Below, in pieces: positions 1-64,000 of a DNA stretch of 64,000 nt. The position numbers were made by a program, and so were the translations under genes. Positions within the stretch are counted from its first letter, which is position 1, and every line of letters starts with the position of its first letter. The stretch lies in the NCBI RefSeq assembly GCF_024714495.1, contig NZ_JAMZMJ010000006.1, positions 124,001-188,000 of the forward strand. The letters run 5' to 3'. The DNA is from Marinoscillum pacificum. Lineage in GTDB: Bacteria > Bacteroidota > Bacteroidia > Cytophagales > Cyclobacteriaceae. A model generated the notes under the pieces. It had not been told where the DNA came from, did no database searches, and was given only the letters and a program-made list of their open reading frames with translations.

Positions 1-1
1 A

Positions 2-382
2 CAGCAGTTTTGGAGAACACACTTTCCTGAAGATATGAATTGGATCTTATTTGATAATCCTCCACAATTCGAGGATTTTATTAATGGGCCAATTATTTAC
101 AGGTCGTTTTATAAATTCAAATTAGAACTATTATCATCCCCTGGTTTTAGAGTAGAAGTAGATAACAAGGAGCCAGTGGTTATTGCATTAAAGCACTTGG
201 ACCCAACACTGAAACCCCATTTCACTTATAATTTGAATTCAAATAAGATAAATGCATCTCAAGTAGCAAATGAGGATTCTACATACTATCTAACTTTTGA
301 ATTCAAAAAGTCCGGCATTTATGATCTGCAGATTTTGGCAAACAATGAAAATCTCTTATCCTATCAAGTAGTTGTGAAGTAA
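2..382 (+). CDS. C-terminal fragment of a transglutaminase-like (KY-type) protein
   Basis: The frame is already open at the left edge, so only the C-terminal 126 residues are present; the first in-frame ATG (35) falls inside a conserved motif and is not taken as the start. The opening residues THFPEDMNWILF resemble the H-F-P-x-D-x-x-W-x-L-L motif that follows the catalytic core in transglutaminase-like proteins of the kyphoscoliosis-peptidase/hillarin type. About 100 residues with a beta-strand-like pattern follow, as in the C-terminal extension of that family. The Cys-His-Asp core would lie upstream of the window, so activity cannot be judged. Its stop at 382 abuts the stop of the convergent Kazal gene with no gap. 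The family call is an inference from one motif. Confidence 0.6.
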   Translation, partial: QQFWRTHFPEDMNWILFDNPPQFEDFINGPIIYRSFYKFKLELLSSPGFRVEVDNKEPVVIALKHLDPTLKPHFTYNLNSNKINASQVANEDSTYYLTFEFKKSGIYDLQILANNENLLSYQVVVK

Positions 383-592
383 TTACTCACACTCTCCCTC
401 CGTATAAGTCATAACCCCTTCATTTTCGGCAACACAAGCATTTCCATAAGTGACTCCATTACACCCGCAAACAGGGCGATAGTCCATGGTACATCCGGTT
501 GGCTCTGTGACTTCTACAATGACACAATCTGTTTCCTCTTCCACACAAGAAAAGAGGACCAGAGATAACAAAAGGAAGACGTAAGTTTTCAT
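383..592 (-). CDS. small lipoprotein with one Kazal-type protease inhibitor domain
   Basis: This 69-residue protein has a short hydrophobic leader ending in the lipobox L-F-S-C16, so it is probably a lipid-anchored outer-envelope protein. After the lipid Cys come exactly six cysteines (C23, C34, C42, C44, C53, C68) in a Kazal arrangement, including Y-R-P-V-C-G-C-N-G-V-T-Y and a closing G-E-C-E. Kazal domains inhibit serine proteases by presenting a reactive loop near the second Cys; the loop here contains T32-G33-C34-T35. It lies 3 bases downstream of a second Kazal gene on the same strand, so the two are probably co-transcribed. Target protease and role are unknown; protection against external proteases is a guess. 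Confidence 0.85.
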   Translation of the reverse strand: MKTYVFLLLSLVLFSCVEEETDCVIVEVTEPTGCTMDYRPVCGCNGVTYGNACVAENEGVMTYTEGECE

Positions 593-595
593 AAG

Positions 596-826
596 CTATT
601 TACAAGAACCACTAGTATAACTCGAAACTCCGGCATTCTCTGCAACACAAGCATTACTGTAAGTTTTGCCATCACAGCCACAAACAGGAACATATTCTCT
701 GGAACAAGACATTAATGGTCTTTCATCTGTGATGCAGTCATCACTTTCTTTCTTACATGCCAGGAGGCAAAAAACGATTGAAAAAGAAAATGCACTAAGT
801 AGTCGGGTCATGGCATAAAGACCCAT
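596..826 (-). CDS. small lipoprotein with one Kazal-type protease inhibitor domain (paralogue)
   Basis: This 76-residue protein has a leader ending in the lipobox L-L-A-C24 followed by a Kazal domain with six cysteines (C31, C41, C49, C51, C60, C75) and the signature Y-V-P-V-C-G-C-D-G-K-T-Y. An AAGAAG stretch a few bases before the ATG at 826 supports that start; a second in-frame ATG at 811 would also give a workable leader. It is a diverged copy of the next gene downstream: the Kazal parts are clearly alike but the linker before the domain differs (S-C-S-R-E versus G-C-T-M-D), which changes the residue next to the presumed reactive site. Tandem duplication with specificity change is an inference. 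Confidence 0.85.
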   Translation of the reverse strand: MGLYAMTRLLSAFSFSIVFCLLACKKESDDCITDERPLMSCSREYVPVCGCDGKTYSNACVAENAGVSSYTSGSCK

Positions 827-848
827 TATCTTCTTAATTGGTTGGTGG

Positions 849-1424
849 TTATTGCATCACTTCCTGATATCTAAAGCAATCCACGGTATGGTCATTGATC
901 ATCCCAACTGCTTGCATGTGTGCGTAAATCGTAGTTGAGCCCAAAAATTTAAATCCGCGTTTTTTTAAATCTTTAGCCAGAGCATCAGATTCGGAAGTTG
1001 TTGCTGGAGCATCCTTATAATTGGTCCATTTATTGACAATTACCTGATGATTCACAAAACCCCAGATGTATTTGTCAAATGAACCAAACTCATTCTGAAC
1101 CTCAATGAATCGCTTTGCATTATTCACAGCAGCAACAATTTTCATTCGGTTTCTAACAATTTCAGGATTCTGAACGAGTTCTTCTATTTTGGCATCATCA
1201 TATTTTGCCACTTTAGCAACGTCAAAATCTGCAAATGCTTTTCGATATCCGTCACGTTTTCGCAAGACTGTACTCCAGCTTAAACCTGCTTGAGCACTCT
1301 CCAAAATCAGAAACTCAAAATGAATCTGGTCATCATGAATTGGTTTACCCCATTCTTCATCATGGTATTTGATGTATTCTTCAAAAGTATTTGTTACCCA
1401 ACCACATCTTTTTAGTTCAGCCAT
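849..1424 (-). CDS. tag: DNA-3-methyladenine glycosylase I
   Basis: The 191-residue product matches the Tag family, which removes 3-methyladenine from alkylated DNA in base excision repair. Visible family features are the N-terminal C7-G-W with H21 and the C-terminal N-D-H-T-V-D-C-F, which supply the structural zinc ligands, and the L-I-L-E42-S-A-Q-A-G-L-S-W segment, whose Glu aligns with the base-recognition Glu38 of E. coli Tag. Length is normal for the family (about 187). It stands alone between the Kazal pair and the divergently transcribed gene at 1479, so its promoter must lie in the 54-base gap that also serves that gene. Confidence 0.95.
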   Translation of the reverse strand: MAELKRCGWVTNTFEEYIKYHDEEWGKPIHDDQIHFEFLILESAQAGLSWSTVLRKRDGYRKAFADFDVAKVAKYDDAKIEELVQNPEIVRNRMKIVAAVNNAKRFIEVQNEFGSFDKYIWGFVNHQVIVNKWTNYKDAPATTSESDALAKDLKKRGFKFLGSTTIYAHMQAVGMINDHTVDCFRYQEVMQ

Positions 1425-1478
1425 ACTAGTCTTGCGCTTTGCCGGTTAATATATAAATTTAATTCACACTTGAGTGAT

Positions 1479-2594
1479 ATGCATTTGACCTATAAATTTT
1501 TATTTGTAATTATTCTTATCGGATTCAGCCTAAAGTCAGAAGCTCAAACAGAGATTTTTGATATTGGAGGCCCTAAGTTCTTAAATGTATTGGAGGAATT
1601 GCCAGAAGACTTAACAAGTCAAAGGTCTTTGGTTATCATTTCAATTCCAGTACAAGAGAAAGGTGGCTTTAAAGTCCGTGGTGATTGGCAAAAATTGGCC
1701 GTGAAAAGCCATAAGTTCCTCAGACAAATTGGTGTAGACCCTATAGGTTACGTTTATTTAGATGATCTCAATGCTGGTCCTGAAGTAAAAAGTAGTTTTC
1801 TGAACCTAATGAGAACACGGAAAGTAACAAACCTTGTTTTAGTTTCACAGACCGGAGAGTTACCCAATGAAGAATTCAGTATCATGGTGACTCCATTTTC
1901 TGAAGCTGAAAAAGGATATCTGGCTAGCGGTCAAAATGCCTGGTATCAGAAAAACCCTGAACTGGAGCGAGTGATGATCAACCTGGGAAGGCAAGTTCTT
2001 CGACAAGAAATGGAACGATCTAATTTCCTAATTCCAGAAGTCCCTGAATATCTAAATGATTTTGCTGTAGTAGATGGTACACGCTATGAAAACTTCCCAA
2101 GCAGAATCCAGAATTATAAGATTGCGGTGGTGTCATTCCAAAAATTAACTCCTTCTGGAAATATGAGTGCCGATGCTTCTGCTCAAATCGAATACTACAA
2201 CAAGAAGGTAGATCAAAAGAATGCTCTTTTGGCGGAGCTTCTTAAAAAATATCCGTTTCAATACGAACTAGTCAACACATCAGATAATGATAAATTGTAT
2301 AAGGATGGATTCCAATATGTACTCATTCCGCTACAAAGTACGGGTCGATCCATCAAAAGCATATTGAAGTATCCGGTTGTTGCTTCAGAAACTCATCAGA
2401 TGAGCACGGTATACAAAGTGACTGGAGAATCGGAACTTAGAAAAATGCCTGCAGATGCCAACCTTACCAAGTATTACATCAAGCAAACAGTAGTCAATGA
2501 TATCCATGTAGGAGAAGTGTGGGATGCAGACGTTTCCTGGGATTTAGCTTTGAATAATTTCATCTTGAGTATTCGCAAAGCATTTAACAAATAA
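1479..2594 (+). CDS. secreted protein of unknown function
   Basis: The open frame can begin at a TTG (1470), but the ATG at 1479 gives a clean signal peptide (M-H-L-T-Y-K followed by a hydrophobic run and cleavage after S-E-A-Q), so that start is chosen, giving 371 residues. The mature part is soluble-looking with no transmembrane segment and no motif I can name; it has two blocks, roughly residues 25-160 and 190-370, separated by a linker rich in Glu and Pro. It was probably copied together with the N-acetyltransferase homologue, whose start codon lies 4 bases after its stop. Some related proteins may be labelled NTPase in databases, but I see no Walker motif. Function unknown. Confidence 0.85.
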   Translation: MHLTYKFLFVIILIGFSLKSEAQTEIFDIGGPKFLNVLEELPEDLTSQRSLVIISIPVQEKGGFKVRGDWQKLAVKSHKFLRQIGVDPIGYVYLDDLNAGPEVKSSFLNLMRTRKVTNLVLVSQTGELPNEEFSIMVTPFSEAEKGYLASGQNAWYQKNPELERVMINLGRQVLRQEMERSNFLIPEVPEYLNDFAVVDGTRYENFPSRIQNYKIAVVSFQKLTPSGNMSADASAQIEYYNKKVDQKNALLAELLKKYPFQYELVNTSDNDKLYKDGFQYVLIPLQSTGRSIKSILKYPVVASETHQMSTVYKVTGESELRKMPADANLTKYYIKQTVVNDIHVGEVWDADVSWDLALNNFILSIRKAFNK

Positions 2595-2598
2595 GTCA

Positions 2599-3414
2599 TT
2601 GACCTTACCCAAAACCAATCGTCAACAGGGATCATTCAATGTAGCTGCTTACTTGCACCGAATCGGGAAGGAAAGAAAAGAACTTTCTTTCAAATATTTG
2701 AAAGAGCTTCACTATGCTCATTTGACTTCCGTTCCTTATGAAAATCTGGACATTCATTATGGAAAGAAAATAGAATTAAGACTCGAAGAATCTTTCGATA
2801 AAGTTGTCAACAAACAACGTGGTGGAATTTCGTTTGAGCTCAATCTTCTATTCCATCGCCTATTGATTGACTTAGGCTTTTCAGCGATTCTTGTTTCCGC
2901 CAGACATTACCGCCATGGAAACCTCTCCCCAGAATTTGATCATGTGGTCATTATTGTCCAAAGTCTAGAAGGCAAAGATTACTTGTGTGATGTTGGTTTT
3001 GGTGAGTCCTTCCATTATCCAAAGCTTTTGGAAACCTATGTAAGCCAGCTGGATTACACAAAATACTATCGATTCGAAATAGATGTGGATGGTTTTTGGC
3101 ACTTGAAAGTGTCAAGCGACAATTCTCATTTCTCCACGTATTTTCAATTTCGGTTAATTGCCAATTCTCCGATTGAATTCATTCCGAGGTGTAATTGGTT
3201 ACAAGAAAATGTCCAGTCATGGCTTCATGAAAATAAGTTCATCACCCAACTTTTTAGAGAAGGAAGAATTACTCTAACTGATCGAAAGCTCACTATTCAA
3301 CAAATGGGAGAGCAAAAAGAAATAGATATTTTCAACGAAGACGCTTTCCTGTCTCAATTGGAGCAACATTTTGACATTAAGTCGTCTGACTTACTTCGTC
3401 AATTCATTGATTAA
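2599..3414 (+). CDS. arylamine N-acetyltransferase family protein with Ser in place of the catalytic Cys
   Basis: The 271-residue product has the N-acetyltransferase fold pattern: A-Y-L-x-R-I-G near the N-terminus, Y-E-N-L-D-I, R-G-G-I-S-F-E-L-N, F-D-H115-V-V and C-D131-V-G-F-G. Active enzymes acetylate aromatic amines and hydrazines from acetyl-CoA with a Cys-His-Asp triad, and the Cys sits in R-G-G-x-C-[FY]-E. Here that residue is Ser78, encoded TCG (two base changes from either Cys codon), while His115 and Asp131 remain. The only usable start is a TTG at 2599, 4 bases after the preceding stop, since no in-frame ATG precedes the conserved N-terminus. The gene overlaps the convergent gene at 3391 by 24 bases. 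Activity by the usual mechanism is unlikely; it may be an inactive homologue or use another chemistry. Confidence 0.88.
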   Translation: MTLPKTNRQQGSFNVAAYLHRIGKERKELSFKYLKELHYAHLTSVPYENLDIHYGKKIELRLEESFDKVVNKQRGGISFELNLLFHRLLIDLGFSAILVSARHYRHGNLSPEFDHVVIIVQSLEGKDYLCDVGFGESFHYPKLLETYVSQLDYTKYYRFEIDVDGFWHLKVSSDNSHFSTYFQFRLIANSPIEFIPRCNWLQENVQSWLHENKFITQLFREGRITLTDRKLTIQQMGEQKEIDIFNEDAFLSQLEQHFDIKSSDLLRQFID

Positions 3415-4242
3415 AATTGAAGAAGCTTCAGCGTAGAATGTTCGGACTATTTCCTCCTGATTCTTACTATTCTGCAAATGCTTAGACAGTAATACCGCAC
3501 CAGTCCATTCTTCACTTATCCACATAGCATGGTTTGATAATCTTGGCAACTGCTGAGTATCCACATGCGGCCAACAATTCACATAGAAATATGGACTTTC
3601 AAATTGATGGTCGCCAGGAGACATCCCTAACGAAATTTGGGTATTTGTTTCTGGATCTCCAGTATCACGAACCAACACAGTCATTGCCATATCAAAATGA
3701 TGTGGCCAAATGTTGATTTCGCCTGTAGACGCAAAATTTTGCTTAAACTCACGAAGAGTTACATAAGCATTGTGATAGTACTTGGTTAATTCCTTCGCAC
3801 CACGAAGTGATGGTAAATCAAATGGAGTTCCAGCTGCATTTACATCTTCAGGAAGTTCATATGGAAGATTGAGGGTAAGGTTCGCTGCTTCAAGTCCAAA
3901 CTTGCCTATCTGCTCCTCAAGCCAAAGCATCAGTTGAGTTACTGTAGCTCCCTCACATTCAAACGTGGAAAGTACAGCTACTTTTTCATCTACAAGATAA
4001 ATCTTAAACTCTTCCAGACTGATGCTACTACGAAGCGAAATATCTCCCTTCACCCATTTTCCAGCCATTCGCTTTAGACCGGGTACCCAAGATAAAGTTG
4101 CGTTTTCATCACCTACAGAGTGGGGTAAAAATTTTCTGCCTACGGCCGCTACATTCTGTATGGCCTGGTGCAATTGAATTCTAGCGTGACGAAGCTCGTC
4201 GGGATCCACCACTATGAGCGGATTCCAGTTGAATGTGTCCAT
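3391..4242 (-). CDS. conserved hypothetical protein with a W-P-H-H-F-D motif
   Basis: A 283-residue soluble protein without signal peptide or membrane segment. Its C-terminal half holds N-I-W-P-H-H-F-D-M-A, a G-M-S-P-G-D turn, and P-Y-F-Y-V-N-C-W-P-H, a pattern that resembles DUF5996-type proteins of unknown function, where the His-rich motif is the most conserved element. The N-terminal 80 residues contain a helical region and V-P-G-L-K-R-M-A-G-K-W. The two His-containing motifs could bind a metal, but this is an inference. It runs convergent with the N-acetyltransferase homologue (24-base overlap) and is separated from the TerB-like gene upstream by a strong terminator, so it has its own promoter or depends on readthrough. 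Confidence 0.75.
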   Translation of the reverse strand: MDTFNWNPLIVVDPDELRHARIQLHQAIQNVAAVGRKFLPHSVGDENATLSWVPGLKRMAGKWVKGDISLRSSISLEEFKIYLVDEKVAVLSTFECEGATVTQLMLWLEEQIGKFGLEAANLTLNLPYELPEDVNAAGTPFDLPSLRGAKELTKYYHNAYVTLREFKQNFASTGEINIWPHHFDMAMTVLVRDTGDPETNTQISLGMSPGDHQFESPYFYVNCWPHVDTQQLPRLSNHAMWISEEWTGAVLLSKHLQNSKNQEEIVRTFYAEASSILINELTK

Positions 4243-4253
4243 AGTCTGGTGAT

Positions 4254-4276
4254 AAAAAAAGGCCTCTTAGAGGCCT
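4254..4276 (-). terminator. intrinsic terminator after the first TerB-like gene
   Basis: On the minus strand AGGCCTCTAAGAGGCCT forms a 7-base-pair hairpin with a 3-base loop and is followed directly by seven T residues. It lies 7 bases after the stop of the TerB-like gene at 4283. Confidence 0.85.
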
Positions 4277-4282
4277 ACTTGA

Positions 4283-4681
4283 TTATGCGTTTTGAAATTT
4301 CTTAACTTCCCTTTTCAAAGCCTCACGATTGGATGTAATGGAAGGGTCGCTAAATACTTTAGAGCTTAGTTTAGAAATCACTGATTTCTTAAATCCTATT
4401 TTCTCTGCTAGCTCTTCACAGTATTTGATTTCACTTAGATACACCTGGCTATCAATTTTCATCAGCTGCACAATGTTGTATAGATATTCGAAACGATCAT
4501 CGTCAGACATTGTTGAAAGTGCTGGAAGTGGTTCAGGGTTATCCACAAGATGCAAAACATCATCTTCTGTAAGACCATTGGCCTTGCCTAATATCAAAAT
4601 CAACTCGCGCTCTTCGCCGGCAAATTCTCCGTCGATTTTGGCAAGTTGTATTAGTGTACTTAGTTGGGATTTAATACTCAT
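4283..4681 (-). CDS. TerB-like helical protein
   Basis: A 132-residue all-helical soluble protein. The N-terminal L-I-Q-L-A-K-I-D-G-E-F, a repeat of that theme at Q-L-M-K-I-D-S-Q-V, and the intervening F-E-Y-L-Y-N match the TerB fold, where paired Asp/Glu positions can bind metal. TerB proteins occur in tellurite-resistance gene sets, but there are no other ter genes here, so a general metal-sensing or scaffold role is more likely than resistance. The sequence is close to the next gene at 4748: both share D-R-F-E-[YF]-L-Y-N-I-[VI]-Q-L-M-K-I-D and S-E-I-K-Y-C-E. Each has its own start and they are 66 bases apart, so they are probably one operon from tandem duplication. Confidence 0.82.
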   Translation of the reverse strand: MSIKSQLSTLIQLAKIDGEFAGEERELILILGKANGLTEDDVLHLVDNPEPLPALSTMSDDDRFEYLYNIVQLMKIDSQVYLSEIKYCEELAEKIGFKKSVISKLSSKVFSDPSITSNREALKREVKKFQNA

Positions 4682-4747
4682 GATTACGTCAGGTCATATA
4701 TAAACAGCGATAAAGATAGATTTACCATTGTTTAGAAACAAATGATT

Positions 4748-5161
4748 TTATGCCAGCAGTTTTTTGGCCTCTTTTTTCAGAAGTTCTCTATTAGCCGTTA
4801 TTGCAGGATCAGAGAATATTCTTGCAGACATGGTTTTTACCACTTTTTTCTTGAAGCCAAGTTTTTCAGCCATGTCTTCGCAGTATTTGATTTCACTCAA
4901 AAAGACTTCATTGTCTATTTTCATCAACTGAATGATGTTGTATAGAAATTCAAATCGCTCATCAAAAGACAGAGATGAAAACACCAAATCTTTCGGTGGC
5001 TTGGTTTCCAGGTGTTCTTTAATCAGTTCGTTAATCCTTGCTTCTGTCACACCATGTGCCTTTCCAATGCTGTAAATCAACATTTTCTCTACCGGGTCAA
5101 AGTTCTCATCTGACACAGCAAGTTGGATTAAAGACATTAGGTGAGTTTCAAAATTATCCAT
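4748..5161 (-). CDS. TerB-like helical protein (paralogue)
   Basis: A 137-residue helical protein, the upstream member of a tandem pair with the gene at 4283. It shares F-D-E-R-F-E-F-L-Y-N-I-I-Q-L-M-K-I-D, S-E-I-K-Y-C-E-D-M-A-E-K-L-G-F-K-K and the tail S-D-P-A-I-T-A-N-R-E with its neighbour, differing by a short insertion in the middle (residues 55-62). A third, more distant copy is at 14312 and a fourth TerB-like protein at 41318. No signal peptide or membrane segment. Role unknown; the name describes fold similarity only. Confidence 0.82.
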   Translation of the reverse strand: MDNFETHLMSLIQLAVSDENFDPVEKMLIYSIGKAHGVTEARINELIKEHLETKPPKDLVFSSLSFDERFEFLYNIIQLMKIDNEVFLSEIKYCEDMAEKLGFKKKVVKTMSARIFSDPAITANRELLKKEAKKLLA

Positions 5162-5205
5162 GCGGTTAGTATGTTTTTATTAAATATAAAAAAAATTCAA
5201 TCGAC

Positions 5206-5967
5206 TTAATGCATGTAACTGCCAGCATTAACATCAAAAGTTGATCCAGTAGAGTGATCTGCCATTCCACTGGCTATAAAAGTCACCAAGGGAGCAAGAT
5301 CTTTAGGTTCGGTAAGGCGCTCCAAAGCTACATCACCTTTTGCATGTTCTTCACCATATTGCTCCATAAATTCTAATGCCATGTCAGTTCTTACAAAACC
5401 AGGTGCCACTACAAAAGCTTTAATGCCTTCTTTACCATATGCTCTAGCTATGGATTTTGTTAACGAGACCAGGCCAGCTTTGGATGCGGCATAAGCAAGG
5501 TATTCTGCCTGATCACCTCTAAAAGCCGCTCTAGAACTGATATTGATGATTCTACCAGATGCTTTTCGTTGCAAAAAGTGATGTATTGCTTTTTTACACA
5601 GCATGGACGCTGAAGTCAGATTAACCATCATGGTCTCATCCCAGGCTTTTATCCAATCGTCATCAGAAGCAGAGATGGGTGAAGACAATGCGATTCCTGC
5701 ATTGTTAATGAGTATTTCCACACTTCCCATTTCTAAAACGACACGTTCAAATAACTTGGCTGCTTCATCAGGCTTTGACAAGTCAGCTTGAAAAGCTTTG
5801 GATTCATTGCCAAGAATACTCGCCAGATTTTCCGCTTCGCGCACATTTTTATTGTAGTGTAAAGCAATAGTTGCTCCAGCTTCCGCCAGTTTGGTAGAAA
5901 TTGCTTTTCCAATTCCTCTGCTTGCACCAGTAACCAGAATATTGAGACCAGACAGGTTGATATACAT
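5206..5967 (-). CDS. short-chain dehydrogenase/reductase, FabG-like
   Basis: The 253-residue protein has the classical SDR order: cofactor motif T-G-A-S-R-G-I-G-K at residues 14-22, N-N-A-G-I-A near 90, the catalytic Ser in I-N-I-S-S-R near 145 and Y-A-A-S-K near 160, then A-P-G-F-V-R-T-D. Such enzymes reduce 3-oxoacyl-ACP or similar keto substrates with NAD(P)H. A basic residue in the T-G-x-S-R-G motif favours NADPH. The gene stands alone between the TerB-like pair and the divergent antiporter, not beside other fatty-acid genes, so the true substrate is uncertain and the fabG symbol is withheld. Confidence 0.9.
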   Translation of the reverse strand: MYINLSGLNILVTGASRGIGKAISTKLAEAGATIALHYNKNVREAENLASILGNESKAFQADLSKPDEAAKLFERVVLEMGSVEILINNAGIALSSPISASDDDWIKAWDETMMVNLTSASMLCKKAIHHFLQRKASGRIINISSRAAFRGDQAEYLAYAASKAGLVSLTKSIARAYGKEGIKAFVVAPGFVRTDMALEFMEQYGEEHAKGDVALERLTEPKDLAPLVTFIASGMADHSTGSTFDVNAGSYMH

Positions 5968-6095
5968 AGTTAAATGTCGTTTGGGGCAAATTACCTAAAG
6001 TAGGTCAAAAGTTATAACGTAAGTGGGCAGTTTGTTCAGCGCCGAAATCGATCTGATTTCATTCAAACATTGACTTTACTGTTGCCTAACTGCGT

Positions 6096-6147
6096 GTAAT
6101 TAAACAATTACTTGAAGTACAATGAATAAAATGACTATATTAGTCAT
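6096..6147. promoter_or_regulatory. two short palindromes upstream of the antiporter gene
   Basis: In the 222-base divergent gap, GTAATT-AAAC-AATTAC (6096-6111) and ATGACTA-TAT-TAGTCAT (6131-6147) are perfect inverted repeats of 6 and 7 base pairs. The second lies 43 bases before the antiporter start. They look like operator sites for a dimeric regulator, but hairpins of this size also arise by chance in AT-rich DNA. Confidence 0.3.
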
Positions 6148-6189
6148 CCCACAGCTCGATAGCATTTTTTCCACCTTGAATTTACTTAT

Positions 6190-7386
6190 ATGGGGATTGT
6201 AATTCCACTTATATTAATTAGCATATGCTGTTTAGTTATCTGGAGAGCAGGGGACGGGTTTATGACCGCCTCCGAATATGTTGGGAGAAATCTTTCCGAC
6301 GGTGTTCGAGGTGCCACCATCAACGCTGTGGCTAGTTCAATGCCAGAAGTGTTCACTTCTTTATTTTTCTTGTTCATTATGAAAGATGCCGAGGGTTTTT
6401 CCGGAGGTATTGGGACTACAGCAGGATCCGCAATTTTCAATAGTATGGTAATTCCCGCTGTGGCGGTGTTAGCCGTAATTGGAATAGGTCTGACTAAGAG
6501 GGTAAAAGTCTCCAAAAAAGTGATGCTCCGAGACGGGCTGAGTCTTTTAATTGCCGAGTTAATTTTCATTGTTCTTATTAGCGGCTCTTTGTTGGACTGG
6601 TACCATGGATTGCTTTTGATGCTAGTCTATGTGGTATACATCGTCTACATGTTTTGGTCGATGGATAAATCACAGCGTGATGAAATGCTGGAAGAGTCTC
6701 ACGTTTCTGAAGAAGACTTTGAAGATGAAGATCGCGAACAAAAACCTTTCTTTCTCGGGTTAATCACTCTAGACCTGGAGCGTGTATTTATTGGAAAAAA
6801 CAAAATCAATGATCGCAATGCATGGATTTTGTTGATTGCTTCTACTTTATCTATTGCAGCAGTTTGTTATTTGCTTGTTTTGGCATGTGAATGGATTGGT
6901 CATGAAACTTATGAAGTACCATTTTTAGGTACATTTCATGGTTTAGGTATTCCCGTGATGTTTGTTGCTTTGATTCTCGCTTCAGCTGCGTCATCATTTC
7001 CTGACACGATCATCTCTATCAAAGACGCACAAAAAGGTCAATACGACGATGCCATTTCGAATGCTTTGGGAAGCAACATCTTTGACATTTGTTTCGCATT
7101 AGGTTTCCCACTTTTCATATTCACACTTACTTACGGACCTATTCCAATGTCTCAGGAAATGGTGGATTTAAGTAGTGAATTGCGATTTTTACTTTGGTTG
7201 CTTACCGCTCTGGTACTGATCATCTTCATTGTAGGAGGATACATTGGAAGACTCAAAGCCACCATTTTGCTAGCCTTGTATCTAGTATTCGTACTCTATG
7301 TGATCGGCCGAGGATCTGGAAATGAATTTGCTCAGTTGATTGCCGATTGGTTAGTATCCGTCGTTCGCTGGTTCAGTATCTCTTAA
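6190..7386 (+). CDS. cation/Ca2+ antiporter (CaCA, Na+/Ca2+ exchanger type)
   Basis: A 398-residue inner-membrane protein with about ten hydrophobic segments in two halves around an acidic loop (residues 155-180, rich in Asp and Glu). Each half carries an alpha repeat of the CaCA superfamily: N-A-V-A-S-S-M-P-E-V-F-T-S with G-T-T-A-G-S-A-I-F-N in the first, and A-S-A-A-S-S-F-P-D-T-I-I-S with N-A-L-G-S-N-I-F-D in the second. These hold the Glu/Asp and Asn residues that bind the transported cations. Members exchange Ca2+ for Na+ or H+. The stop codon overlaps the stop of the convergent Rieske gene in a shared TTAA. The exact ion pair cannot be read from the sequence. Confidence 0.92.
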   Translation: MGIVIPLILISICCLVIWRAGDGFMTASEYVGRNLSDGVRGATINAVASSMPEVFTSLFFLFIMKDAEGFSGGIGTTAGSAIFNSMVIPAVAVLAVIGIGLTKRVKVSKKVMLRDGLSLLIAELIFIVLISGSLLDWYHGLLLMLVYVVYIVYMFWSMDKSQRDEMLEESHVSEEDFEDEDREQKPFFLGLITLDLERVFIGKNKINDRNAWILLIASTLSIAAVCYLLVLACEWIGHETYEVPFLGTFHGLGIPVMFVALILASAASSFPDTIISIKDAQKGQYDDAISNALGSNIFDICFALGFPLFIFTLTYGPIPMSQEMVDLSSELRFLLWLLTALVLIIFIVGGYIGRLKATILLALYLVFVLYVIGRGSGNEFAQLIADWLVSVVRWFSIS

Positions 7387-7706
7387 AGCTGAACCAAAAG
7401 TTGACCATTCTCATTATAGTAGGCTTTTTTGGTTTTCATAGATCTACACCTTGTTTCTGACTCTTTTCCAGAATTCAGATCAAATTGATAGTTATGCCAA
7501 GTGCAAGTCACTTTGCCTGCCGGACTCACTTTAGCATCTTTCATCGGGTGATCAAAATGTGGACATTTTGATTCGAAAACGTATACATCATCGTTTATTC
7601 GAGTTACACTCATTTGTTCCTGATTCACAATAACAGTCACAATGGCGTAATTTCCAACGATGTTCGTCAACTCTTCTTTGGTATTAAATAAAATCACTTC
7701 GCTCAT
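7383..7706 (-). CDS. Rieske-type [2Fe-2S] protein
   Basis: A 107-residue soluble single-domain protein with C48-P-H50 and C68-T-W-H71, the two half-sites that bind a Rieske 2Fe-2S cluster through two Cys and two His. Size and the lack of a signal peptide fit the small ferredoxin-like Rieske proteins that serve as electron carriers for oxygenases or reductases. No oxygenase gene is adjacent, so the partner is unknown. It is convergent with the antiporter, the two stops overlapping by two bases. Confidence 0.9.
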   Translation of the reverse strand: MSEVILFNTKEELTNIVGNYAIVTVIVNQEQMSVTRINDDVYVFESKCPHFDHPMKDAKVSPAGKVTCTWHNYQFDLNSGKESETRCRSMKTKKAYYNENGQLLVQL

Positions 7707-7782
7707 TGGCGAATAAGTTATGTATTTCTGTTCGGTTCGTTGATTTGAAATGCGTTATATTCGCACAAAATATCATTTAATT

Positions 7783-7917
7783 ATGGAACAACTTACAAAT
7801 CCAGCAGTAACTAGCGGAGTAGATTTATTTGTTAACATCGTTGTGATTCTTATTGCATTTGGAGCAGCTATTTCTTTAGTTGATTTCAGAAAAACACAAC
7901 AAAAAAGCGAAGACTAA
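7783..7917 (+). CDS. 44-residue single-span membrane protein
   Basis: An ATG at 7783 opens a 44-codon frame ending at TAA 7915-7917. The product has a polar N-terminus (M-E-Q-L-T-N-P-A-V-T), one hydrophobic span over residues 15-34 with D14 at its edge, and a basic, polar tail (D-F-R-K-T-Q-Q-K-S-E-D), the charge order expected for a small inner-membrane protein with a cytoplasmic C-terminus. It ends 4 bases before the start of the phosphatase gene, suggesting co-transcription. No family recognised. Confidence 0.65.
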   Translation: MEQLTNPAVTSGVDLFVNIVVILIAFGAAISLVDFRKTQQKSED

Positions 7918-7921
7918 TTAA

Positions 7922-8617
7922 ATGCCTAAGTCATTAGGCAAATCAATTGGTCCATCCACAGGGCGTAGGTTAGTCATTTCGGATATACACGGATGCTATG
8001 CTACGCTAACTACTCTTCTTGATCGATTAGAAATTCAACAGTCCGATCAAGTCTTCTTTTTGGGAGACTATATCAGCAAAGGTTCCGAGTGCAAAAAGAC
8101 ACTAGACCTGATATTACATCTCAATACTCTCCCAAACTACTTCGCCTTATTGGGTAATCATGATGATCTGTTTTTGGAATACTTAAAAACAGGCTCAGAA
8201 TCTATCAAGCAAAAACTTATAGAACTTGGCAACTCAGAACTCCTGGCGTTTTCTGATAATGATGTCGCTTATTACAAGGGTGAGCTATCCAAGCTATATT
8301 GCTTTTTTGACATTGGTCCATTTCTGTTGGTCCATGCAGGATTCGATTTTAATTTAATCAATCCATTCGAGTCGAAACTCGCCATGTTGAATATTCGACA
8401 ATTTGCCTACAACTCAGAGAAGGCAGGAAATAAAACCATCATTCATGGTCACTTTCCCCACGAGAGGGATAAAATAGAAAAAGCCATTGCTAGCCAGGAT
8501 AAAATCATCCCTTTAGACAATGGCTGTGTATATCTTGGAAATAGAGAAAATATGGGAGAGTTGCTATGTCTGGAATTAGACACTATGAAACTCCACAGTC
8601 AAGTTAAGATCGATTAA
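7922..8617 (+). CDS. calcineurin-like metallophosphatase
   Basis: The 231-residue protein carries the ordered metallophosphoesterase signature: S-D-I-H-G-C (23-28), G-D-Y-I-S-K-G (47-53), L-G-N-H-D-D (78-83), V-H-A-G-F (about 138) and I-H-G-H-F-P (about 175), which together bind two metal ions. This arrangement is that of PPP-type serine/threonine phosphatases and bis(5'-nucleosyl)-tetraphosphatases; the substrate (phosphoprotein or dinucleotide) cannot be chosen. No signal peptide, so it is cytoplasmic. It follows the 44-residue membrane protein by 4 bases. Confidence 0.92.
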   Translation: MPKSLGKSIGPSTGRRLVISDIHGCYATLTTLLDRLEIQQSDQVFFLGDYISKGSECKKTLDLILHLNTLPNYFALLGNHDDLFLEYLKTGSESIKQKLIELGNSELLAFSDNDVAYYKGELSKLYCFFDIGPFLLVHAGFDFNLINPFESKLAMLNIRQFAYNSEKAGNKTIIHGHFPHERDKIEKAIASQDKIIPLDNGCVYLGNRENMGELLCLELDTMKLHSQVKID

Positions 8618-8620
8618 ACC

Positions 8621-8725
8621 TTAAACGTGATCTCTTTTGTGATTGCTTACTTTGTTATTTGGAAGGATCATAGGGCATACCATTGCGAAAACGAACAATA
8701 CACCGATAAGAACTAACATTGCCAT
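8621..8725 (-). CDS. possible 34-residue single-span membrane peptide
   Basis: On the minus strand ATG at 8725 opens a 34-codon frame ending at TAA 8621. The product has one hydrophobic stretch (residues 3-21, M-L-V-L-I-G-V-L-F-V-F-A-M-V-C-P-M-I-L) and a polar, basic tail (N-N-K-V-S-N-H-K-R-D-H-V). No clear ribosome-binding site is visible. It fills the convergent gap between the phosphatase stop and the gdhA terminator. The frame is plausible but short; no family recognised. Confidence 0.4.
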   Translation of the reverse strand: MAMLVLIGVLFVFAMVCPMILPNNKVSNHKRDHV

Positions 8726-8781
8726 ATTTCTATCTTTATAATGAGGAGCAAATATAATTGAGTCCTCGGTAAACCACCAAG

Positions 8782-10193
<1,412 letters not shown>

Positions 10194-10332
10194 TTATTCA
10201 AAAACATAAAGGAACATTTCGTCGAATTAGAATTAATATTGGTCGTATTACTTAACCCAATGGTCATTCTAATCTAAACAGAGAGTAACCTTCGTACGTT
10301 AAATTGGTAAGTGAACTTAAACCACCAATGTT

Positions 10333-10506
10333 ATGTACACTACAAATCTTGACTCTGAGATCTTTACTAAAGTGCAAAGACTCAATAAGGAACAAAAAAA
10401 TGAAGTACTTGACTATTTAGAAACAATTCCTAAAGTAAGTCACAGTACAAGACTTTATAGAAGAAAAGCTATGAAGCAAATTAGAGAAGCGCTGAAGGGA
10501 AACTAA
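10333..10506 (+). CDS. 57-residue hypothetical protein
   Basis: ATG 10333 to TAA 10504-10506 encodes a 57-residue charged, helical protein: an acidic N-terminal part (L-D-S-E-I-F-T-K-V-Q-R-L), then E-Q-K-N-E-V-L-D-Y-L-E, and a basic C-terminus (R-L-Y-R-R-K-A-M-K-Q-I-R-E-A-L). The Q-K-N-E-V-L-D-Y-L stretch is reminiscent of DUF2281-like small proteins, but the match is weak. It lies between the divergent gdhA promoter and the convergent channel gene. A basic amphipathic C-terminus would fit nucleic-acid or membrane contact; this is inference only. Confidence 0.55.
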   Translation: MYTTNLDSEIFTKVQRLNKEQKNEVLDYLETIPKVSHSTRLYRRKAMKQIREALKGN

Positions 10507-10514
10507 ACCCTTTT

Positions 10515-12416
10515 TTAGTCTTCTGATAGTACAATGACCATGTCATCTTTGGTCAGGGTAAAGGCATTAGATTTTGGAGGATTTACATATACTCCATAAC
10601 CTCTACTCATGTCTTTTGATTCCTTGATCACACGGTATCCTATTGCCACTTCGTTCTTTCTAGCAGCTGATTCCAGAATGGTATAGAAGTTTATTGGCTC
10701 GCCAACTTTTACATATTCACTAGCTGGCTTGATATAAATTTCAGAACCGTCCGCATCAAACAAATCTTCGAATACACGCATCAGGTATTTGTTTTCAGAA
10801 ACCTGGCTCATCAAAAGTGAAATCAATTTATCACTTACAATGAAGTCATCTGCACTAGTAATATCAGCCAATTGTCTATTACGGATATCCAACATCTCTG
10901 ATACAATCTTGTACTTCTCACCATTCTTCTCAGTGAAGTTTCTTAAGTGGAGAAGTGTGATCAATGTTTGTGCATCCGCTTCCTGAATAGGGAAGTAGTT
11001 TTGATAACACAGCAACATGATATAGTCGTACTGACCAAGATTCATTGATTCCAATGTTTCACGATCAGTAGTATCCATTACTTCAAAAGCCAATTTGATG
11101 TTATCAACATTGTTTTGAAGTTTATTCACCGCTTTAGCTGCATCATCAAATTTACTGATTACGCGCACTTCAGATCCTGGTGGCACATAGTTGTCCAATT
11201 CTTTGATAATGTATTTAGCTCTATTGTTCCATCCAAGAATAAGAATCTTTTCTTCTTCCTGAACTAACGGCTCAGTGTAGACAATTTTGTTTTCTTCAGT
11301 ATCTTGATGAACAGGAGCATTTGGAACTAGCGTGTCATCGTCTTCTGTGATTCCAATTACTCGATCTCCTTCTTTGAAAATGGTGTCCATAGGAGGGTTG
11401 ATCTCCACATGGCCATCTGCAAACTGAATACCCATGATGGCAGAATCTTCATAAGAGAATAAAATGTCTCTGAATGTCTTACCTATCAAAGTTGGTTCTG
11501 GCATGAAGTAAATTTCATCACCACCAAAATCCATTAGCTCTATATAAACCACAGACAATCCGGACTGTCTGGAAGTTTGAACCATGATCCGCGAAATGAT
11601 CTCATCAGAAAGAATCAGTTCCACTTCATCTTTACCAACCATCTTCGCCACTTCAAAGTTTCGCTTATCTTCCATCTCCGCGGTGATGTGATAAGGATCA
11701 GGTCTTCTTTCAGGGTTTGTTACGATCGCAACGATCGTTTTGATAATTTGAGAATCTGAATTCTCATTGTCTTTATCCAGAATGATAATCGATTTTGTAT
11801 CAAATGGATTAGCGATATACAAATCATGTACATCAATCGGATTACCAGTTCTACAAATTACTTTTGTATTTCCTGTGCTTCCGACTTTATCGCGTATCTC
11901 ATCTTCCATCAACACCTTATCCATATCTGCCAAAATCACGATAACACCTCTTTTTTGGTTCTCGTTAGCAATACAGATTTCTGAAATGATGGTAAATATT
12001 TTTGAAGACCAGCCTAAAATCAACACATGGTCTTTTTCGATTACGAACGATCTACCTTTTCTAAGGTCGTCCATTTTGGTCAAGATACCATTAGATACCA
12101 AACCTATCAATGTAGAGATAATCACCAGACCTAAACCTGTTGTTATCATCATGAACAATCGGAAAGGCCAATTATCATCATGATTACCTAAAACTCCTGG
12201 ATCTAAAATGTGTGTCAGGTTCACCCATAAAGATTCAAAGAAGCTAAAGTCTTTATCTGAATCTGGATGAAGTCCAAATACTAACAGTAACGTACCAAAG
12301 AATATAATTAAAATGAAGGACAGTAATCCCAGTCCGTAAATCATTGCTACGGTACCTTTTGAGATAAAGCTGTCAAACTTATAATTGAGTCGAGTCTTAA
12401 GCGGGATATTGCTCAT
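10515..12416 (-). CDS. CASTOR/POLLUX-type ion channel with RCK-like domains
   Basis: The 633-residue protein has two transmembrane segments (about 21-48 and 87-112) with the pore-region H-I-L-D-P-G-V-L-G between them, then two long Rossmann-like modules that begin at H-V-L-I-L-G-W-S (about 129) and K-I-L-I-L-G-W-N (about 392). The R-T-G-N-P-I-D segment and the pore layout match the CASTOR/POLLUX/DMI1 family, whose plant members are nuclear cation channels in symbiosis signalling; bacterial roles are poorly known and are thought to be in ion homeostasis. The protein sits in the inner membrane with cytoplasmic sensor domains. It is a single-gene unit facing away from the lipoprotein at 12572. 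Confidence 0.9.
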   Translation of the reverse strand: MSNIPLKTRLNYKFDSFISKGTVAMIYGLGLLSFILIIFFGTLLLVFGLHPDSDKDFSFFESLWVNLTHILDPGVLGNHDDNWPFRLFMMITTGLGLVIISTLIGLVSNGILTKMDDLRKGRSFVIEKDHVLILGWSSKIFTIISEICIANENQKRGVIVILADMDKVLMEDEIRDKVGSTGNTKVICRTGNPIDVHDLYIANPFDTKSIIILDKDNENSDSQIIKTIVAIVTNPERRPDPYHITAEMEDKRNFEVAKMVGKDEVELILSDEIISRIMVQTSRQSGLSVVYIELMDFGGDEIYFMPEPTLIGKTFRDILFSYEDSAIMGIQFADGHVEINPPMDTIFKEGDRVIGITEDDDTLVPNAPVHQDTEENKIVYTEPLVQEEEKILILGWNNRAKYIIKELDNYVPPGSEVRVISKFDDAAKAVNKLQNNVDNIKLAFEVMDTTDRETLESMNLGQYDYIMLLCYQNYFPIQEADAQTLITLLHLRNFTEKNGEKYKIVSEMLDIRNRQLADITSADDFIVSDKLISLLMSQVSENKYLMRVFEDLFDADGSEIYIKPASEYVKVGEPINFYTILESAARKNEVAIGYRVIKESKDMSRGYGVYVNPPKSNAFTLTKDDMVIVLSED

Positions 12417-12571
12417 TCGAAGCTTGCTTCTTATTTATGTCTTGAAAAGATACGCAAAAGTAATTCAAATTATAAATTATTGCGCTCCACAAAGTACAAT
12501 AAGAAAACTTTAATCGCATTCTAACTAGTACTTAATCCTCAATAAGTTATATAAGTTGGATGAAGTTGAGT

Positions 12572-13078
12572 TTATCGAATGTCTACCAATCGGAGATAAT
12601 CGAAGTACATGCGTCGGAAAGTCTCGCGCTCTTCTGCCGATCCAAACACGACTTCATCCAATACTTTCATGTCTTTATTTTCTAGTACTGCATTATATAG
12701 TTGACGGGCCAATTCTGCATGATTCTTTTGATTGGACAAGTCAAAGGAAGCCTTTTCTCCCTGAAAGTCTATTTCAAAGTCGGATTCTTGTGTATCTGAT
12801 TCTTGCTCAAAATAGAAAAACGCCATATCATTTCTCCAATTGATAATGATAGCTGGTTGCAGTTTGCCCGCTAATGTAAATTCCTCCAAACGAAAGATGT
12901 TCATCCCAGCCTCGGGTCTTTCCTCGATATGATAATCTGACTGTCGAACATTTTTAAAATATAGTTCAGACGCATCAGAGGTCTTGAAGCTGAGTTCATC
13001 ACGGCTGATTGTTTTGTTTTTATCGGGGTGGCATGATACCAGCATGATCATCATAACCAATTGAATTTGCCATTTCAT
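12572..13078 (-). CDS. lipoprotein of unknown function
   Basis: A 168-residue protein whose leader ends in the lipobox M-L-V-S-C16 followed by H-P-D-K, so it is likely anchored in the envelope. The mature part is acidic, with F-E-I-D-F-Q-G-E-K and a helical C-terminus (E-E-R-E-T-F-R-R-M-Y-F-D-Y-L-R-L). No family recognised. It is divergent from the response regulator at 13161 across 82 bases, which may therefore hold promoters for both. Confidence 0.8.
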   Translation of the reverse strand: MKWQIQLVMMIMLVSCHPDKNKTISRDELSFKTSDASELYFKNVRQSDYHIEERPEAGMNIFRLEEFTLAGKLQPAIIINWRNDMAFFYFEQESDTQESDFEIDFQGEKASFDLSNQKNHAELARQLYNAVLENKDMKVLDEVVFGSAEERETFRRMYFDYLRLVDIR

Positions 13079-13160
13079 AAGATCAGATTATTAAGGATTC
13101 GGTAAAATATAAACGTTATATCATCATTTATTAATTAAATTTAACCCACGGTGCATAGAT

Positions 13161-13820
13161 ATGGATGATAAAGCGATAAGGGTATTAATTGCAGATGATC
13201 ACACATTGTTTAGAAAAGGAATGTCCATGATGGTCAAGACTTTTCCTGGAGTGGTATCTGTACATGATGTGGAGAATGGTCAAAAAGCTCTGGATTATTT
13301 AAACGAAAATCCGGTAGACATTTTATTACTTGATTTGGAAATGCCTGTTCTAGATGGATGGGAGACTTCCAGAAAAGTGGTGAACAATTTTCCAAATACC
13401 TACATTATCATGATCTCCATGCATGATTCTTTAAAACTTATTTCTGACCTTATTGAAATAGGTGTTCACTCTTATCTTCTTAAAAGTGCTGAACCTGAAG
13501 AAGTTCAGAAGGCGATGATTTCCGTCATCAATAATGATTTCTACTACAATCAATTAGTGGCTAAAGCACTTCATCAAAAAGTAAGATCTGGAAATGCAGA
13601 CAAGCTTTTGGAAGATGACAAAAACCAATTGACAAAACGTGAGATCGAAATTCTGGAGTTGATCTGCCAGGAGCTGACGATGAAGGAGATTGGTGAGAAA
13701 CTTTACATTAGTGAACAGACGATTCATACACATAGAAAGAATCTGATGAAAAAGACAGAAGCCAAGAACGCAGTAGGTTTAGTGAAATTTGCTATTCAAA
13801 ACCATATAGTCAGTTTTTAA
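13161..13820 (+). CDS. NarL/LuxR-type response regulator (orphan)
   Basis: The 219-residue protein has a receiver domain (residues 6-125: A-D-D-H with acidic pocket at D11-D12, phospho-acceptor D58 in L-L-L-D-L-E-M-P, Lys in Y-L-L-K-S-A) and a C-terminal LuxR helix-turn-helix (about 155-215: L-T-K-R-E-I-E-I-L-E-L-I, T-M-K-E-I-G-E-K-L-Y-I-S-E-Q-T-I-H-T-H). It would regulate transcription when phosphorylated. No histidine kinase gene is near, so the partner is encoded elsewhere. A 7-base-pair hairpin directly at its stop codon probably ends the transcript. Confidence 0.93.
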   Translation: MDDKAIRVLIADDHTLFRKGMSMMVKTFPGVVSVHDVENGQKALDYLNENPVDILLLDLEMPVLDGWETSRKVVNNFPNTYIIMISMHDSLKLISDLIEIGVHSYLLKSAEPEEVQKAMISVINNDFYYNQLVAKALHQKVRSGNADKLLEDDKNQLTKREIEILELICQELTMKEIGEKLYISEQTIHTHRKNLMKKTEAKNAVGLVKFAIQNHIVSF

Positions 13821-13842
13821 CTACCCTTTTTATGGTAGTTTT
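13819..13842 (+). terminator. hairpin at the response-regulator stop codon
   Basis: AACTACC and GGTAGTT arms (7 base pairs) surround an 8-base loop and begin inside the stop codon; only TT follows before the T run breaks, so termination may be partial. Confidence 0.6.
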
Positions 13843-13963
13843 CGATTTCCTTATTTACCTAATTTACTAGGTATATTCCCTAATTTTTTAGCAAAAAGTG
13901 CCCATACGTGCAGGAATCGCATTTTAGTGATTTTTTACATGCATCATTATTCAAGTGTATTCG

Positions 13964-13971
13964 TATATTTG
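13964..13971 (+). promoter_or_regulatory. TAnnTTTG -7 box upstream of the candidate RNA gene
   Basis: TATATTTG matches the Bacteroidota -7 consensus TAnnTTTG exactly. No convincing -33 TTTG lies 19-21 bases before it. An alternative pair is TTTG at 13968-13971 with TAGGTTG at 13993-13999. Either would start transcription between about 13977 and 14007. Confidence 0.4.
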
Positions 13972-13976
13972 AATAG

Positions 13977-14207
13977 CAGTTTGTCTAGCTGCTAGGTTGA
14001 TGGTTGCAGAAAGAGCCTGAAGTATTATGGAAATTTCGCTTAATCTTTTGGTATAAAATCTCTTCTATATTCGCTTCGGCTCTTTCTCTTTTTATCTCCA
14101 ACCATTCACTCCCCAAAAAATATTTTATCTCCTTTACAACCTTTTGGCTTTTTAGCGTGCCTTAGTAATAAGTCGTAAGGAAACTTTTTGAAACAGTTTC
14201 TTTTTTT
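13977..14207 (+). ncRNA. candidate structured noncoding RNA, class unknown
   Basis: The 490-base gap between the response regulator and the TerB-like gene has no convincing coding frame but carries ordered RNA structure. From 5' to 3': hairpin AGCAG/CTGCT; an outer stem ATGGTTG (14000-14006) with CAACCAT (14099-14105); an inner stem GAAAGAGCC (14009-14017) with GGCTCTTTC (14078-14086), continued after one bulged base by GAAG/CTTC (14019-14022 with 14074-14077); a 51-base internal region; then an intrinsic terminator at 14180-14207. The span of about 200-230 bases is like 6S-type RNAs, but the inner loop is too large to claim that. The 5' end is uncertain by about 30 bases. Rest of the gap: 13843-13963 holds nothing I can name. 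Confidence 0.5.
14180..14207 (+). terminator. intrinsic terminator of the candidate RNA
   Basis: GAAACT and AGTTTC arms with a 9-base loop are followed by seven T residues. No plus-strand protein gene ends here, which is the main reason to propose an RNA gene upstream. Confidence 0.65.
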
Positions 14208-14244
14208 GCAAGTCAAAAAGGTAATCTGAAGAGGTTATCGAATT

Positions 14245-14286
14245 AAAAGTCTCTCATTTGTAATGCACATTATGGGAGACTTTTTT
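14245..14286. promoter_or_regulatory. long hairpin 25 bases before the TerB-like gene
   Basis: AAAAGTCTCTCAT pairs with ATGGGAGACTTTT over 13 positions with one T-G wobble, around a 14-base loop, and is followed by more T residues. It can be a second terminator for the upstream transcript or a leader hairpin/attenuator for the gene at 14312; the sequence works on both strands. Confidence 0.55.
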
Positions 14287-14311
14287 AATTTGAGAGAAGA
14301 ACAACTGCTGT

Positions 14312-14695
14312 ATGAGCAAGACACAACTCTCCGTACTGATTAACCTGGCCAATTCCGACGGCCAAATCGATGATTCTGAAAAAAGTTTAATTATCAAAAT
14401 AGGACGAGCTCATGGGATGAGTCCTGAGGATATCGACTACATGATTCAAAATCCTGTAGACAAAGTAGATCTGAGTAAACTAACCAACGAAGATCGGTTT
14501 GATACACTCTATAATCTGGTACATTTGATGAAAGTGGACGGGGAAATATTCGATGAGGAAATAATGTACTGCCTAAATATGGCGAGAAAGTTGAGTTATC
14601 CTCTGGAAGCAGTCATGGACCTTTATGGTTTTGTTCACGCCAATGTGAAATTGACATCTGAGATCAATAAGATCAAACGAAAGTATGATAAATAA
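14312..14695 (+). CDS. TerB-like helical protein
   Basis: A 127-residue helical protein related to the tandem pair at 4283 and 4748: it shares L-I-N-L-A-N-S-D-G-Q-I at the N-terminus, D-R-F-D-T-L-Y-N-L-V-H-L-M-K-V-D-G-E-I and the second helix pair with E-I-M-Y-C. It keeps the Asp-Gly-Glu theme twice, as expected for the TerB fold, but lacks the S-D-P-x-I-T tail of the pair. A long hairpin precedes the gene and a terminator follows it, so it is a single-gene unit. Function unknown. Confidence 0.8.
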   Translation: MSKTQLSVLINLANSDGQIDDSEKSLIIKIGRAHGMSPEDIDYMIQNPVDKVDLSKLTNEDRFDTLYNLVHLMKVDGEIFDEEIMYCLNMARKLSYPLEAVMDLYGFVHANVKLTSEINKIKRKYDK

Positions 14696-14721
14696 AAAAG
14701 GGAGCCTCAGCTCCCTTTTTT
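14694..14721. terminator. bidirectional terminator between TerB-like gene and fadA
   Basis: GGGAGC and GCTCCC arms with a 4-base loop, flanked by A run and T run (six each), serve the convergent genes ending at 14695 and 14730. Confidence 0.88.
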
Positions 14722-14729
14722 GTGGAAAT

Positions 14730-15902
14730 CTAACCTAAATATTCATAAATACCAGCTACACCCTGGCCACCACCTACACAGGCAGTCACCATTCCATATT
14801 TGGATTTACGTCTCTTCATTTCATTGAACATGGTAATGGAAAGTTTTGCACCTGTACATCCTAGTGGGTGACCAAGAGCAATTGCTCCACCATTTACGTT
14901 CAATATATCTGTGTTCAAACCCAACCCACGAACTACAGCCAACGACTGTGCAGCAAATGCTTCGTTCAGTTCGATCAGATCTATATCATTTTGTTTCAAA
15001 CCAGCTTGCTTCAATGCTTTCGGCACAGCTTCCACTGGACCAATACCCATGATTCGAGGATTTACACCTGCCGCTGTATAGCTTACCATTCTGGCAATCG
15101 GCTGCAGGTTGTATTCTTTCACCATTTTTTCAGACATCACCATCACAAAAGCAGCTCCATCTGAGGTAGGGGAAGAGTTACCCGCAGTAACTTGTCCACC
15201 AGCTTTGAATGCTGGTCGAAGACCAGCAAGTGAAGCCATGTTGGTTTCTGGTCGCACACATTCGTCAGTATCTACTACATACTTTCGATTTTTGCGCTTA
15301 CCACCTTCCATGTACACTTCTTCCACTTCCACTGGAACGATCTCATCTTTGAATTTGCCATCGACAATCGCCTTAGCTGCTTTCTGATGAGAAGCCACAG
15401 CAAATTCATTCGCGTCATCAGCTGAAATGTTGAAGTCTTTCGCTACTTCTTCTGCAGTAAGACCCATGCTGAGGTAATACTCAGGATTGTCCTTAGCTAT
15501 TTTCCAGTTCAGTGCAGTTTTGTATCCAAGCATCGGTACCAATGACATGGATTCTGTTCCACCTGCAATGATACAATCTGCAGTACCCGAGTGTACTCGT
15601 GCACAAGCGAGGTGGATTGCTTCCAATCCTGATCCACAATATCTGTTGATAATCATACCTGGGACTTCAATAGGTAATGAAAGAAGAGAAATCATTCTTC
15701 CCATTTGCATTCCTTGCTCTGCTTCAGGAATCGCATTACCTACAATCAGGTCATCAACTCTTTTGGCATCAAATCCGTCGATCGATCCCACTAAATGTTT
15801 TATTACGTCTGCTGCCAGATCATCAGGACGGTAAAATCTGAATCCGCCTTTTTTGGCTTTTCCTACTGCTGATCTATATCCGGCTACTATATATGCATCC
15901 AT
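14730..15902 (-). CDS. fadA: acetyl-CoA acyltransferase (beta-oxidation thiolase)
   Basis: A 390-residue thiolase with acyl-accepting C89 in N-R-Y-C-G-S-G, N-E-A-F-A-A-Q-S, H345 in G-H-P-L-G and C375 in C-V-G-G-G-Q-G, the complete active site. It cleaves 3-ketoacyl-CoA to acetyl-CoA. It follows fadN on the same strand, with only the four-helix-bundle module between them, so they form a fatty-acid degradation operon headed by marR. FadA is preferred over a biosynthetic acetoacetyl-CoA thiolase because of this operon. Confidence 0.93.
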   Translation of the reverse strand: MDAYIVAGYRSAVGKAKKGGFRFYRPDDLAADVIKHLVGSIDGFDAKRVDDLIVGNAIPEAEQGMQMGRMISLLSLPIEVPGMIINRYCGSGLEAIHLACARVHSGTADCIIAGGTESMSLVPMLGYKTALNWKIAKDNPEYYLSMGLTAEEVAKDFNISADDANEFAVASHQKAAKAIVDGKFKDEIVPVEVEEVYMEGGKRKNRKYVVDTDECVRPETNMASLAGLRPAFKAGGQVTAGNSSPTSDGAAFVMVMSEKMVKEYNLQPIARMVSYTAAGVNPRIMGIGPVEAVPKALKQAGLKQNDIDLIELNEAFAAQSLAVVRGLGLNTDILNVNGGAIALGHPLGCTGAKLSITMFNEMKRRKSKYGMVTACVGGGQGVAGIYEYLG

Positions 15903-15927
15903 TTTTTTAAGATTTTAAGTATTTAGA

Positions 15928-16329
15928 CTCTAGACATTAGACTTTGAGAACTTATCTATTAATGTCTTTGTCATTTTCTGTATTTCGTTAAGTTCTGATG
16001 TAAGCTTGTCATATTCTATATCAGCCATTAATTGGACCTCCTTTGAGATAATCAATTGAGTTTCCAATTCATATTGCGATCCCAAAGAATGAGAAAGAAA
16101 ATTAGATAAGTCTTTATCTGTTTTTCTTCCACAGCCCTCTGCAATGTTTGAAGGAATAGAAACTGCAGCTCTACGCATTTGAGAAGTCAATCCGAATTTG
16201 TCGTCATTCGGAAAATTCTCCGTTTGCTTGTACATATCTACAGCCAATTGAATTCCTTTTTGCCAGACTTTTAGTTCTTTGAAATTATGCATGATCTAAA
16301 ATCTTTTGTCTTACATCTTTTGTCTAGAG
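15928..16329. repeat. inverted-repeat-bounded S23 module inside the fad operon
   Basis: CTCTAGACA (15928-15936) and TGTCTAGAG (16321-16329) are exact 9-base inverted copies that bracket the four-helix-bundle gene; further AGAC/GTCT repeats lie just inside both ends. The left copy overlaps the 3' end of the gene. No target duplication was recognised. The layout suggests a small mobile cassette placed between fadN and fadA. Confidence 0.45.
15930..16292 (-). CDS. four-helix-bundle protein (S23/23S rRNA intervening-sequence family)
   Basis: The 120-residue protein begins F-K-E-L-K-V-W-Q-K-G and has F-P-x-x-D-K-F-G-L-T-S-Q-M-R-R-A-A-V-S-I-P and N-I-A-E-G, the hallmark of the S23 four-helix-bundle family. 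These were first seen as genes inside 23S rRNA intervening sequences but are scattered widely in Bacteroidota genomes; biochemical function is unknown. Here it is not near rRNA. It sits between fadN and fadA, bounded by inverted repeats, which points to insertion into an existing operon in the sense orientation. Confidence 0.93.
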   Translation of the reverse strand: MHNFKELKVWQKGIQLAVDMYKQTENFPNDDKFGLTSQMRRAAVSIPSNIAEGCGRKTDKDLSNFLSHSLGSQYELETQLIISKEVQLMADIEYDKLTSELNEIQKMTKTLIDKFSKSNV

Positions 16330-16333
16330 AAAC

Positions 16334-18736
16334 TTAGTTTCTCAACGGCCTTCCTTTGAACAAAATGCTCTGGATTCTTTCCAAAGTTTTCTGCTCGCCG
16401 CATAGACTCAAGAAAGCTTCTCTTTCCAGGTCAAGGAGATACTGCTCAGAAACTAAACTTTCTGAACTCAAGTCACCGCCACTCATAACGTAAGCAAGCT
16501 TGCTTGCAATTTTCGCGTCGTGATCCGAAATATAAGATCCGTATTTCATCCCGATAATTCCTGCTTCGAACATCGCCATACTGGTTCTACCATGTACTTT
16601 GATATCTTTTCTCTCTACAGGCTGTGTATATCCAGCATCGGCTATTTCCAAAACTCTTGCTTTTGCATCCGCAATTAGTCGTGATCTATTCAATGTGATT
16701 CTATCAGATGGTCTGATGATATCCATTGCTTTTGCCTCTTCTGCTGAAGTTGCCACTTTCGCTGTAGCGATGTTCATGAAATATTCCTGAAGGATATTCA
16801 ATTCAGGATCGTTCGGCATGTATTTGTCAGCAGCACGCAAAGTCAATTCTTTGGTACCACCCCCACCAGGGATCAAGCCAACACCCACTTCTACCAAACC
16901 GATGTAGGTTTCGGCATGTGCCTGAATCGCATCACAATGAAGTGACAATTCACAACCTCCGCCCAGTGCCAATCCAGCATCTGCAGCAACAACTGGCACA
17001 GAGGAGAACCTTGCTCTGGTCATGGTTTGTTGGAATTGACGAATCATCAGATCGATTTCATCATATTCCTGATCTACGGCAAACATGAACAACATTGCCA
17101 GGTTCGCTCCAGCTGAGAAATTCGAAGATTCGTTTCCAATCACCACTCCGCGGTAGTCTTTCTCCGCCATGGTAATCGCTGTATTGATTCCTTCGATTAC
17201 TTCCGCACCGATAGCATTCATTTTCGTGTGGAACTCTACGTTCAATACACCATCTCCAATATCGTAGATGGTAGCTCCGTCGTTTTTCCAAACTATTTTG
17301 TTTTCTTTGAAAGCGTCCAGGAAGATAAATCCTTCTGTTCCCGGAACCACTTTATAAGACTTGGACGGAATATCGTAGTAGTGCTTATTGCCGTTTTCGA
17401 ATTTGTAGAACGTCTCATTTCCACCAGCAAGCATTTCATCGACCCATGCTGCAGGTGCAAGATCCATTTCTTTCATTTTATCCACGCAGGCTTTTACACC
17501 CATGGCATCCCATGTAGCAAATGGACCCATTTCCCAACCAAATCCGGAAGCTACCGCCTGGTCGATTCGATACAATTCATCGGCGATTTCTGGAATACGA
17601 TTTGTGCAGTATCTGAACAAATCAAAGAAGGACTGTCTGTAGAAATCTCCTTCTCGTCCATCCGCATTGATGACGATCTGGAATCTCTTTTTCAGATCTT
17701 CTTCGTTTTTCGTTTTGTCCAGAATGTCGAGTTTGATCTTATCTTTTTGTTTGTATTCAAACGTTTTAAGATCTAGCTCAAGAATATCTTTCTTTCCATT
17801 CTCGTCAACTACTTTCTTGTAGTATCCTTGTTTGGTTTTATCTCCCCACCATTTTTTATCATACAGCTCCTGTACAATTTTTGGTAGTTGGAAAGTATCA
17901 CGTGATTCGTCATTTGGCAATCCATGGTACAGACCTTGTGCTACTTTCACGGCAGTATCCAAACCAACCACGTCCATCGTTCTGAACGTTGCAGATTTCT
18001 GACGACCAATCACTGGACCTGTCAACTTATCCACTTCATTAACTGAAAGACCCATTTTTTCAATGGTGTGCATTCCAGACATGATGGCGTAGATTCCGAT
18101 TCGGTTGGCGATGAAAGCCGGGGTGTCTTTACAAAGTACCGTTTCTTTACCTAAATACAGATCTCCGTATTTCAAGAAGAAATCTACGATTTCCGGATCT
18201 GTCTTTTGGGTTGGAATAATCTCCAACAACTTCAAATATCTCGGAGGATTGAAGAAGTGCGTTCCGCAGAAATGCTTTTGAAAATCTTCACTTCTGCCTT
18301 CCAACATAAAGTTAATTGGAATACCAGAGGTGTTGGAACTAATTAAAGTTCCTGGTTTTCTATGCTTCTCTACGTTTTCAAATAATGTCTTCTTGATTTC
18401 CAGGTTTTCAACAACCGCCTCAATCACCCAATCATAGTCTTTAATCTTTGCAAGATCATCGTCAAAGTTCCCTGTTTTGATCAGGGAAGCTTTGTCTTTA
18501 CTGTAAAGGGGTGAAGGTTTTGATTTTACCGCGGCCTCTAGTGAAGAGTTCACGATTTTGTTTTTCACTTGTGGAGAATCAAGCGTTAGTCCCTTTGCTT
18601 TTTCATCGTCGGTGAGTTCCTTCGGACTGATGTCCAAAAGCAGAACTTCCAAGCCAATGTTCGCAAAGTGGCAGGCGATCCGAGATCCCATGATTCCGGA
18701 GCCTAGTACTACTGCTTTCTTAATGCTTCGTTTCAT
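16334..18736 (-). CDS. fadN: 3-hydroxyacyl-CoA dehydrogenase / enoyl-CoA hydratase, FadN-type
   Basis: An 800-residue bifunctional beta-oxidation enzyme with the dehydrogenase first and the hydratase last, the order of Bacillus FadN (789 residues), not the reverse order of FadB/FadJ. NAD-binding L-G-S-G-I-M-G (11-17), the dehydrogenase His in C-G-T-H-F-F-N-P-P, then a hydratase fold after about residue 500 with S-A-G-A-N-L, L-A-L-G-G-G-C-E-L and V-G-L-I-P-G-G-G-G. It hydrates enoyl-CoA and oxidises the 3-hydroxy product to the substrate of FadA. The start overlaps the end of marR by 17 bases, so the two are translationally linked. Confidence 0.94.
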   Translation of the reverse strand: MKRSIKKAVVLGSGIMGSRIACHFANIGLEVLLLDISPKELTDDEKAKGLTLDSPQVKNKIVNSSLEAAVKSKPSPLYSKDKASLIKTGNFDDDLAKIKDYDWVIEAVVENLEIKKTLFENVEKHRKPGTLISSNTSGIPINFMLEGRSEDFQKHFCGTHFFNPPRYLKLLEIIPTQKTDPEIVDFFLKYGDLYLGKETVLCKDTPAFIANRIGIYAIMSGMHTIEKMGLSVNEVDKLTGPVIGRQKSATFRTMDVVGLDTAVKVAQGLYHGLPNDESRDTFQLPKIVQELYDKKWWGDKTKQGYYKKVVDENGKKDILELDLKTFEYKQKDKIKLDILDKTKNEEDLKKRFQIVINADGREGDFYRQSFFDLFRYCTNRIPEIADELYRIDQAVASGFGWEMGPFATWDAMGVKACVDKMKEMDLAPAAWVDEMLAGGNETFYKFENGNKHYYDIPSKSYKVVPGTEGFIFLDAFKENKIVWKNDGATIYDIGDGVLNVEFHTKMNAIGAEVIEGINTAITMAEKDYRGVVIGNESSNFSAGANLAMLFMFAVDQEYDEIDLMIRQFQQTMTRARFSSVPVVAADAGLALGGGCELSLHCDAIQAHAETYIGLVEVGVGLIPGGGGTKELTLRAADKYMPNDPELNILQEYFMNIATAKVATSAEEAKAMDIIRPSDRITLNRSRLIADAKARVLEIADAGYTQPVERKDIKVHGRTSMAMFEAGIIGMKYGSYISDHDAKIASKLAYVMSGGDLSSESLVSEQYLLDLEREAFLSLCGEQKTLERIQSILFKGRPLRN

Positions 18737-19193
18737 AAATAAAGGCTTCTGCTAGTTTATCGAATAAAGATTTATCTTCTATTAATTGAGTTACTTGATT
18801 GGTAACACGTATGAAAGCCTTAATGTCTTCATCAGGCATCAAATCGTGCATCTTTTTATTAAATTCTTTAACGGCTCGTCTAGAAAATTCGCGTTTCTCC
18901 TTACCGGTCTCTGTTAAAAATATTCTAACGGATCTGCCATCGGTAGGATCTTTTTCACGGTAAATCCATTTTTTGTCTTCCATGGTTTTGAGCATTCGCG
19001 TAAGCGAACGAGCTTCCAATCCCATAAGTGGTGCGATTTTCGTGGCAGGGGTTCCTTCTTCTACGTCTATGTTGAGAAGTACAAATCCGGTGGATGCGGT
19101 CACATCTACTTGAGCGCCGTATTGATTATACATTCGCGAGATAGCATGCCATGCCACCTTGATGTTGTAATCGATGGTTTCTTCTCTTTTCAT
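18720..19193 (-). CDS. MarR-family transcriptional regulator of the fad operon
   Basis: The frame can open at a TTG (19232) but the ATG at 19193 gives a normal 157-residue MarR protein. It has the winged helix-turn-helix with T-P-A-T-K-I-A-P-L-M-G-L-E-A-R-S-L-T-R and the wing D-P-T-D-G-R-S-V-R, between dimerisation helices. It is the first gene of marR-fadN-S23-fadA. A perfect palindrome lies in its promoter region, so it probably represses its own operon and releases it when a fatty acid or acyl-CoA binds. The effector is inferred from the operon, not from the sequence. Confidence 0.92.
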   Translation of the reverse strand: MKREETIDYNIKVAWHAISRMYNQYGAQVDVTASTGFVLLNIDVEEGTPATKIAPLMGLEARSLTRMLKTMEDKKWIYREKDPTDGRSVRIFLTETGKEKREFSRRAVKEFNKKMHDLMPDEDIKAFIRVTNQVTQLIEDKSLFDKLAEAFIYETKH

Positions 19194-19251
19194 CGTTTCA
19201 TTTTTGGGCTTCGCTGACTGTCTGGACAGCAAGCGGATTTTAGAGTCAAAC

Positions 19252-19283
19252 CAAAGATAATCAAAATTTGTTATGCATGCATA
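19252..19283 (-). promoter_or_regulatory. marR-fad operon promoter with palindromic operator
   Basis: On the minus strand TATCTTTG (19252-19259) matches the Bacteroidota -7 box exactly, about 60 bases before the marR start. Twelve bases upstream lies the perfect 12-base palindrome TATGCATGCATA (19272-19283), over the position of the -33 element. This is where a MarR dimer would block polymerase. Confidence 0.5.
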
Positions 19284-19362
19284 CTATTTTTAGGTTTCCC
19301 TCCGTCTCTATTGAAAGTGTCAATAATGGGGAAATTTGGTGGTTTTATTAGCTTTGGGAAAG

Positions 19363-19938
19363 ATGAAACAGGATAACTCACAATATAAGGAAATACCCAA
19401 AGCATTTCACTCTTTTGAAAACGAAGGTTTATTTACTCACTGTATAGAGTGTGAACGAGAATTACTCAAGGGAGATTGCGATTATGTGATTGAAAAAGCC
19501 GTTCGTAATTATCAGGGATTCAAAGCCGAAGATGTAATCTTCGATTATGCCATCTGTATAGATTGTGCGATAGAAATTCAAAAACGCATGTCCAAAGAAT
19601 CGATGCAAAAAATCCAGGAGTACATGCAAGTTCAACTTCTAAAGGGTCAGAGGGAATTACAAAACCGTGATCTTACGGATGTTGATGGCTTGTATTCAAA
19701 ATGTATGTTTACAGACGAGGACAAATCCAATTGTGAGGAATATCAGGTTTTCGCTTTTTGTCGAGGGGACAAATTGAATTTACAAATGCCACCATACATG
19801 GTGTCAGGTCCGATTCTTGATGAAATTTCCGAACTACTTTCCGATGAAACCCGAGATGAGCTCAACGGATTTTTCAACAAACACTTTTCTCCTGCTCCCG
19901 GAATGTTCAATCCGGATCCGAGGTTGATATTGATTTAA
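19363..19938 (+). CDS. hypothetical protein with two CxxC pairs
   Basis: The frame can start at GTG 19336, but ATG 19363 gives a cleaner 191-residue protein. It has H-C-I-E-C-E-R near residue 26 and C-I-D-C near 65, two Cys pairs spaced like a zinc-binding knuckle, then a Gln/Glu-rich helical stretch and a C-terminal part with F-C-R-G-D and L-Q-M-P-P-Y-M. No signal peptide. I do not recognise the family. Zinc binding is inferred from Cys spacing only. It is divergent from the marR promoter. Confidence 0.75.
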   Translation: MKQDNSQYKEIPKAFHSFENEGLFTHCIECERELLKGDCDYVIEKAVRNYQGFKAEDVIFDYAICIDCAIEIQKRMSKESMQKIQEYMQVQLLKGQRELQNRDLTDVDGLYSKCMFTDEDKSNCEEYQVFAFCRGDKLNLQMPPYMVSGPILDEISELLSDETRDELNGFFNKHFSPAPGMFNPDPRLILI

Positions 19939-19998
19939 TGATAAATAATGGTTAGGTACGGTTATTGTTGTAATTTTAATAAATAACCTACTTGTACC

Positions 19999-20586
19999 AT
20001 GACGCGATTTTATCTCGTATTTATTCTAATAATATTATTTATAAGTTGTGAGAAGACAGATCCAGCACCATCAGAAAATCTGGTTGTAAATAGTTTGGGT
20101 CTTACCATTCAAAATAGCACTTGGACGCCATCAGTCATTGATGGAGATTCCTGTCAACAAACTTTCAACTGTGAATTGTTTTTTGCTGGCAATGGAACTA
20201 CACAAACACCATTTTACAGGGTTAAAGCCACACAATTCGAAGATTACCATTTGAATTTGAAAAAATCTGACTTTAGACTCCAAGTAGGGGGCGTTGATAA
20301 AGAAACTACATACAGTGTTAGTGATGCAGTTGAAGATTTCTCTTCATATGCGATGTACATAGATTATGAATCCAATGAGAAGAAAATTTATACTAGCGAA
20401 GGCTCCAACAGTACTTTGGAAATTTTGAAAATGTTTCCCATTGAAAATTCTCAGCTTATTGGTTTTGAAGGCCAATTTATTGGAACTCTATACAACACAG
20501 AAAACGTAAATGACTCTATTCAAATCAAAAGTAAGTCCTTAAAATTTCTACAAACCAATAGACACGATTATCAACAGTGTTTATGA
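19999..20586 (+). CDS. lipoprotein of unknown function
   Basis: The 195-residue protein has a leader with lipobox L-F-I-S-C17 followed by E-K-T-D-P-A-P. The mature part is beta-rich, with the pair C-Q-Q-T-F-N-C that could form a disulfide and a final Cys near the C-terminus. No family recognised; a role on the cell surface is inferred from the lipobox. It is a single gene between two unrelated genes. Confidence 0.8.
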   Translation: MTRFYLVFILIILFISCEKTDPAPSENLVVNSLGLTIQNSTWTPSVIDGDSCQQTFNCELFFAGNGTTQTPFYRVKATQFEDYHLNLKKSDFRLQVGGVDKETTYSVSDAVEDFSSYAMYIDYESNEKKIYTSEGSNSTLEILKMFPIENSQLIGFEGQFIGTLYNTENVNDSIQIKSKSLKFLQTNRHDYQQCL

Positions 20587-20649
20587 TTCATAGTATGCTG
20601 TGACAATAGGTTGTCACTCTTCAGTCTTAAGTTTGGATAAATTAACGAA

Positions 20650-21249
20650 ATGACTGACCCATCAATACCGACTTTCATACCTACTTCTGTAGCCAGCTGG
20701 CGAGATTGGTTACAGGAGAATCATGAATCTGAAAACTCAGTTTGGCTAGTCTATTACAAAAAAGATACTGGCATGCCAAGTATTTCATGGGAAGAAGCTG
20801 TTGAAGAAGCTCTTTGCTTCGGTTGGATAGATAGTCGGCGACAGCCGATCGATTCTGAAAAATTCAGACAGTATTTCTGTAAGCGAAAACCTAATGGAAA
20901 CTGGTCCAAGATTAATAAGGAAAAAGTTGAGATACTGATCAAGCAGGGGAGAATGTCTCCAGCTGGTATGCAAAGCATCGAAATTTCCAAACAAAACGGC
21001 TCCTGGACCTACCTAGATGATGTAGAAAATTTAACTATTCCGGAGGACCTGATTGCAGCCTTCCAAAATCATCCTGGCTCGGAAGAATCGTTTCATTCAT
21101 TTAGCAAATCCTCCAAAAAACTTGCGCTCTATTGGATTCATTCAGCCAAGCGTGCAGAAACCAGAGCTAAACGAATTCACGAAATATCTGAAAGTGCTGC
21201 TGAAGGACTACTACCTAAACCAATTCGTCCTCCTAAAAGGAAAACTTAA
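20650..21249 (+). CDS. YdeI/OmpD-associated family protein
   Basis: The 199-residue protein matches the YdeI-like family: W-L-V-Y-Y-K-K, the core E-A-V-E-E-A-L-C-F-G-W-I-D-S, Y-F-C-K-R-K-P-N-G-N-W-S and a basic helical C-terminus with A-K-R-x-E-T-R-A-K-R. Family members are small cytoplasmic proteins, some linked to bacteriocin resistance or OmpD regulation, with an undefined biochemical role. It overlaps the convergent outer-membrane gene at 21233 by 17 bases. Confidence 0.9.
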   Translation: MTDPSIPTFIPTSVASWRDWLQENHESENSVWLVYYKKDTGMPSISWEEAVEEALCFGWIDSRRQPIDSEKFRQYFCKRKPNGNWSKINKEKVEILIKQGRMSPAGMQSIEISKQNGSWTYLDDVENLTIPEDLIAAFQNHPGSEESFHSFSKSSKKLALYWIHSAKRAETRAKRIHEISESAAEGLLPKPIRPPKRKT

Positions 21250-22033
21250 ATCCATTGGTCAGTGAGTACACCCAATTGTTAATCGCGATAATAGGTTTAT
21301 CCTCATACTGTGCTGAAAAGGACGTGTTGAATGCTAAGCGATCAGTTAATTTCACATTGATCACAGCATCTCCACTGATTCTATTCCGAAATACTTCATC
21401 CTCCTGATCATAACCGCCTTGATAATAGGCGCTCATATTGAAGGAGACATTTTCATTTATTTTTTGCTTGTAATTGATGTAGTTCGTGGATTTGATCATC
21501 TCCTTTTCAATGATCATATCTTCAACTTCAAGGCTTTTCCAATTTTCTCTTTCATACATGGCGCCAATTCCAATATGCATTGTGGCTTTGGAAGATTCCA
21601 TCAGGCGGATACGTACATTTCCACCTTCCAATAATCGAAGAGGCATTTTACGTCCCTGATCATATTGAATCTGAGAAAACAGCTCATAGGAGATTTTGCG
21701 CTTGCGCAAAAAGTTGATTCTAAAATGAGCCTGACCGGTAGAGAATAGTGGACCAGTCGTTGTTTTAAAATAATTCAATTGATTAAGTAGAATGTATGCG
21801 TGATTTTTCCCAACATACACCAGATCAGCATCGCCATCAATTCCTGTGTAGGTAATATTTTGCTCAGCAGTTGCACTTCGGTTATTCAGATTGAAATCTA
21901 AATTGATACTTCCCATAAAATATCCTGAGGAATCAGAAGAGATACTGCCTTTATCTACTTTGAGTATTTGGGTGAATGCTGTAAATGAACTGAAGGTTAG
22001 TACTGCTAGAATTGTGAGTTTCTGAATAGACAC
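21233..22033 (-). CDS. DUF481-type outer-membrane beta-barrel protein
   Basis: The 266-residue protein has a signal peptide cleaved near F-T-Q, alternating beta strands throughout and a terminal F-K-F-S-F ending in Phe, all typical of an outer-membrane barrel. The strand pattern with S-Y-E-L-F-S-Q-I-Q-Y-D and the short turns resemble the DUF481 salt-stress-induced porin-like family. Function unknown; a structural or small-molecule channel role is inferred. It is convergent with the YdeI-like gene. Confidence 0.78.
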   Translation of the reverse strand: MSIQKLTILAVLTFSSFTAFTQILKVDKGSISSDSSGYFMGSINLDFNLNNRSATAEQNITYTGIDGDADLVYVGKNHAYILLNQLNYFKTTTGPLFSTGQAHFRINFLRKRKISYELFSQIQYDQGRKMPLRLLEGGNVRIRLMESSKATMHIGIGAMYERENWKSLEVEDMIIEKEMIKSTNYINYKQKINENVSFNMSAYYQGGYDQEDEVFRNRISGDAVINVKLTDRLAFNTSFSAQYEDKPIIAINNWVYSLTNGFKFSF

Positions 22034-22213
22034 TTATGCTGATTTTAATAATTCGGTTGCGAAAATAATTAACAGGTCAAACTATGTAATGTTTGTTCAC
22101 ATAAAATCAGGTGGTGTGTTTTGGTAACGGACAATGGTTGGATTTATTCCTCAATGATTCATCGAATTGTAATTCTTGTTGAATTATGGTTTATTGAACC
22201 AGATTCCATTCCT

Positions 22214-22633
22214 ATGAAAAAATATTCAATCTATTTTGTCATTTTAATCACAGTAATCGCATGTGATTCTTCACCGAAAGAAAATTCTAAATCAGAAGCT
22301 CCTTTGGAAGTAAAGGATGAATCTATAAAAGAGATAAGTCTTGTCGGTATTTTGGATGGGAAATGGAAGAGTGAAGGAAATGATGGCACGGTCTCCAATT
22401 TTCTGGAGTTTGAATCATCAAGCAAGGAATTCTATGCCTGGGTTGCTGACGAATCAAAACCTGAAACAGTTTCCGGAAGTTATGAAATTATTGGAGATAC
22501 GTTACTGCACTTAACTTATCCAGAATTCAATTATCAAGAACATTTCGCTTTTGACTCAATTGCTGAAAACTATCTGGATATGTTTTCGCTAGGAGTGAGT
22601 GCCGGAAATTTGATTTATCAAAAACAAGAGTAA
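22214..22633 (+). CDS. small lipoprotein of unknown function
   Basis: The frame extends to 22121, but the ATG at 22214 begins a typical lipoprotein leader (M-K-K-Y-S-I then lipobox V-I-A-C17), giving 139 residues. The mature domain contains G-K-W-K-S-E-G-N-D-G-T and alternating short strands, like a small lipocalin-type barrel, but this is only a guess. The 180 bases before it hold no feature I can name. Confidence 0.75.
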   Translation: MKKYSIYFVILITVIACDSSPKENSKSEAPLEVKDESIKEISLVGILDGKWKSEGNDGTVSNFLEFESSSKEFYAWVADESKPETVSGSYEIIGDTLLHLTYPEFNYQEHFAFDSIAENYLDMFSLGVSAGNLIYQKQE

Positions 22634-22746
22634 ATACACGCTCATTGACAAATCTCACCTGATCATATGATGTGCTTCATGGGAGTAAATGATTTCAGGA
22701 TCTAATTTCATATTGAAATCCTAATCAACCTCTAAACATCACATCT

Positions 22747-23109
22747 ATGGAAACCTTACAGGTAAACACCACATTCGACAAAGGAGAGGAATTTTTAGCA
22801 GTGGCCTATCATGCCCTAAATTATGCTGATCAGGAAGACACAGCTTATATGGTTTGTATCAATGCTAAAAATGCGTTGGCTAATTTTTTGATCAGTTTTT
22901 TGGATCACTATGGTGAAAAAATCTATACCGAAGATCCTGAGGTATTGCTGAATCAATGCCGAGATTTGAGTGGAAACTATTTTGATCTGAACATTCAAGA
23001 ATTGCTCCTTTGGCAAAATGGTGAAACTGATGTTTCTCTGAATCTAGCGCGACAAATAGTTCATATGGCCGAAATGGCTCGTGAATTAATGGTTTGCGAA
23101 CTACTATAA
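22747..23109 (+). CDS. helical hypothetical protein, weakly HEPN-like
   Basis: The 120-residue acidic, all-helical protein has repeated A-x-x-A-L-A-N-F-L and E-L-L-L-W-Q-N-G-E-T, which loosely recall the HEPN nucleotide-binding fold, but the R-x(4)-H motif of active HEPN RNases is absent. No signal peptide. Stand-alone unit between a lipoprotein and the TPR protein, ending in a strong hairpin. No function assigned. Confidence 0.7.
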   Translation: METLQVNTTFDKGEEFLAVAYHALNYADQEDTAYMVCINAKNALANFLISFLDHYGEKIYTEDPEVLLNQCRDLSGNYFDLNIQELLLWQNGETDVSLNLARQIVHMAEMARELMVCELL

Positions 23110-23114
23110 TATTT

Positions 23115-23164
23115 AGGGTGCTTTTATTCCCATGTGTGACATGGGAATACGGGCACCTATTTTC
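23115..23164. terminator. bidirectional hairpin between convergent genes
   Basis: AGGGTGC pairs with GCACCT and inside it TTCCCATGT pairs with ACATGGGAA around a 3-base loop. A weak T-rich tail (TATTTTCTT) follows on the plus strand. It separates genes ending at 23109 and 23165. Confidence 0.65.
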
Positions 23165-24985
23165 TTAATTCACCAAATCACCTCGAATCTGTCGGATTCT
23201 TTGTCTGGCCTCTGCAACATACATGCTTCCAGGATGCGCTTTCAAAAATTCCTGGTAAAGTGTCATGGCTTGCTCTTCATCATGAAGATAATCTTGTACA
23301 ATAGTCGCTTTTTTATAGAATGCATCGTCACTTAGGATGTCATAGGAATATGCCTGAATAATTTTATCCAGGTAATCCACAGCTTGTTGATAATTCCCGG
23401 CTTGAAGTTCCAGCTTTGACTGTAGCCAGTACACTTCATCGGTAATGCTATGTCCAGGATTCTCTTTCAGGATTTTAGCCAATTTGGCTTTTGCCTCGGC
23501 AGTTTTATTTTGAAATATTAACAACTCTACGTTGGCAAATTCCTGCATGATAAAATCTGTGGTATCGAAAGCCGTATTATCTGTAATCAATAAACTGAGT
23601 GCAATGGCATCATTGGATATTTCGCGAGTGGTCGCCAGTTTTAAAATGTCAAGATGACTTTTCGCCAAAGCGAAGTTTCCCGTAAAATAGTTGAGTCTGG
23701 CATTTCGCAATTTCGCTTCATATCCCAGCGGCGCTTCCTTATTATCTTTTTCAACTTGAGAGTAGAGTAGGGTAGATTCCCACGGTTCACCAGTCAAAAT
23801 ATAAATATCTCCGAGATCCAGTTTACACTCTGATACCAGAGCGCGCGGAGCGCGTCGATTTTCGATTACAAAATTCAGGATTCGAGTGGCCGTGTCTAAT
23901 TCGTCTAGATAAAAGGCGTGAAGCAGCGCTTTGTTACGGAGTGCTTCTAAAGTGGTATAATTTGGACCAATCTGATCGTACAATTCTGAATATTCAGTTG
24001 CCAGGTTTCTTATAGCCGTGGTGTCTACCGGAAATGCCGTTTTCACTTTGTTCTCCTTTGACTTAATAAGGAATCTTCTGGCTTGTGGATAATTGTAGTC
24101 ATCACCGTAGGTATCGATCACATAAGTGTAAATATCAATGGCATCATCCCAGGACTCATTGTCATAAGCGATTCTAGCGATTCGCATACTCTGATCACCA
24201 GGCTGTTGATTTCTACGATCCAAAGCCCGAGCTTGAATAAATGCAGCGTAATAATTTTTGCGCTGAAGTTCTAACCAGATCAGTAGATCCGAATACAATG
24301 CACTATTCGGATCCTTCTGGATTTTCTGAATTAAAGTCTCCTCTAAAAATTCCTGATCCTCTGGTTCGGTCAAGATGTTTTGAAACAAGTTTTTTACATA
24401 AGCCAGATTAGCTGGATTTCCCTCAGCATAATTGATGTACTCTTCGGTCATCTTGCGCTTATCGTTTTTCATTCGATAAAGGGCAGCCATGTCCAAAGCA
24501 AATGCAGATTCCCGACCATTCAGTTTTCTAGCAGTGAGATAAAAATCAATAGCTTCTTCATACATCTGGTGAGAAACCAGATTTTGGGCAATAGAACTAA
24601 GCTGATACTGATTTTCAATAAACTGCTTTTTGAGTGTTGATAAGTACTTATCTAATTTATCGGATTCACCAATAGTGTGATATAAAAAAGCCAAGTCTAC
24701 CTGGTAGTTAATGTTTCCAGGAAATGATTTGATTACGCGATCAAGATATTTTTCGGCGCCCTTGATATCCTGTTCTTCTAAAAGCAGGCGAAAATAGTTC
24801 GCATGTATTAATGGTATAACCGAACGATTTTTTTCCAGATCTTCAAACATCGCGCGGGCTTTTTCAAATTCGCCCTGCTGAAAATACTCATTTGCTAGTT
24901 TGGCATCATCTGTTTGGGCTGACAGAGAAAGCGCGGCGCCGAGGAGAGTAATTATTATTAAAAATTTTCTGGTATACATATACAT
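23165..24985 (-). CDS. secreted TPR-repeat protein
   Basis: The frame starts at GTG 24997, but the ATG at 24985 begins a signal peptide ending at L-S-L-S-A-Q, giving 606 residues. The mature part is built of helix pairs with tetratricopeptide spacing: A-N-E-Y-F-Q-Q-G-E-F-E-K-A near 30, then more pairs through the length, and Y-Q-Q-A-V-D-Y-L-D-K-I near 555 before a final pair. TPR proteins in the periplasm or outer membrane act as scaffolds. It borders the candidate origin region on its upstream side. Partner and role are unknown. Confidence 0.88.
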   Translation of the reverse strand: MYMYTRKFLIIITLLGAALSLSAQTDDAKLANEYFQQGEFEKARAMFEDLEKNRSVIPLIHANYFRLLLEEQDIKGAEKYLDRVIKSFPGNINYQVDLAFLYHTIGESDKLDKYLSTLKKQFIENQYQLSSIAQNLVSHQMYEEAIDFYLTARKLNGRESAFALDMAALYRMKNDKRKMTEEYINYAEGNPANLAYVKNLFQNILTEPEDQEFLEETLIQKIQKDPNSALYSDLLIWLELQRKNYYAAFIQARALDRRNQQPGDQSMRIARIAYDNESWDDAIDIYTYVIDTYGDDYNYPQARRFLIKSKENKVKTAFPVDTTAIRNLATEYSELYDQIGPNYTTLEALRNKALLHAFYLDELDTATRILNFVIENRRAPRALVSECKLDLGDIYILTGEPWESTLLYSQVEKDNKEAPLGYEAKLRNARLNYFTGNFALAKSHLDILKLATTREISNDAIALSLLITDNTAFDTTDFIMQEFANVELLIFQNKTAEAKAKLAKILKENPGHSITDEVYWLQSKLELQAGNYQQAVDYLDKIIQAYSYDILSDDAFYKKATIVQDYLHDEEQAMTLYQEFLKAHPGSMYVAEARQRIRQIRGDLVN

Positions 24986-24989
24986 GAAG

Positions 24990-25382
24990 TTATCCACTTT
25001 ATTCTTCTACCTTATAATGAATATATAAGTTTTAAATTAAAAGCTATTTCTATTATTAAGGCTGTGGATATGTGGGTAAATCACTGAAATTAGATTTGTT
25101 TTTTAGGTTTGTTTATAAGTGATATCTATCTGAAATGTTTTCCACAGTTTATCTCTCTGTTAAGTCATTGAAAATCTGTCTTTTATTTTAAAATGTAGAT
25201 AAGTGATATATGCTCAATGTGAATTAGTGGAGAAGTAAAGATTTGGGATAGATGGTTGATAAATGTGAAGTTATTTGAAGTTTGTACTGCTTCACATGAA
25301 ATGTGGAAGTGGACAAAGTATAACTATGAGTTATTCCACCATAGTATCCACACTTGTCCACATGTTTATTGAGTTATTCAGA
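24990..25382. other. candidate chromosomal replication origin (oriC)
   Basis: The 390-base AT-rich gap between two minus-strand genes has no coding frame but carries nine 9-mers, each one mismatch from the DnaA box TTATNCACA: 24990-24998, 25138-25146, 25344-25352, 25354-25362 and 25374-25382 on the plus strand; 25063-25071, 25071-25079, 25194-25202 and 25218-25226 on the minus strand. None is perfect. A 60-base stretch at 25001-25060 has only ten G/C bases and could be the unwinding element. Two parS sites lie 4.5 kb to the right next to mnmG, a gene often close to oriC. The last box runs into the 3' end of the next gene. A chance cluster of this density is unlikely, but no skew computation was done. 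Confidence 0.65.
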
Positions 25383-27084
25383 ATGAAAATTCAAGTTGAT
25401 TTTCGAAGTTTGCTCGCAGGGTAGTTTCTTCTTTGAAGTAGATTACAGGCTCTGGAGCAATGTTTTCTCTATAGTTTCCAACATCCCATTTTCCATTTTG
25501 ATTGCTGTCTATAAGGATTCTAACCCAATAATTTGCTGGTGGAAGATTGTTGAATACACAGTGTTTAGTATTGGTTTGACTGGCTACTACTTCCTTCTTG
25601 TTCATTAGTTGAACAATGAAATGTGTAGAATCAGTATTGAGCGTTACTTCTATTAGTCCAAGGCTCTCTTGCTTCAAGAACTTGTAGTTTTGGTTAAGAA
25701 CTGCTGAACTGTCCAGTTCTACTGATTGGAATGATTTAGGAAGTATTTGAACACTGAAGTTCGATTGATTAATTGATGTAAGTCTTTTCTTGAGTTCCAT
25801 CTGTGCTGTATCAATATTGGTCGAGTCAATAACTATAGCATCACTAAGTCTGGTAAGACTGTCTTTGTAATTGTTTAATGTGATATCCAGATCAAAGGAG
25901 ATGTCAAGATTGTGATTGGAGTAAACCACATTTCTTGGTTGATAATCGAGTCTAACTAATGTATCATAAACAACATCGAGGAAGTCAGTATTTAATATCT
26001 CAGTAGGTTTATTAAAGGACAGTTTGTATCTAGATGTACTCGTTACTTGAGAATTCTTAGCGGGTAATAATGACATGGTGAAGGCTTCAGGCTTTCGTGA
26101 AGACTCTCTAAACTGTATGTAGGTAGTGTCCGTAGAGGTGTTACCAAGACTATCCCTAACATAGAGTATACTGAACAAACTATCTGTAAATGATTTGTTG
26201 TCGTAGACTCGTATGGTCTTATTTTCATCTACTAGTTTACTAGCTATATTGAGTGAATCTGTATTTTGAATAGAATACTCTACAAGTGGTTTAGAGTATC
26301 TAATTTCGAAATATCTGCCAGATGGCCTTGCTGAGATATACTCTAATGCTGCAGCGTTTATTTGAATAGCATTCAATGAAAGCGTATCTCCAGACTGAGT
26401 TCGCATGTCAATCGTATCTGATTTAATGGCATAAGATTCTGTAGCTGCGTCAAAAATTAAATTTCTGTTCTCATCTCCAAATGCTAACATTCTGAATTTG
26501 GAAGCTTTGATATTTTGGAGGAAGAATTGACCTTCTTCATTAGTTGTGCTAAAGTAGGTTGGCTTGTTTACTTCAAAGTCTAGTGTATCACTAATGGTGT
26601 ATAGACCTACAGTTATTTTGTCTTTGGGTTCTCCAGTTAAAAGATCAAGTACCTGACCGGATAAGTACAATGAATCAATATAGCTGCCGGTACTAAATGC
26701 GATGATTAGATTTTCAGCTGGTGTCTTTTCTGTAATGTCAGTTATCCCATCAAAGAAGTTAAAAGTGTAGGTAGTACTATCTTCGAACGGTTCTTCGAAT
26801 TGTAGAGTTACAGAGTACTTCTTCTGAATGGTTTTGTATTTGGTTTCAGTAGTAGGAGTAATCACCAAATTCTGTTGAAGCTTATCTGCATTGATAACTT
26901 CATCAAACTCCAAAGTAATAGTTTGTCCTTTAAAGTTTAGCTGTTGGTCAACTGGATTTGATTCTAGCAAGGTAGGAGGGATGGTATCTTTTGGACCTCC
27001 TGTAGGTGTTATTGGATTAGCACAACTTAATGCTATAAGTTCAAAAACTAGAATAATGGTGATTGACTTAAAAAGTAGCTTCAT
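25378..27084 (-). CDS. Ig-like-domain lipoprotein
   Basis: The 568-residue protein has a lipobox A-L-S-C20 followed by A-N-P-I-T-P-T-G-G-P-K-D-T-I-P-P, a very common opening of Bacteroidota envelope lipoproteins. An Ig-like (Big_5-type) domain follows (about 35-135: D-Q-Q-L-N-F-K-G-Q-T-I-T-L-E-F-D-E), with carboxypeptidase-regulatory-like segments after it (Y-L-S-G-Q-V-L-D-L-L-T-G-E near 140). It is the last gene of a probable operon mnmG-methyltransferase-lipoprotein, overlapping the methyltransferase by 4 bases. Its plus strand looks richer in G than in C, unlike most minus-strand genes here. Role unknown. Confidence 0.87.
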   Translation of the reverse strand: MKLLFKSITIILVFELIALSCANPITPTGGPKDTIPPTLLESNPVDQQLNFKGQTITLEFDEVINADKLQQNLVITPTTETKYKTIQKKYSVTLQFEEPFEDSTTYTFNFFDGITDITEKTPAENLIIAFSTGSYIDSLYLSGQVLDLLTGEPKDKITVGLYTISDTLDFEVNKPTYFSTTNEEGQFFLQNIKASKFRMLAFGDENRNLIFDAATESYAIKSDTIDMRTQSGDTLSLNAIQINAAALEYISARPSGRYFEIRYSKPLVEYSIQNTDSLNIASKLVDENKTIRVYDNKSFTDSLFSILYVRDSLGNTSTDTTYIQFRESSRKPEAFTMSLLPAKNSQVTSTSRYKLSFNKPTEILNTDFLDVVYDTLVRLDYQPRNVVYSNHNLDISFDLDITLNNYKDSLTRLSDAIVIDSTNIDTAQMELKKRLTSINQSNFSVQILPKSFQSVELDSSAVLNQNYKFLKQESLGLIEVTLNTDSTHFIVQLMNKKEVVASQTNTKHCVFNNLPPANYWVRILIDSNQNGKWDVGNYRENIAPEPVIYFKEETTLRANFENQLEFSF

Positions 27085-27956
27085 GCTTTTAATACGTAAA
27101 TAAGGCTTGAATATTCTCCTGACTCTTGTGCCTTTTTATTTGATTGGTTTCCGATTTGAATTGCAGATAATAAATTGGATGATCCTGTCTTGTTTTTCTC
27201 ACTGAGCATTGAAACATAGAATGAGTCAAATTTCATAGGATGTACATCTATCAAATTAAGTTTACAGTTTTTTGCCACTGTTTTCAAAGAAGATTTATCG
27301 AAATGATATAGATGCTTAGGTACATCATAAGCTGCCCAATTCTCTTTGTAATGCTGTGCATCAAAGGATAGATGATTTGGTACAGCTACGAAAAGAACAC
27401 CATCTTTCTTTAAGGATTTTCTTAGAGTGTTTAATGTAAGCTTCAATTCATGGACATGTTCTATTACATGCCAGGCAGTAATTACATCGTACTTGTTCTT
27501 TTCTAGATCAGTAAGACTATTGTAAATGTTAGCCTGAGTAAGCTTTCTTGCATTGTCTGCAGTTTCAGGATGCGTTTCTAATCCTTCTACCTCGTAGTTC
27601 TTTGACTTTAGAAAATCTAAGAATACACCAGATCCACACCCAAAGTCTAGAATTGTATGCTGCTTAGAATATTTCTTAATGAGCTTTAGTTTTTGCTTGA
27701 GCGTGATTGAGCGTACAAACTTGTAGACAAGGTTGATTGGATTATTGGCTTTGTTGGTATGCGATATGTAATTACTATCAGCATAGTACTTACCAATGTT
27801 GTTTTGATCTGGTCTAGGATTAGTGATTATTAAACCACATTTGTCACACTTCATCAAAGCAAAACTCTCACCTGATACAGTATGATCCTTGCATATGATG
27901 TGATTAGAAAACTTAGTGTGCTTACAGGACGGGCATTCCTCCAGCTTTTCGTACAT
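27081..27956 (-). CDS. class I SAM-dependent methyltransferase with N-terminal zinc ribbon
   Basis: The 291-residue protein starts with C-P-S-C and C-D-K-C-G, two CxxC pairs making a zinc ribbon (residues 8-45), followed by a Rossmann methyltransferase with I-L-D-F-G-C-G-S-G (about 101-109), V-I-T-A-W-H-V-I-E-H-V (about 163) and L-F-V-A-V-P-N. Such zinc-ribbon fusions methylate sugars, lipids or other small molecules in envelope biosynthesis; the substrate is unknown. It overlaps the next gene by ATGA and follows mnmG by one base, so it is part of the same operon. Confidence 0.9.
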   Translation of the reverse strand: MYEKLEECPSCKHTKFSNHIICKDHTVSGESFALMKCDKCGLIITNPRPDQNNIGKYYADSNYISHTNKANNPINLVYKFVRSITLKQKLKLIKKYSKQHTILDFGCGSGVFLDFLKSKNYEVEGLETHPETADNARKLTQANIYNSLTDLEKNKYDVITAWHVIEHVHELKLTLNTLRKSLKKDGVLFVAVPNHLSFDAQHYKENWAAYDVPKHLYHFDKSSLKTVAKNCKLNLIDVHPMKFDSFYVSMLSEKNKTGSSNLLSAIQIGNQSNKKAQESGEYSSLIYVLKA

Positions 27957-27957
27957 G

Positions 27958-29823
27958 TTATTTATTTAGGTACACCATTAAAATTGAAACGTCTGATGCA
28001 GATACTCCTGATATTCTGGAAGCCTGCCCTAAAGTTGATGGTTTTATTTTTAATAGTTTCTCTCTTGCTTCAGATGATAGTGATGTTATTTGAGAGTAGT
28101 CAAATTCTGGATTGATCTTTTTATTCTCCAGAGCTATCATTTTCTCTGAGTTCTCCTGTTCTCTTGCTATGTATGTTTCGTATTTAATTTGAATCTCTGC
28201 CTGTTCCCTAACTTCAGCACTATAGGACTCCATATAGGATTTCAATTCTGGATCTATATCACAAAGATTTTGCAGGTTGATTTCAGGTCTTTTCAGTACT
28301 TGATACATAGATGATGTATCCTTCACAGGAGCACTATCTATGGATTCAAGCATAGGATTGAAATCTGCAGGCTTGTGTTTCTTTTGTTTGAGATCATTAA
28401 TGAGACGTTTGGTCTCATGCATTTTAGTCATGGTTAGCTCATATCTATGTTCTGTAGCCAAGCCTAACTCATAAGCTTTTGGAGTTAATCTCAAATCCGC
28501 ATTATCCTGTCTGAGGAGTAATCGATACTCAGCTCTAGAAGTGAACATACGATATGGTTCATTGGTACCTTTATTTATTAGGTCATCAATTAATACTCCA
28601 ATGTATGCGTCTGATCTATTAAGTATTAATGGATCTTGCTCATGAACTTTTAGATGCGCATTGATTCCAGCCATCAATCCTTGACAAGCAGCTTCCTCAT
28701 ATCCTGTTGTTCCATTTATTTGACCAGCAAAATATAGGTTGGCTATTAGTTTGGTCTCCAGTGTTTGACTCAATTGTGTAGGAGGGAAGAAGTCGTATTC
28801 AATAGCATAACCTGGTCTGAACATCTTCGCATTCTCAAATCCTGGTATTTTAATGAGTGCTTTATACTGTACATCTTCTGGTAATGAGGTAGAGAATCCG
28901 TTTACATAGACCTCTACAGTATTCCATCCTTCTGGTTCTACGAAAATTTGATGTCTATCACGCTCTGCGAATCTATTGATTTTATCTTCTATAGATGGAC
29001 AATAGCGTGGACCTAGTCCTTTAATTCTACCATTAAACATAGGAGATTTATCAAATCCCGTTTGTAAGACTCCATGAACTTCAGGACTTGTATAGGTAAT
29101 CCAGCAAGATCTTTGTTCTTTCAATGGTTCTGTAGAGTCTAGATAAGAGAACTTCTGTGGATTTTCATCACCCTTTTGTTCTTCCATTTTGGTGTAATCA
29201 AGACTTCTACCATCTATTCTAGGTGGAGTCCCAGTCTTCATTCTACCGCTTTCAAAGCCAAGTTCTATGAGCTGTTCTGTAATTCCAGTGGCTTTACGTT
29301 CTCCAGCTCTTCCACCACCGAACTGTTTTTCACCTATATGAATCAATCCATTTAGGAAGGTTCCATTGGTAAGAACAACTGCTTTACCTTTTATTTCTAT
29401 ACCCAGACTTGTTCTGACACCTATTACTCGTTTGTCTTTGACTACAAGTCCAGTGATCATTTCTTGCCAAAAGTCTACGTTAGGTGTTGCTTCCAGTGCC
29501 AATCTCCATTCTTCCGCAAAGCGTATTCTATCTGATTGCACTCTAGGACTCCACATAGCTGGTCCTTTACTTTGGTTAAGCATACGAAATTGGATCATCG
29601 ACTTATCAGAAATGATTCCCGAGTATCCACCAAGTGCATCTACTTCACGAACTATTTGTCCTTTGGCCACACCTCCCATTGCAGGATTACATGACATTTG
29701 GGCAATAGTGTTCATGTTCATGGTGGCAAGCAATACCTTAGAACCCATATTAGCAGCTGCAGCAGCGGCTTCACAACCGGCATGTCCAGCTCCCACTACA
29801 ATTACATCGTATTCTGGAAACAT
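27958..29823 (-). CDS. mnmG: tRNA uridine-5-carboxymethylaminomethyl modification enzyme, FAD subunit
   Basis: The 621-residue protein begins with the FAD motif G-A-G-H-A-G-C-E-A-A (12-21) and has S-C-N-P-A-M-G-G-V-A-K-G, G-T-P-P-R-I-D and the conserved C-terminal helical region. With MnmE it modifies the wobble uridine of several tRNAs in a folate- and FAD-dependent reaction. Length matches the family. It lies 4.5 kb from the candidate origin, as in many bacteria where gidA/mnmG is near oriC, but no mnmE, rsmG or dnaA is in view. A parS-like site lies 13 bases upstream of its start. Confidence 0.97.
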   Translation of the reverse strand: MFPEYDVIVVGAGHAGCEAAAAAANMGSKVLLATMNMNTIAQMSCNPAMGGVAKGQIVREVDALGGYSGIISDKSMIQFRMLNQSKGPAMWSPRVQSDRIRFAEEWRLALEATPNVDFWQEMITGLVVKDKRVIGVRTSLGIEIKGKAVVLTNGTFLNGLIHIGEKQFGGGRAGERKATGITEQLIELGFESGRMKTGTPPRIDGRSLDYTKMEEQKGDENPQKFSYLDSTEPLKEQRSCWITYTSPEVHGVLQTGFDKSPMFNGRIKGLGPRYCPSIEDKINRFAERDRHQIFVEPEGWNTVEVYVNGFSTSLPEDVQYKALIKIPGFENAKMFRPGYAIEYDFFPPTQLSQTLETKLIANLYFAGQINGTTGYEEAACQGLMAGINAHLKVHEQDPLILNRSDAYIGVLIDDLINKGTNEPYRMFTSRAEYRLLLRQDNADLRLTPKAYELGLATEHRYELTMTKMHETKRLINDLKQKKHKPADFNPMLESIDSAPVKDTSSMYQVLKRPEINLQNLCDIDPELKSYMESYSAEVREQAEIQIKYETYIAREQENSEKMIALENKKINPEFDYSQITSLSSEAREKLLKIKPSTLGQASRISGVSASDVSILMVYLNK

Positions 29824-29835
29824 ATATTTATAAAA

Positions 29836-29851
29836 GGTTTCACGTGAAACA
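29836..29851. other. parS site 1
   Basis: Matches TGTTTCACGTGAAACA at 15 of 16 positions (first base G instead of T), including the complete 14-base palindrome GTTTCACGTGAAAC. parS is the ParB loading site of chromosome segregation and clusters near oriC. It lies between mnmG (start at 29823) and ybeY. Confidence 0.85.
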
Positions 29852-29882
29852 GTTCATCAACCAACACCGAAACACCACAAGG

Positions 29883-29898
29883 TGTTCCACGTGGAACT
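29883..29898. other. parS site 2 (C-G variant)
   Basis: TGTTCCACGTGGAACT fits the degenerate parS consensus TGTTNCACGTGNAACA at 15 of 16 positions (last base). It is 47 bases from site 1 and overlaps the stop codon of ybeY by two bases. Confidence 0.8.
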
Positions 29899-30322
29899 AA
29901 TTTTTTAACAAAGATAAGCAGGCGTCTTCTTTTTGCCTCATTAAGATTTGATCATCCTCTGTCTTGTCTTTGAAGCCTAGTAAGTGCAAAAGACCATGAG
30001 CAAGGACACGATGCAATTCATTATCGAATGAGCTGTCTTGTTGATCTGCATTGTCTTGTACTCTGTCAATGCTAATGAAGATGTCTGATAGGATAGGGGA
30101 ACCTTCTACTGAATTATCAAAGGTGATAATGTCTGTGTAATAATCGTGATCTAAATACTGCTGATTAATGGATAGAAGGTACTCGTCTGAGCAGAATATG
30201 TAGTTGATAGTTTCTATTTCTGCATCGTGTGTAGTGGCTATGTTGACTAACCACTCGGAGATTTGAGATTGATTTGCCAATTCGAAATCAATCTCTTCTG
30301 CAAAGAACTGAATCAATTCCAT
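29897..30322 (-). CDS. ybeY: endoribonuclease YbeY (16S rRNA maturation)
   Basis: The 141-residue protein carries the zinc motif V-L-A-H-G-L-L-H-L-L-G-F near residues 107-118, with two of the usual three metal His. In most YbeY proteins the third His ends H-x(3)-H-x(5)-H; here the position is in K-D-K-T, which I recall as common in Bacteroidota. YbeY takes part in 16S rRNA 3' maturation and quality control of ribosomes. It starts one base before the ATPase gene at 30323 ends, so it is in one operon with that gene and DUF4175, and its 3' end overlaps parS site 2. Confidence 0.93.
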   Translation of the reverse strand: MELIQFFAEEIDFELANQSQISEWLVNIATTHDAEIETINYIFCSDEYLLSINQQYLDHDYYTDIITFDNSVEGSPILSDIFISIDRVQDNADQQDSSFDNELHRVLAHGLLHLLGFKDKTEDDQILMRQKEDACLSLLKN

Positions 30323-30724
30323 TTAGTTCAAGTAAAAAACCATTGATACTGTTCTTCCTTCATCTTCGAAATGTACTTCGTCACAAAGATGTTTCATAAG
30401 GAAAATACCTCTACCACCTGGCTTTTCAATATTCTCTGGGGCTGTAGGATCAGGTAATGTGTTGTAATTGAATCCTGGTCCTTCATCACTTACCACGATT
30501 TTCAAAGTGCTATCATCTACATGTAGTTTCAATGATACACACTTATCAGAAGCTTTTTGATTGCCATGTACAATTGCATTGTTGACTGATTCAGTTACGG
30601 CAATCATAATGTTACCGTAGATGTCATCATTCAAATGAAATCGCTCTTTGGCATTGTCAATGAAACTCTCAACAATCCTTATGTTTTCTGAGAGTGAAGG
30701 GATCTGTATCTGTATGCTGTCCAT
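30323..30724 (-). CDS. GHKL ATPase, anti-sigma-factor (RsbW) type
   Basis: A 133-residue single-domain HATPase with N-box E-S-V-N-N-A-I-V-H-G-N, G1 box D-E-G-P-G-F and G2 box G-G-R-G-I-F-L-M-K. This is the size and order of RsbW/SpoIIAB-like kinases, which bind sigma factors or phosphorylate STAS antagonists. No STAS or sigma gene is adjacent, so the partner is unknown. It overlaps DUF4175 by one base at 30724, so the two are translationally coupled. Confidence 0.92.
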   Translation of the reverse strand: MDSIQIQIPSLSENIRIVESFIDNAKERFHLNDDIYGNIMIAVTESVNNAIVHGNQKASDKCVSLKLHVDDSTLKIVVSDEGPGFNYNTLPDPTAPENIEKPGGRGIFLMKHLCDEVHFEDEGRTVSMVFYLN

Positions 30725-33700
30725 TATTGCTCTTCTCCGCTTAAGCGTCTAAAATAGTCGTTTACTTCTTTTTTATAAAATGGATTTAAATCCAAAGGTA
30801 TAGTTTTTAATAACTCTATCTCCTCTTTTTTTGCTTTCAAGTATTCTTCAATAGCAGGAGGGAGTTTACGTTGTTGAGGCGTTGCGGTTTCACCTTCTCG
30901 TTCAGGAGATTCCTTTTGCTCACGCATTGACTCTTCTGCCTCCAGCATTCTGGTTAGTATCTCTTGCTGTCTATCTATCAACTCCTGTGTCAGACGCTTG
31001 TTCACTAGATCTACTTCATTCTCTTCCATCTGCTTAATGGCTTCTCCAAGTTTATCACCAGCTTCACTTCCATTGCCTCCTTCTTCACCATTTTCACCTT
31101 CTTTTCCAGCTTTCTGACCTGCTAACTGCTGCTGCATGGATTCCATCTGACGTCTGAGTTCTGCTTGCTCTGCGGCCAACTTGGCCAATTGCTCAGATAG
31201 TTCTCTACCAGACTTACCACTGCTCTTAAGCTGTTGGATCTGATCACTCAATTGCTGCTGCATTTGCTGCATGCTTGGAAGTGATTGCTTTTGTCCTTGA
31301 CCTTTCTGAGGATTGCCCATAGCTTCTGACATTGCCATTTGCATTTGTTGCATGACATCATCCAAAAGAAGTGCCAGATTATTCATAGAAGTCATTGCGA
31401 ACTGTTGATGAGAAGCTGCTTTTCCTTTGTTGCGCTCTCTCAGTTCGTTCATTGCTCTGTCGAGTTGGCTGTTGATTTCCCCTACTTCTCTTGTCACAAA
31501 GTTGCTTATCTGAGCTACTCGGCTTGCCAGAGATAATAAACTGTCTTCAATTACCTGCGCATTACTAATTAACTGCAGTTGATCTTGTGATAATTCAATG
31601 AATCTAGGATCGATTTGCTGCACTTCTTTGATTTCATCAATGATGTTTTCCTGTTCGAATGAGAGCTTGATTAGGTTATCTAGTATGTCTCGCAAGTGAT
31701 CGAGGTTTTCTTGCATCATGGTCATTTCCATGCCCATTTGCATTTGTTGCATGCTGCTGGCCATGTTTTTCATTTGTTGACCAGCATTCTTCATTTTCTG
31801 ACCAGCTTTTTGCTTTTGTTGGTTTTGAAGATCTTGTGGAATCTCATTAAGCTTTTCTTCGATCTGCTGCTCCTCTTTTTGGAAATCTTCCATAGGTTGA
31901 GGATTTTTCAGATCTTGATTCAGTTGCTCTAAACTGTCTAATTGCTCTTGAATTTCGTCAAATTCCTTATTGATCTCCTCTTGTTGTTTTTCGGTATCTG
32001 TTTGAGCTGCTTTTTGCTCATCATTCTGCTGTTGCGACTCCTTATTTTCTGCAGATTTGGAAGATTGCCTTTCTTCATCCAAAAGTGCCTCAGCCATGGT
32101 TACGTTTGCCAAATCCTCTTGTTTTTCAGCAAGTTTTTCTAGTTTCTCGGCAGATTGCTCAATACCAGTTTGAAGTTTAAGTCTTTTGAATAGTTCCAAA
32201 GCTCTTTCCAGCTCCTTCTCCATATTCTTCTCATTGTTCTTGATTTTTGACAGTTCTTCAAGAACCTGATCTGTATTATTTTGTTCTTTGAGCAATTTTT
32301 GAAGTTCATCGTAGAGTTTTTTGGTCTCATCATCCAAAACTTCCTCAATTAGCTCCTGAAGTTGCTTGGCCTTCTCCTGAAGTTTTTCACTTTGCTTTCC
32401 AAACTCCTTTTGGCTGTCCAAAAGCTGTTGGTGCTGTTCGGCAAGCTCTTCGATCTCCTTACTTAGCTTTTCTTTGTCTTTGATGATGTCCTCAATCAAT
32501 TTTTTGTCTTGCCAATCCAATTCTCGCTTATTTCTTAGGCGATCTTCCAAATCTTTCAGACGATCGTTGATTTCTTCAGCTTTAGCCTCGGCATCATCTA
32601 GTTTGCTCTCAGATTCATTACTTTTTTCAGAAATCATCGATTCAACTTCCTTATCACTCGGCATTCTAAGGAAAAACTTCTGAGATTGACTCGCTTTATA
32701 TCCGTTAATGCGGTCATTGTCAGTTACCTGGACAAATGCTTCTAAATAGTCTTCACTGGTGAGATTCATTGAATCTAAATCCCATTGAAGGTAGAATTGC
32801 TGGTTGATTTGTGATTTTTCGAATGGAATGGCGATGCGATGGTAGTTTTTATCGTCATTTTTCTTGTAGAGAAGAGACAAACTTGTGAACCCGTAATCAT
32901 CTTCAATATTTCCAGTAAAGAGTAAAGATTTGTAGCTAATCGTATCAGGCAGATAATTTGCATCAATTTCCGGCAATTCGTCCTTGATTACTGAAATGTC
33001 GTAGATGATTCTGCTTTTGTTCGTTGCGTATTCGTTTGCGAGAGCGATTTCATATTCTAGCGAGTTGGTGACTGATCTAGCGAATTCAAAATGATCATTT
33101 TTCAATGACATGCTACTGGAATCACCTCCAACGATGAAAAATCCCTGTTGAGTGTCAGAAGAATTAATGTTCCAGGTGATTTTAGTGCCTTCAGCTACTA
33201 CAAAACTGCCCGTATTCTCACGCATCTCATCAGAAAGACCTGTATATTCTGGATAGTCAATTTTGACACTCATATTTCTGAGCTCCGGTCTGTTGATGAC
33301 CTTAATCTCATATTTTTTAGAATCATAACCAGCTGCTGAGAACTGGATGCTCTTATTGCTGTTTATTGAAGGATAGTTGAATACGTAGTGTCCATTTTTA
33401 CCTTTATTCAGTCTGAATTTTTGGTTATTGTCCAACAAATAGACTTGATCAGGTATGCTCTCACCATTTAACATCACATCTATTTCGTAGCTATCTCCTT
33501 TGAATGCGAATAATTTACTTTCTAATTCAAACGAAAAAGGAGCAGGTTTTTCAAACGGTTTGTTGAACTGCACGATTCTACTGGAGCTTTCACTGAACAA
33601 TCCAGGACTGATGAAGGACACTAGAAAGATCACCACTAGCAGACTCCCTACATATATCAAGTACTTTTTATTGACTTTGAAATCAACGGCTTCTTTAAAA

Positions 33701-34116
33701 TCAAATACTTTAAGTTCACTCTGTTTTTGATCAATGGCTGCAAGAAGAAGTGAAGATTGACTTGTCGAATTCTGACTTAACTGTAAGAGGTTCAGTAGTT
33801 TATCCTGTATATCTGGAAAATGTCTTCCAATAAGTTTAGCTGCTTCCTGATCTGAAATACCACGATTGATTTGAACAATTTTAGAAATTGGTATGAGAAT
33901 TCGGAAGATTACGAAGTAAAGAAGCAATCCGACAAGAATAGCGAAAATCCCTAGTCTCACAGGTTGATCAAACCAAAAATAACCTTCTAACAAACTGAAT
34001 ATCAACCAAATAGCTCCGAAAAGTAGTATAGAAATCAGTGATCCTCTAATGAGTTGGTTCACGTGAAACTTTCTTTTGAACCTGATGATGTTGTCTTTCA
34101 GATTGTTAGTAGTCAT
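30724..34116 (-). CDS. DUF4175 coiled-coil membrane protein
   Basis: The 1,130-residue protein has two N-terminal membrane segments (about 24-45 and 53-78), a third near 150-170, an Ig-like beta region (200-480), then long coiled coils rich in Glu, Lys and Gln (about 500-900) and Gln/Met-rich segments near 925-1010. This layout is the DUF4175 family of Bacteroidota, of unknown function. It is the first gene of a coupled set DUF4175-ATPase-ybeY. A near-parS palindrome lies in its N-terminal coding region. Confidence 0.93.
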   Translation of the reverse strand: MTTNNLKDNIIRFKRKFHVNQLIRGSLISILLFGAIWLIFSLLEGYFWFDQPVRLGIFAILVGLLLYFVIFRILIPISKIVQINRGISDQEAAKLIGRHFPDIQDKLLNLLQLSQNSTSQSSLLLAAIDQKQSELKVFDFKEAVDFKVNKKYLIYVGSLLVVIFLVSFISPGLFSESSSRIVQFNKPFEKPAPFSFELESKLFAFKGDSYEIDVMLNGESIPDQVYLLDNNQKFRLNKGKNGHYVFNYPSINSNKSIQFSAAGYDSKKYEIKVINRPELRNMSVKIDYPEYTGLSDEMRENTGSFVVAEGTKITWNINSSDTQQGFFIVGGDSSSMSLKNDHFEFARSVTNSLEYEIALANEYATNKSRIIYDISVIKDELPEIDANYLPDTISYKSLLFTGNIEDDYGFTSLSLLYKKNDDKNYHRIAIPFEKSQINQQFYLQWDLDSMNLTSEDYLEAFVQVTDNDRINGYKASQSQKFFLRMPSDKEVESMISEKSNESESKLDDAEAKAEEINDRLKDLEDRLRNKRELDWQDKKLIEDIIKDKEKLSKEIEELAEQHQQLLDSQKEFGKQSEKLQEKAKQLQELIEEVLDDETKKLYDELQKLLKEQNNTDQVLEELSKIKNNEKNMEKELERALELFKRLKLQTGIEQSAEKLEKLAEKQEDLANVTMAEALLDEERQSSKSAENKESQQQNDEQKAAQTDTEKQQEEINKEFDEIQEQLDSLEQLNQDLKNPQPMEDFQKEEQQIEEKLNEIPQDLQNQQKQKAGQKMKNAGQQMKNMASSMQQMQMGMEMTMMQENLDHLRDILDNLIKLSFEQENIIDEIKEVQQIDPRFIELSQDQLQLISNAQVIEDSLLSLASRVAQISNFVTREVGEINSQLDRAMNELRERNKGKAASHQQFAMTSMNNLALLLDDVMQQMQMAMSEAMGNPQKGQGQKQSLPSMQQMQQQLSDQIQQLKSSGKSGRELSEQLAKLAAEQAELRRQMESMQQQLAGQKAGKEGENGEEGGNGSEAGDKLGEAIKQMEENEVDLVNKRLTQELIDRQQEILTRMLEAEESMREQKESPEREGETATPQQRKLPPAIEEYLKAKKEEIELLKTIPLDLNPFYKKEVNDYFRRLSGEEQ
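34055..34070. other. parS-like site 3, inside the DUF4175 gene
   Basis: TGGTTCACGTGAAACT matches parS at 14 of 16, with the TTCACGTGAA core intact. Coding position near the N-terminus of DUF4175. Confidence 0.5.
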
Positions 34117-34149
34117 ACTTTAAATACGAATTCTAGGTCTTTTGGATTG

Positions 34150-34509
34150 TTAAATGATTCCTATCTCTTTCTCAAAATACTCAAGTATGTGCATTTTAAG
34201 TAATTTCTCTTGCTCCAATAAATCAAAATGTGGAAGAGGCTTGACCAATTTCCAGTGCGGCCAGCCGTTTTCATCAAGTCCATCAAGTTCATAATATCCG
34301 GAGTAGGACAAAACTTTACAGATTGCGATGTGCATCAGGTCCTGTTTCTCCTCTTTCTCGAAATTTTTGGCTCCTAAACCCAGTTCCTGAACGCCTATAA
34401 GGAAGATAACCGCATTCAAGTCCTTGGGCTTTTTGCCTACGCGATTCTCAAGGCCTTTAATTAGGCTATTCCAGTCCCTTTCTAACGTTAAATCTTTCTG
34501 ATATACCAT
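34150..34509 (-). CDS. conserved hypothetical protein
   Basis: A 119-residue soluble, helical protein with E-R-D-W-N-S-L, G-V-Q-E-L-G-L-G-A-K-N-F near residue 41 and G-Y-Y-E-L-D-G-L-D-E-N-G-W-P-H-W near 72. The motif W-P-H-W is well marked. I do not know a function. A TATTTTTG -7-like box (34516-34523, minus) ends only 7 bases before its ATG, so its transcript may have almost no leader. It is divergent from comF across 28 bases. Confidence 0.78.
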   Translation of the reverse strand: MVYQKDLTLERDWNSLIKGLENRVGKKPKDLNAVIFLIGVQELGLGAKNFEKEEKQDLMHIAICKVLSYSGYYELDGLDENGWPHWKLVKPLPHFDLLEQEKLLKMHILEYFEKEIGII

Positions 34510-34537
34510 TAATTACAAAAATAATTATATTGGTTGT

Positions 34538-35239
34538 GTGAAAACTGCCAAAATAGTAACGAAACTAACTGCTGATTTTATCGGATTATTCTTTCCTAGA
34601 GTGTGCATTAACTGCCAAACAACGCTCGTCCAACAGGAAAATTACCTCTGTGTCAAATGTAGACTTTCTCTTCCAAAAACCCATTATCATCGAGTACCTG
34701 ACAACCCTTTAGATGACAAGTTTATCTATGAACCAAAAGTTCGAAAGGCCACGTCATTTTTATTCTTCAATAAAGGAGGTATTGCACAGAAACTAATTCA
34801 TCAAATCAAGTATCGGAATGAACCTGAACTTGGTGTCTTGATGGGTGAGTTGTTTGGAAGAGATCTTATAGAAATGAATTGGCCTGTTGATTTGATCATA
34901 CCTGTGCCCTTGCATAAATCTAAATTAAAACGAAGAGGGTTCAATCAGAGTGATGCCATAGCTGAGGGTATTTCACGTGAAACTGGATGGCCAGTTGCAA
35001 CCGATCTGGTGATCAGAAGAAGACGAACTTCTTCACAAACTAAAAAGTCAAAGGTAGAGCGCTGGCAAAACATCCATTCGGTCTATACACTTACTAGATC
35101 TAATGAGTTATCAGGCAAAACGGTCGCTGTGGTAGATGATGTGCTGACTACTGGGGCCACGATTGGGGAGTTGATTACTTTGCTATCACAATCGGGAGTA
35201 AAGGAAATCTATGTGCTAACTTTGGCTGCTGGAAAATAA
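34538..35239 (+). CDS. ComF-like phosphoribosyltransferase
   Basis: The 233-residue protein uses a GTG start (34538), since no in-frame ATG precedes the conserved part. It has a zinc ribbon (C-I-N-C and C-V-K-C, residues 20-44), I-P-V-P-L-H-K-S-K-L-K-R-R-G-F-N-Q near 123, and the phosphoribosyl-binding V-A-V-V-D-D-V-L-T-T-G-A-T near 200. ComF proteins act in DNA uptake or in an unclear phosphoribosyl step. A parS-like palindrome overlaps its coding sequence at 34969. It is convergent with gldJ. Confidence 0.92.
   Translation: MKTAKIVTKLTADFIGLFFPRVCINCQTTLVQQENYLCVKCRLSLPKTHYHRVPDNPLDDKFIYEPKVRKATSFLFFNKGGIAQKLIHQIKYRNEPELGVLMGELFGRDLIEMNWPVDLIIPVPLHKSKLKRRGFNQSDAIAEGISRETGWPVATDLVIRRRRTSSQTKKSKVERWQNIHSVYTLTRSNELSGKTVAVVDDVLTTGATIGELITLLSQSGVKEIYVLTLAAGK
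34969..34984. other. parS-like site 4, inside the comF gene
   Basis: TATTTCACGTGAAACT matches parS at 14 of 16 with the 12-base TTTCACGTGAAA palindrome complete. It lies in coding sequence. Confidence 0.5.
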
Positions 35240-35247
35240 TGGCATAA

Positions 35248-35282
35248 AAAAAGCCGTCAGGATAAGTTATCCCAACGGCTTT
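35248..35282. terminator. bidirectional terminator between comF and gldJ
   Basis: AAAGCCGT pairs with ACGGCTTT and, inside, GGATAA with TTATCC. A run of seven A on the left serves the minus-strand gldJ. Confidence 0.85.
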
Positions 35283-35302
35283 GATATTTAAAACAGGTTA
35301 TC

Positions 35303-36628
35303 TTAATAGTTCGTACCCGCTCTGATCATAGCACATCTAAATCCGATTGTAGATGTTGCGGAATCTTCGAACAAATATCTTCTAGTTCCAGGTGATAACC
35401 AGTAAGCTACATCAGCCCATGATCCACCTTTATAAACTCTTAATCTCTTCATTGGAGGATTTTCAGTATCGTATGATTTCTGAAGACCAGTTTTAGCAAC
35501 CCACTCTTCTTCAGTGTATTGTCCTTCATTACCGATGAAGTTCCACATAGCATCATATCCAGTTTCTGAATCCAATGTTCCGTCTCTTCTTACTGGGTTC
35601 ATATCTTCTACAACCTGGTGAGAAAGAGGACGATACACATCTTGTACCCACTCATTTACGTTACCAGCCATGTTATAAAGACCAAAGTCGTTTGGAGGAT
35701 AATCGTAAACATAAGTAGGGATCATTGCTCCGTCGTTCAACTTTCCAGCGATACCAGCATAGTCACCTTTTCCTCTTTTGAAGTTAGCAAGGAAGTAACC
35801 CATTGATTTTCCGTAAGGATTTCTCAATGCGTGACCATCCCAAGGATAAAGTCTTCTGTGTGTTTGGTTTTCATCCAACCACTGAGTTCCGATCAAAGCT
35901 TGAGCAGCATATTCCCACTCAGCTTCTGTTGGGAGACGATAATTTGGAAGCACAACACCTGATTCCAAAGGAATTCTAGGGAAGTCAGTTCCTGAAGATC
36001 CAGGATCTCCTTCAGCTCCAGCGAATGCCTGATCACCAGCTCCTGCATACTCGTCATAAAGACCAGCATCTTCAGCTAGTTTAATATTTACCACTCTGGT
36101 TCTCCACTTACAGTAGTTGATAGCTTGTCTCCAGTTTACACCTACAACTGGGAAGTATCTAAAACCAGGATATCTATAGTAGTGATCTACATAAGAATCG
36201 TTGAAAGCAAGATCCTTAGCCCATACTGTTGTATCTGGAAGATTGTTTTTCCAGTAGTATTCGTCTGAATCTTGTCTGATGTAAAATTCATATTCCAACC
36301 AGTTGATGTTAGCCACCTCTGTTTCATCCATGTAGAATGAAGCTACAGTTACTGCTCTTTCAACATTGTCATTGGAATTAAGAACATCTTCTTCGAAAGT
36401 TCCTAGCACGGTTCTTCCACCTTCGATAAAAATCAAGTTTGGACCTTCTGGCTGACCACTAAAGTCATTCACCACAAATCCTCCTTCTTCATTAAACTCT
36501 AATCCGGTAGTGGTACTGTATTTACCGGGATTAGAACTTGTAGGTGTTCCCGACCCACAAGAACTGAGCATTACTGCCACTGCCAACACAGATGCAGAGC
36601 CAGTAAGCGCATTAACCAAATTTTTCAT
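35303..36628 (-). CDS. gldJ: gliding motility / type IX secretion lipoprotein GldJ
   Basis: The 441-residue protein has a leader with lipobox L-S-S-C24, then S-T-T-T-G-L-E-F-N-E-E-G-G-F and F-I-E-G-G-R-T-V-L-G, A-S-F-Y-M-D-E-T-E-V-A-N and W-R-Q-A-I-N-Y-C-K-W, a formylglycine-generating-enzyme (SUMF1) fold without evident catalytic role. This combination matches GldJ, an outer-membrane lipoprotein needed for gliding and for type IX secretion together with GldK. It is shorter than the Flavobacterium protein (about 560). It stands alone, divergent-free, next to a terminator. Other SUMF1-type lipoproteins are the alternative; GldJ is preferred for the N-terminal block. Confidence 0.85.
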   Translation of the reverse strand: MKNLVNALTGSASVLAVAVMLSSCGSGTPTSSNPGKYSTTTGLEFNEEGGFVVNDFSGQPEGPNLIFIEGGRTVLGTFEEDVLNSNDNVERAVTVASFYMDETEVANINWLEYEFYIRQDSDEYYWKNNLPDTTVWAKDLAFNDSYVDHYYRYPGFRYFPVVGVNWRQAINYCKWRTRVVNIKLAEDAGLYDEYAGAGDQAFAGAEGDPGSSGTDFPRIPLESGVVLPNYRLPTEAEWEYAAQALIGTQWLDENQTHRRLYPWDGHALRNPYGKSMGYFLANFKRGKGDYAGIAGKLNDGAMIPTYVYDYPPNDFGLYNMAGNVNEWVQDVYRPLSHQVVEDMNPVRRDGTLDSETGYDAMWNFIGNEGQYTEEEWVAKTGLQKSYDTENPPMKRLRVYKGGSWADVAYWLSPGTRRYLFEDSATSTIGFRCAMIRAGTNY

Positions 36629-36773
36629 AACCTGTTTTACTTTTATTTGAAACGCTCCAAAATAGTAATAAATACAATTATTTCAAAAATAGCCCTTTTG
36701 GACAAGTTTCCGAACATAATTGTACTCATTTAATAGGAAAATTAGATAATTATTGTGTAACTGACGTTATAAA

Positions 36774-39700
36774 TCACACACTAACCGTCGAATCCATCTG
36801 ATTTAGTACATCAAGTGCCTCATCAATTCCACTAATTTCTTTCACAGATATGATCAATTTCTTCTTTTGATCTTTCATGGCACATCGACGTGGCATGCTC
36901 TGAACGTACTGTAGAATACCTCCGAAAATGTCAGATTGGAAATACTTTTCGTCTCTGGAATCGGAAAGATAACAGCGCATCACCTCATTTTTGATAGACA
37001 CTTTTTCGAAACCAAGTTTGATAGCTGCCCAGCGTAATCGCACAGATGCCATCAAATCTTCTGCTGCATCTGGCAATGGACCGAATCGATCTTGCATGCC
37101 GGCAATGAATTTCTCTAATTCTGCTTCGGTTTTCAGACTGTCCATTTTGGAATAGAGATTCAGACGCTCTGAAATGTTGGACACATAATCCTGCGGAATC
37201 AAGATTTCCAAATCCGTTTCAATTACGCACTCTTCCTTGATTGCATGGAATTTCTGATGATCCATTTCATCCTGGAACAATTCCTTGAACTCCGTTTCCT
37301 TCAATTCGGCAACAGCTTCGTCCAGGATTTTGTGATATACTTCAAAACCCATGTCATTGACAAATCCACTTTGCTCAGCACCAAGTAGATTTCCTGCTCC
37401 CCGAATATCCAGGTCACGCATCGCAACTTTGAATCCATCTCCTAAATCTGAGAATTCTTCCAAAGTGGTTAATCGTTTTCTAGAATCAGCAGATAATGCA
37501 CTTGATGGAGGAGTCAACAAATAACAATAGGCTTTAGTGTTAGATCGACCAACTCTACCTCGCATCTGGTGCAAATCTGACAAACCAAACATGTGCGCTC
37601 TGTTGATGATGATGGTATTCGCATTCGGAATATCCAATCCAGATTCAATAATGTTGGTAGAAACCAATACATCATATTCTCCCTCAATGAACTTCAGCAT
37701 TACTTTTTCCAACTGCTTTCCATCCATTTGTCCATGGGCAATTCCGATTTTCGCATCTGGAACCAATCGTAAAATGATATTTCCGATTTGCTCAATGTCT
37801 CCAACTCGATTGTGAACCACGAAAACCTGACCACCTCTACGCAATTCATGACTTACTGCATCGCGAATAATTTCTTCATTGAAATCGTGGATTTCTGTAG
37901 TAACCGGCCGGCGGTTAGGTGGTGGAGTAGAAATGATAGACAAATCTCGAGCGCCCATCAAGGAAAAATGTAGTGTACGAGGAATTGGTGTTGCCGTCAA
38001 AGTCAATGCGTCCACGTTGACACGCATTTCTTTCAACTGATCTTTCACTTTTACACCGAACTTCTGCTCTTCGTCAATGATCATCAACCCAAGATCTTTG
38101 AATTCTATGTCTTTATTGACTATTCGGTGTGTTCCGATCAGAATATCGATTTTTCCGTCTTTGACTTTTTTCTTGACATCATTGATCTCTTTTGTGGTTT
38201 TGAATCGATTGATGTAATCAATACCCACAGGGAAATCTGCCAATCTGCTCGCAAAGGTGCGATAATGCTGCATGGCCAAAATAGTGGTTGGTACTAAAAC
38301 GGCTACCTGTTTTCCACCATCTACAGCCTTGAATGCTGCCCGAACGGCAATCTCAGTTTTTCCAAAACCAACATCTCCACAAACTAGTCGGTCCATCGGG
38401 TGACCTTGCTGCATGTCTTTTTTGACATCTTCTGTGGCCAATGCCTGGTCTGGTGTATCTTGATACAAGAAAGAAGATTCCAATTCCGCTTGCAAGTAGC
38501 TGTCATCTGGATAAGCAAAGCCAGGAGCTGCTTTTCTTTTGGCGTATAAATTGATCAGGTCTTTGGCAATGTCCTTGACCTTTTTTTTGACCTTTTTCTT
38601 CTTGTTTTCCCAATCTTGCGTACCCAGTTTGCTGATAGACGGTGGTTCACTGTCCTTACTAGAATACTTGGAAACTTTATGCAATGAGTGAATACTCACA
38701 TAGAGCAAATCGTCATCTCTGTAGATCAGTCGTAGTGCTTCCTGTTTGTTTCCGTTGACATCCACCGTATCTAAACCAGCAAATCTTCCAACACCATAAT
38801 CGATGTGAACAACGTAATCTCCGGGCTGCATGGTCTTCAATTCTCTAAGCGTCAGAGACTTAGATTTTGAAAACTTTTCTTTGGCCTTGTATTGATGGAA
38901 TCGATCAAAAATCTGGTGATCTGTATAGCAGACCAATTCGTGATGGTCATCAATAAATCCTTCACGAAGTGAGGCATCTACACCACTAAACTGCAATTCA
39001 GGATTGATTTCTTTGAAAATGCTCTCAAGTCGTTCAAGCTGTTTGAACGATTCAGCAGTTATGATCTTTTCGAAATTCTTAACCTGATATTGGAATAAGT
39101 CTTCCGCTAATAAATTGAAATTCTTATGAAAATGTGGTTGAGGACGAATTCCCAAATTGTATTCGTCATCTGGTTTTAAATAGAAGCGATTGCCAAACTC
39201 CACTTTATGGAATCGTTTCAACAATTCATCAAACGATTTTTCGGAATCGAATAAATCTATTGGCTTGAAAACTACCTGTGTATAACCGCTCACTCGCATG
39301 ATTTGATCAAACGAATCAACGGCTTTTAAGAATCCTTTTTCTATCAGGTCCAAGGTTTCCCGATAATCTTTCATCCAGATTACCGTGTCTTTCGGGATAA
39401 ACTCGAAGAAAGATTGACGCTCTTCTTTCAGCAATCGAGTTTGAACATTTGGAATCAATGTCACGACTTTCAGTGACTTACTAGACAGCTGACTTTCCGG
39501 ATCAAACTCACGGATGCTCTCAATTTCGTCACCGAACAATTCTAGTCGATACGGATAATCGTGGGCAAAAGAATAAATGTCGATGATTCCACCTCGAACG
39601 GCAAACTGACCAGCTTCGTAAACAAAGTCAGTTCTTTCAAAATCGTAACTGGTTAATAACTCAGTTAGGAATTCAATATCCAGCTTTTCACCAACTGTGG

Positions 39701-40133
39701 CCACGAAGGTGTTGTCCTGAAGTGAGCGTTTATTGATTACTTTTTCATAAAGCGCATCTGGATAGGTAATGACTTGATGTGGTTCATCAGGCTGAGAAAT
39801 AATCTGATTGAGAACTTCAGCACGTTGAAGAATATTGGCATTTTCAGTAGCCTCAAACTGATACGGCTTTTTGTACGAACTTGGAAAAAGTAATAATTGC
39901 TCTTCAGGAAGGAAGTTTCTCAAGTCATTGAGAAAGTAATTCGCTTCTTCCTTGTCATGCAAAATGAAAATGTTGGTCTTTTTCTGAATAGAAGCATGCA
40001 CTGCACTAAATACAGCATCAAAACTTCCAGCCATTCCTTTTAAACGTACCGTACTGTTTTTCATGATCGAACCAGAAATGGTTTGGATCATGTCACTTTT
40101 GGCAAAATGCTTTAATATCTCCTTTGCTTCCAC
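36774..40133 (-). CDS. mfd: transcription-repair coupling factor
   Basis: The 1,119-residue protein has an N-terminal UvrB-like part, a CarD-like RNA-polymerase-binding domain ([14 protein letters not shown] near 480), the translocase with Walker [15 protein letters not shown] box in [17 protein letters not shown], and a TRCF C-terminal domain. It releases stalled polymerase and recruits UvrA to lesions. Length is typical. The gene is a single unit; the upstream gap to the leader at 40278 is divergent. Confidence 0.97.
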
Positions 40134-40277
40134 GAATTGTCATTAAAGTGTGCAAAAGTAAAATAAACTCTTGCGGATACACGCTAGAGAAACATCAATT
40201 AACGTTTAAGGTTCTAGAGAGGGACTAAGAGATGTTCCTGAAACCGATTTCGATACAATAACAGAATTATTTAAAGA

Positions 40278-40285
40278 TATTTTTG
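40278..40285 (+). promoter_or_regulatory. TAnnTTTG -7 box in front of the orphan terminator
   Basis: TATTTTTG matches the consensus exactly; transcription would begin near 40292. No good -33 element is seen. Upstream of it, 40134-40277 holds the mfd promoter side and nothing else I can name. Confidence 0.35.
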
Positions 40286-40379
40286 AAACATTTTTATATT
40301 AAATCGGTATAGTACTATATAATAAATAAGATATTCGTCGTTATAGACGTACATTACTTTTTAGGTTAGGTTGGTGATT

Positions 40380-40418
40380 AAGGCGCGAGTACTCCCAGTA
40401 CCGCGCCTTTTCTTTTTT
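40380..40418 (+). terminator. strong intrinsic terminator without an upstream gene
   Basis: AAGGCGCG pairs with CGCGCCTT and, after one bulged base, GTAC with GTAC around TCCCA; then T(4)-C-T(6). No plus-strand protein gene precedes it, mfd being on the other strand. It either ends a small RNA of about 120 bases starting near 40292 or attenuates the nuclease gene at 40494. A small hairpin CGTC-GTTATA-GACG lies in between. Confidence 0.8.
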
Positions 40419-40493
40419 ACCGTCTATCATCTTTCATGTTTTCTTAATTGGAAAACGCTACTGATTAAAAATCAGGCAAGTTATCTTCACACC

Positions 40494-41258
40494 ATGAAAA
40501 GAATTATTGCATTATCCCTTTTGATGATTATGTCTATTCAGGCATTGCCATGGGGCAAGACAGGTCATCGCGTGATCGGTTTGATCGCAGAAAAACATCT
40601 TTCGAAAAAAGCGAAGAAGCAAATAGACAAAGTATTGAAGGACGAAACATTGGCCGAAGTAGCCAATTACATGGATTTTATTCGTTCGGATAAAACGTAC
40701 AAGCACATGGATCCGTGGCATTACTGCACTTTGCCAGATGGAAAAACCTATGCAGAAGCTGGAACTCCAGAAGAAGGTGATGCCATAGTTGCAATACAGC
40801 GATTCACTGAAGAATTGAAAACTAAGAAATTTACGGAAGGTGATGAGGCATTCACATTGAAACTTCTTGTTCATCTAATAGGAGATATTCACCAACCTCT
40901 TCATGTAGGCAATGGAGAAGACAAAGGTGGTAACGATGTAAAACTTGATTACTTCTGGGAGTCATCCAACTTGCACCGAGTTTGGGATAGTGGAATCATT
41001 GACGGTCAGCAATATTCTTACACAGAATATACTGATTGGATCAATCACGCGTCTGAGGAAGAAAAAGCGAAATGGCAAGCGGATGCACTGATGGTTTGGA
41101 TTGAAGAATCTAAGGAATACAGAGAGCAGTGCTACGATCTTCCTGAAAACATGAAGATTAGCTATCAATACGACTATAAAAACCTTGATTTAGTGAATCA
41201 GCGCTTGTTGCAAGCTGGAATCAGACTTGCTGCAGTTTTGAACGAGATATACGGATAA
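40494..41258 (+). CDS. S1/P1-type nuclease, secreted
   Basis: The frame reads up to 40371 through a terminator hairpin, so the real start is ATG 40494, giving 254 residues and a signal peptide cleaved before W20. Metal ligands of S1/P1 nucleases are all visible in order: W20 and H25 at the mature N-terminus (W-G-K-T-G-H), H-M-D-P-W-H, the H-L-I-G-D-I-H-Q-P-L-H block, and H-R-V-W-D. These bind three zinc ions and cut single-stranded DNA and RNA and release 3'-phosphates. The enzyme is exported, probably to use external nucleic acids. A leader with a strong terminator precedes it. Confidence 0.94.
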   Translation: MKRIIALSLLMIMSIQALPWGKTGHRVIGLIAEKHLSKKAKKQIDKVLKDETLAEVANYMDFIRSDKTYKHMDPWHYCTLPDGKTYAEAGTPEEGDAIVAIQRFTEELKTKKFTEGDEAFTLKLLVHLIGDIHQPLHVGNGEDKGGNDVKLDYFWESSNLHRVWDSGIIDGQQYSYTEYTDWINHASEEEKAKWQADALMVWIEESKEYREQCYDLPENMKISYQYDYKNLDLVNQRLLQAGIRLAAVLNEIYG

Positions 41259-41280
41259 GAATAAATTGTCCTTCGAAATG

Positions 41281-41314
41281 GAGCCATTCTGAGACAATCA
41301 GGATGGCTCTTTTT
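41281..41314 (+). terminator. intrinsic terminator of the nuclease gene
   Basis: GAGCCAT-T-CTGA pairs with TCAG-G-ATGGCTC around GACAA, then five T. Downstream of the stop at 41258; it precedes the convergent TerB-like gene. Confidence 0.88.
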
Positions 41315-41317
41315 AGT

Positions 41318-41776
41318 TTAAAGAATAGTCAGTCGAAGTTTGTTGGCAGCTTTTTCTAAATCTACCAATGCTTCAATAGCCATAACAGCCTCTGGAGCGA
41401 CTTTCAAAATTCTTGCGGCCTCATGCACTTGTTCTTTTTCCTCCAGTGCATAATCGCCATCAGCAGAACTCATTCGGATGGCATCATAGATTAACAATTT
41501 GTTGAAACCAGCCAAGGCAGAAGAATTGAAACTGCTAAATAAGTCATCCAAATCGGCAGATTCGAAATCAAACTCTTCCCAGTCAGCTACAATTTCTTCA
41601 TCGACTCCCATTTCTCGCGCCATGTCAAGTGTTAGCCATTCCAATTCCGGGTCTGAGACAATTCCATCAGAACCAGCAATTGTTAACAAGGCAAATCCGT
41701 ATTCGCGCCATTTATTTTTTGGCACCATACTAATTCCGTAAAACGTAGGGGATATATTAGTTAGATCAGTGCTCAT
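41318..41776 (-). CDS. TerB-like helical protein, longer and divergent
   Basis: A 152-residue acidic helical protein with L-T-I-A-G-S-D-G-I-V and S-S-A-D-G-D-Y-A-L-E-E-K-E, the two Asp-containing helix starts of the TerB fold. It is only weakly like the three copies at 4283, 4748 and 14312, with an inserted acidic loop (D-F-E-S-A-D-L-D-D-L-F). No signal peptide. Function unknown; convergent with the nuclease. Confidence 0.75.
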   Translation of the reverse strand: MSTDLTNISPTFYGISMVPKNKWREYGFALLTIAGSDGIVSDPELEWLTLDMAREMGVDEEIVADWEEFDFESADLDDLFSSFNSSALAGFNKLLIYDAIRMSSADGDYALEEKEQVHEAARILKVAPEAVMAIEALVDLEKAANKLRLTIL

Positions 41777-41974
41777 AGGTTGATAATTTTAAGACGGTGA
41801 TGAATTCAGTGAAAATATAATCTAAAGTAACTTTTAAAGCCGAAGAATTCATCAAATGATTTACATATCCCTTCAATTTTATCCGTATTATTGACAGGAG
41901 AAAATTCTCTAACTTAACCAAACAACCATTAAACGGTTTAATAGACAAACGAATCTCAAAACTGACTATATATA

Positions 41975-43519
41975 ATGTTTAAGGAAATAGACTTAAAACA
42001 AATTGAGGAGCACCCACTAGACCTCAAGGATGTAAAATATCAAATAGAAAAATTCAAATCAGGTTTTCCCCCCACACAATTGGCTTTGGCAGCTACTCCT
42101 GAAAAGGGAATCATGGAGCTGACTAAAGATTCTGCTAAAGAGTATGTGAAATACTATGAGAATAATCTAGGCAAAATCAATTTGGTAAAGTTCGTTCCTG
42201 CCTCTGGAGCAGCTACCAGAATGTTCAAGACACTTTTTGGTTTCCTAAATGACTACAGCGGAAGTGATGCCGATTATGAAAAAATGAAAGAAGATCAGTC
42301 TTCTGGATCTGTTTTCACATTTTTCAAGAAATTGGAAGAATTTGCTTTTTATGACGATTTGAAAGAAGCGTATAAAAATGCAACTGGAGAACCACTGGAA
42401 GAAGCTCATCTAAAACATAAATTCACTGAGATTCTAGAAGCTCTACTGTTGGAGAAAGGTTTGGATTACGGTAGTCTGCCAAAAGGATTGCTAAAATTTC
42501 ACAGTTACGAAGGCACCGATAGAACTCCAGTTGAAGAGCACATGGTGGAAGGAGCTCAGTATGCGAAGGATGCCAATGGAAATGTGAAAATACATTTTAC
42601 AGTTTCTCCAGATCATAAAGCCAAGTTTGAAAAACACGTTGCAGAGGTGCAATCCAAATATGAGCAGGAGTATGGTGTGAAAATATCCGTTTCCTACTCC
42701 GTACAAAAACCATCAACGGATACGATAGCCGTGGATTTGAATAATGAGCCGTTTAGAAATGAAGATGGATCTTTATTATTCAGACCTGCAGGTCATGGGG
42801 CATTGTTGGAAAATCTCAATGATATAGATGCAGATGTCGTTTTCCTTAAAAATATTGATAATGTAGTACCGGATCATTTGAAGGATGAAACGATTCTTTA
42901 CAAGAAAGTGATTGCGGGAATTCTTTTGAAGTATTCGGCTAAAATCAAGAATGCTTTGGAGTCGCTACAGTCAGGAACGGGTATTTCAGAAGCGTCTGGT
43001 CTATTGGCAGAACTGGGTCTGGAACCTGGAAAAGCATTTTTGGATAAGAGTGATGGAGAGAAAGTTACCTATCTGAAAGAAAAACTCAATCGTCCGTTCC
43101 GTGTGTGTGGTATGGTGAAGAGTGATGGCGATCCTGGTGGGGGACCATTCTGGGTAAGAGCAAAAGACGGATCTAAATCACTACAGGTAGTAGAAACTGC
43201 CCAAATAGATTTGACAGATGCAGATCAAAAGAAGGTTTTCAATCAGGCAACGCACTTTAATCCTGTGGACGTGGTGTGTATGCTGAAGGATAAGTCGGGT
43301 AAGAAATTCGATTTGCTGAAATACAGAGATCCTGATACTGGATTCATCACGCAAAAGTCAAAAGACGGAAAAGATCTGAAAGCACAGGAGTTGCCGGGTC
43401 TTTGGAATGGGGCGATGGCGGACTGGAATACGATTTTTGTGGAAGTGCCTCCAATTACCTTCAATCCTGTAAAATCAGTGAATGATTTGTTGAAACTAGA
43501 ACATCAAGGAGCACTATGA
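41975..43519 (+). CDS. DUF4301 family protein
   Basis: The 514-residue cytoplasmic protein has F-V-P-A-S-G-A-A-T-R-M-F-K near residue 72 and R-P-A-G-H-G-A-L-L-E-N-L-N near 270, both hallmarks of DUF4301, plus G-M-V-K-S-D-G-D-P-G-G-G-P-F near 380. The Arg- and Gly-rich motifs look like nucleotide-sugar transferase loops, and a role in sugar-nucleotide chemistry has been suggested by fold, but I cannot confirm it. It overlaps the following HAD gene by ATGA, so the two act in one transcript. Confidence 0.9.
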   Translation: MFKEIDLKQIEEHPLDLKDVKYQIEKFKSGFPPTQLALAATPEKGIMELTKDSAKEYVKYYENNLGKINLVKFVPASGAATRMFKTLFGFLNDYSGSDADYEKMKEDQSSGSVFTFFKKLEEFAFYDDLKEAYKNATGEPLEEAHLKHKFTEILEALLLEKGLDYGSLPKGLLKFHSYEGTDRTPVEEHMVEGAQYAKDANGNVKIHFTVSPDHKAKFEKHVAEVQSKYEQEYGVKISVSYSVQKPSTDTIAVDLNNEPFRNEDGSLLFRPAGHGALLENLNDIDADVVFLKNIDNVVPDHLKDETILYKKVIAGILLKYSAKIKNALESLQSGTGISEASGLLAELGLEPGKAFLDKSDGEKVTYLKEKLNRPFRVCGMVKSDGDPGGGPFWVRAKDGSKSLQVVETAQIDLTDADQKKVFNQATHFNPVDVVCMLKDKSGKKFDLLKYRDPDTGFITQKSKDGKDLKAQELPGLWNGAMADWNTIFVEVPPITFNPVKSVNDLLKLEHQGAL

Positions 43520-44127
43520 TCAAGGCATTGATCCTGGATCTTGATGATACGATATATCCAACAAAATCCCTCGGAGCTGAAAATTTCGAGGGATTTTTTG
43601 ATTTGTTGAGTCGATACAATGATTCAGTTTCAGAAGATGATTTGAATAGAGCTAAACATATGATGTGGGTAAAACCCATTCATGTAGTGGCCGAAGAATT
43701 TGGGTTCAGTGAACGGATGTATGAAAAATCAATGGAATTCTTCCATCAGCCTGATTTCCGATTTGAGATTCAGCCTTTTGAGGATTTCTTGGAAATCATC
43801 AATTTGGAATTACCAATGTATCTGGTGACAACCGGACCGGTTCAGTTGCAAGAGCCTAAGATTGATTCGCTAAAGATTCGGCATCTTTTTGTTCAGATTA
43901 TCATTGATGATCCGATGCATTCAAGTGGAGGAAAGATCGAAGCATTTCGAGAAATTCTTCAGAATCATCTTTTAGACCCTTCGGAAGTTTTGGTAATTGG
44001 CGATAATCCTGAGTCCGAGATTAAAGCAGCAAAGGAATTAGGCATTACAACAGCATTGATCAATCGATCTGGAAATTATCCAGAAGCGTTTTCTGATTTT
44101 GGAGAATTGATCAAAACTCATTTTTAA
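43516..44127 (+). CDS. HAD-superfamily hydrolase
   Basis: The 203-residue protein has the HAD motif I-L-D8-L-D10-D-T (nucleophile and acid/base Asp), V-T-T-G-P for motif II, K in G-G-K-I-E-A-F and V-I-G-D-N-P-E-S-E for motif IV. The short cap between motifs I and II is helical, as in phosphoglycolate or nucleotidase-like members. It hydrolyses a phosphate ester; the substrate could be the product of the DUF4301 enzyme, with which it overlaps by 4 bases. Confidence 0.92.
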   Translation: MIKALILDLDDTIYPTKSLGAENFEGFFDLLSRYNDSVSEDDLNRAKHMMWVKPIHVVAEEFGFSERMYEKSMEFFHQPDFRFEIQPFEDFLEIINLELPMYLVTTGPVQLQEPKIDSLKIRHLFVQIIIDDPMHSSGGKIEAFREILQNHLLDPSEVLVIGDNPESEIKAAKELGITTALINRSGNYPEAFSDFGELIKTHF

Positions 44128-44137
44128 GAAAAAACAT

Positions 44138-44190
44138 AAAAAAAGCGACTCATCAGAGATGAGCCGCCTATGCACAGACCTTGTCTATGC
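44138..44190 (-). terminator. terminator of the giant T9SS gene (two hairpins)
   Basis: On the minus strand GCATAGAC/GTCTGTGC is followed by GCGGCTCATC/GATGAGTCGC and then seven T. The last hairpin with its T run is a standard terminator; the first hairpin is an addition of unclear use. Confidence 0.82.
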
Positions 44191-44198
44191 CGCCTTAG

Positions 44199-47100
44199 TT
44201 ACTTTTTGATGATGAATTCTGTGTGCACATCACCATTTGGTTGAATTATCTGAAGTACATATCGTCCGGTTTGTAAATCAGATACGTTGATTGCTGAAAG
44301 TGCTTTTTCTGATTTTATGACCTTACCATCCAGACTTAAGATGTTGATTGTTACTTCCTCTGACGTATTGATTCGTATTTCGTCAGTAGCAGGATTTGGA
44401 TAAATCATCGTTTCTATATGATCTACACCTAAAATCTCAGCAATGATGAGGGTACCATTGACATAGTCAAATGCGTAGTGATCATCTAGCCCTCCACTGA
44501 CTTCTATAGGATAATGTCCCGGTATACTATTTGAATTTGCGGTAGAACTTACCTGTGGTAAAGAATCAAGTACAGCCTCATTATCGCTTAGTTTAAATCC
44601 AGTATATGAAAAAGTAAATACAGGAATAGGATCTCCATGATTGATTTGCTGATCATCGGCACTTACTGTGAGTAAAGCCTTGGTAACTGTAAACATTTGT
44701 GCTACCTGTGTTGCCGGATTGAAAGTATCATTTCCTGATTGAGAAGCCAACACTTCATAATCTCCAACTCCTTCGATGGTGAGTACTCCATTGGAAATAG
44801 TACCAGCACCAGATGCTAACGTGTATTGAATATCCAAATTACTGGAAGTGCTTCCTCCCAGTGAAACTTGATCTCCGTAAACCTGATCATCAATTTCATT
44901 GAAAGTAATTGTCTGATTTTGCTTTCTAGAATCAGTAACCAGGAAAGTTTGTGTCACCGCTTCAGCAGCGTTGTAGTTTTCATTTCCGGCTTGAGTGGCT
45001 TCCACAGTAACTATTCCAGTATTGCTCACAGTGATTACACCATTTGACAAACTCGCTATATCCGTACCTTCGGTTATCCTGAAACTAACATCTAGGGTTG
45101 ATTCGGCAGTTGCTGATAAGTTTACAGTAGTGGCATTCGATATGTCGACATCAGCAATAGCTGCGAAAGTGATGGTTTGATCTGCTTTTTCTATAATCAA
45201 CTCACCGGATTCGTAAACGAAATCATAGTCATTATCACTTCCACCGCTTATTGGTATTAAATAAGTACCGGCGTTTGAGCTACCAGGTAGCGTGGTAGAT
45301 GGAGCAACATCCAGGTCTTCACTAGAATCATCATTGACAAAACCCGAGTAAGTAATTCCAATTGAAGAAATGATATCACCGTAGGTGATAGTTAAATCTT
45401 CTGCAGTTGCCGTAAGCGTTGCTTTGCTCACCGTCAAAGAATTGGATACATCTGTTGCTGTGGCATAGGTATCATTACCACCTTGAGACGCGGTGACAGT
45501 AACTACACCCGCTCCCTGAATTTCCAAATAATTGTCTGAGTTGATAGTTGCAGGACCAGAAACCGCATAAATCACATCCAACCCAGAGCTTGCAGAAGCT
45601 GTCAAAGCAATGGCCGTATCTCCATAAGTTGCACTTGTTGCTAAACTGAACGTAATATCCTGTGCTAATAAAGATTCAAACACAGTAACAGTTGCCGTAG
45701 CGGTTCCTGTATTTCCAGATGCATCAGTTACTGTAAGTGTCACAGCGTTTTCACCAAGATCTGCAGTGGTGAAATTAGTTACATCCAGACTTAGTGTAAA
45801 TGAACAATTGTCTGAGCTTCCATTATCAATTTGACTTGGAGTAATGGTAGCTGTTCCATTTTGGTCAAGGTCTATGGAAATATCTTGTGCTACTGCGACA
45901 GGGTTGATAGTATCTGCTACTGTTACAGACACTGCAATGGTATTCGTATTTCCACGAGCATCTTCCACAGTAAAGTTCACATTATTGACACCCAGATCAT
46001 CACAATCAAAAGCTGTTTGCGAAAGCGAAAAAGTGAGATCTGCATTGGCAGTACAGTTATCAGTACTTCCGTTTTCCACATCGCTTGTAGCCAGAGTAAC
46101 AGATCCGTTTGCATCTAACTGAAGCGTAACATCATTGCCACGAGCTACAGGTCCAATGTTGTCCACAATAGTGAATGACTCTGTTGCAGTTGTAGTATTT
46201 CCATTGCTATCTGTAGCAGTGATCGTTACAGATTGATTGGTACCAATGGTTCCTGCAGCAGCCACATCATCACAGTCAAATGTAGATTGACTTAAAGTAA
46301 CTATTGGGTTTCCATCACAATTGTCTGCTACGGTAGATCGAAGATCATCTATTGTGATAGTGACAGAACCAGCACTATCTAGCGCGAAAGATAATGGTGG
46401 TAGTAAACTGCCCAAACCATCTCTATTATTTGGACTGATAACCGGACCAGAATTATCAACAATGGTTACGGTCACAGCCTGTGACGATTCATTGCCAGAC
46501 TCATCGGCAACAGTAATAGTAACCGTGTGGTCTCCAAGATCATCACAATCAAAATCGGTGATATCTGCAGTAAATGAAAGATTCGCTGCATCTGTACAAT
46601 TGTCAGTAGATCCATTATCTGCGTCAGCAGCATCTAATGTAACAGCACCATTTTCATCCAATGAAGCGGTGAAGTTGGTTAATGTAGCTGTAGGTGATTC
46701 GGTATCTCCCAGAGTGACGTGATTAGAAATAGGAATGATCATATCGCTCGGACATGTAACTAATCCATATCCTCTTGATCTCCAGTTGGAAACAGAAGGG
46801 TTAGTATTTACCAGATTTAGGTCCATATCTCCTATGGCCAAATCTTCCAAAACTGTACCAGTACCTTCATCTATTCGGTAATAATGGATCAAACCTGAAG
46901 TAGATGGATCTACACAATTGTTCATGTTGCTTTGGATGGATGATTGAGAGAGAGCAGTTCCCCAAACTCTTACTTCGTCTATGATCACCTGAGAACTACT
47001 AGTGTTTAAAAAAGCTGAATTGCTTACTTCTCCTAGCTTAAACGTGTGATTAGCATTTTTTCCAAGGCTATATATTCCTCCGTCTACTTTATAGCGCAGT

Positions 47101-48983
47101 ACACCATCGTAATAAACCTTAATTGGTTGGATGCTTTGTGGATCAAAAGTGATTGCCAAATGAGTATCAGTATAGCCAGACGGAACATTGTATCGTTCAA
47201 TTGCTGCGCCTGACTGACGCTCATGTACCACTACTAAATACCCAGTGTTTTGCTGAAAATAGACTTCAATATCACTTTGAGATTCTGTACCAATGGAAAA
47301 GATCACATTTTGATGCCCTGAAGGAAGAACATTTCCATTTATCGTTGCTTCAAAAGTATAACCCAGTCCATAATCAAAATTCCAAGGTCCGGAAGCTTCG
47401 GCATAGGATCCATTGTCATGAAAACTGATAGCAGAACCAGCACTTGGATCTGTGAAGTTGGCAATGGTTGCTACTTTAAAAGTGGTCGTTTCATTCAAAG
47501 TACCAGAACTAAAAGTGATCGAGCTTCCTGTACCTGTAACCGGTCCATCCACAATACTATTGTTCAAAGTATCAATTAAATAGTATGCTACACCAGATTC
47601 GGATCCGTCCAATACTATGTCGTATGCTGTAGAGCCATCTATACATTGGCTTGTGGTAGCAGTAGTAGCAGTATATTCTACAAATCCGGTTTCTATGGTT
47701 ACCTGCACTGTTTGTGAAGTGCTGTTTCCATTCTCATCAGTCACTTCAAAATCAATCTGATTGACTCCCAGGTCTTCGAAAGTAAAATCAGTTTTTGAAT
47801 AGGTATATGAAAAGTTGGACGAACAATTGTCATGAGTGCCATTGTCGTAATCATCCACATTCACATGTGCGTTTCCTGTATTATCCAGTTGCACAGTAAT
47901 GTTGTTTGTAAGAACCACTGGTGCAATTGTATCATGTGGTACTACTCTGAAATTTCTTACTTCCGTATCACCACTTCCAAAACTGGCCGTAACTTCTACA
48001 GGAAAATTCGATCTCTCATCACTACAAGTGTAGGAAATCTGAGCGCCAGCATCAAATGTATAGGTAACACCTGTACACCCATTTAGCGCATCGAAATAAG
48101 AAGGAGCAATAGAAGCATCCCCGTTATCATCAAGATAAACACTAATATATTCTCCCTCTTCTGGCATGTAAGGAATAATTCTAACATTAGCAGTCTCTGT
48201 TTGAGAATCAAATCCGACATTTGCCGTAAGTGTGACAGTATTGTCGCCAAAATCAGCACATGTAAACTGTGTTTGGCTTAAAGACAAGGTGGGTGTATCG
48301 CCGCAAATATCAGCCGATCCATTATCCACATCTTCCGGAGAGATGGTAGCATTACCATTTTCATCCAACGCTACGACAATATCCGTAGTAGCCACACTAT
48401 CAATCCAAGGGGAATCTGGACATCCACTGGTGTAAGCTACATCGTCTATTTCCAGACCATAAACATTATTTCGGTTCGCATAGGTATGTTTAAAACCAAT
48501 ACCTCTTTCCAACCCTCTAAGGAAATACCCTGACATGTCAACATTATATGTTTGCCAGTTGCTAGTCAAGTTTATCGTAGTGATGACAACTCCCTCATAA
48601 TATGTGATTATTTCTAGAGGAACTGATACAGCGGTACTTGGTGCTACTCTGGCTCTGAAAGTAAGCGTACCAGTATAATTAGTTGGTATTGGAGTAACAG
48701 CAATACCATTGGCTCCGCCACCTCCATTTCCTGACATGATCCGTAGGTATGCATTGCCATTGTCTTGTTCTCTATAGATGCGTGAGGATTCATCTCCACT
48801 AGCTGTTCCGCTAGGAAATACTCTATTCCAACAATCTGGAAGGGCTGTTCCATCCCAAACAGTATTATCGTCTGGAAGGTCAAAGCTTTCGGAAAAGCTC
48901 CAGAAGGTTTGATTGCAATTTTGAGCTCTGGCTCCCTGGTAGCACAGCGCTAAGCATAATAATAACGGTAAAATTTTTCTCAT
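44199..48983 (-). CDS. giant secreted protein with HYR-like repeats, LamG-like and MBG domains and T9SS sorting domain
   Basis: A TTG at 49013 opens the frame, but the ATG at 48983, after an AAAAGGA ribosome site, begins a good signal peptide ending G-A-R-A-Q; 1,594 residues. Domain order: N-terminal C-rich carbohydrate-binding-like region, HYR-like modules (about seven in all: L-D-x-N-G-x-A-x-I plus D-N-G-S-x-D-N-C), a LamG-type laminin domain in between (around residues 510-690), then three Q-T-I-T-F repeats with MBG-type modules (K-A-T-L-T-A-T-A-E-D, K-A-L-L-T-V-S-A-D-D) and a C-terminal Y-P-N-P-A-T-D-E type A sorting domain ending T-E-F-I-I-K-K. It is exported by type IX secretion and attached to the cell surface, probably as an adhesin. 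Alone in its transcript. Confidence 0.93.
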   Translation of the reverse strand: MRKILPLLLCLALCYQGARAQNCNQTFWSFSESFDLPDDNTVWDGTALPDCWNRVFPSGTASGDESSRIYREQDNGNAYLRIMSGNGGGGANGIAVTPIPTNYTGTLTFRARVAPSTAVSVPLEIITYYEGVVITTINLTSNWQTYNVDMSGYFLRGLERGIGFKHTYANRNNVYGLEIDDVAYTSGCPDSPWIDSVATTDIVVALDENGNATISPEDVDNGSADICGDTPTLSLSQTQFTCADFGDNTVTLTANVGFDSQTETANVRIIPYMPEEGEYISVYLDDNGDASIAPSYFDALNGCTGVTYTFDAGAQISYTCSDERSNFPVEVTASFGSGDTEVRNFRVVPHDTIAPVVLTNNITVQLDNTGNAHVNVDDYDNGTHDNCSSNFSYTYSKTDFTFEDLGVNQIDFEVTDENGNSTSQTVQVTIETGFVEYTATTATTSQCIDGSTAYDIVLDGSESGVAYYLIDTLNNSIVDGPVTGTGSSITFSSGTLNETTTFKVATIANFTDPSAGSAISFHDNGSYAEASGPWNFDYGLGYTFEATINGNVLPSGHQNVIFSIGTESQSDIEVYFQQNTGYLVVVHERQSGAAIERYNVPSGYTDTHLAITFDPQSIQPIKVYYDGVLRYKVDGGIYSLGKNANHTFKLGEVSNSAFLNTSSSQVIIDEVRVWGTALSQSSIQSNMNNCVDPSTSGLIHYYRIDEGTGTVLEDLAIGDMDLNLVNTNPSVSNWRSRGYGLVTCPSDMIIPISNHVTLGDTESPTATLTNFTASLDENGAVTLDAADADNGSTDNCTDAANLSFTADITDFDCDDLGDHTVTITVADESGNESSQAVTVTIVDNSGPVISPNNRDGLGSLLPPLSFALDSAGSVTITIDDLRSTVADNCDGNPIVTLSQSTFDCDDVAAAGTIGTNQSVTITATDSNGNTTTATESFTIVDNIGPVARGNDVTLQLDANGSVTLATSDVENGSTDNCTANADLTFSLSQTAFDCDDLGVNNVNFTVEDARGNTNTIAVSVTVADTINPVAVAQDISIDLDQNGTATITPSQIDNGSSDNCSFTLSLDVTNFTTADLGENAVTLTVTDASGNTGTATATVTVFESLLAQDITFSLATSATYGDTAIALTASASSGLDVIYAVSGPATINSDNYLEIQGAGVVTVTASQGGNDTYATATDVSNSLTVSKATLTATAEDLTITYGDIISSIGITYSGFVNDDSSEDLDVAPSTTLPGSSNAGTYLIPISGGSDNDYDFVYESGELIIEKADQTITFAAIADVDISNATTVNLSATAESTLDVSFRITEGTDIASLSNGVITVSNTGIVTVEATQAGNENYNAAEAVTQTFLVTDSRKQNQTITFNEIDDQVYGDQVSLGGSTSSNLDIQYTLASGAGTISNGVLTIEGVGDYEVLASQSGNDTFNPATQVAQMFTVTKALLTVSADDQQINHGDPIPVFTFSYTGFKLSDNEAVLDSLPQVSSTANSNSIPGHYPIEVSGGLDDHYAFDYVNGTLIIAEILGVDHIETMIYPNPATDEIRINTSEEVTINILSLDGKVIKSEKALSAINVSDLQTGRYVLQIIQPNGDVHTEFIIKK

Positions 48984-49145
48984 TTCCTTTTCGATTTTTG
49001 TAAGGCGGATCAAAGGAAACTAGAAGAGCCTTCTAGCTATTTTACACTTGAGTATTCAGGAAGAACCGTTTATTATTCGATCAAATCTCTTTAGTATTTG
49101 AATTGTAATAAATGACGATATTTTTGACTAATCAGAAGATCGGAT

Positions 49146-49889
49146 TTAGTGGAGCTCTTGCAGTTTGCTGATCAGGAGGTCCTTTCTTCTATTGGCTAGT
49201 GGCACAGTGGAGCCATCTTTCATGTAAATGATACCGCCATTTTTTTTGTCATATCTATCAAAATGTGACAAGTTGATCAGGTGCGATTGGTGGGATCTGA
49301 AAAATGAATGTTCAGCAAAGAGTTTGTCGTATTCTTTCAGCGTCACCGATATGGTGATCTTCCGTCCATCTGCGAGGTAAAAAATGGTATAGTTGTTTTG
49401 AGCTTCGCAGCGGATGATGTCTCGGATACTGACCAAATAGATCGTTTCCAGATCTTTCAGCACTATTTTTTGGTCATCGGATTCGCGTTTCCGATTGGCC
49501 ATCAGGTTTTCCATTTGTTGGTTCAGTGCTGGTGAACTCGTCGTTTCTATTCTCTTGAATGACTGTACCAACTCCTGCGGATCTACGGGTTTGATCAGAT
49601 AATCCACAGCGCTGTATTTGAATGCTTTCAGGGCATAGCGATCATGACCGGTCACAAAAATGACTTTAAATGTAGGCGTGCCATATTGTGCCAACAGATC
49701 AAAACCAGTCCCATCTTTCATTTCCACATCCAGAAAAAGCACATCAGGTTGATGCTGCTGAAGTAACTCCAGACCTGTTTGTACACCATCGGCTTCTCCC
49801 AGCACAACACTTTCAGGTACATATTTTTCCAACAGTGCCTTCATGTTGTTGCGAATTGGCGCTTCGTCATCAATGAGTAGGATGTTCAA
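49146..49889 (-). CDS. LytTR-type response regulator
   Basis: The 247-residue protein has a receiver domain (D7-D8 pocket, phospho-acceptor D54 in L-F-L-D-V-E-M, Lys in Y-L-I-K-P-V) and a LytTR DNA-binding domain from about 145 (Y-L-V-S-I-R-D-I-I-R-C-E-A-Q-N-N-Y-T and F-F-R-S-H-Q-S-H-L-I-N-L). It is the regulator of the two histidine kinases encoded directly upstream. Targets are not visible. It ends 132 bases before the giant T9SS gene, which is a possible target. Confidence 0.95.
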   Translation of the reverse strand: MNILLIDDEAPIRNNMKALLEKYVPESVVLGEADGVQTGLELLQQHQPDVLFLDVEMKDGTGFDLLAQYGTPTFKVIFVTGHDRYALKAFKYSAVDYLIKPVDPQELVQSFKRIETTSSPALNQQMENLMANRKRESDDQKIVLKDLETIYLVSIRDIIRCEAQNNYTIFYLADGRKITISVTLKEYDKLFAEHSFFRSHQSHLINLSHFDRYDKKNGGIIYMKDGSTVPLANRRKDLLISKLQELH

Positions 49890-49906
49890 TGTCTGCTACT
49901 TTAGGT

Positions 49907-51733
49907 TTACAATGGAATGTAGATGGTGACCTGTGCACCAACTATATCGCTAAGATGGTCTTTTCTATCTTCTAATGAGAGTTTAATGCTCTTTTTCATA
50001 GAATGGTTGAGCAAATTTATCCGTTCTCTGATGATACTTGAGGACAGAGATCTTTTTTGTGAAAAACTGGATTTGGTTTCCTGCAATCCAGGCCCATTAT
50101 CTGAAACCACTACTTTTAAGTAGTCTCCTTCACGTGAAAACAGCACGTTAATTTTTCCTTGCTGTTGATCATTTCCTAAACCATATTCCAATGCATTCTC
50201 TACAAACGGCTGGACAAACATGGGCGGAATCCTGTCGATTTCCAGATCCAAATCATCGCTTACCTCAATGTGATAGCTAAAACTGTCTTCCAATCTTTTT
50301 CGATTTAGCTCTAGATAATCTCTCAGCATATTCAATTCGTCTTCTAGTGCAATGTACTCTTCGCGCGAATTTTCCAGGATTTCTCGCATCAATCGGGCAA
50401 AAGTGCTCAAATAGGAAGAGGTACTTTCGGCATCGTTGGTGAGCAGCGAGTTTTGAATGGCCACCAAAGCATTGGAAATAAAGTGCGGGTTTAGCTGTGA
50501 TCTTAAGAATCGCTGTTCTATTTCTACCTGCTGGCGTTTTCTCAAAGTGGATTGCCTAAAATACCAGAAGTAGGATAGGCCCAATAAGAATACAAAGCTG
50601 ATAATACCGATGACTATTGTTTGATTTCTCCGGTTGATTTCCAAATCCTGAATCGCGGTTTGTTGCGACAAACGAGCAATTTCCGCTTCTTTTTTCTCCG
50701 TTTCGTACTGAGTTTGCAAGTCATTGATTTTGTCTGCCTGCTGCTGATCAAACAATCGGCTTTTCAAATCCAACAACTTAGCATAGGCTTCATTCGCCTT
50801 TTGATAGTTTTGCTGCTGGTTGTAGATATCAATTCGAGTTTGGTATACTCCCGTCAGATCAGCGATGCTTTGTGTTTGATCCAGATAGAAAATCGCAGAA
50901 TCTGTGTAGTCCAAAGCAACAGATGATTGATTGGTCTTTTGATAATACTGAGATAGGTTAGCATGTGTGATCCCTTGATCAAAATAATCGAGCGGATCAT
51001 TTAACTGGATCATTTTGAGTGCTTCTTTGGAGTTAGTTAAAACCTTATTCAGATTTTTCTCGAAAGTCAAATAGGCCAGAGATTGGGTATTTAGGGTTTC
51101 TATCAGCAAATAGATCATGTCCTCATTTCTAGCTATTTCTTCCACCTCATCGAGTGTATTGATAACTTTTTCATAGGTCAAATCTGTCTTCAAGTAAATC
51201 AATGCTTGTGCTAGTTTTACGTTTCCCAAGCTTGCCAATCGATTTTTTTCTATGAAATAAGGCATCGAAGAATTCAAATACTCGAGGGCTTCCTCATATT
51301 TTCCGTCTTCATAGAGCAAGAAACCAATACTTTCGTCGAGCATCGCCTCGAAGAGTTGGTTCGATTCCTGTTTCGCTATGGCCAATGCTTTTTGATAATT
51401 ATCCAGCGCCGATCCTCTCATGGCCTGATAGCTGTAGATATGGCCCAATTGGCTATAAGCCTGAAGCTGTCCTCTGGGATATTGCTTTTCAATTGAAAAA
51501 TCGAGTAACTGGTTGGCAATGATTTTTGCAGAATCGAGATCATAATCCAGTAGATCACCGCTCCAAAGCAAAAGACTATCACAATGCGCTTTGAGCTGCC
51601 TGTTTTCATCATTGCTTGTTTGTGCGGTAACAAAATTGGACGCTACCAAACTAAGCACCGCAAGACAAAAACTCAGATGAAGCATCGCCTTTCGAATATG
51701 CTTCTTACTTAAAATAGAGAACCTTGATTCCAT
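49907..51733 (-). CDS. TPR-linked sensor histidine kinase (LytS/His_kinase type)
   Basis: The 608-residue protein has an N-terminal signal sequence (1-38), TPR-like helix repeats across about 50-330 in the periplasm, one membrane segment (372-392), then the His_kinase domain with H417 in Q-L-N-P-H-F-I-S-N-A and a GHKL ATPase with V-S-D-N-G-P-G-L. Such kinases phosphorylate LytTR regulators. It starts 9 bases after the other kinase and ends 17 bases before the regulator, a compact operon. Confidence 0.95.
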   Translation of the reverse strand: MESRFSILSKKHIRKAMLHLSFCLAVLSLVASNFVTAQTSNDENRQLKAHCDSLLLWSGDLLDYDLDSAKIIANQLLDFSIEKQYPRGQLQAYSQLGHIYSYQAMRGSALDNYQKALAIAKQESNQLFEAMLDESIGFLLYEDGKYEEALEYLNSSMPYFIEKNRLASLGNVKLAQALIYLKTDLTYEKVINTLDEVEEIARNEDMIYLLIETLNTQSLAYLTFEKNLNKVLTNSKEALKMIQLNDPLDYFDQGITHANLSQYYQKTNQSSVALDYTDSAIFYLDQTQSIADLTGVYQTRIDIYNQQQNYQKANEAYAKLLDLKSRLFDQQQADKINDLQTQYETEKKEAEIARLSQQTAIQDLEINRRNQTIVIGIISFVFLLGLSYFWYFRQSTLRKRQQVEIEQRFLRSQLNPHFISNALVAIQNSLLTNDAESTSSYLSTFARLMREILENSREEYIALEDELNMLRDYLELNRKRLEDSFSYHIEVSDDLDLEIDRIPPMFVQPFVENALEYGLGNDQQQGKINVLFSREGDYLKVVVSDNGPGLQETKSSFSQKRSLSSSIIRERINLLNHSMKKSIKLSLEDRKDHLSDIVGAQVTIYIPL

Positions 51734-51742
51734 GTATTTGTA

Positions 51743-52939
51743 CTAATGACTTTGGAAGATAATGGTAATCATTGTACCTATCGGCTGATTCATTTCATTT
51801 TCCAGATTGACAACATGGAAATGATGTTCCTTTTTAGAGAATTTGTTCAATAGTTCCAATCGCTCCTTCAAAATAGTAGTGGAGAGTGAGTTTTTTCGTG
51901 AGTTATCTGATTTAATGAATCCGCCACCATTGTCCTGTACCAATATTTCGATGGTATCATCTTTACGTGAAAACCGAATTTCTATTAACCCTTTGTTAGA
52001 TGCTCCATATTTACCATGCTCCACAGCATTTTCCACAAAAGGCTGAATGAACATGGCTGGGATTTCGTCCAATTCGGGATCTATTTCCTCATCAATTTCA
52101 ATGCGATAATCAAATGTGTTCTCGTATCGCGCTTTGCTCAGTTTCAAAAAATCTTCGAGAAGCTCCGCTTCATCAGATATGGAGATCATTTCTTTACGTG
52201 AAGTTTCTAAGAGAGAGCGCATCAGTCTTGAAAAGGTCGTTAGGTATTGATTAGCAGACTCTTGATCATTGTTCATGATGAAATTCTGAATAGTCACCAT
52301 GGCATTGGAAATGAAGTGCGAATCAATCTGCTCTCGCAAGGATCTACTTTGGATCAGGGCCAATTCTTTGTCTTTCTGCTCCGCAAGCAACTTTTCGTTT
52401 TTTTGATTCAACCTTTTGAAATAGCGTACCAACGCAAAAATTCCGGCAAATAGAAACGCAACATTGGCGTACCCAAATGAATTTTCGGCATAAACGTGGA
52501 AATACAGATTAGGAACATAAAACAAAGCAACCGCCAGAAACAAACTGATCAAATGAATGGCCAAATGCTCAAAAAAGAGCAATCCTAATATTGGCAACAG
52601 CAGATAGAAATACTCGGAGTAAAACCCTTTGTAAGCAAAATTGGCATTGTAAAAGAACAGGAAGGACACAAACGCAAACAGAAGAACTCTGGAAAGAGTG
52701 AAGAATCCTTTATAGTTCAAACCAACAATACACAGCATGAAAACCAGATTGCCAATAAGCGAAAGATGCTTTACCAGGTCATCTGGAAATTGGATTAGGT
52801 TTAAAATCAAAAACAGTACGGAAAGACCAATTCCGATGAGCGCAAAAAGATTGATTAGACGAATCTTTTTGATTTCATTCTGGTCAGTAGTGTGTTGCGT
52901 TCCAATCAGAAAGAAACGGCGTATGCTGGATTTACTCAA
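51743..52939 (-). CDS. integral-membrane sensor histidine kinase (paralogue)
   Basis: The 398-residue protein has about six membrane segments (28-50, 60-78, 82-100, 108-125, 128-146, 157-174), a short helical linker, H208 in Q-I-D-S-H-F-I-S-N-A and a GHKL ATPase with V-Q-D-N-G-G-G-F. It is close to the second kinase in the catalytic part but lacks the TPR sensor; the conserved N-P-H-F is D-S-H-F, with the phosphorylated His kept. It is the first gene of the kinase-kinase-regulator operon. Confidence 0.93.
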   Translation of the reverse strand: MSKSSIRRFFLIGTQHTTDQNEIKKIRLINLFALIGIGLSVLFLILNLIQFPDDLVKHLSLIGNLVFMLCIVGLNYKGFFTLSRVLLFAFVSFLFFYNANFAYKGFYSEYFYLLLPILGLLFFEHLAIHLISLFLAVALFYVPNLYFHVYAENSFGYANVAFLFAGIFALVRYFKRLNQKNEKLLAEQKDKELALIQSRSLREQIDSHFISNAMVTIQNFIMNNDQESANQYLTTFSRLMRSLLETSRKEMISISDEAELLEDFLKLSKARYENTFDYRIEIDEEIDPELDEIPAMFIQPFVENAVEHGKYGASNKGLIEIRFSRKDDTIEILVQDNGGGFIKSDNSRKNSLSTTILKERLELLNKFSKKEHHFHVVNLENEMNQPIGTMITIIFQSH

Positions 52940-53122
52940 AAGTGATGCTGGTTTGCTAAATGCGCTACAAAATTAAGCAAATCAACTTATCAGGTTAATG
53001 ATTCATCTCCAATCTTAATGTTGTTTATACCGCTTACTGGCTTATAAAGGGAACTACTTTCATTGCAATTTTCCAACAAATTCACACGTCTCAAGTTTTA
53101 TACCTGACGCAATAATAGATCA

Positions 53123-53335
53123 ATGATACAAAAAGGTACCGAAGTAGAATGGGCCTGGGGTAATGGAAAAGCTCAAGGCAAAGTGGTAGCAACCTATGCA
53201 AAGTCTATCACCAAAACGATAGCAGGAAATGAGGTTACCAGAAATGGTGAATCAGGAAATAAAGCGCTACTCATCCAACAATCCGATGGTTCTGAAGCAT
53301 TGAAACTGGAGCAGGAAGTATCCAAAATAAGCTGA
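53123..53335 (+). CDS. DUF2945 (HVA1-like) small protein
   Basis: The 70-residue protein has G-T-E-V-E-W-A-W-G-N-G-K-A-Q-G-K-V and T-R-N-G-E-S-G-N-K-A-L-L-I, the signature of the DUF2945 (hypervirulence-associated Tudor-like) fold, a small beta barrel. It overlaps topoisomerase IB by one base, the stop and start sharing TGATG. Role unknown; coupling to the topoisomerase suggests a DNA or chromatin-related helper. Confidence 0.88.
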   Translation: MIQKGTEVEWAWGNGKAQGKVVATYAKSITKTIAGNEVTRNGESGNKALLIQQSDGSEALKLEQEVSKIS

Positions 53336-54312
53336 TGTATAAGCGCAAACGTCACGGCAAAGGTTTTACGTATCAGGATGATGCTGGGAAAACGATTCAG
53401 GATAAAGAACTCAGAAAATGGTTTGAATCTTTGGTGATTCCTCCTGCGTGGAGTGATGTTCACATTTATGAACCCAAAGAAAAAGTGCTGGTAACCGGCA
53501 GAGATGAGAAGGGAAGAAAGCAATACATCTACAACCCCGATTATCTGGAAAAACAGCGATCCAAAAAATACAATCGAATTGTACGCTTTGCAGAAAGCCT
53601 GGAAAGAATGCGTCGAGTCACTGGTCAGCACATGCGAGCTTCCGAAATGACCAGAAATAAAGTTTGCGCGACCATGTTGCGACTGATGGATCAGGCCTTT
53701 TTCCGTCCAGGAAATCCTCAATACACTAAAAGGAACGGAACTCATGGACTAACCACTCTAAGAAGCAAGCATCTGGAGATAGAAGAAGGCGTGCTTACTT
53801 TCAACTACATCGGTAAGAGTGGTCAAGAGCAAACCAAAGAAATAGAAGATGATCGATTGGCGGGCATTGTGCAGGAATTGGACGAAATGCCGGGTTATCG
53901 GATTTTTAAATATCTGGACACTAATGGCGAGAAGCATGAAATAGAATGTCATGACCTCAATGAGTATATACATGAGGTGATGGGAGAGGATTTTACGGCA
54001 AAAGATTTCCGTACATGGGCTGGAACGATGGTGGCAGCCATTGCGCTGGATCAATTTGATGCCGTGGGAACCGAGGACCAGAAGCAACTCGATTCCAATA
54101 TAAAGGAAGCCATCAATCTGGTGGCCGAAACTCTGGGGAACACGCCAGCTGTGGCGAGGAGTTCTTATGTAGACCCGCGAGTGATAGAGCATTACATGAA
54201 TGGCCAAACAGTAAGGTATTTTGCCAAGCAGGCTAAGAAATTGCTAAATGATGGCAATCACTTGATGGAGAAAGAACGATTGGTGCTTTGCATGCTGAAG
54301 AACAGTGCTTGA
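53335..54312 (+). CDS. DNA topoisomerase IB (poxvirus-type)
   Basis: The 325-residue protein is the small bacterial topoisomerase IB. Active-site residues are in view: R124 in F-F-R-P-G-N-P-Q-Y, K161 in Y-I-G-K-S-G, R226 in F-R-T-W-A-G-T and nucleophile Y278 in S-S-Y-V-D-P-R-V. The usual His of the poxvirus enzyme is an Asn in L-G-N-T-P, as in other bacterial members. It relaxes supercoils by nicking one strand through a 3'-phosphotyrosine. Its stop abuts the stop of the convergent helicase with no gap, and it is translationally linked to DUF2945. Confidence 0.95.
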   Translation: MYKRKRHGKGFTYQDDAGKTIQDKELRKWFESLVIPPAWSDVHIYEPKEKVLVTGRDEKGRKQYIYNPDYLEKQRSKKYNRIVRFAESLERMRRVTGQHMRASEMTRNKVCATMLRLMDQAFFRPGNPQYTKRNGTHGLTTLRSKHLEIEEGVLTFNYIGKSGQEQTKEIEDDRLAGIVQELDEMPGYRIFKYLDTNGEKHEIECHDLNEYIHEVMGEDFTAKDFRTWAGTMVAAIALDQFDAVGTEDQKQLDSNIKEAINLVAETLGNTPAVARSSYVDPRVIEHYMNGQTVRYFAKQAKKLLNDGNHLMEKERLVLCMLKNSA

Positions 54313-56955
54313 TTACTTCCAGCGATTACTCAAATTCGGTTTTTCTTCAAAATGAGAGGCCAATGAATTGAAACGGGCTTTGAGTAGCCATTTTCTGCCT
54401 TCCAGATGTTTGGTGTAAACCAATTCGCACTTACCCACATGCTTTTTCCAAAAGCTTTCGAATACTGCAGCTTCGTCTTTCTTTTTACCTAACAGATCTG
54501 GCACACTGTGGAAATCCTCCTGATTGAAGGTTCTCCACAATCGACTTTTTCGAATGATGAGATATCTCGGACTAGAAACAGGAGCAATGATTTCCTGGAG
54601 AGAAGACACAAATAGTGATTTGTCAAAAGAAGTTCCTCCTTCTAAATGGGCAAACACTTCACCAAACTCGTTTTTGCTGGTGACAACCCGATAAGCTGTG
54701 TTTGGATTCAACAAACCAATTTTTTGAAGACTTTCTAACAATGCCTGACCGATTCCATGAAGGTCATCACTGATATCTCGATATTTGAAAAAGAGATAAA
54801 TGGACTTAAACAATTTCCTCCCGAAAAAGACAAACAGACCGATAAGGAATAAACCAAGTATGGTTCGCTGACCCTCATCATCAAAAAACAATCTCCGTAA
54901 ATTCGTTCTAAAAAGGAGTTGTAAAAAATCCGAACTGAATGCTGATAGGCCGATAAACAGTTCTGCGAGTAGATAACCAATGGTTTTCCGAACGTACAGC
55001 TTTTTTTGTTTTTGGTATGGTCGGTTTCCGGAGAAAGGGACTTTGATTTCTTCCACCAGGTGAGTTCCGTTTTGGACACCATCATGCCATTGCTGTTTCA
55101 GGTGTTCACGCTCACTAGCGGATTGCAGCATCTTTTGATTGAATTCCTGGAAATTTTCTTTATCCAGTTTTCCTGGAATGAGCAGACGTTGAATTCCATT
55201 TTCTATGGTTCGGTTTTCACGTTCGGATATTCCGACAAATGCTTTGAACCGTCTTTTTAATAGATCAATGTCCTTTCCGCCTTCGGGATTGAGCGGATCT
55301 CGACAGACCAAATGCCAGATGTTGCTCGTTTTGTGTTCATCCCCGCGAACCGTGCGAATAGCTCGCCCACGCATTTGGTTGGATAGAACAAAAGATCCTA
55401 CAAATGTGGCCAGTACTAAAACATTGATGCTTGGAGCATCCCAACCCTCACCCAAAAGTGATTTGGTGCCGATCAATACCTGAATTCCTCCTTTTTCGAA
55501 TACGGAGGTGATTAATTGAACGAAAACAGCTCTAATTTCTGAATCCAAAGTAAGGATGAGATACTGCTCATCGTAACCTAGAGGTTTTAAAGTAACTTTC
55601 GAGATACCCAATCTTTTGGCTTCAGCCAATAAAAGCTCTTTGGCTTCAGCAGGAATGATCACCAATGATCCTGTCAAAACTCCAACGCGAATATTGACGT
55701 CCAATTTTCTTCGCAAACTTTCAAAAACCGGGGCTACGCCCATTTTGGTTATCGGGAGATGCGGCGAAAGAAATTCGTCTCGAATGAAATCGCAGAGAAT
55801 TACTTGACGAAGTTCATTCTTCAGACTTGAGTGTTCATGCAGTGTGATCTCATGAATACCTTCCAATTTGCTCATGCTGCTGGTCAGGTACTTTTCAATC
55901 TTGTCATCGTTGTAAAAATTGACTTTGTTTCGTTCTATCAAACCAGCTTTTGACAAAGTAGCAATCACTTGCTTTTGATGTGCTTTCGTCTCCTTACTAT
56001 CGGCTTCATATTGGAATAAAAAATAGTCAAGCAGGATATCCAGCCAATCATAAGTCAGTTTCGGAAGTTGGTTTTTCCTGTTTCCCGTCAGTTCAAAGTG
56101 ATGTTTGGATAACTCGGCATCATTATGATGGAGATACACCAACATGGCCGAGTAGACTTCCATGTTACTGTAAATCCATTCCAGCTGTGTGTTGGGAAAC
56201 TTGATTATTTCCAATTGCATCAGAAAATCAATCAGAACCTGATCTCTGCTCAATTCTTTGAAGAGCTTTTCCACTTTTTCGTGAAAATCCAGAAGCTTCC
56301 CATATTCTTCGAGTGAAGGATCAGAAATCAGCACGTAATCCTGATGCGGACATAAATCCCCCTCTTTGACTAGTTCGGGAACCGAAATTTCCGTGTCCAC
56401 CGGACCATTCAACTCAATGTATCGAGTCCATTCTGAATAAGAAACGTCATAAGGCGGAGTGGCGGTCAATCCAACAATGGTCGGTTTGAGTTCGTTTTTC
56501 AAACGAATCAAACTTTTCCACCATTCATTTTTCAGGTGATGCGCTTCATCCACGACAATCGTTCCGAGATTCATCGCGCGATATTTCTCCAGGATTTCGG
56601 TTTGATCTGATTCGGAATCAGATGCCGCATCCAGACCTTGATAAGTGGAAACAGTAACAAACGCCGGTTTTCGAATGTCTGTGGAGATCCACTCAGGAAC
56701 GGATTCGGTTTGCAGAAACAACTCCCGAAAACGAATAATCCACTGATTTCGAATTGCCAGACTCGGAGCTAAAATTAAAGTTGGTTTATTCAGACGCAAC
56801 ATTACTTCCAGACCGAGAACGGTTTTCCCAGAACCGGGAGGAGCGATTAGATGTAAATGATTGTCTTCCAGATGTGTGTTGAGTTCATCTAAAACACGCT
56901 GCTGGTACGTTCTCCAGGGATATTTGAATTGAATGTCTTTGGGGAAATGGTTCAA
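54313..56955 (-). CDS. SF2 helicase with a membrane-like hairpin and a novel C-terminal domain
   Basis: The 880-residue protein has a DEAD/DEAH core with Walker A A-P-P-G-S-G-K-T (41-48), D-E-A-H-H in motif II, L-T-A-T-P-P in motif III and N-Q-M-R-G-R-A-I-R in motif VI. After about residue 640 come two hydrophobic stretches (roughly 657-680 and 702-722, T-I-L-G-L-F-L-I-G-L-F-V-F-F) and then a C-terminal soluble domain (about 740-880) that I cannot name. The membrane-like hairpin in a helicase is unusual. No nuclease or defence gene is next to it. The gene is convergent with topoisomerase IB and may be involved in DNA repair or in defence; neither is shown. Confidence 0.9.
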   Translation of the reverse strand: MNHFPKDIQFKYPWRTYQQRVLDELNTHLEDNHLHLIAPPGSGKTVLGLEVMLRLNKPTLILAPSLAIRNQWIIRFRELFLQTESVPEWISTDIRKPAFVTVSTYQGLDAASDSESDQTEILEKYRAMNLGTIVVDEAHHLKNEWWKSLIRLKNELKPTIVGLTATPPYDVSYSEWTRYIELNGPVDTEISVPELVKEGDLCPHQDYVLISDPSLEEYGKLLDFHEKVEKLFKELSRDQVLIDFLMQLEIIKFPNTQLEWIYSNMEVYSAMLVYLHHNDAELSKHHFELTGNRKNQLPKLTYDWLDILLDYFLFQYEADSKETKAHQKQVIATLSKAGLIERNKVNFYNDDKIEKYLTSSMSKLEGIHEITLHEHSSLKNELRQVILCDFIRDEFLSPHLPITKMGVAPVFESLRRKLDVNIRVGVLTGSLVIIPAEAKELLLAEAKRLGISKVTLKPLGYDEQYLILTLDSEIRAVFVQLITSVFEKGGIQVLIGTKSLLGEGWDAPSINVLVLATFVGSFVLSNQMRGRAIRTVRGDEHKTSNIWHLVCRDPLNPEGGKDIDLLKRRFKAFVGISERENRTIENGIQRLLIPGKLDKENFQEFNQKMLQSASEREHLKQQWHDGVQNGTHLVEEIKVPFSGNRPYQKQKKLYVRKTIGYLLAELFIGLSAFSSDFLQLLFRTNLRRLFFDDEGQRTILGLFLIGLFVFFGRKLFKSIYLFFKYRDISDDLHGIGQALLESLQKIGLLNPNTAYRVVTSKNEFGEVFAHLEGGTSFDKSLFVSSLQEIIAPVSSPRYLIIRKSRLWRTFNQEDFHSVPDLLGKKKDEAAVFESFWKKHVGKCELVYTKHLEGRKWLLKARFNSLASHFEEKPNLSNRWK

Positions 56956-57121
56956 GTTGCTGGTTGTTAAGTCTGATTAGGTTTCGCCATTCTAAGAAAA
57001 AGGATTTTGGGGAGAAGACAAATAGAAAAATTGGGTCTTTGACTAGAATGACAGAACATTAAAATAAATATGAGCAGTCCTCTGTGCGAAAAGAAGTAAT
57101 TTCATTTTGGAATATTTTAAA

Positions 57122-57943
57122 ATGAAGCCAATACTCATAATAGCAGCCATTATTTTGACAATTAGCTCTTGTCAGCGAAAACAGGATTTAATTAAAGAAT
57201 CGATCATAACAAAGCTTGATTCATTGATGCAAATTCAATCATGTGGTGAACCAGACTGTATGCTTGCGAAGCAACTCGAATATGCTTTGATTGATAGCCT
57301 GTATGATCTTGATTCAACAGATTACCAGGCAATAGTTTCAAAGTTTTTCATGCACAATGAAAAACAGGAGTTTGAAGAATCTATGATTTATGGGAGAAAG
57401 GTTCTCTGCTATGACAGTCTTCAAGACATGCACGCCTTTTATGCAAGGCTTTTTACCGGTTGGTATCTTGAATCTCAAGAAAATCTGGATTCAGCAAAAA
57501 TCCATTATGAGAAAATACTTGACTCAGTAGTTGACTGGGATGAGGCGATGCCATGGGTTAAACCGCAGATAGAATTGGTATTACGTGGACAACAAGCAGC
57601 ATTAATATCATTAAAAGAAATTAAGCTAGATATATCAAGTATATTTTATAAATATGTTGAAAATGATGTAGTCAATTATCAAAATGATGGGTTATTAGGT
57701 TGTTTTCCGTTGTCTGAGAATGGCGTTGAAGTAAAGAAGTTTGCATTATATATTCCTGAGAATATTTATGATGACTCTCTGAACACGATGGACAAAGTTT
57801 CTATGTTTTTTACGAACCAAGGAGTCAATGTCCAGAAAAATGCACATTATCCATCTGAAAGAATGTTTGTGATAAAAACACTGCCAAAATATGTTGAAAA
57901 ATTGAAAGAGATTAGTCCTTTCAAACTTGAGGTGGTGAATTAA
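57122..57943 (+). CDS. TPR-like lipoprotein
   Basis: The frame opens at a TTG (57107), but ATG 57122 begins the lipoprotein leader (I-S-S-C17-Q-R-K), giving 273 residues. A helical middle with Y-L-E-S-Q-E-N-L-D-S-A-K-I-H-Y-E-K-I-L has TPR spacing. The C-terminal third has conserved-looking Cys/aromatic positions but no known domain. Envelope location is inferred from the lipobox. Confidence 0.78.
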   Translation: MKPILIIAAIILTISSCQRKQDLIKESIITKLDSLMQIQSCGEPDCMLAKQLEYALIDSLYDLDSTDYQAIVSKFFMHNEKQEFEESMIYGRKVLCYDSLQDMHAFYARLFTGWYLESQENLDSAKIHYEKILDSVVDWDEAMPWVKPQIELVLRGQQAALISLKEIKLDISSIFYKYVENDVVNYQNDGLLGCFPLSENGVEVKKFALYIPENIYDDSLNTMDKVSMFFTNQGVNVQKNAHYPSERMFVIKTLPKYVEKLKEISPFKLEVVN

Positions 57944-57967
57944 GTTGGCAGAGAAGCTAAGTGTAAA

Positions 57968-57997
57968 TAAAAACCAAACAGGTTTCGAAAACCTGTC
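57968..57997 (-). terminator. terminator of the BNR-repeat gene
   Basis: On the minus strand ACAGGTTT/AAACCTGT form an 8-base-pair hairpin followed by TTGGTTTTTATTT. It lies 12 bases after the stop of the gene at 58009. Confidence 0.7.
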
Positions 57998-58008
57998 GGG
58001 TGTTCAAT

Positions 58009-60963
58009 TCATTGTTTCAATTCCTCAAATTGCTTTTTCAGCTCTTCGTATCGGTCAATTGCATCTTTTCCCATGATCTGATCGGTGCTCACCGTCATTC
58101 GATACAGGTAATTGATTTGATCAATCAGTTTAGGCATCGGGTAGGTGATGTCTTCAGCCTGTAGTTGTTTCAAGGTTTCTTTGGCGTGATCAGCATCTTC
58201 AGCTTTGTCTTTTACCTTTTTCTCCAAATCTGCTTCCAGCTGTCGAGCTTCGCTCAGCAAGTCACGTACTTTCTGTGAGAAGGCGATTTGCTCTTCGATG
58301 ATCGCTTGGGTCATTCCTCCTTTTTCAGCTCGTGGATCCAACACCAATTCAAAGGATGTTTCTGCGGTTTCTTCACCAGCGGTGATTCTAGCCGTATATT
58401 TTCCAGGAGCCACCATTGATCCGGAACTATATCTTCTGCGTTCGCTAGCACTCCAGGGACCATAATGCTGCATGTCCCAGGCGTATCGGTTATGGCCTTT
58501 TTTGCCAGATAGACTTTTATCTACCAGCAAAATGAAATCATTGGTTGACATATCGCGCATCAAACTGTCTTTGCTAAAGCCAGTGGTATCACTGAAAAAC
58601 GTGTTGACAACCGTTCCGGCTTCATCTAAAATTTCGAGTTTTACCTGTTTGGTTTTTTCAGGCAAGAAGAAGTCAATCAACACACTGCCACTTTCAAAAT
58701 CAGGAACAGCGTCTCCGTAACTTCTCATTCGGTAGCGAATGGTTTGCTCAGGAGAGTAAATGGCCAGCTTTTCAGCAGGATCGTATTGTTGCAAAACAGA
58801 TACATTGTCCAAAATCCAGAATCCACGACCCATGGTGGACAACACCAAATCATTGCGATGAAGCTTGATATCCGTGATAGGAGTCACAGGTAAGTTGTTC
58901 TGGAAAGATTCCCAGTTGGCTCCATCATCATACGAAACGAACAAACCGTATTCCGTTCCTGCGAACAACAATCCTTCTCTTTTTGGATCCTCACGAACCA
59001 CGCGAACTGGATAATCGGACGGAATGCCGTTGGTAATCAATTCCCAGCTTTTTCCATAGTTCGTCGTTTTCACGATGTATGGCTTCCAGTCACCTAATTG
59101 ATAGCGCAAAATACACGCGTATGCTTTGGCCGGATCGTGTGGAGATGGTTCTACGGCATCCACGCGTCCACCTTTTGGCACTTTCGGTGGCGTCACATTT
59201 TGCCAGGTTGCGCCATCATTCTGTGTCACGTAAATCGGACCGTCATTGGCTCCTGTCCAGATCACTCCTTTTTTCGCAGTAGATTCTCTTATCGCATAAA
59301 TCGTACTGTAATATTCCTCTCCGGTAATGTCCCGAGTAATTGGTGTTCCGGAAATCACTTGCTTGTCTTCTTCAAAAGCGGTTAAGTCCGGACTGATGGT
59401 TTCCCAGGTGACACCTTCATCTTTGGTGCGGTGTACATATTGCGAAGTGTGGTAAACGACTCCCGCATCGTGAGGAGAAACGTGAATTGGCGAAACACGC
59501 TGGAAACGCAATTTCAAATCCTTCGGATTATGACCATACATGTAAGACGCGCCCACATAATAGCCCTTTTCTTCTCCAGTCGTTTTGTCAAATACTCCAA
59601 ATCGACCTTTACAGTTGGAATACACAATATTTGGATTCTCTGGATTCGGTACCGCCGGCCCTGTTTCACATCCTCCAGTGTTGATGATGTATCCAGATTC
59701 GTTTTGCAGACTGTATGGTTCGTTACTCGGAACCGCAATCGTGGAGTAATTATCCTGCTGCCCACCATAGAGCCAATACGGATATTGGTTGTCCACTTCT
59801 ACCTGATAGATTTCTGATGTTGGCTGATTGAATTGCGTAGACCAGCTTTCACCGCCATTAAAAGTTACGTTGGCTCCTCCATCATTGGACTGAATGTACA
59901 ATTGCGGATTGTCAGGGTTAATCCACAAATCGTGGTTGTCACCGTGAGGAGGAGAAAGGTATTTCCAGTTTTTTCCTCCATCTTCAGATTTGTAATTTCC
60001 TGTAGCCAAAGCATAGAGCAAATCCGGGTTTTTCGGATCTACACGCAGGTTTGTGTAATAGAAAGGACGAGTGCGAATGCCACTGTAATCAGAAACTTGT
60101 TTGAACGTTTTCCCCTGATCCACGGATTTGTACAATCCGCCTTCTTTTTCAGGAGCTTCTACTAAAGCATAGACAATTCGAGAATCGGCAGGAGTTACTG
60201 CTACATCTATTTTCCCAATCAGATTGGAAGGAAGACCTTCAGAGAGTTTTTCCCACGATTTGCCGTCATCCACCGATTTGTAAATCCCGCCTTCGGTCGC
60301 CGCATCTCCTCCGGAGATGATGTTCCAGGGTTTTCTTTCGGCTTTCCACGCTGCTGCGTAAAGGGTGCTCGGGTTATTAGGAAGGAACTCTACATCTGAA
60401 AAACCAACTTTGTCTGAAATGAAAAGCACTTTTTCCCAGCTCTTGCCACCATTGGTGGTTTTGAAAATGCCTCGCTCAGGATTGGCATTGAATGCTTGCC
60501 CAACAGCAGCTACGTACACAATGTTGTGATTATCTGGATGAATGATGATCGCGCCAATCTGACCGACATTTTTCAAACCGATGTGTTCCCAGGTTTCACC
60601 ACCGTCAATGGATTTGTAAACACCTTTTCCGGCAATGACATTACTGCGCAACCCATCAGAACCAGTCGCGGCATAGACAATATTCGGATCTACCTGATCT
60701 ACGGCCAACGCTCCGATAGAAGGAGTTTCGAAAAATCCATCGGAAACATTGTTCCACGAGGTACCATAATCAGTCGTTTTCCAAACGCCACCGCCTGTAG
60801 CGCCGAGGTAAAAAGTACCGGGTTCTACTCGAGTTCCAGCAACAGCAGTTACTCGTCCACCACGTAGCGGACCGACATTTCGAAATTTAAACTCGAACTG
60901 GCTAAAGCCAGTATGCACTACCATTAGCATGGTGGCAAAAAGAAGTATTCGATATTTATTCAT
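58009..60963 (-). CDS. secreted BNR/sortilin-like beta-propeller protein
   Basis: The 984-residue protein has a signal peptide (cleavage after T-G-F-S-Q) and repeated modules of the BNR/sialidase-like type: G-V-W-K-T-T-D-Y-G-T-S-W, G-V-Y-K-S-I-D-G-G-E-T-W, G-I-F-K-T-T-N-G-G-K-S-W and many similar motifs through residue 740. This resembles VPS10/sortilin-like glycosyl-hydrolase-type proteins common in marine Bacteroidota. The last 240 residues form a separate alpha/beta region and coiled coil (D-L-E-K-K-V-K-D-K-A-E-D-A-D-H). Substrate unknown; a polysaccharide or protein-binding role is inferred. Confidence 0.9.
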   Translation of the reverse strand: MNKYRILLFATMLMVVHTGFSQFEFKFRNVGPLRGGRVTAVAGTRVEPGTFYLGATGGGVWKTTDYGTSWNNVSDGFFETPSIGALAVDQVDPNIVYAATGSDGLRSNVIAGKGVYKSIDGGETWEHIGLKNVGQIGAIIIHPDNHNIVYVAAVGQAFNANPERGIFKTTNGGKSWEKVLFISDKVGFSDVEFLPNNPSTLYAAAWKAERKPWNIISGGDAATEGGIYKSVDDGKSWEKLSEGLPSNLIGKIDVAVTPADSRIVYALVEAPEKEGGLYKSVDQGKTFKQVSDYSGIRTRPFYYTNLRVDPKNPDLLYALATGNYKSEDGGKNWKYLSPPHGDNHDLWINPDNPQLYIQSNDGGANVTFNGGESWSTQFNQPTSEIYQVEVDNQYPYWLYGGQQDNYSTIAVPSNEPYSLQNESGYIINTGGCETGPAVPNPENPNIVYSNCKGRFGVFDKTTGEEKGYYVGASYMYGHNPKDLKLRFQRVSPIHVSPHDAGVVYHTSQYVHRTKDEGVTWETISPDLTAFEEDKQVISGTPITRDITGEEYYSTIYAIRESTAKKGVIWTGANDGPIYVTQNDGATWQNVTPPKVPKGGRVDAVEPSPHDPAKAYACILRYQLGDWKPYIVKTTNYGKSWELITNGIPSDYPVRVVREDPKREGLLFAGTEYGLFVSYDDGANWESFQNNLPVTPITDIKLHRNDLVLSTMGRGFWILDNVSVLQQYDPAEKLAIYSPEQTIRYRMRSYGDAVPDFESGSVLIDFFLPEKTKQVKLEILDEAGTVVNTFFSDTTGFSKDSLMRDMSTNDFILLVDKSLSGKKGHNRYAWDMQHYGPWSASERRRYSSGSMVAPGKYTARITAGEETAETSFELVLDPRAEKGGMTQAIIEEQIAFSQKVRDLLSEARQLEADLEKKVKDKAEDADHAKETLKQLQAEDITYPMPKLIDQINYLYRMTVSTDQIMGKDAIDRYEELKKQFEELKQ

Positions 60964-61004
60964 TTCTTATACTTTCTAGGGGTTATTGATAGAAAAGAGT
61001 CAAA

Positions 61005-61047
61005 TTAAAAATGCCGCCATTGCCCTGACCCTAAAAGGTACGGCGGC
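61005..61047 (-). terminator. possible terminator downstream of the metalloprotease
   Basis: GCCGCC (61013-61018) pairs with GGCGGC (61042-61047) and on the minus strand is followed by ATTTTT. Distance from the metalloprotease stop is about 160 bases, with the inverted-repeat element in between. Confidence 0.5.
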
Positions 61048-61058
61048 TTACAATTCGA

Positions 61059-61197
61059 TTGCCTCCTATCAAGTAATAGTCTAATTCTATTTAGTTAAGT
61101 CCATTAAAAGTCCTTCTCTTTTAGGAGAAGGATTTAGGATGAGGCCAGACCAAAAAGCTTCTTAACTTAATAGAATTGATAACTAAGTAGGAGGCAA
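61059..61197. repeat. small inverted-repeat element (MITE-like)
   Basis: Left arm 61059-61099 (TTGCCTCCTA ... AATTCTATTTAGTTAAG) and right arm 61161-61197 (its inverted copy, CTTAACTTAATAGAATT ... TAGGAGGCAA) are imperfect terminal inverted repeats of about 40 bases. Between them is a hairpin TCCTTCTC/GAGAAGGA followed by ATTTAGGATGAGG, a motif seen in widespread Bacteroidota repeat elements. No coding frame. It lies between the BNR and metalloprotease genes. Confidence 0.6.
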
Positions 61198-61204
61198 AAT
61201 GATT

Positions 61205-63643
61205 TTAATTACCGCAATCACTACCGATCGGACTACCGTCCGGTGGGGACTGTGGACTAGGAATCGTGAAATCACCAGGCTCGTCAACGAACTGATCATA
61301 TAGACTCAACACGTGATTGTAATGGGCTTTCACTAACAAGTCGTTGGTGCGCATGCCTTTGATTTGACCCACAATATTGGCTAATTCCTGCAGGGCAACC
61401 GCTTTCGTCATTTCTGTAGAACCTTTACCAGCTGCCAAATTCATCAAGTGATACACCACACGTTTCTCAACAACCATTTTGATTTCTTTTTCCAGACCTT
61501 GTTTGTATTTGCCATTCCAAACCACTTTATACAAACTCGCCATTACTTCATCCCATCCTGGTAAATTGCTGTCTCTGAGGTTTTGTTGAATCACTCGCTC
61601 GATGCGCTCAGGCGTGAAAATGAACGATACGGTCATTTCTGCTGAAGTTTCTGCGGCTGCAATTGGGTCGAAAGCTACTCCGGTATTGGATTTGAAACTT
61701 TCACGAGTTCTGCCATAGCTTGGCGTTTTCGGACTTAGCATTACCAACAAATTGTTAGGGATGCTTAAAAACTCAGGAGTCAATGTATTGCTCAATGCAC
61801 TCAAAGCCAATTTTTGATCTGCTGAAGAAACGAATGAAGGTAAAGGCAATTTGTCGCCTTTCACTTTGTAGGCATAATTCAATCCGCCCAACATTTTGCT
61901 GGCACCTTCTATCTGATAGCGATGAATGAAATACATCGGCACCAGTACTTCTTCAATGGAAGAAATAGGCTCACCTGTCTGAATAGCACTTTCTGAGAAA
62001 TTGCTCAATACTTTGGAACGGATATCTGTCAATCTGTTTAGCTCTGCTGCGGCATTGGTTCCACCATCCCAAAGGTGTGCCTGCGCATGTGCCCCACTTT
62101 GTGGACGGGCATCACTATCCATGATGTATTGGTATCCAGCGTCAATCCACTCGCTGATGATATCGTTTAGTTGCTCATCCTCATTTTCAGCAAACTGAGT
62201 GTATCCATAACGGATAGCGTATTGATCCCATTCGCCAATATTCACGTCATATGCTTCAGAAAGATCGATTTCTCCGTTTTCATCCAACTGAATGTATGGA
62301 TGTGGATAATCCATCACCGATGCACGATCGTTCACACTCGCAGCAAAATTGTGGTACAAGCCCAATGTGTGACCCACTTCGTGTGCAGAAAGCTGACGCA
62401 ATCTAGCCAAAGCCATTTCCAACATTTCGCCCGAAGGTTCTTTGCCTTCTTCGTATGGCTGCAACAAGCCTGTTGCAATCAAGAAATCCTGACGGATTCT
62501 TAAAGAACCTAGCGATACGTGACCTTTTAAGATTTCTCCTGTTCGCGGATCAACCACCGAAGCGCCGTAAGACCAACCGCGGGTAGATCGGTGAACCCAC
62601 TGAATCACGTTGTAGTTTATATCCAATGGGTCTGCAGAATCGGGCAATACTTTTACCTGGAAGGCATTTTTGTAACCCGCTTTTTCAAATGCCTGGTTCC
62701 ACCAACTAGCTCCTTCGATTAGTGCCGAGCGAACGGGCTCTGGAGCACCTTTATCCACATAGTAAATGATTGGCTCTACTGCTTCACTCACTGCAGCATT
62801 CGGATCTTTCTTTTCCAATCGGTGACGAACGATGAATCGTTTTACCAATGACTCCTCGATTGGCGTAGCATAATCCTGGTACGTAATGCCATAATATCCA
62901 GCTCTTGGGTCATATGTTCTTTTTTGATAACCATCATCTGGAAGTCTCACGAAAGAATGGTGCATTCTTACGGTCACTGCTTCCGCACTTGGAGTCACAG
63001 ATCGCAGGTAATATCCAGAAGGTGTTCCCTTGAAAGTGATCGTTGCTTCAAATTCCGAATTGTCTTTAAAATTCTTAGTCCGCTCCAGATACACCGCAGA
63101 TCGGGATGCGTCCAACGAATAGCTTCCCTGGTTGGAACGTTTTATTCTTTGTGCCACACCATGTGCATCTGAAAGCAGCAGGTCAGTAATGTCAATCAGG
63201 ATTTTGCCTTTTTCTTCTTTCTCTACTTTGAATCCAGCGACAATGCTTTTCGCGAACGCTTCTTCTACCGACAGCACTTCGTTTTGATTGTCGCTAAGCG
63301 CTCTATAGTCCTGATTGGGCTGAACTAAGAAAATTTTTGGACCGCTTCGCTCAAATTTCACGACACGCGTATCGCCGAGCTGGCCTCTATCCAGTCCAAT
63401 GTCATTGGAACCTACGCCAGCGGCGAGTGAATTCACATAAAGAAACTCTTCTCCTAGATTATCTATTTCCAGGTAGATTTTCCCGGTTTTCTCATCCCAG
63501 TAAAAATCGAAGAAGCCTTCATACTTCTTGTATTTGGCAACTGTGCTCGAGTAGGAAGTGCTAGTGGAAGAGGAGGTAGGTGTCGTTTTTGGTGAACAGG
63601 CAAATGCCAATGCCAGAACCAATGCGAAGTAAAGGTGTTTCAT
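61205..63643 (-). CDS. zinc-dependent metalloprotease lipoprotein (gametolysin-like)
   Basis: The 812-residue protein begins with a leader having lipobox A-F-A-C16 and carries H-E-V-G-H-T-L-G-L-Y-H (about residues 416-426), the HExxHxxGxxH metzincin zinc motif, followed by V-M-D-Y-P (Met-turn). It resembles the large extracellular proteases of the DUF5117/DUF4953 group. It probably cleaves proteins outside the cell. The gene is followed by the inverted-repeat element and a hairpin; the upstream 204 bases hold no feature I recognise. Confidence 0.92.
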   Translation of the reverse strand: MKHLYFALVLALAFACSPKTTPTSSSTSTSYSSTVAKYKKYEGFFDFYWDEKTGKIYLEIDNLGEEFLYVNSLAAGVGSNDIGLDRGQLGDTRVVKFERSGPKIFLVQPNQDYRALSDNQNEVLSVEEAFAKSIVAGFKVEKEEKGKILIDITDLLLSDAHGVAQRIKRSNQGSYSLDASRSAVYLERTKNFKDNSEFEATITFKGTPSGYYLRSVTPSAEAVTVRMHHSFVRLPDDGYQKRTYDPRAGYYGITYQDYATPIEESLVKRFIVRHRLEKKDPNAAVSEAVEPIIYYVDKGAPEPVRSALIEGASWWNQAFEKAGYKNAFQVKVLPDSADPLDINYNVIQWVHRSTRGWSYGASVVDPRTGEILKGHVSLGSLRIRQDFLIATGLLQPYEEGKEPSGEMLEMALARLRQLSAHEVGHTLGLYHNFAASVNDRASVMDYPHPYIQLDENGEIDLSEAYDVNIGEWDQYAIRYGYTQFAENEDEQLNDIISEWIDAGYQYIMDSDARPQSGAHAQAHLWDGGTNAAAELNRLTDIRSKVLSNFSESAIQTGEPISSIEEVLVPMYFIHRYQIEGASKMLGGLNYAYKVKGDKLPLPSFVSSADQKLALSALSNTLTPEFLSIPNNLLVMLSPKTPSYGRTRESFKSNTGVAFDPIAAAETSAEMTVSFIFTPERIERVIQQNLRDSNLPGWDEVMASLYKVVWNGKYKQGLEKEIKMVVEKRVVYHLMNLAAGKGSTEMTKAVALQELANIVGQIKGMRTNDLLVKAHYNHVLSLYDQFVDEPGDFTIPSPQSPPDGSPIGSDCGN

Positions 63644-63847
63644 TTGTTATTTGTCATTTCGGATGATCAGTCGAGGACTGAGTACTGAGAAATCTATATC
63701 AACTCAAAGCAGATTTTAATCTGGAGAGAATAGTTCCAATGATAATTTACTAGTGTTTGACCAGTTTCATTCAAAAGGAATCATCAAATTGCCGGATTAA
63801 TGTGAAGATTTATATTTTCGGATAAATGAACCGGTGAATGGTGAGCG

Positions 63848-64000
63848 ATGAACAGTAAAATCCAAAGACTCTATTTTGTGGCGTTAGTGCCTCCAGAACC
63901 TATCAAGTCACAAGTTTGGCAAATGAAAGAGGAGGTTTTGGCTAATTATGGATCCAAAGCGGCACTCAAATCTCCTGCGCATGTCACGTTGCACATGCCA
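63848..64000 (+). CDS. 2'-5' RNA ligase family protein (N-terminal part)
   Basis: The ATG at 63848 opens a frame that runs off the window after 51 codons. R-L-Y-F-V-A-L-V-P-P-E at the start and H-V-T-L-H-M at the end are the first half of the 2H phosphoesterase/LigT fold, with the first H-x-T-L motif. The second H-x-T motif lies outside. Function is RNA ligation or cyclic-phosphate processing; not provable from a half protein. Confidence 0.8.
   Translation, partial: MNSKIQRLYFVALVPPEPIKSQVWQMKEEVLANYGSKAALKSPAHVTLHMP

Follow-up and report, generated by a model that had tools for sequence, protein, structure and literature searches.

A very probable chromosome replication origin in a conserved gap near mnmG, far from dnaA, in Marinoscillum (Cytophagales)

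Introduction

Where does replication of the chromosome start in Marinoscillum, a genus of the Cytophagales in the phylum Bacteroidota? The question is raised by an intergenic gap of ~380 bases that is situated between a TPR-repeat gene and a gene for an Ig-like (Big_5) lipoprotein. The window, i.e., the whole stretch of 64,000 bases analysed here, comprises bases 124001-188000 of a 392,781-base contig of a draft genome (6.40 Mb in 32 contigs). A preliminary description of the window had proposed that this gap, and not the surroundings of dnaA, holds oriC. The present analysis leads to the same reading: the gap is very probably the chromosome replication origin, at a position that is conserved, close to mnmG and distant from dnaA.

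The oriC of Escherichia coli is a cluster of DnaA boxes with an AT-rich unwinding side, located near mnmG and not beside dnaA. Its placement between gidA and mioC is given in a passage of PMC10225481. Origins of Bacteroidetes are commonly far from dnaA, as stated with reference to DoriC in a section of PMC4755523, where the oriC of Prevotella intermedia OMA14 is likewise predicted away from dnaA, supported by skew. Excerpts of the reports on Mariniflexile litorale (PMC11278836) and Algorimicrobium strain KMM 8389 (PMC12843772) describe predicted, skew-supported origins beside mnmG. Because these three reports, in the parts that concern the origin and that rely on Ori-Finder/DoriC, already describe dnaA-distant or mnmG-side origins, the kind of origin proposed here, distant from dnaA and in some cases beside mnmG, is known for the Bacteroidota. 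An exception within the phylum is Blattabacterium Bge, which has neither dnaA nor DnaA boxes according to a passage of PMC2768785.

The proposed origin resembles the Ori-Finder/DoriC predictions in its distance from dnaA and in its skew support. In contrast to these, which cover one or two genomes, the exact gap is followed here across many Cytophagales, and the arrangement is TPR gene, oriC and Big_5 lipoprotein gene, 2.6 kb from mnmG, including lineages in which the TPR gene has moved away. This exact placing across the order, with a TPR gene that is able to leave, and a two-block trio-like array may be new: neither the arrangement nor the array was found in the accessible parts of the open-licence full-text literature, a search that lies outside DoriC itself.

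Location of the gap and its DnaA boxes

The features of the region are collected in Table 1. Beyond the gap, the gene order is lipoprotein-like gene, methyltransferase gene, mnmG and ybeY. The distance of 4.5 kb that had been assigned to mnmG is that of the parS-like sites; mnmG itself starts 2.6 kb from the gap. The open reading frame of the TPR gene has its furthest GTG start at 24997 and in-frame ATGs at 24985 and 24979, and the product of the Big_5/DUF2141 gene is a putative lipoprotein, as read from its N-terminus. In agreement with the preliminary description, the gap is free of genes (the window's list of open reading frames has none of at least 100 codons inside it) and AT-rich, with 10 G/C among the 60 bases 25001-25060.

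Table 1. Features in and around the proposed origin, in window coordinates
Feature	Position	Strand	Basis
Proposed oriC, intergenic, AT-rich, with DnaA-box cluster	24999..25377	.	Box count and shuffles, box-rich relatives, skew switch
Flanking TPR-repeat gene	23165..24985	-	Pfam TPR models
DnaA box beyond the unwinding element, TTATCCACT	24990..24998	+	Box scan; GTGGATAACT kept in 6/6 genus rows of alignment A2
Probable DNA unwinding element	25000..25059	.	Nearest-neighbour energy
GCC spacer and trio-like array TTAATAATAGAAATAG, three consecutive 3'-NAN-5' motifs (AAT TAT TAT)	25044..25062	-	Rule from passages of PMC8287927
Tandem DnaA boxes TTACCCACA/ATATCCACA, one-base overlap, pointing to the AT-rich side	25063..25079	-	Uniqueness, conservation
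Middle DnaA boxes 25110(-), 25138(+), 25194(-), 25218(-)	25110..25226	.	Conservation 0.87, 0.79, 0.87, 0.60
Lipoprotein-side DnaA boxes 25344, 25354, 25374	25344..25382	+	Conservation 0.38, 0.80, 0.90 (the last over only four bases)
Flanking Big_5/DUF2141 lipoprotein-like gene	25378..27084	-	Pfam PF13205, PF09912
mnmG (gidA)	27958..29823	-	Pfam PF01134
Two parS-like sites upstream of mnmG (29836, 29883)	29836..29898	+	At most one mismatch to TGTTYCACGTGRAACA

Both dnaA (near 495.6 kb, C22:495612) and dnaN (near 22 kb, C22:22410) reside on a different contig, C22, in line with the earlier proposal that the place of the origin is not set by dnaA. The DnaA ATPase family has one match in the genome, a protein with the N-terminal, ATPase and helix-turn-helix Pfam domains. 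The likeness to the E. coli oriC thus comprises the box cluster, the AT-rich unwinding side, the vicinity of mnmG and the separation from dnaA; unlike in E. coli, the gap is not adjacent to mnmG, the lipoprotein and methyltransferase genes lying between, and its neighbours differ.

DnaA boxes were defined as 9-mers with at most one mismatch to TTATNCACA on either strand of the stretch 24990-25382, to the ends of which the outermost boxes extend. Ten are present, at 24990(+), 25063(-), 25071(-), 25110(-), 25138(+), 25194(-), 25218(-), 25344(+), 25354(+) and 25374(+), the last overlapping the stop codon of the lipoprotein-like gene. None is perfect; each differs from TTATNCACA by exactly one mismatch. 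The preliminary description was accordingly right about the single mismatches and about both strands being occupied, and short by one in its count of nine. It had also put the chance expectation at well under one box, which is too low: shuffles of the 393-base stretch that keep its dinucleotides contain 0.95 boxes on average, i.e., about one. The excess is nevertheless real, as the maximum among the shuffles is six and 0/5,000 reach ten. The background in the genome itself is 0.48 boxes per 393 bases in a sample of 404 kb, which includes 20 kb around dnaA (C22:480001-500000). When this sample was scanned in 393-base windows with a step of 20, five or more boxes occurred in 29 of 19,858 windows, all of which overlap the gap. 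Other gaps of similar box density, named beforehand as counterevidence, are absent from this sample and from 125 gaps at related loci. The gap thus holds an intergenic box cluster above chance, as is to be expected of an oriC.

Rfam models have no match in 24000-26500 up to an E value of 1, and the single-strand fold of 25000-25080 is not unusual (z -0.44). For 25260-25380, the predicted fold exceeds shuffled sequences in stability (z -3.4, 1/200 as good); it is given no weight, since a large share of these bases belongs to the most poorly conserved portion of the gap.

Conservation in relatives

A search with the TPR protein in 59 genomes, the own genome included, found matches in 52, a few of them weak, of which the best 30 loci were taken. 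The gap upstream of the TPR gene is readable in 29 of the 30 loci, again with the own one, and holds 5-15 boxes in 28 of these. At the locus L031 (genome G038), the TPR gene is present and its gap is devoid of boxes; the 19 kb around it contain no strong cluster, with at most 5 boxes per 500 bases.

A scan of named genomes, some of them shared with the 59-genome set, provided the best 80 of at least 576 confirmed TPR loci. The gap is unreadable in three of these (L078, L111, L149) and one, L147, is a special case; the remainder are 67 linked loci, with the lipoprotein gene beside the gap, and nine unlinked loci without it. The linked loci of this best 80 of at least 576 have a median of 8 boxes, at least four boxes in 63/67 and at least one perfect box in 60/67; one to three boxes are found in L105, L134, L135 and L145. 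The unlinked loci of the same selection have 0, 0, 0, 0, 0, 1, 1, 2 and 2 boxes. The two groups differ (Mann-Whitney p 8e-7, kinship ignored), with the proviso that p-values overstate independence because the loci are related. Elsewhere in the same loci, 125 gaps that measure 150 bases or more have a mean of 0.50 boxes per 400 bases, and 0/125 have five.

Among the named matches listed, which may not include records of the own genome, the closest TPR proteins are those of L071 (89% identity) and L070 (82%, Marinoscillum sp.). The former record (PBTY01000014.1) is titled Rickettsiales bacterium NP5; judging from its TPR protein and its gap sequence, both of which are like those of Marinoscillum and thus of Cytophagales, it is probably a mislabelled Cytophagales genome.

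Eight genomes of Pontibacter and Botryobacter show what happens to the boxes when the two flanking genes part. Here, the TPR gene is unlinked from the lipoprotein gene, which is found about 51-63 kb off on the same contig, and the region upstream of the TPR gene is box-poor. In 8/8 of these genomes, the downstream side of the lipoprotein gene carries a box cluster (4-9 per 500 bases) whose core resembles the one in the window (GTTATCCACTAATGAACAGCCTTAATAATGAAAG in P. roseus); the gene beyond the cluster is a sodium/hydrogen exchanger in L234, the one case checked. In the ninth unlinked genome, that of L127, there is no cluster beside the lipoprotein gene. A phylum-wide search of 198 genomes gave 165 with a match to the TPR protein, of which the best 30 loci were taken. 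Of this best 30 of 165, 23 loci are from outside the Cytophagales; the gap upstream of the TPR homologue is readable in 19 of them, all with 0-2 boxes. Inside the order (seven of the 30, own included), the gap contains 3-22 boxes in five loci; L246 and L248 lack both boxes and a clear lipoprotein homologue.

These data bear on the possibility that the boxes are transcriptional control sites in a DnaA-regulated promoter of the TPR gene. The gap does lie upstream of this gene, with the core of the cluster ~80 bases from the start, but all nine unlinked TPR upstream regions have 0-2 boxes, the cluster is beside the lipoprotein gene instead in 8/9 unlinked genomes, and TPR homologues outside the Cytophagales have similarly few boxes. 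The boxes remain with the lipoprotein-mnmG side and are scarce in the upstream regions of unlinked TPR genes; they are therefore not a feature of the TPR promoter, an explanation to which hardly any credence can be given. Conservation of both position and sequence in relatives is in keeping with an oriC.

Tandem boxes, trio-like array and unwinding element

Conservation within the gap was evaluated on five of the nine rows of alignment A2, all from the genus, leaving aside G003, a near-duplicate of the window, and the more distant G036, L072 and L073. The most conserved 50 bases of the gap are 25030-25079, with a value of 0.86 as compared to 0.50 for the rest; the best 50-base block among 2,000 column shuffles reaches 0.72. 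This block comprises the two overlapping boxes, the GCC spacer and TTAATAATAGAAATAG, and it runs into the AT-rich side. The tandem boxes are the best conserved of the ten (0.96 and 0.91). As a 17-base unit, TTWCCCACATATCCACA, they exist in a sole exact copy in the 6.4 Mb draft, the next best copies having 2 mismatches; 44 places match with up to three mismatches, versus 25 for the reversed control. Beside the boxes, the bases 25000-25059 form a stretch than which, by nearest-neighbour energy, only one separate 60-bp stretch of the window is less stable, so that the easily melted AT-rich segment of an oriC is present as well.

The core is reminiscent of the basal unwinding system (BUS) described for Bacillus subtilis and other bacteria in PMC8287927. 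According to passages of that paper, a BUS consists of tandem DnaA boxes, a short spacer and, on the side to which the boxes are directed, three or more 3'-NAN-5' trinucleotides. All of these elements recur in the window. The published tolerance is two mismatches in the better box and four in the other, and the boxes at 25063-25079 have one each; at least three trinucleotides are called for 0-16 bases from the box, and the window has three, the minimum, behind a 3-base spacer in a reading made by eye. AT-rich DNA satisfies the trinucleotide rule easily, so the weight rests on conservation. At the level of sequence, the conserved core of two boxes and TAATAAT matches the published BUS pattern at its minimum. 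Compared to the BUS in these passages, the spacer of the Cytophagales is 3-4 bases, the window has AAT/TAT rather than GAT motifs, and many Cytophagales have a two-block TAATA array with a phase slip of one base.

Order-wide, a tandem in an 8-, 9- or 10-base register is found in 58 of the 69 gaps not counted as unlinked, versus 0/9 unlinked gaps, and 49/69 have a TAATA-like word within 26 bases of the tandem. The later words are one base out of phase in 27 of the 38 gaps with at least two such words; in the other 11, including the window, they are in phase. The search takes, per gap and for unlinked gaps alike, the tandem with the most TAATA-like words after it, and its counts lean towards finding such words because the picks favour these tandems; in L083, L096, L098 and L121, the picks are plainly other box pairs. 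A tentative and rather doubtful generalization would be that origins of the Cytophagales share an order-wide core in which two overlapping or abutting boxes (8-/9-base register) are followed, after a spacer of 3-4 bases, by two blocks of TAATA repeats, one base out of phase in most species having both, and that the DnaA filament skips a base between the trio blocks, provided that the slip is functional. In Marinoscillum itself, there is one TAATA array, all in phase, rather than two blocks. A functional slip would amount to a variant of the BUS that the passages of PMC8287927 do not describe.

Another near-perfect tandem pair, TTATCCACTTATCCACA, occurs elsewhere in the genome (C3:168319-168335; L206:1501-1517), in a gap beside an HNH/NUMOD4 gene near lytB/ispH. 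It has no surrounding box cluster and no TAATA-like array after it; a DnaA-titration or regulatory site or a chance match is possible.

Strand skew

Third-position skew, balanced over gene strands, was sampled in twenty 20-kb stretches each from four relatives (G005, G016, G032 and G034). In all four, its sign changes from minus to plus at the gap or close to it, and the reverse switch is far away. In G005, a member of the same genus with one contig of 3.7 Mb, skew is weakly negative (-0.03) over the 20 kb that precede the gap and positive over the 20 kb that follow it. In G032, the stretch at 5.70-5.72 Mb has minus skew, and plus values begin at the gap (5.785 Mb). In G034, skew is minus at 3.50 Mb; the stretch at 3.65 Mb is ambiguous, and the one containing the gap (3.763 Mb) is plus. 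In G016, the turn is between 1.72 and 1.85 Mb in noisy data, with the gap at 1.750 Mb. Stretches of the wrong sign at 2.7-2.8 Mb in G005 and at 5.9 Mb in G032 form the pattern that inversions would give. In two of the G005 stretches (C1 2.70-2.72 and 2.80-2.82 Mb; L223 and L224), genes on either strand show the wrong sign, which is what a recent inversion close to the origin of this genus member would produce.

On the own 393-kb contig, a one-switch model of the strand-balanced third-position skew gains 90 log-likelihood units. The best break is at 137 kb, with a bootstrap 95% interval of 132.2-165.9 kb; the gap, at 149.0-149.4 kb, is 2.3 log units below this optimum, which lies 12 kb to its left. 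Bootstrap breakpoints fall at 146-153 kb in 5.6% and at 140-160 kb in 45.6% of cases. This interval is used here, as 20-kb bins with an edge cut at 149.1 kb give a falsely exact switch. The skew of the own contig thus agrees with the gap as the switch, without pinpointing it. Raw cumulative GC skew within the window has no minimum at 25 kb and was set aside because most genes there are on one strand. A sign change at the gap, as previously predicted, is therefore seen at or near it in the four relatives and to within 132-166 kb in the own contig. The breadth of this breakpoint and its offset optimum would be compatible with the notion that the boxes are chance matches in AT-rich DNA and that the origin is elsewhere in the 132-166 kb interval; the box excess, its order-wide recurrence and the conserved core oppose it so strongly that it is extremely improbable.

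parS-like sites and the function of the gap

Apart from the two near-palindromes 4.5 kb from the gap, no place in the draft genome comes within one mismatch of TGTTYCACGTGRAACA, which we take to be the parS consensus (reversed control, 0); the two nearby parS sites of the preliminary description are thereby recovered. Two weaker sites are located at 34055 and 34969. Sufficient upstream sequence is available for 62 loci outside the unlinked group (L111 and L147 are among them), and 59 of these have a site with no more than two mismatches 4.2-5.6 kb upstream of the TPR start; the reversed pattern matches 1/62 loci, and the unlinked loci have 0/9. ParB_N has one match in the genome (C11:753178). 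The combination of parS-like palindromes near the origin with a single ParB_N match resembles a ParB-parS locus, the difference being that the parB gene is on contig C11 and not beside the sites. By this consensus, these near-palindromes are candidate chromosomal parS sites.

Clustered DnaA boxes are also contained in datA- and DARS-like sites, which titrate or reactivate DnaA. Such a site, binding DnaA without initiation, would be compatible with the computed data and would share the clustering, but not the change of skew sign that four relatives show at the gap or close to it, nor the adjoining unwinding element and tandem-box/TAATAAT core, nor the genome's only two strong parS-like sites 4.5 kb off; moreover, the 404 kb sampled contain no second cluster. 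It is a very unlikely reading, if slightly less so than the other two alternatives. The claim that oriC is in the window, between the TPR and lipoprotein genes, is supported by the box cluster, its linkage, the skew and the parS-like sites. There is high confidence in the whole explanation, in which the gap is oriC, with DnaA loading via the tandem boxes, melting of AT-rich DNA and ParB-mediated segregation at the parS-like sites.

The events that we infer for this origin region, i.e., DnaA binding, strand opening, helicase loading and ParB binding, could proceed in the following manner: DnaA, which is encoded on the other contig and has a complete DNA-binding domain, would bind the box cluster. 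The overlapping pair may then steer DnaA onto one strand of the AT-rich stretch via the TAATAAT trio-like repeats, and approximately 25000-25059, beside the TPR gene, would melt. Loading of the helicase would be followed by bidirectional replication, and ParB, acting from the parS-like sites on the upstream side of mnmG, may segregate the new origins.

Such a placement gives an origin to a draft genome that would customarily be made to begin at dnaA. Estimates of growth rate from read depth, analyses of skew and strands, and the construction of replicating vectors are all affected by whether the origin is placed correctly. As the box cluster remains with the lipoprotein gene when its TPR neighbour leaves, the rule is portable within the Cytophagales: the place to search for the origin is the gap that separates the TPR gene from the Big_5 lipoprotein gene or, in genomes whose TPR gene has moved away, the vicinity of the lipoprotein gene in the mnmG block. 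A separate case is the Microscillaceae MAG locus L147, where no lipoprotein homologue is seen; its 1.5-kb gap upstream of the TPR gene (L147:6164-7690) contains 25 boxes, 12 of them perfect, and is possibly an origin with a different neighbour.
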